The notes below the pieces were generated by a model. That model saw only the letters and a program-made list of their open reading frames with translations. It was not told the origin of the DNA and ran no database searches. From Azoarcus sp. (GTDB lineage: Bacteria; Pseudomonadota; Gammaproteobacteria; Burkholderiales; Rhodocyclaceae), in contig JAIRLA010000205.1 in NCBI GenBank assembly GCA_031259795.1, positions 1 through 17,225 of the forward strand: a stretch of 17,225 bases of DNA. Direction: 5' to 3'. Shown here piece after piece: positions 1-17,225 of the stretch. The position numbers and the translations under genes were made by a program. Numbering within the stretch: the stretch's first letter is position 1; every line of letters starts with the position of its first letter.

Positions 1-10
1 GAAAGAATTC

Positions 11-203
11 CCCTCCCCCGCTTGGCGGGGGAGGGCTAGGGAGAGGGCGTCCTTCCATACGGAGCGAAGCGACGCTAATTAAAAAGAAGGAAGGGAAACA
101 CCTGCCCGCGCGCCCCACCGCAAGAAATCAGCGTCGCTGCGCTCCGCATGGAACGAAGCCCTCTCCCGGCCTTCGGCCACCCTCCCCCGCAAGCGGGGGA
201 GGG
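11..203. repeat. Pair of inverted palindromic repeats (REP/BIME-like)
   Basis: The left arm (11-75) and right arm (130-203) are approximate reverse complements. Each carries a perfect 11-bp stem, CCCTCCCCCGC/GCGGGGGAGGG, at 11-35 (loop TTG) and 180-203 (loop AA). The shared flanking sequence includes CCCTCTCCC and AGCGTCGCT. The 54-bp centre (76-129) is more A-rich and looks unrelated to either arm. Paired inverted palindromes next to a gene end are typical of REP/BIME-type dispersed elements. Membership of such a family in this genome is inferred, because only this pair is visible. Confidence 0.6.
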
Positions 204-220
204 AAGTTTCATCGTAAGAA

Positions 221-340
221 CTCGTCATTGCGAGAGCCCCCCGCCTCGTCATCGCGAAAGCCTCTCCAACCTCGTCATTGCGAGGAGCGCAGCGACGTGG
301 CAATCCAGCGCGTCCCACCCGGCGCGCAGCGCCGCTGGAT
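221..340. repeat. Direct and inverted copies of a dispersed CGTCATTGCGA repeat
   Basis: CTCGTCATTGCGA occurs at 221, 245 (one change: CATCGCGA) and 271. The third copy continues as an imperfect palindrome (276-305) whose ends are ATTGC and GCAAT. A perfect 8-bp inverted repeat ATCCAGCG (303-310)/CGCTGGAT (333-340) encloses a second hairpin CGGCGC-GCA-GCGCCG (320-334). A repeat of the form CGTCATTGCGAGGAGCG...GCAATCC is common between genes in many bacterial genomes. I see no gene here. Confidence 0.55.
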
Positions 341-396
341 AAGTGAGATGCCCGTCCATTTCCCGCCGCAAGAAATCCGGAGATCGCAACGGGTTC

Positions 397-2583
397 TCAT
401 ACTTCCAGCGGATCCACATCGACCTGCCAGCGCAGTTCGCGCGGCGTGCGCAGGGAGTGGATGCATTCCAGCCAGCGGGCGAGGAAATCCTGCAATGTGC
501 CGCGCTGGCTGGCTTCGATCAGTAATTGGGCGCGCTCGCGCCGCGCGAGGCGGGTGAGGCGCATGGGGACCGGGTCGAAGAGATGGACGGGCGGCGGCGC
601 GAGCGGCGCGGCCAGTTCGCGCGCCTGGCGCAAGAAGTTTACGGCGTCGGCCAGTTGTGGCGCGTCGGCTTTCAGCATGGCTTGATGCGAGAACGGCGGG
701 AAAGCGGCGGCGCGGCGGTTGTCGAGTTCCATGGCGGCGAAGGCGTCGAAGTCGTGGCGGGCTAGGCAGCGGTAGAGCGGGTGTTGCGGATGTTCGGTCT
801 GGACGAGCACTTCGCCGGGCAGCGCGGCGCGGCCGGCGCGGCCGCCGACTTGCATCAGTTGCTGGAACAGGCGCTCGGGCGCGCGGAAGTCGGCGGCGTG
901 CAGGGAGGCGTCGGCGCCGAGGACGCCGACGAGGGTGAGGCGGGGGAAATCGTGTCCCTTGGCCATCATCTGGGTGCCGACGAGGATGTCGGCTTCGCCA
1001 GCGGCGATGATGGCCAGTAGCGCTTCCCATTGCGCGCGGGTGCGGGCGGCGTCGCGGTCGAGACGCAGTATCCGCGCGGCGGGAAAGAGGGCGGCGAGGC
1101 GCGCTTCGATTCTTTGCGTGCCGCGCCCGAAGGGGCGGATGTCCTGGTTGCCGCACACCGGGCAGGCGCGGGGGATGGGGCTGTCGCCGCCGCAGTGATG
1201 GCAGCGCAGCCGCCGGTCGGCGAGGTGGACGACGCGGTTGGCCGAGCAGTGCGGGCATTGGCTGATCCAGCCGCAGGCCGGGCAGGATAGTACCGGCGCA
1301 TAGCCCCGGCGGTTGAGGAATACCAGGCTTTGTTCGCCGCGTTCGAGCCGCGCGGCGATGGCTTGCCGCAGCGCCGCGCTCAAACCTTCGTCGAGGCTCT
1401 GGCGGCGGGTGTCGATGGTTTTCACTGTGGGCAGGGAGGCGGCCAGCGCGCGCGCGCCGAGCCGCAACAGGCGGTAGTGGCCGCGCTGGGCGTGCCGCCA
1501 GCTTTCCAGCGAGGGGGTGGCCGAGCCGAGCATTACCGGCACGCCGCGCTGGCGCGCCCGCCAGACCGCGAGGTCGCGCGCCGAGTAGCGAATGCTTTCT
1601 TGTTGTTTGTAGGAAGCGTCATGCTCTTCGTCGATCAGGATCAGTCCCAGCCGCGGCAACGGGGTAAACACCGCCAGCCGGGTACCGAGCACGATGTCGG
1701 CATGACCGGAGAGCGCCTGCACGAAGCCGCGCGCGCGCGCGCCTTCGGCGAGCGCCGAATGCAGGCTGACGATGCGGGCGGCGGGAAAGCGCGCGCTCAC
1801 GCGCGCTTCCAGTTGTGGCGTCAGCGCGATTTCCGGGACGAGCATCAACACTTGGCGGCCAGCGGCGAGCGCTTCGGCGGCCAGGCGCAAGTAAACTTCG
1901 GTCTTGCCGCTGCCGGTGACGCCGGCGAGCAGCCACGGGGTGAAACCGGCGGGCGCGGCGCGGCAGGCGGCGAGCGCTTCGGCCTGTCCGGCGGTGAGAT
2001 CGGGCAGGGGGCCGGTGCATTGCCGCGCGCGCTCATCGTTCGTGTGAATGGCGAGCCAGCCGCGCGCCAGCGCGTCACCCGTGGCGGCTCCGGCGGTCAG
2101 TTGGCGGATGGCGCTGCGGCGCAGGGGCAAGAGGCCTTCGCCGTGCGCGGCGAGTTCGCGCACGAGGGCGAGCGCCCGGCTGTCGCGGCGGTTTTCGGCG
2201 AGCGCGGCGCGCCCCGCCGCGGTAAGGGTGAGCAGGGGGTCGGTATCGTTGCCGCTGGCGCTGTTGGCGCGGCGCAATCCCGGCGGCAGGGCGAGCGCCA
2301 CGACTTCTCCGGGCGGGGCGTGGTAGTAGCGGGCGGTGAATTCGACCAGTTCGATCCAGTCGGACGGTAACGCGGGGATGTCGCGCTGGATGCGGGTGAT
2401 GGGTTTCAGTTGGGCGGGATCGACCGCGGCGCTCGCGGGCAGGGACAGGATCAGGCCGCTTTTTTCGCCGCGCCCGAAAGGCACGCGCACGCAACGGCCA
2501 ATGTCCGCCGCCGTGGCGTCTTCGGCCAGGTAATCGAAGAGGCGCGGCAGGGGAACGGGAATGGCGACGCGGACGACGGACAT
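397..2583 (-). CDS. priA: Primosomal protein N' (PriA), replication restart DNA helicase
   Basis: PriA recognises stalled or collapsed replication forks, unwinds the lagging-strand arm 3' to 5', and nucleates the restart primosome that reloads DnaB. The 728 residues are close to the E. coli length. The N-terminal 3'-end-binding domain covers about 1-105 and a winged-helix linker about 110-180. The superfamily 2 core shows Walker A GVTGSGKT at 221-228, DEEH at 318-321, GSATPS at 353-358, GTQMMAKGHDF at 536-546 and QVGGRAGRA at 578-586. The eight zinc-binding cysteines are all present (434, 437, 443, 446, 461, 464, 474, 477), so the protein looks fully functional. The ATG at 2583 gives the family N-terminus; no strong Shine-Dalgarno precedes it. 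The gene stands alone after a 403-bp non-coding gap that carries DnaA boxes. Confidence 0.97.
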   Translation of the reverse strand: MSVVRVAIPVPLPRLFDYLAEDATAADIGRCVRVPFGRGEKSGLILSLPASAAVDPAQLKPITRIQRDIPALPSDWIELVEFTARYYHAPPGEVVALALPPGLRRANSASGNDTDPLLTLTAAGRAALAENRRDSRALALVRELAAHGEGLLPLRRSAIRQLTAGAATGDALARGWLAIHTNDERARQCTGPLPDLTAGQAEALAACRAAPAGFTPWLLAGVTGSGKTEVYLRLAAEALAAGRQVLMLVPEIALTPQLEARVSARFPAARIVSLHSALAEGARARGFVQALSGHADIVLGTRLAVFTPLPRLGLILIDEEHDASYKQQESIRYSARDLAVWRARQRGVPVMLGSATPSLESWRHAQRGHYRLLRLGARALAASLPTVKTIDTRRQSLDEGLSAALRQAIAARLERGEQSLVFLNRRGYAPVLSCPACGWISQCPHCSANRVVHLADRRLRCHHCGGDSPIPRACPVCGNQDIRPFGRGTQRIEARLAALFPAARILRLDRDAARTRAQWEALLAIIAAGEADILVGTQMMAKGHDFPRLTLVGVLGADASLHAADFRAPERLFQQLMQVGGRAGRAALPGEVLVQTEHPQHPLYRCLARHDFDAFAAMELDNRRAAAFPPFSHQAMLKADAPQLADAVNFLRQARELAAPLAPPPVHLFDPVPMRLTRLARRERAQLLIEASQRGTLQDFLARWLECIHSLRTPRELRWQVDVDPLEV

Positions 2584-2699
2584 TGCGGATGCGGCGGGGC
2601 GCCGGAATTCAAGGACTTGTGGCGGGGTTCCGCCGTGGATTCGCGGAAGGCGCGCACATCAACGGGTTGGGGCGATGATTTAAGGCGGGTTCGCAGGAA

Positions 2700-2718
2700 A
2701 GCAGGTTAAACACCTGCT
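2700..2718 (-). repeat. Inverted repeat in the presumed priA leader
   Basis: Perfect 7-bp arms AGCAGGT and ACCTGCT are separated by the 5-nt loop TAAAC, 117 bp upstream of the priA start codon. No T-run follows on the minus strand, so it does not look like a terminator. It could fold in the priA leader RNA or be a protein-binding site; the role is unknown. Confidence 0.4.
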
Positions 2719-2751
2719 GGGAAAGGGGGCTTTTGGCTTGCCCACAGTTGT

Positions 2752-2760
2752 TGTGGATAA
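2752..2760 (-). promoter_or_regulatory. Perfect DnaA box TTATCCACA
   Basis: The sequence TGTGGATAA on the plus strand is the exact complement of the high-affinity DnaA box. It is flanked by a 7/9 box in opposite orientation 5 nt to the left (2738-2746) and a 7/9 box 3 nt to the right (2764-2772), giving three close-spaced potential sites. Confidence 0.6.
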
Positions 2761-2822
2761 CTTTGTGAGCAAACCGGGTACAGCGCTCCGCAACCGGCAC
2801 CGTTGCGACAGTTTCAACGTTT

Positions 2823-2839
2823 TGCCTCATCGTGAGGCA
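2823..2839. promoter_or_regulatory. Palindrome TGCCTCA-TCG-TGAGGCA, possible operator
   Basis: Perfect 7-bp arms with a 3-bp centre sit beside the AT-rich stretch upstream of priA. The size and symmetry fit a binding site for a dimeric regulator. There is no T-run, so a terminator is unlikely. The binding protein is unknown. Confidence 0.35.
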
Positions 2840-2927
2840 TGAAAATAATCCTTGTTAATCATCGAGTTATCCAAAAGCCTGCATAAGCGCCGCATTTCCG
2901 GGCGCGCCGGAATGAATGCGGCGTCCA

Positions 2928-2936
2928 TGTGCATAA
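2928..2936 (-). promoter_or_regulatory. Perfect DnaA box TTATGCACA
   Basis: TGTGCATAA on the plus strand complements TTATGCACA and matches TTATNCACA at every position. It lies 5 bp from the hairpin that follows hemE and 167 bp from the other perfect box. Confidence 0.55.
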
Positions 2937-2941
2937 GTCAA

Positions 2942-2973
2942 GGGGGCGGGCACATTTTTTGTGTGGCGCCCCC
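2942..2973 (-). terminator. Hairpin after hemE, possible terminator
   Basis: Arms GGGGGCG (2942-2948) and CGCCCCC (2967-2973) pair perfectly. After a small internal loop, CACA (2951-2954) pairs with TGTG (2962-2965), leaving a loop of mostly T. The structure begins 13 bp after the hemE stop codon. On the minus strand it is followed by TTGACTTATG, not a proper T-run, so intrinsic termination may be weak. Confidence 0.4.
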
Positions 2974-2986
2974 GGCGGCTTTGTTT

Positions 2987-4048
2987 TCATTGTTCTTGCG
3001 GACGGTGGTTGTGCACAGTTTCGACCAGCGCTTCCACGTTCTCGGGCGGGGTGTGCTGCGAGATGCCGTGCCCGAGGTTGAAAACGTGGCCGGGATGGGG
3101 GCCGAAAGCGTCGAGCACGCGCCGCGCTTCGGTGGCGATGATCTCCGGAGGGGCGAGGAGCACGGCGGGATCGAGGTTGCCTTGGAGCGCGACGCGTTCG
3201 CCGACGAGGGCGCGGGCGCGGCCAATGTCCATCGTCCAGTCGAGACCGACCGCGTCGAAGCCGCTGGCGGCGATGGCTTCCAGCCACAGGCCGCCGCCTT
3301 TGGTAAACACGATGCTCGGGACGCGCCGCTCTTCCCGTTCGCGGATGAGGCCGGCGGCGATCCGCCGCAGGTAGGCGAGTGAGAATTCGCGGTAAGCGGC
3401 TTCGGAAAGCGCGCCGCCCCAGGAATCGAACACCATGACCGCCTGCGCGCCGGCTTCGATCTGGGCGTTGAGATAGGCGGTCACTGTCCGCGCGGTGACG
3501 TCGAGAATGTGGTGCATGAGGTCGGGCCGGGCGTAGGCCAGCGTCTTGACCGTGTGGTAGTTGGCGCTCGATCCGCCTTCGATCATGTAGCAGGCGAGCG
3601 TCCACGGACTGCCGGAGAAGCCGATCAGGGGCACGCGGCCATCGAGCGCGCGGCGGACTTCGGCGACCGCATCCACCACATAGCGCAATTCGACATTTGG
3701 ATCGGGTACGGCGAGCTTGCGTATCTCCCATTCCCGGGTGAGCGGGCGCTCGAATTTCGGCCCTTCGCCTTCGGAGAAGTACAGGCCGAGTCCCATGGCG
3801 TCGGGCACGGTGAGGATGTCAGAGAAAATGATCGCGGCATCGAACCCGAATCTCGTCAGCGGTTGCAGCGTGACTTCGCAGGCGAACGCCGGATTTTTGC
3901 ACAGGGCGAGGAAACTGCCCGCGCGCTTGCGCGTCTGGCAATACTCGGGCAGGTAGCGGCCCGCCTGGCGCATCAGCCAGACAGGAGTATGGGGCGTCGA
4001 TTCACGTAGTAATGCACGCAGGAAAAGGTCGTTCTTGAGATGGCTCAC
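2987..4048 (-). CDS. hemE: Uroporphyrinogen decarboxylase (HemE)
   Basis: HemE removes four carboxyl groups from uroporphyrinogen III to give coproporphyrinogen III in cytoplasmic haem synthesis, without a cofactor. The 353 residues match the family length (about 354). Visible signatures are [15 protein letters not shown] (22-36), whose Arg27 and Arg31 bind substrate carboxylates, the catalytic Asp77 in IIFSDILT, the [17 protein letters not shown] block, and HGI near the C-terminus. The start is a GTG at 4046-4048. It is preceded by GAGGAA at 4054-4059 with 5 nt spacing. An ATG two bases upstream is out of frame and runs straight into TGA. The gene lies 78 bp after trkH, behind an AT-rich stretch, so it probably has its own promoter. 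Confidence 0.97.
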
Positions 4049-4053
4049 ATCGG

Positions 4054-4059
4054 TTCCTC
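4054..4059 (-). promoter_or_regulatory. hemE ribosome binding site (GAGGAA)
   Basis: On the minus strand GAGGAA lies 5 nt before the GTG start of hemE. This decides for GTG over the overlapping out-of-frame ATG at 4048-4050, which is followed at once by a stop codon. Confidence 0.65.
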
Positions 4060-4071
4060 GGGGCGGGAAGA

Positions 4072-4094
4072 CAATAAATATATATTATTACTCG
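4072..4094 (-). promoter_or_regulatory. AT-rich probable hemE promoter zone
   Basis: The 78-bp gap between trkH and hemE contains an almost pure A/T stretch (TAATAATATATATTTATT on the minus strand) about 25-45 bp upstream of the hemE start. Several -10-like hexamers (TAATAT, TATATT) overlap in it, but no convincing -35 stands at the right distance, so the exact promoter is not assigned. A weak 5-bp hairpin ATGCG-ATGA-CGCAT (4106-4119) just after trkH is too short to call a terminator. Confidence 0.35.
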
Positions 4095-4126
4095 CCAAAG
4101 GGAATATGCGATGACGCATGAACATA

Positions 4127-5608
4127 TTATCGCCGCCAGAACGCCGGTGTGAGCACGACCAGCAAGGTGAATATTTCCAGCCGTCCCAGGATCATGGCGA
4201 AGGCGAGTACGGCGGTCTGGAAGTCGCTCAGGGACTGGAAGTTGGCGGCGGGGCCGACCGCGGCCAATCCGGGGCCGGTATTGTTGAGGCAGGTGACCAC
4301 GGCGGAAAAAGCGGTGATGAGTTCGAGGCCGGTCGCCGACAGCAGCAGGGTGAGCGAGACGATGCTCACCATGTACATGAAGCTGAAGCCGAGCACGGCG
4401 TGCAGCATGCCCTCGCCTACCGGCTGGCCGGACAGCCGTACCGGACGCACGGCGTCGGGGTGCAGGGCGCGAATGAATTCGCGCAGCACCTGCTTGTAGA
4501 GGATGATCGCGCGCATCATCTTGATGCCGCCGCCTGTCGAGCCGGAGCAGGCGACGAAGCTGCCCAGGAACAAGAGCCAGAGCTGGGGAAACATCGGCCA
4601 TGCCGTGTAATCGCAGGTGGTCAGTCCGAGCGAGGTCGACATCGACACCACATGGAAGCTGACGCGGCGCAGGGTGCCGAAAAATTCCGCGTGAATGTCG
4701 GACTGCATCAGGTATACGAGCAGCAGGATGATGCTGCCCGCCAGCACGCCGAAAAAGAACGGAATTTCCGGATCGCGCCGGTAAGGGGCGAGCGAACGCC
4801 GCGAAAGCGCGAGATAGTGGGTGGCGAAATTCAGCGCCGAGGCGAGCGCGAACACCATCACCACCACTTCGACGGCGGCATTGTCGAAATAGGCCAGCGA
4901 GCTGTCGTGGTTGGAGAAGCCGCCGAGCCCCGAGACCGAGAAGGCCATGATGACCGCGTCCCAGTTCTCCATTCCGGCCAAGCGCAGCGCCAGGCCGCAG
5001 CCCAGGGTGAGGAGGATGTAAGTGATCCAGAGTCCCTTGGCGGTTTCCGCGATGCGCGGGGTGAGGCTGCTCTCCTTCATCGGGGTGGGGACTTCGGTCT
5101 TGAAAAGCTGGCGGCCGCCGATGCCCAGGACCGGCAGGATGGCCACCACCAGCACGATGATTCCCATGCCGCCGATCCAGTGCATGAAGGTGCGCCACAG
5201 GTTGATCGACACCGGCAGGTCGTCGAGGCCGTCGAGCAGGGTGGCGCCGGTGGCGGTCAATCCGGAGGCGGCCTCGAAATAGGCGTCGATCGACGACAGC
5301 CCGGGCAGGTGGCTGGACAGCGGCAATGCGCCGAACACGGGCAGGATGATCCAGGTGGCCGCGACGAGGAAAAAGCCGTCGTGCACCCGCAGGCCGCGGC
5401 GGTGGCGGTGCGTGAGCGCGAACAGCGTCATGCCGCTGAAGAACGTGACGAAGAACGCCAGGTCGTAATCCCTGGCCACGCCATCGTCCAGATACTGCGA
5501 CACGATGAGCGGGAAAAGCATCAGCAGGCCAAAGATGGCGATGATCAGGCCGAGCGCGTTGAGCGGCGCGGCATAGGCGCGGAACAGGGCATGGAACGCG
5601 GGGGGCAT
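4127..5608 (-). CDS. trkH: Trk potassium uptake channel subunit TrkH
   Basis: TrkH is the inner-membrane K+-translocating subunit; it works as a dimer gated by the cytoplasmic TrkA ring. The 493 residues (E. coli 483) form the expected four repeated M1-P-M2 units. Pore-loop signatures appear in order: TATGAT (118-123), SGLGGFSN (226-233), STSLGLTTCDY (324-334) and NNTGPGL (442-448). The GSTGGGIK segment (356-363) follows the third filter. The third filter reads SLGLTT where TTGFTT-type sequences are usual, a conservative variant that keeps the filter glycine. The ATG start shares one base with the trkA stop (TGATG), implying translational coupling and equimolar production. It is followed by a short gap and hemE. 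Confidence 0.96.
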   Translation of the reverse strand: MPPAFHALFRAYAAPLNALGLIIAIFGLLMLFPLIVSQYLDDGVARDYDLAFFVTFFSGMTLFALTHRHRRGLRVHDGFFLVAATWIILPVFGALPLSSHLPGLSSIDAYFEAASGLTATGATLLDGLDDLPVSINLWRTFMHWIGGMGIIVLVVAILPVLGIGGRQLFKTEVPTPMKESSLTPRIAETAKGLWITYILLTLGCGLALRLAGMENWDAVIMAFSVSGLGGFSNHDSSLAYFDNAAVEVVVMVFALASALNFATHYLALSRRSLAPYRRDPEIPFFFGVLAGSIILLLVYLMQSDIHAEFFGTLRRVSFHVVSMSTSLGLTTCDYTAWPMFPQLWLLFLGSFVACSGSTGGGIKMMRAIILYKQVLREFIRALHPDAVRPVRLSGQPVGEGMLHAVLGFSFMYMVSIVSLTLLLSATGLELITAFSAVVTCLNNTGPGLAAVGPAANFQSLSDFQTAVLAFAMILGRLEIFTLLVVLTPAFWRR

Positions 5609-7011
5609 CAGAGGAAAGTAAACCCGACCTGAAACAGTTTTTCGACTTTCCGCACCAGATTCTTGTGCGGACAGAACACGATGACGTGATCCTTGTTCTC
5701 GATCATCGTATCGTGATGCGGAATGAGCACCGCGCGGGGCGGGGCGGATTCATCCGCTCCGGGCGCCTCGCGCACGATGGCGTTGATCGTGACGCCCTCG
5801 GGGAGCGGGATTCCGCCAACGGCGCGGCCAACGATGCGGGAACTGCCGTGCTTGCCGTGGGCGATGATTTCGAGCGCTTCCGCCGCGCCGCGCCGCAGGC
5901 TGTGCACGGCGACGACATCGCCGCGGCGCACATGGGCGAGCAATACGCCGATCGTGGCCTGCGCTGGCGAGATGACGATGTCGATGGGGCCGCCTTCGAC
6001 CAGGCCGACGTAACTCTTGCGGTTTATCAGCGCCAGCGTGTGCCGCGCCCCCATGCGCTTGGCGAGCGAAGCGGACATGATGTTGTCTTCCTCGTCGTTG
6101 GTGAGCGCGACGAACAGATCGGTCTCGTCGATGCCTTCGTTTTCGAGCAGCTTTTCATCGGTGGCATTGCCGTGCAGCACCAGCGTGCGGCGCAGGCCGA
6201 TGGCGAGCCTTTCGGCGCGCAGGGCATCGGTTTCGAGGATTTTGACGTTGTAGTCGTCTTCGAGCGAGGCCGCCAGCCGCAGGCCGATGTTGCCGCCGCC
6301 GGCGATCATGATGCGCCGCATGGGCAGCGCCGCGCCGCGCAAGCCATGCATTACCGCGCGGATATGGGAGGTCGCGGCGAGGCAGAACACTTCGTCGCCC
6401 GGCGCGATCACGGTGTCGCCCGTGGGCAGGATGGGGTTGTCGTTGCGGTAGATCGCCGCGATGTGCGCATCCACATGCGGCAACTGGGCGCGCAGGTCGG
6501 CCAGCGGCCGCCCCACCAGCGGATTGCCTTCCCGGGCGATGACGCTGGTGAGATTGACCAGTCCGTCGGCGAAATCGAGCACTTGCAGCGCTTCGGGAAA
6601 GTCGATCAGGCGGCGGATGTAATCGGTGACGATCTGCTCCGGGCAGATGGAAAAATCCACCGCGAAATTGCCGCCGTTGAGCAATTCGGGATAATCGACA
6701 TAATCGGCCGAACGCAGGCGGGCGATACGGGTAGGCAAATTGAACAGCGTCTTGGCGGTCTTGCAGGCGCAAAGATTGGTCTGGTCCGATTGGGTGACGG
6801 CGATCAGCAAGTCGGCATTGTCGGCCCCGGCCTCGCGCAGCACGGAAGGCGACGCCGCGTTGCCGCAAACAGTGCGCACCTCGAAACGGTTGCGCAGTTC
6901 GGCCAGATTATCTGTATTGGTGTCGACGAGCGTGATGTCGTTGGCTTCCGAAACCAGGTTTTCCGCAACGGAAGCGCCTACCTGACCAGCACCCAGAATG
7001 ATGATCCTCAC
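5608..7011 (-). CDS. trkA: Trk system NAD-binding regulatory subunit TrkA
   Basis: TrkA is the cytoplasmic RCK/KTN ring that binds NAD(H) and nucleotides and gates TrkH. The 467-residue protein (E. coli 458) shows the full double arrangement. It has a first Rossmann domain with GAGQVG at 7-12 and an acidic residue after beta-2 (ITLVD), a TrkA-C domain, and a second Rossmann domain with GGGNIG at 238-243, followed by a second TrkA-C domain that reaches the C-terminus. I chose the GTG at 7009-7011 because it gives the family N-terminus MRIIILGAGQVG and has GGAG 5 nt upstream. The upstream in-frame TTG at 7032 would add seven residues and lacks a site. The gene lies 97 bp after ntrX, with a plausible promoter in the gap. 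Confidence 0.96.
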   Translation of the reverse strand: MRIIILGAGQVGASVAENLVSEANDITLVDTNTDNLAELRNRFEVRTVCGNAASPSVLREAGADNADLLIAVTQSDQTNLCACKTAKTLFNLPTRIARLRSADYVDYPELLNGGNFAVDFSICPEQIVTDYIRRLIDFPEALQVLDFADGLVNLTSVIAREGNPLVGRPLADLRAQLPHVDAHIAAIYRNDNPILPTGDTVIAPGDEVFCLAATSHIRAVMHGLRGAALPMRRIMIAGGGNIGLRLAASLEDDYNVKILETDALRAERLAIGLRRTLVLHGNATDEKLLENEGIDETDLFVALTNDEEDNIMSASLAKRMGARHTLALINRKSYVGLVEGGPIDIVISPAQATIGVLLAHVRRGDVVAVHSLRRGAAEALEIIAHGKHGSSRIVGRAVGGIPLPEGVTINAIVREAPGADESAPPRAVLIPHHDTMIENKDHVIVFCPHKNLVRKVEKLFQVGFTFL

Positions 7012-7016
7012 CGGGG

Positions 7017-7020
7017 CTCC
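7017..7020 (-). promoter_or_regulatory. trkA ribosome binding site (GGAG)
   Basis: GGAG on the minus strand stands 5 nt before the GTG at 7011. It supports that start over the in-frame TTG further upstream. Confidence 0.5.
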
Positions 7021-7041
7021 ACGAAAAGGCAAAGAGCGGTA

Positions 7042-7070
7042 ATTCTACGCGCTCGCCCGGCGGGAGGAAA
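7042..7070 (-). promoter_or_regulatory. Candidate promoter for trkA-trkH
   Basis: On the minus strand a -10-like TAGAAT (7042-7047, 5/6 to TATAAT) is preceded after exactly 17 nt by TTTCCT (7065-7070, only 3/6 to TTGACA). This would start a transcript about 25 nt before the trkA GTG. It would let the potassium genes be expressed apart from ntrYX. The -35 is weak, so this is tentative. Confidence 0.35.
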
Positions 7071-7108
7071 CACGGATATTGCAGTGCGGCAAACATGGCC
7101 GCGCTCTT

Positions 7109-8350
7109 TCAGCTTTCCTCCTCTTGCCGCCGGCCATTGTGCAGGCCGAGTTGCTTGAGCTTGCGGTAAAGGTGGGTGCGCTCGAGGCCGGTTTTTTGCG
7201 CCAGCCGGGTTATGTTGCCGTTGGTCAGCCGCAGATGATGTTCGAAGTAGACGCGCTCGAACATCTCGCGCGCCTCGCGCAATGGCTGATCGAGCGGTAC
7301 CGGGCAGGACGGCGTTTCAATGACGGCGGGCAGCAGGCCGATTTCGGACAGGGTGATTTCTTCTTCGGTCGCGGCAAGCGCCAGCCCCCGGACCGTGGCG
7401 TACAACTCGCCATAACCGCCGTGCCAGTCGTGTTGCTGCAATTGGACGAGCGCCGGGGACGAAAAACGGCGCTGCGGCACTTCCTTGGCGTCGACGAGAT
7501 GGCGCAGGATGTGGCGGGCGAGTCCGGGTATGTCGTCGCGGATGTCGGTGAACGCGGGGGGAATCAGGGTCTGGGCGAACAAGCGTTCGACGAGGGACGC
7601 CTCCCAGCCGGCGGCGAGGAGATTCTCGCGGCTGGCGCCGCTGGCCACCAGCATGTTCAGGTCGTGGCATTCGAGGCGCTCGACGATGAGCGCGAGGTTT
7701 TTTTGCTGTGCGCGCGGCAGACGCTCCAGCCCGGGCAGATAAAGTTGGCCGCCCTGGTGTTCGGCCAGCCGCGCCGGGTCGAGCGCGCCGCCGCCGAGGT
7801 CGAGCCAAGGCGCGCCTGTGATTTGCAGGCTGCGGGCGGCAAGTTCGGCCAGATGATCCGTTCCGACCTGGAGCAGGATCAGGCGCGATTGTCCGCTGGC
7901 TTGCCGCAGGCGGCGGTACAGGTCGCGCAGGGGGGGCGAGTCGGGAAAGGCGGCCAGCGTGAGCGGTATGGGAGCGATCACGGGCGGCGGGTGTTGCAGG
8001 CCGCGCTTGACGGCGGCGAGGAGTTTTTGCAGCGCGATGGGTTTTTCCAGATAGTCGATCGCGCCGATGCGGGTCGCCTCCACGGCGGTGTCGATGGTCC
8101 CGTGCCCGGACATCATCACCACCGGCATGGTGAGCTGCCCGGCGGCGGCCCATTCCCTGAGCAGGGTGATACCGTCGGTATCGGGCATCCAGATGTCGAG
8201 CAATACCATGTCCGGGCGGGAAGCGTTGCGCGCCGCGCGCGCGGCGGCGGCGTTTCCGGCCAGGATCACGTCGTGCCCTTCATCGCGCAGGATTTCGGAG
8301 AGCAGTTCCCGAATGCCGATTTCGTCGTCAACGATGAGTAACTTTGCCAT
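7109..8350 (-). CDS. ntrX: NtrX-like response regulator with degenerate AAA+ domain
   Basis: This is the cognate regulator of the adjacent NtrY kinase. The 413 residues comprise three parts. The receiver (1-120) has acidic Asp8/Asp9, phospho-acceptor Asp52 (LLDIWMPDTDG), Ser81 and Lys103. The middle domain spans about 135-335. The C-terminal Fis-type helix-turn-helix spans about 363-403 (NITRLAQKTGLERTHLYRKL). The middle still aligns with sigma-54 activators: GGQLYLPGLERLPRAQQ parallels GGTLFLDEI..., and DIRDDIPGLARHIL parallels the DI-P-LA-HFL block. It lacks Walker A, GAFTGA and the Walker B acidic pair, so ATP-driven sigma-54 activation is not expected. I chose the ATG at 8350, which gives MAKLLIVDDE; the TTG at 8365 is an in-frame alternative. 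The start overlaps ntrY by 23 nt, indicating coupled translation. Confidence 0.88.
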   Translation of the reverse strand: MAKLLIVDDEIGIRELLSEILRDEGHDVILAGNAAAARAARNASRPDMVLLDIWMPDTDGITLLREWAAAGQLTMPVVMMSGHGTIDTAVEATRIGAIDYLEKPIALQKLLAAVKRGLQHPPPVIAPIPLTLAAFPDSPPLRDLYRRLRQASGQSRLILLQVGTDHLAELAARSLQITGAPWLDLGGGALDPARLAEHQGGQLYLPGLERLPRAQQKNLALIVERLECHDLNMLVASGASRENLLAAGWEASLVERLFAQTLIPPAFTDIRDDIPGLARHILRHLVDAKEVPQRRFSSPALVQLQQHDWHGGYGELYATVRGLALAATEEEITLSEIGLLPAVIETPSCPVPLDQPLREAREMFERVYFEHHLRLTNGNITRLAQKTGLERTHLYRKLKQLGLHNGRRQEEES

Positions 8351-10496
8351 CTTCAGTGTGTTCAACGCTTGTCGTAGCCATGCGCAGGCGGATGCTCAAT
8401 TCGGCGCCGCCGCCATCGCGATTGGCGATTTTCACTTCGCCGCCATGTTCGGTCACGATTTTCTTGATCATGGCCAGCCCCAGTCCGGTTCCTTTAGCCT
8501 TGGTTGTAAAGTAGGGTTCGAAGGCGCGCGCCAGCACTTCCGGCGGAAAACCGGGCCCGTTATCGCGGCACGATAACAGCACCCAGCCATCGCTGCCACG
8601 AGCGGCAAGCATGATTTCACCGTCGTCGCGTCCGATCAGCGCGTCCTGGGCATTTTGCAGCATATTGTGGACGATTTGGCGAATTTGCGAAGCATCTCCG
8701 GACACCAATGGCAAATTGGCAGGCAATCGCGCGTCGATGCGCACCGGCGCGCTCTCATAAAGATTGAGTATTTCGCGGATGAGTTCGCCGAGATCGAGGG
8801 TGACGAGCGTGGGCGCGGGCAGGCGCGCGTAATCGCGGAAAGCGTTGACCAAGTTCTTGACCGCTTCCACCTGATTGACGATGGTGCGGGTGGAGCGTTC
8901 GAGCATTTGCCGCCCGGACTCATCGAGCTGGGCGGAGAGTTTGAGCGCGAGCCGCTCGGCGGAAAGCTGGATCGGGGTCAGGGGATTCTTGACTTCATGG
9001 GCGAGGCGGCGGGCGACTTCGGCCCAGGCGGCGGTGCGTTGCGCTTCGATGAGGCGGGAAATGTCGTCGAAGACGACCACCAGCCCGCCGCCGGAGCTTT
9101 CGGGCAGGCGCGAACCGTGCACCAGCAGGGTGAGCGGCTGGCTGTCGGGGCGGGGGATTTCGAGTTCGGTCTGCCAGTCGCCCTCGTGGGCGGCGAAGCC
9201 TTCGAGCAGCGCGTCGCGCAATTCCGTATGCCGGGGCCAGCCGGCAAGCGCGATTTCCTCGAAACCGGCCAGATCGTCGCCGAGGATGTCGAGCGCGCCG
9301 TGATTGGCGGCGCGCAGGATGTTGTTGTTGGTGAAAGCCAGCACGCCGGTCGACAAGTGAGTCAACACGCTTTCAAGATAGGCGCGGGCGGCCTCGACCT
9401 CGGCGCGGTTGTTCTCGGCCTGCGCCCGCGCCTCTTCGAGCTGCCGGGTCATCTGGTTGAAGGAATGGGTCAATACCCCCATCTCGTCGCGAGCGGGCAG
9501 CGCCCGGCGCGGACTGTAGTCGCCCTGGGCGACCGCCTGGGTGCCCTGCGCGAGAATCAGCAATGGCCGGGTCAGGCGGCGGGCGAGGACGAACGCGACC
9601 GCCATCGCGGTAAAGAGCGCCAGCAGCAGGGTGAGGGTGAGGGTGAGGGTGTAGATGCGCGTGAGGCCGGAGCGCCCCTTGGTGAGTTGTTGGTAATCGC
9701 GATAGGCATTCTGCACGGCCTCGGCGTGCTGGCCGAAAGTCTGGGGTACGGGTTGCGTCAGTTGCAGCAGCCGGGGTTCTTCGGTCAACGCCTGCCCGGC
9801 GATGGGGGTCAGGACGCGGATGATCAGCCGTCCGCCGGGCGCGCTGTCGATCATGCTGAAGCCATGTCCCTGGCGGGCCTGGCGCAGTTGCTGCGGCGAC
9901 GGGGTGTCGGGCAGCAAACGGGCGACGTAGTCGTCCGTCGCGGTGGCAAGTATCTGTCCGTTCGCGCTGAGCAGGGTGACGCTGCTCACTCCGACCCATT
10001 CGCGCAGGCGATTGATCTGGGCCACCGAAACAGTCTCCCTGTTTTCTATATCCAGCGCGATGGTGGCGGCCTTGTCCTTGAGCTGGTCGACGAGATAATC
10101 GAGCGCATTCTGGCCGAGAGCGAGGCCGCCTTCGAGAGCGGAATCCACCCGTACATCGAACCATGATTCGATGCTGCGCATGACGAACTGGAGCGATACG
10201 GCGTAGACCAGGACTCCCGGCAACAACGCCATCAGCGCGAACATCAGCACCATGCGGTATTTCAGGCGCGACCCGAAGCGGCGGCTGCGGTATTCGCGCC
10301 ACAGACGGAACAATTGGAAGGCGACCAGCGCGGCCAGGGCCACCACGACCGCGCCGTTGAGGGCGAGCAGGTACAGGTAGGAGCCGCTGAACAGATCGGT
10401 GTTGGCGCTGGCCGAGATCAGGAGATAGAGCAGGACGCCGGCCAGGGCGGCGGCGATGGCGAGCGCGATGCTTCTTCCCTTATCTTTTATTCTCAT
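8328..10496 (-). CDS. ntrY: NtrY-like membrane sensor histidine kinase
   Basis: NtrY kinases autophosphorylate on histidine and pass phosphate to NtrX. The 722-residue protein has predicted membrane segments at about 8-28, 42-64, 81-104 and 281-304, an extracytoplasmic sensing region (about 105-280), HAMP (about 302-358), a PAS domain (about 370-480) and the kinase core. His500 lies in HEVKNPLTPIQ (500-510), the N-box in NMLQNAQDA (611-619), G1 in DNGPGF (645-650) and G2 in GTGLGLAM (669-676). All catalytic signatures are intact. The ATG at 10496 overlaps the preceding stop codon as ATGA. A further in-frame ATG at 10556 would add 20 residues deep inside the upstream gene and is less likely. 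TM4 contains a repeat-encoded LTLTLTL run. Confidence 0.93.
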   Translation of the reverse strand: MRIKDKGRSIALAIAAALAGVLLYLLISASANTDLFSGSYLYLLALNGAVVVALAALVAFQLFRLWREYRSRRFGSRLKYRMVLMFALMALLPGVLVYAVSLQFVMRSIESWFDVRVDSALEGGLALGQNALDYLVDQLKDKAATIALDIENRETVSVAQINRLREWVGVSSVTLLSANGQILATATDDYVARLLPDTPSPQQLRQARQGHGFSMIDSAPGGRLIIRVLTPIAGQALTEEPRLLQLTQPVPQTFGQHAEAVQNAYRDYQQLTKGRSGLTRIYTLTLTLTLLLALFTAMAVAFVLARRLTRPLLILAQGTQAVAQGDYSPRRALPARDEMGVLTHSFNQMTRQLEEARAQAENNRAEVEAARAYLESVLTHLSTGVLAFTNNNILRAANHGALDILGDDLAGFEEIALAGWPRHTELRDALLEGFAAHEGDWQTELEIPRPDSQPLTLLVHGSRLPESSGGGLVVVFDDISRLIEAQRTAAWAEVARRLAHEVKNPLTPIQLSAERLALKLSAQLDESGRQMLERSTRTIVNQVEAVKNLVNAFRDYARLPAPTLVTLDLGELIREILNLYESAPVRIDARLPANLPLVSGDASQIRQIVHNMLQNAQDALIGRDDGEIMLAARGSDGWVLLSCRDNGPGFPPEVLARAFEPYFTTKAKGTGLGLAMIKKIVTEHGGEVKIANRDGGGAELSIRLRMATTSVEHTEDGKVTHR
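9628..9651. repeat. Hexanucleotide tandem repeat (AGGGTG)x4 inside ntrY
   Basis: Four perfect AGGGTG units on the plus strand encode alternating Leu-Thr on the minus strand, within the fourth membrane segment of NtrY. A change of one unit keeps the frame and alters the helix by two residues. Confidence 0.75.
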
Positions 10497-11107
10497 GGCA
10501 AGACCGTCATACCGGGAAGGAAAGTCCATTCCACCCAGCCGGTGTCGACGTCCCATTCGCCGCTGGCCACGGCGGAGAGCTGGAACGGCTTGGGAAGCTG
10601 TGTGGCGTCGTGGCGAAAGCGCAATGCGACTTCATGCGAGACGCCGGCGGTGAGCGCTCCCGCCGGGGCGATGCGCCAATTGCGGATGTGCTGCATGGTG
10701 CGCAGCGCCTCTTCCAGCCTGCCGAAGCTTTGATGCAGGCTTCCGGCGCTCAGCCGGTAGCCGCGGGTGATGGCATGGTAGGAAAGGCGGTATTCGAGAC
10801 GGCGGTCGACCACGACTTTGTCGAACCAGTACCAACGCGGACGTTCGATCCGCAGTTCGGCAACGAAGTGCAGCGATACGCCATGATCCAGCGCGTCGGC
10901 AAGTTTGGGGCCCAGATCGAAGGCAAAGTCGGCATTGAGGGTATAGCCCTCTTCGGAAGAAACGATTTCGGCGGAGGCGATGTGGCTGCCGTTGTCTTCG
11001 GCGCTCGCGGCGGCGGCGACCAACAGCGCCGCAAGCAGCATCGTTTGCCGCAAGAATTCAACTACACCCGTTTTTCTTGCGCAGGCTCGCGTAGTAAAAG
11101 CCGTCAT
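10493..11107 (-). CDS. DUF4390 family exported protein
   Basis: This is an uncharacterised protein of up to 204 residues, matching the DUF4390 family that is recurrently found between rsmB and ntrY in betaproteobacteria. It has an N-terminal hydrophobic segment (MLLAALLVAAAASA at about 23-36) after a basic stretch, read as a signal peptide with cleavage near ASA-ED. The mature part shows the family-like blocks FDLGPKLADALDHGVSLHF and RPRWYWFDKVVVDRRLEYRLSYHAITRGYRLS. The ATG at 11107 overlaps rsmB by 50 nt and lacks a good ribosome site. A TTG at 11053, 4 nt after the rsmB stop, would give a neater signal peptide (MRQTMLLAALLV...) and may be the true start. The stop overlaps the ntrY ATG by 4 nt (ATGA), tying this protein to the sensor kinase. 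An envelope role linked to NtrY sensing is inference. Confidence 0.82.
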   Translation of the reverse strand: MTAFTTRACARKTGVVEFLRQTMLLAALLVAAAASAEDNGSHIASAEIVSSEEGYTLNADFAFDLGPKLADALDHGVSLHFVAELRIERPRWYWFDKVVVDRRLEYRLSYHAITRGYRLSAGSLHQSFGRLEEALRTMQHIRNWRIAPAGALTAGVSHEVALRFRHDATQLPKPFQLSAVASGEWDVDTGWVEWTFLPGMTVLP

Positions 11108-12407
11108 GGTCGGTGGTCGGTAACAAGGGGCGTGCTTCGTGAGCCTGTGGCGGAAATAGTTCGGCGTCCGGATTGCGGGTAAGGAAACGCTCGATCTGAC
11201 GGCGGTTTTCATCGTCGAAAACCGAGCATGTGACATAGAGCATTGTGCCATCAATAGCGAGAATATGCCAAAGCGCATCGAGGATCGCCGCCTGTTGCGC
11301 GGCGAAACCGGCAATATCCGTCTCGCGGCGCAGCCACTTGATGTCGGGGTGGCGGCGCGCGACGCCGGAGGCCGAGCATGGCGCGTCGGCGAGGATGCGC
11401 TCGAACGGACGGCCATCCCACCATGTGGCCGGTTCGCGGCAATCGCCGGCCTTGAGCGTGGCGCTCAGGCCAAGACGGGCGAGATTGGCTTGTACCCGCT
11501 GGAGGCGCACCGGATCGAGTTCGAGCGCGGTGAGTTCGATGTCGGCAAGTTCGAGCAGGTGCGCGCTCTTGCCGCCGGGCGCGGCGCAGGCGTCGAGCAC
11601 CCGTTCGCCCGCGCGTGCGCCAAGCCAGGGCGCCGCCCATTGCGCGCCCGCGTCCTGCACCGACACCCTGCCCTCGGCGAAGCCGGGCAAGCGCGACACC
11701 GGCATGGGATGCGTCAGCAGCAAGGCATCGTTGGCAAGCCGCCGCGCGCCAATGCCGGCGCTTTCGAGTTCGGACAGGTAGCTCTCGACTGTGGCGCGGC
11801 GGCGATTGACCCGCAAACTCATGGGCGGATGGCTGTTTCCGGCCGCCAATATGCTTTCCCAGTCATGAGGATGTTCCCGGCGGACACGCTCAATCCACCA
11901 TTCGGGGTGGGCATGGCGGGCGACGGGCTCCGCATTGCGCCAGACCGGCAATTCGGCCTTGTGGCGCAATACATTGCGCAGCACGCCATTGACGACGCCC
12001 TTGAGTCCGGGGGCAAGGCGGGCTGCCGCTTCCACGGCCTGATTGACCAAGGTATGGGCTTGTGCCGGGCGCTGTTCGAAGCGGTGGAGCGCGACCAGCA
12101 ACAAAGCACGAACAGGGATGGGGAGCGGCTTGTCGAGGAAATGGGCGAGTATGGCGTCGCCTTGCCCATATTTGCGCAGCGTGCTCCAGGCCAGATCACG
12201 GATCGCCCCGCGCACACCATGCGGCCAATCAGGGTGCTCATGCAACAAGGACTCGTAACGCACGGTGAGATTTTCGCCTTCGAGCACGGCGGCAAGTAAT
12301 TGCGCCGCGTGCAGCAAGGCGTGGGCGAGGCTGCCCGTTGGCGGCGCGGAGCATGAGGGATATGGTCCGCTGGCGGCGTGTTTGAGCGGGCGAATGAATT
12401 GTTTCAC
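11058..12407 (-). CDS. rsmB: 16S rRNA (cytosine-967-C5)-methyltransferase RsmB
   Basis: RsmB methylates C967 of 16S rRNA with S-adenosylmethionine. At 449 residues it is slightly longer than E. coli RsmB (429). An N-terminal NusB-like RNA-binding domain (about 28-150) includes HTLVNQAVEAA and GVVNGVLRN. The catalytic domain has the SAM motif LDACAAPGGKSAHLLELAD (about 271-289), the PCS cysteine in DAPCSASG (about Cys344) and the nucleophile Cys394 in YVTCSVFDDEN. The GTG at 12407 has AGGTG 6 nt upstream; an in-frame GTG at 12416 adds three residues but has no site. Either way the first codons lie within a parS sequence, which is why the protein begins with VKQ or FHVKQ. The first 25 or so residues are unlike the family and may be a lineage-specific extension. 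It heads the series running into DUF4390 and ntrYX. Confidence 0.95.
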   Translation of the reverse strand: MKQFIRPLKHAASGPYPSCSAPPTGSLAHALLHAAQLLAAVLEGENLTVRYESLLHEHPDWPHGVRGAIRDLAWSTLRKYGQGDAILAHFLDKPLPIPVRALLLVALHRFEQRPAQAHTLVNQAVEAAARLAPGLKGVVNGVLRNVLRHKAELPVWRNAEPVARHAHPEWWIERVRREHPHDWESILAAGNSHPPMSLRVNRRRATVESYLSELESAGIGARRLANDALLLTHPMPVSRLPGFAEGRVSVQDAGAQWAAPWLGARAGERVLDACAAPGGKSAHLLELADIELTALELDPVRLQRVQANLARLGLSATLKAGDCREPATWWDGRPFERILADAPCSASGVARRHPDIKWLRRETDIAGFAAQQAAILDALWHILAIDGTMLYVTCSVFDDENRRQIERFLTRNPDAELFPPQAHEARPLLPTTDHDGFYYASLRKKNGCS

Positions 12408-12415
12408 GTGGAACA
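12400..12415. promoter_or_regulatory. parS site 1 (TGTTTCACGTGGAACA)
   Basis: The 16-bp near-perfect palindrome matches the chromosomal parS consensus TGTTNCACGTGAAACA except for one G for A in the right half, a Y/R-consistent change mirrored in the left half of site 2. ParB binds such sites, loads as a CTP-dependent clamp and drives origin segregation with ParA. The site contains the likely rsmB start codon (12405-12407) and part of its ribosome site. Confidence 0.88.
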
Positions 12416-12418
12416 CCT
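12414..12418 (-). promoter_or_regulatory. rsmB ribosome binding site (AGGTG)
   Basis: AGGTG on the minus strand lies 6 nt before the GTG at 12407 and overlaps the end of parS site 1 by two bases. It favours the GTG at 12407 over that at 12416. Confidence 0.45.
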
Positions 12419-12464
12419 ATGTATGGAAGAACGGGAGACATCGAAAGGCCGGGATGAGTGGAAT

Positions 12465-12480
12465 TGTTCCACGTGAAACA
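12465..12480. promoter_or_regulatory. parS site 2 (TGTTCCACGTGAAACA)
   Basis: This exactly fits TGTTNCACGTGAAACA. It is the exact reverse complement of site 1, so the two copies are inverted with centres 65 bp apart. One extra base (T before TGTTTC...) is shared, making 17 identical positions. It lies wholly between genes. Confidence 0.92.
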
Positions 12481-12629
12481 ACTTCCAGAAGTGCGAAACA
12501 CCGAAGCAACGATCATGGCGATCAATCAGGCGCCGCGAAAATGGATTGCATGCGGACCAAGGCGCTGCTACCCGGCGCGGCGCTCATCCTCTTCCCGCAC
12601 AGCCATCGACACAACGCAAGTCTGCCCGC

Positions 12630-12648
12630 AAAAACGGCGCGCGTGCCG
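12630..12648 (-). terminator. Weak terminator candidate after the DUF3053 gene
   Basis: On the minus strand a 4-bp stem CGGC/GCCG with a 6-nt loop is followed directly by TTTTT, 4 bp beyond the TAA stop. The stem is short, so activity is uncertain. Confidence 0.3.
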
Positions 12649-12651
12649 CAC

Positions 12652-13377
12652 TTACCGTCTGGCGGCCTGCCGCGAAAATTCGTTGTGCCGCGCCTGGATG
12701 TCGCTTTCCAGCCGGGCGATGTCGGCCTGCATTTCATTGAGCCGGACGGTCAGGGCCTGATCCTTGACCTGTATCAGTCCATCCCGTATTTCAATCTTGT
12801 TTTTATTGGCATTGATGAACTCGAACATGGCGGAAATCTTGTCCAGCATCTCGCCCATCATGGGAACGATGACTTTGAATTCCTGGGCGGGCAAACGCAC
12901 ATATTTGTCGAACGCCCTTGAGTAAACGGCTTTCAGATCGTTGGGCTGACTGAAAGTGGAGAATCTCGATTCGGCGATGGACAACTCATTGTCGAGGGAT
13001 TTCTCCAGTTGCTGGAGCATGTTCCGGGAAGCGAGAATGGCGCGTTTGCGCGTTTCGGCGTCCGCTTCGGGATTGCCGAGAACCACGCGGCTGTCGCGGT
13101 ACAACCTGTTCAGGGGTTTACCCACGTGTTCGGCGACAGCTTTATTGAAATCGACGACCACATCGTAGTGTGTCGCGTATTCGCCGAATCTCTTGCGCAT
13201 CGTTGAAGTAGGCACAGCGATGCTGGTTTGCTGCTTGGCCATTTCATCCTGCAAGAAATCGATGAAGGCTTGCCGTTGCTGCAATTCCCTGCCGCATCCG
13301 GCAAGCAGCATGGCAATGCCGGCGAAGACGAAAAACAGCCATGGCGCGATGAATGAATGAAAACGTTTGTTCGCCAT
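12652..13377 (-). CDS. DUF3053 (YiaF-like) lipoprotein
   Basis: This is a 241-residue predicted lipoprotein of unknown function. A signal segment (about 9-27) ends in the lipobox LLAGC with Cys28 as the lipidation site. The mature part is largely helical and charged. The block QRQAFIDFLQDEMA right after the lipobox resembles E. coli YiaF (QRKAFIDFLQ), as does NDLKAVYSRAFDKYV later, supporting the DUF3053 family. The C-terminal third (about 205-240) is coiled-coil-like and rich in E, Q, R and L. The ATG at 13377 has GGGAG 9 nt upstream. It follows the CBS-domain membrane protein gene by 53 bp and may be co-transcribed with it. Family assignment rests on remembered similarity, so it is moderately sure. 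Confidence 0.8.
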   Translation of the reverse strand: MANKRFHSFIAPWLFFVFAGIAMLLAGCGRELQQRQAFIDFLQDEMAKQQTSIAVPTSTMRKRFGEYATHYDVVVDFNKAVAEHVGKPLNRLYRDSRVVLGNPEADAETRKRAILASRNMLQQLEKSLDNELSIAESRFSTFSQPNDLKAVYSRAFDKYVRLPAQEFKVIVPMMGEMLDKISAMFEFINANKNKIEIRDGLIQVKDQALTVRLNEMQADIARLESDIQARHNEFSRQAARR

Positions 13378-13430
13378 AAGGCCAGACTCCCGACTGTGCT
13401 TGTCGTGCTTGTTGTTCTCGCTCCGCCAGT

Positions 13431-14747
13431 TCAATTGGCGTCCGCTTCGCCTGCTTCGTCCGCCGGCCCGGGCAAACGGCTGGCCAGCACCTTGTCGATG
13501 CGCTTGCCGTCGAGATCGACGACTTCGAGCCGCCACGTCTCCCAGGTGATGACATCGCCCGTGCGCGGCAAGCGCCCAAGCAGCCACATAATCATACCCG
13601 AGAGCGTGTGGTAGCGGCCCTTGTCTTCTTCGGGGACTTCCTTGAGTTCGAGCAGATCCTTGAGTTCAGGCAGAGGGATGAGGCCATCGAGCAACCATGA
13701 ACCGTTTTCCCGCTGCACGGCCCAAGCGTCCTCCTGCCTCTCGGTGCGGAATTCGCCGATGACCGCTTCCATCACATCCTGAAGCGCCACCAGCCCTTGC
13801 ACCTCGCCGTATTCGTCGATGACGAACACCATGTGCGAACTGAAAGCGCGGAATTGTTCGAGCAACTCCATGCCGGTGAGCGACTCGGGGACATAGACCG
13901 GACTTTGCAACTGGCTGGAGATATCGGCCTTGCCGCCCTTGAGCGTCTGGGTGAAAAGCTGCTTGCTCGAAATGATGCCGAGGATGTCGTCCAGCCCGCC
14001 CCGGCACACGGGGAAGCGCGAATGTTCCGATTCGGCCACGCGGGAAAGGTTTTCTTCCAGCGGGCGCTCGATGTCGAGCCAGACGATGTCCGAGCGCGGC
14101 ACCATCAGCGAGCCGATCTGGCGATCATCGAGGCGAAAGACGTTACGCACCATGGCATGCTCGTTTTTCTCGATGACGCCGCTCTCCGAGCCTTCTTCGA
14201 GCAGGGCATGGATTTCTTCCTCGGTGACGCCGGGCGTTTTTCCGTCGCGCAAGCCCAGGAGGCGCAACAGCAATGCGGTCGATGCCGAAAGCGCGCGCAC
14301 GGCCGGGCGCGAAACGAGCGCCAGCGCATACATCGGCCTTGCCACGCGGCGGGCGATGCCTTCGGGGTTGATCTGGGCAATGCGCTTTGGCACCAGTTCG
14401 CCGATCACGATCGACACGTAGGTAATCAACAGCACCGCGAACGCGGTCGCACTGATCTCGCTTGCCCGTTGCTCCATGCCCGACTCGCGCAGCCAGGAAG
14501 CGATCGGCGCGGCGAGCGCGGCTTCGCCCACCACCCCGCTCAGAATGCCGATCAGGGTGATTCCGATCTGGACGGTCGACAGAAAGCGGGTGGGTTCGTC
14601 ACCGAGGGCGACCGCCACTTTGGCCGCCGCGTCCCCTTCTTCGGCCAGTTTGGCGAGTTTGGCGCGCCGGGCGGCGACCAGCGCGATTTCCGACATGGCG
14701 AAAGCGCCATTGATGACAATCAGGACAACCAGTATGAAGATTTCCAT
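13431..14747 (-). CDS. CNNM/CBS/CorC-type membrane protein (hemolysin family, HlyC/CorC)
   Basis: The 438 residues show the full family layout. A CNNM (DUF21) membrane domain covers about 1-170, with SEIALVAARRAKL (19-31), QIGITLIGILSG (60-71) and GELVPKR (116-122). Two CBS domains follow at about 213-262 (SLMVPRSDIVWLD) and 281-332 (FVIDEYGEVQGLVALQDVMEAVIGE). A CorC/HlyC transporter-associated domain occupies about 345-425 (DGLIPLPELKDLLEL, YHTLSGMIMWLLGRLPRTGD). Such proteins are linked to Mg2+/Co2+ or Na+-driven Mg2+ transport and mostly annotated as hemolysin-like; a true haemolytic role is not implied. CBS domains normally sense adenine nucleotides. It lies 140 bp after tldD, with no obvious regulatory site in the gap, and 53 bp before the lipoprotein gene. 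Confidence 0.92.
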   Translation of the reverse strand: MEIFILVVLIVINGAFAMSEIALVAARRAKLAKLAEEGDAAAKVAVALGDEPTRFLSTVQIGITLIGILSGVVGEAALAAPIASWLRESGMEQRASEISATAFAVLLITYVSIVIGELVPKRIAQINPEGIARRVARPMYALALVSRPAVRALSASTALLLRLLGLRDGKTPGVTEEEIHALLEEGSESGVIEKNEHAMVRNVFRLDDRQIGSLMVPRSDIVWLDIERPLEENLSRVAESEHSRFPVCRGGLDDILGIISSKQLFTQTLKGGKADISSQLQSPVYVPESLTGMELLEQFRAFSSHMVFVIDEYGEVQGLVALQDVMEAVIGEFRTERQEDAWAVQRENGSWLLDGLIPLPELKDLLELKEVPEEDKGRYHTLSGMIMWLLGRLPRTGDVITWETWRLEVVDLDGKRIDKVLASRLPGPADEAGEADAN

Positions 14748-14887
14748 TTTTCATGTCCAGGCGCGGCGGCGCCATCGGCATATCGACCAATCCGCGCCGG
14801 GACGATGCGGACGCGCGGGGGCGCCAATCCGGCGCGCCTTGCCGATCCGGCCCGCGTGGAGTCCGCCGCGCTTGCCCGCGGACGATC

Positions 14888-16327
14888 TCATGCCGTCCCG
14901 CCCACCGTCAGGGCGTCGATCTTCAGGGTTGGCTGCCCCACGCCCACCGGCACGCTCTGTCCGTCCTTGCCACAGGTGCCGACACCGGGATCGAGCGCCA
15001 TGTCGTTGCCGATCAGGCTCACGCGCGTCAGCACGTCGGGGCCATTGCCGATCAGGGTGGCGCCCTTGACCGGGCGGGTGATCTTGCCATTTTCGATCAG
15101 GTAAGCCTCGGCGGTGGAAAACACGAATTTGCCCGACGTGATATCGACCTGGCCGCCGCCGAAATTGACCGCGTAAAGTCCTTTTTCCACCGATTTGATG
15201 ATCTCGGCCGGATCGTGCCCGCCGTTGAGCATGAAAGTGTTGGTCATGCGCGGCAAGGGCAGATGGGCGTAGGATTCGCGCCGCCCATTGCCAGTGGGCG
15301 CCATGTTCATCAGGCGGGCGTTCATCATGTCCTGCATGTAGCCGACGAGGATGCCATCCTCGATGAGCGCGGTGCGCCCGCCCGGAGTGCCTTCGTCGTC
15401 GATGGTGAGCGAGCCGCGCCGCTCCGGCAGCGAACCGTCGTCGACCACGGTCACGCCGCGCGCGGCGACCTGTTGGCCGATGCGTCCGGAAAAGGTGGAA
15501 CTGCCCTTGCGGTTGAAATCGCCCTCCAGCCCGTGGCCGATCGCCTCGTGCAACAGAATGCCGGGCCAGCCCGGCCCCAATACCACGGTCATCGTACCCG
15601 CCGGGGCCGGGATGGCATCGAGATTGACGCTGGCCTGATGCACGGCGGCAAGCGCATAGTCGCGCAACCTCTCTTCCGTGAAATAGGCGTAATCGTAACG
15701 TCCGCCGCCTCCGGCGCTGCCTTGCTCGCGCCGCCCATCCGCTTCCATGATGACGCTCAGGGACACCCGCACCAGGGGCCGCACATCGGCGGCCATGTGG
15801 CCGTCGTTGCGCGCGACCAGCACGACCTCCCACGATCCGCCCAGATGCGCCATCACCTGCGTGACGCGCGGATCGGCGGCGCGGGCGATTTTTTCCAGCC
15901 GTTCGAGCAGGCGCACCTTGGCGGTGTCGTCGAGCGAAGCGAGCGGATCGTCGGCGCGATAGAGGCGGGGACGCGTCTTGCACGGCGCGACGGCCACCCG
16001 CCGCCTCTCTCCCGCGGCGGCGATGGCCCGCGTGGCGCGGGCGGCATCGGCGAGCGCATTCGCGGCAATGTCGTCGGAATAGGCGAAAGCGGTTTTCTCG
16101 CCGCTTGCCGCACGCACGCCGACGCCTTCCTCGATGTCGAAACTGCCCGACTTGACGATGCCCTCCTCCAGACTCCAGCCTTCGGCGCGGCTGTACTGGA
16201 AATACAGGTCGGCATAATCAATGTCGTGCCGCATCAGCTTGCGGAACACCTTTTCGATGTCTTCCCGGCCCAGATCATGGGATGAAAGCAGATAATGGTC
16301 GGCGACCTTGAGCGCATCTTTTGTCAT
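14888..16327 (-). CDS. tldD: Metalloprotease TldD
   Basis: TldD is the catalytic subunit of the TldD/TldE (PmbA) zinc protease, which degrades unfolded peptides and, in enterobacteria, matures microcin B17 and processes CcdA. The 479 residues match E. coli (481). The zinc site is complete: HEAIGHGLEGD at 260-270 (His260, Glu261, His265) with Cys452 in GVGTCGKDGQ. N-terminal family blocks YADLYFQ (38-44), GVGVRAASGEKTAFAY (68-83) and the C-terminal CKDG-like segment are clear. The partner gene tldE is not in this window. The ATG at 16327 gives the family N-terminus but lacks a Shine-Dalgarno; an 8-bp tandem repeat occupies that position instead. It is 39 bp downstream of the amidase gene, probably in the same transcript. 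Confidence 0.97.
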   Translation of the reverse strand: MTKDALKVADHYLLSSHDLGREDIEKVFRKLMRHDIDYADLYFQYSRAEGWSLEEGIVKSGSFDIEEGVGVRAASGEKTAFAYSDDIAANALADAARATRAIAAAGERRRVAVAPCKTRPRLYRADDPLASLDDTAKVRLLERLEKIARAADPRVTQVMAHLGGSWEVVLVARNDGHMAADVRPLVRVSLSVIMEADGRREQGSAGGGGRYDYAYFTEERLRDYALAAVHQASVNLDAIPAPAGTMTVVLGPGWPGILLHEAIGHGLEGDFNRKGSSTFSGRIGQQVAARGVTVVDDGSLPERRGSLTIDDEGTPGGRTALIEDGILVGYMQDMMNARLMNMAPTGNGRRESYAHLPLPRMTNTFMLNGGHDPAEIIKSVEKGLYAVNFGGGQVDITSGKFVFSTAEAYLIENGKITRPVKGATLIGNGPDVLTRVSLIGNDMALDPGVGTCGKDGQSVPVGVGQPTLKIDALTVGGTA

Positions 16328-16328
16328 T

Positions 16329-16352
16329 GTGTATTCGTGTGTCCGTGTGTCC
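16329..16352. repeat. 8-bp tandem repeat in the tldD leader
   Basis: Three adjacent octamers, GTGTATTC, GTGTGTCC and GTGTGTCC on the plus strand (last two identical), occupy the space just upstream of the tldD start codon where a ribosome site would be expected. Confidence 0.6.
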
Positions 16353-16366
16353 AGTCATCAATCGGC

Positions 16367-17197
16367 TCATCCGCCCAAAAGCTCCGGGCGGCGGTGGCGC
16401 AGGGCCGGCAGGGCGCGGCGGATCGCGGCGATCCGCGCGCGATCGAGCACGGCCACGGCCATCCCCGTTCCCTCCTCGTGGCAGGCGAGGATTTCGCCCC
16501 ACGGATCGACAATCATGCTGTGCCCCCAGGTACGGCGTCCATGCGGATGATGTCCGCCCTGGGCCGGAGCCATCAGGTAGCACTGATTTTCGATCGCCCG
16601 CGCGCGCAACAGCGTTTCCCAGTGCGCTTGCCCGGTAGTGTACGTAAAAGCAGCCGGCAGGACGATCAAATCGACTTCCCCCATCGCCCGGAAAAGTTCG
16701 GGAAAACGCAAGTCATAGCATACCGCGAGGCCAATTCTACCGGCGGGAGAATCGAAGCACGTCACACGATTACCCGCCTCGATGGTATGGGCTTCGTCGT
16801 AGCGCTCGCCGCCGCGCGCGAAATCGAAAAGATGGATTTTGTCATAGCGCGCCACGCATTTGCCGTGTTCGTCGAAAACCAGTGTGGCATTGCGCACTTT
16901 ATCCGGCGCATCGGCCTTCAGCGGCAGGGTGCCGCCGACGATCCACACGCCGTGGCGCACGGCGGCCTCGCGCAGGAAATCCTGCGTCGGCCCGTTGCCA
17001 TCCGTCTCGCAGGCATGCAGCCTGGCGGCTTCGTCGCCGGACATCAGCCCGAAATACTCGGGCAAGGCCACCAGCCGCGCGCCCGCGCCGGCGGCCTCGG
17101 CGATCAGGCCCCCGGCAACGGCGAGATTGGCCGCCGCGTCGGGGCCGGAGACGGTCTGGAGCGCGGCGATTTTGAGGGCTTGGCGGGAAAGCGGCAT
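16367..17197 (-). CDS. Nitrilase-superfamily carbon-nitrogen hydrolase (Nit1/deaminated glutathione amidase-like)
   Basis: The 276 residues carry the nitrilase catalytic triad: Glu47 in ALPEYFG, Lys120 in RYDKIHLFD and Cys160 in GLAVCYDLRFPELFR. The last two blocks are typical of the Nit1 branch, which hydrolyses deaminated glutathione, a metabolite-repair reaction in the cytosol; an omega-amidase (Nit2) activity is the main alternative. The C-terminal segment GHSMIVDPWGEILA is also a family hallmark. The ATG at 17197 gives the usual length but has no good Shine-Dalgarno nearby. In related bacteria this gene commonly stands between yhdP and tldD, so yhdP may end just outside the right edge. 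A TGA at 17217-17219 on the minus strand could be its stop, but too little is visible to annotate it. Confidence 0.92.
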   Translation of the reverse strand: MPLSRQALKIAALQTVSGPDAAANLAVAGGLIAEAAGAGARLVALPEYFGLMSGDEAARLHACETDGNGPTQDFLREAAVRHGVWIVGGTLPLKADAPDKVRNATLVFDEHGKCVARYDKIHLFDFARGGERYDEAHTIEAGNRVTCFDSPAGRIGLAVCYDLRFPELFRAMGEVDLIVLPAAFTYTTGQAHWETLLRARAIENQCYLMAPAQGGHHPHGRRTWGHSMIVDPWGEILACHEEGTGMAVAVLDRARIAAIRRALPALRHRRPELLGG

Positions 17198-17225
17198 TGT
17201 TTGCGTGTGCGAAGGGTCATGGTTC

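Follow-up and report, generated by a model that had tools for sequence, protein, structure and literature searches.

The window, i.e., the whole stretch of DNA analysed (17,225 nucleotides, the entire contig C18 of a draft genome), carries two 16-bp sites which, by their sequence, are very probably (probability of about 0.93) ordinary chromosomal parS, i.e., the ParB-binding centromere of a betaproteobacterium of the Azoarcus/Thauera kind. The parS identity put forward in the initial annotation is thus supported. It rests on direct observations: (i) copies are few and unscattered; (ii) the genome has a parA-parB pair; (iii) the motif is strongly conserved; (iv) parS of relatives is close to dnaA. 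The sequence itself and the linkage to rsmB within the genus are observed in the same direct way. The features concerned are the following.

11058..12416, strand −: rsmB, 16S rRNA (cytosine(967)-C(5))-methyltransferase, 452 aa (NF008149, 525 bits for a cut-off of 375)
12400..12415, no strand: parS site 1, TGTTTCACGTGGAACA on the + strand, exact match
12465..12480, no strand: parS site 2, TGTTCCACGTGAAACA on the + strand, intergenic, exact match
12652..13587, strand −: ORF with a DUF3053 domain (PF11254, E 2.6e-37, matched residues 91-296), its true start being probably internal

A motif search of the window returned the two parS-type 16-mers exactly where the initial annotation had placed them (12400-12415 and 12465-12480). 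Its remark that the window holds no further good match is borne out even when up to 3 mismatches are allowed; at this level 2 matches are observed vs. 0.12 expected, and at least 2 loose matches are found in 2 of 200 shuffles. The class Ia parS consensus is TGTTNCACGTGAAACA (PMC7022226). Both sites are 16-bp palindromes near this consensus and are exact for TGTTYCACGTGRAACA. That they are exact reverse complements of each other is true, yet nearly trivial. Each site is palindromic except at positions 5/12, so the second copy differs only in the arm bearing C; the term «inverted» merely tells which arm has this C (position 5 or 12). The spacing of 65 bp holds when measured start to start. The repeat finder gives a perfect inverted repeat of 17 nt (12399-12415 / 12465-12481), with 49 nt between the arms. 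When the motif search is extended to the assembly, these two sites remain the only ones with at most one mismatch, i.e., the motif is not scattered, and the reversed-pattern control gives 0. The 14-bp core GTTYCACGTGRAAC also has only the same two matches in the whole assembly. Copies are therefore few and clustered, as for class Ia parS, in an assembly that is a draft (2.41 Mb, 308 contigs, 78% complete) and in which further sites may be missing.

ParA and ParB genes are present in the same genome as the sites. The only TIGR00180 ParB match of the genome is above the cut-off and lies on contig C149 (4.2 kb), in the order ParA-type ATPase gene, parB, F0 ATP synthase subunit a and c genes; one small ORF between these genes is without any match. 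The ATPase has the Walker motif KGGVGKTT, and ParA-type models match it below their curated cut-offs. The ParB has the GERRWRA motif (described in PMC7022226). Among solved ParB/Spo0J chains its best match is 7bnk_A (E 3.4e-50), and 1vz0 and 6t1f are matched too. Its 203 bits against the Noc exception model, below the cut-off of 315, were counted against the main reading. It must be added that dnaA is on contig C66, parAB on C149 and parS on C18, so the parS-oriC and parS-parAB distances are unreadable in this genome. The evidence of proximity to the origin comes from relatives.

The pair is located within, or on the border of, the 235-bp stretch separating the stop of the DUF3053 gene, which is upstream of rsmB on the same strand, from the rsmB start. 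The initial annotation omitted the overlap of one site with the likely rsmB start codon. Site 1 plus base 12416, read on the − strand, gives GTG TTC CAC GTG AAA CA., i.e., the first rsmB codons. Site 1 covers 2 of the 3 bases of the likely GTG start (12416-12414), and the RsmB N-terminus from the GTG at 12416 is V(M)-F-H-V-K-Q. Apart from the GTG of codon 4 (inside site 1), the next in-frame ATG/GTG/TTG is the TTG of codon 34; the RsmB model match already starts at residue 29 (model position 8). An rsmB start overlapping parS site 1 is therefore likely, not proven. The peptide words MFHVKQ, MFHVKH, VFHVKQ and VFHVKH were absent from the literature texts searched.

All recognised genes of the window are on the − strand: priA, hemE, trkH, trkA, a response regulator (sigma-54-interaction) and a HAMP/HisKA kinase (presumably ntrX and ntrY, named from the gene order), DUF4390 and rsmB, then, beyond the parS pair, the DUF3053 gene, a CNNM/CorC-domain gene, tldD and a nitrilase-like gene (below curated cut-offs). 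Two features of the region count against the main reading. Firstly, the right flank of the window (CNNM, tldD, nitrilase family) is without the yidC/dnaA neighbourhood seen in genome G003 and locus L024. Secondly, the GC skew of the + strand (positions 12000-13500 of the window) drops from ~+0.1 to ~−0.03 close to the pair (~12.5 kb), with no change in the strand of the recognised genes, and the direction of this change is the reverse of what an origin would be expected to give. The same skew change occurs in L003, a collinear relative. A chimeric contig at the skew break (~12.5 kb) was considered and discarded, L003 (95% DNA identity) being collinear on both sides. L003 has ~120 bp more than the window between its two sites.

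The genus set comprises 21 members, including the genome of the window, and 18 of them have an RsmB match above the cut-off. All of these 18 carry one or two parS cores, i.e., 29 cores (two in 11 genomes, one in 7). As many as 28 of the 29 share a contig with the RsmB match and are located 5' of it, the largest distance being ~0.9 kb (G005); the remaining core (G012:C77) is on a different contig from the RsmB match. Three members (G008, G010 and G020) have neither an RsmB match at E<=1e-70 nor an intact-core site at two mismatches; the 202-bit RsmB match of G008 is below the cut-off and resembles the second match of other genomes. Since the RsmB match is lacking together with the site, the rsmB/parS locus is probably absent from these three assemblies. 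In G001 and G003, 3.4-3.6 kb separate dnaA from the nearest parS. G007 has the order rsmB ... mnmG-rsmG-parA-parB, with 12 kb between parS and parB, and its dnaA is on a separate contig.

Conservation was followed in 18 close loci (the window plus 17), a set overlapping but not identical to the 18 genus genomes used for the cores. Among the 16 motif columns, 15 are invariant and column 5 has an identity of 0.71; the neighbouring columns, anchored without gaps, have identities of 0.21-0.43. The MAFFT means are 0.98 within the site, 0.34 and 0.41 over the two flanks of 100 columns and 0.64 further into rsmB, the within-site value being inflated, and somewhat circular, since sites were chosen by motif (at most one mismatch). 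Nevertheless, all 18 sites are exact though one mismatch was permitted. The site is thus conserved between flanks that have diverged to near random, with the same reserve on the choice of sites by motif.

According to PMC5450999, SPR of Burkholderia parSc1 tolerates symmetrical changes only at positions 1-16 and 5-12. Variation here is at 5/12, and most one-mismatch relatives vary at the outer positions 1/16, i.e., at the positions tolerant in that study; a few single off-locus one-mismatch matches in the family genomes differ at other positions. A core-altered parS-like sequence, TGTTTCACATGAAACA, was observed in two other genera of the family (G059:C25:43090-43105; G069:C164:42814-42829 and 42850-42865), ~4 and 7 kb from dnaA. 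In G059, CGTTTCACGTGAAACG directly adjoins it. Core changes of this class are reported to abolish binding in Burkholderia (PMC5450999). The sequence may be a derived parS whose ParB has co-evolved.

At the family level, 65 of the 71 genomes have 1-3 sites at no more than one mismatch, and the reversed control matches in 7 of the 71. Six genomes are without such a site. Four of them (G023, G075, G089 and G099) have clustered sites altered only at the outer positions 1 and 16, found on the dnaA contig in three of the four. The other two (G080 and G101) are the genomes, among the 71, with no clear parS site at up to two mismatches. At the two-mismatch level the control gives matches as well (1-4 per strand in the six genomes), so the case of the four genomes rests on the end-only pattern and the clustering, not on counts. 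In G023 (G023:C10:38720-82127), five parS-like sites are spread over 43 kb of the dnaA contig, with both outer positions altered in all of them; this is possibly a centromere expanded with respect to relatives.

Distances to dnaA are available for 35 of the 42 genomes listed (out of 65 with a site), i.e., 12 with chromosome-size contigs and 23 others; 7 with dnaA on another contig are omitted, and G027, G030, G038 and G040 are added. On chromosome-size contigs, where the distances assume a circle (G053 being 2 contigs and G040 one scaffold), parS lies no more than 25 kb from dnaA in 12 of 16, with a median of 6.2 kb. The four exceptions are G030 (59 kb), G038 (91 kb), G055 (120 kb) and G027 (437 kb). 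The 23 other genomes, with dnaA on the parS contig, have a median distance of 6.9 kb and a maximum of 39 kb. Among the matches listed, parS is 4-13 kb from dnaA in 31 of the 35 measurable family genomes. The parB-parS distance reaches ~300 kb in G040 and 138 kb in G042; thus parS and parAB can be far apart. In G040 (Azoarcus sp. L1K30), 40 stretches of 20 kb taken along the 4.96-Mb scaffold place an origin-type skew change between the stretch at 3.35 Mb and that at 3.42 Mb; dnaA and parS are located at 3.48-3.49 Mb, parB at 3.19 Mb.

Linkage of parS to rsmB, tight in the genus, is weaker than linkage to dnaA at the family level. A site is within 3 kb of rsmB in 17 of the 42 family genomes listed (27 of the 42 have both on one contig). 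Of 80 named loci found via RsmB, 59 carry a site no more than 3 kb upstream of the gene and 20, mostly more distant and some of them short, have none at up to two mismatches in the stretch covered; in L079 the site is 9 kb away. The spacing of sites, start to start, was noted in the 29 listed family genomes with at least two sites per contig: 26-44 bp in 10 and 783-831 bp in 10. The ~800-bp pair is common among the 80 named loci and flanks a TauE/SafE-family gene in the two loci tested (L024 and L036); the idea that this spacing of free-living relatives encloses parA was dropped on that ground. In L024 (Azoarcus sp. L1K30, 9000-9017), the outer parS shares one base with the ATG of the tauE-like gene, so that a likely start codon coincides with parS here too.

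The comparison of the 18 close loci also bears on the geometry of the pair. Ten have two sites and 8 have one. Spacing in the ten is 58-185 bp, with one of 850 bp, and two of the ten include a one-mismatch partner. Among the ten, the window and L008 are the 2 whose sites have opposite asymmetry. The initial annotation suggested that the close inverted pair may serve as a centre of ParB loading or nucleation; a special device of this kind is not supported, given the variable spacing and orientation and the 8 single-site loci, and a special inverted-pair architecture was rejected for the same variability. In these loci the conserved element is the presence of a site; neither the geometry of the pair nor the overlap with the start is required in a conserved way.

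If the sites act as parS, their role may be described by analogy with established ParABS biology, which covers ParB binding, loading, spreading and segregation. ParB would bind each 16-bp near-palindrome as a dimer, load onto DNA at parS and then spread outwards. The partition complex formed by ParB would be moved by ParA, which would draw the newly copied origin regions apart. Either site would work alone, the second one providing added loading capacity or redundancy.

It may be asked whether the sites are also operators, ParB at the rsmB start or leader blocking transcription or the start of translation, and the pair being kept partly for gene control. In P. aeruginosa (Pseudomonas aeruginosa), ParB at the intergenic parS3/parS4 represses the adjacent genes (PMC5521831), and by this analogy a local control of rsmB by ParB is possible. 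Eight of the 18 close loci, the window included, have a site lying across an in-frame ATG/GTG start of rsmB, and the 28 genus cores just 5' of rsmB point in the same direction. However, the overlap is not a conserved feature, as the nearest site lies out of frame in 8 of the 18 loci and is in frame with a CTG in 2. Moreover, the peptide MFHVKQFI was among the six patterns of the locus search, and the sample thus favours loci with the overlap. Many named relatives have their sites 1-2.5 kb upstream of rsmB, around the TauE/SafE-family gene in the two loci tested, and the low share of family genomes with a site near rsmB (17 of 42) argues against it as well. Genes adjacent to the intragenic parS1/parS2 of P. 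aeruginosa are without such an effect in the same study (PMC5521831). Gene control as a reason for keeping the pair is thus unlikely. A bolder proposal, in which the centromere of the genus is tied to the rsmB start, dnaA and parAB seem to shift position with respect to it, and ParB loading would gate rsmB and so link segregation with ribosome maturation, is quite improbable. The overlap makes a simple system in which to ask if a gene starting within a parS is silenced by ParB.

It is very doubtful that the inverted pair acts as a hairpin or cruciform, i.e., as a terminator or a translation switch of rsmB. The perfect 17-nt repeat with its 49-nt spacer would allow it, and the fold of the single-strand DNA has a z of −6.2 vs. 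shuffles (0 of 200 as good), but any repeated palindrome folds so. The single site of 8 loci and the variable spacing of the 10 others do not fit such a structure, and no terminator-like site is found at the pair, two being found at 12637-12651, at the end of the DUF3053 gene. This reading was rejected. Finally, chance occurrence or a mobile or repetitive element, for which only the presence of an inverted repeat could be invoked, is practically negligible and is refuted by conservation: the two exact matches of the 2.4-Mb assembly are both here with 0 for the reversed-pattern control, and the place relative to rsmB is the same in 18 genus genomes where readable.

The reading as ordinary chromosomal parS can be compared with known systems. 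Literature searches returned, among the matches listed, no dedicated parS study of the Azoarcus/Thauera group. The present data provide a small comparative centromere map of this group: few sites, mostly 4-13 kb from dnaA, and at rsmB in the genus. They also indicate that evolution frees mainly positions 5/12 and 1/16, in agreement with the binding tests published in PMC5450999; the positions tolerant here are those of Burkholderia parS.

Two parS sites on a main chromosome are already on record: chromosome 1 of Burkholderia cenocepacia has 2 parS sites, tGTTNCACGTGAAACa, according to PMC7022226. The 16-bp motif, the small number of sites and the bacterial class are shared with it. Here the pair is at the rsmB start; the comparison with Burkholderia concerns the sites themselves. 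The parS1-parS4 of P. aeruginosa, near oriC, are likewise origin-region ParB sites (the origin position here being that of relatives). One of the four sites nearest to oriC is sufficient for segregation in P. aeruginosa (PMC4368675), which fits the relatives having one site. P. aeruginosa has ten putative sites vs. 1-2 cores in each of the 18 genus genomes.
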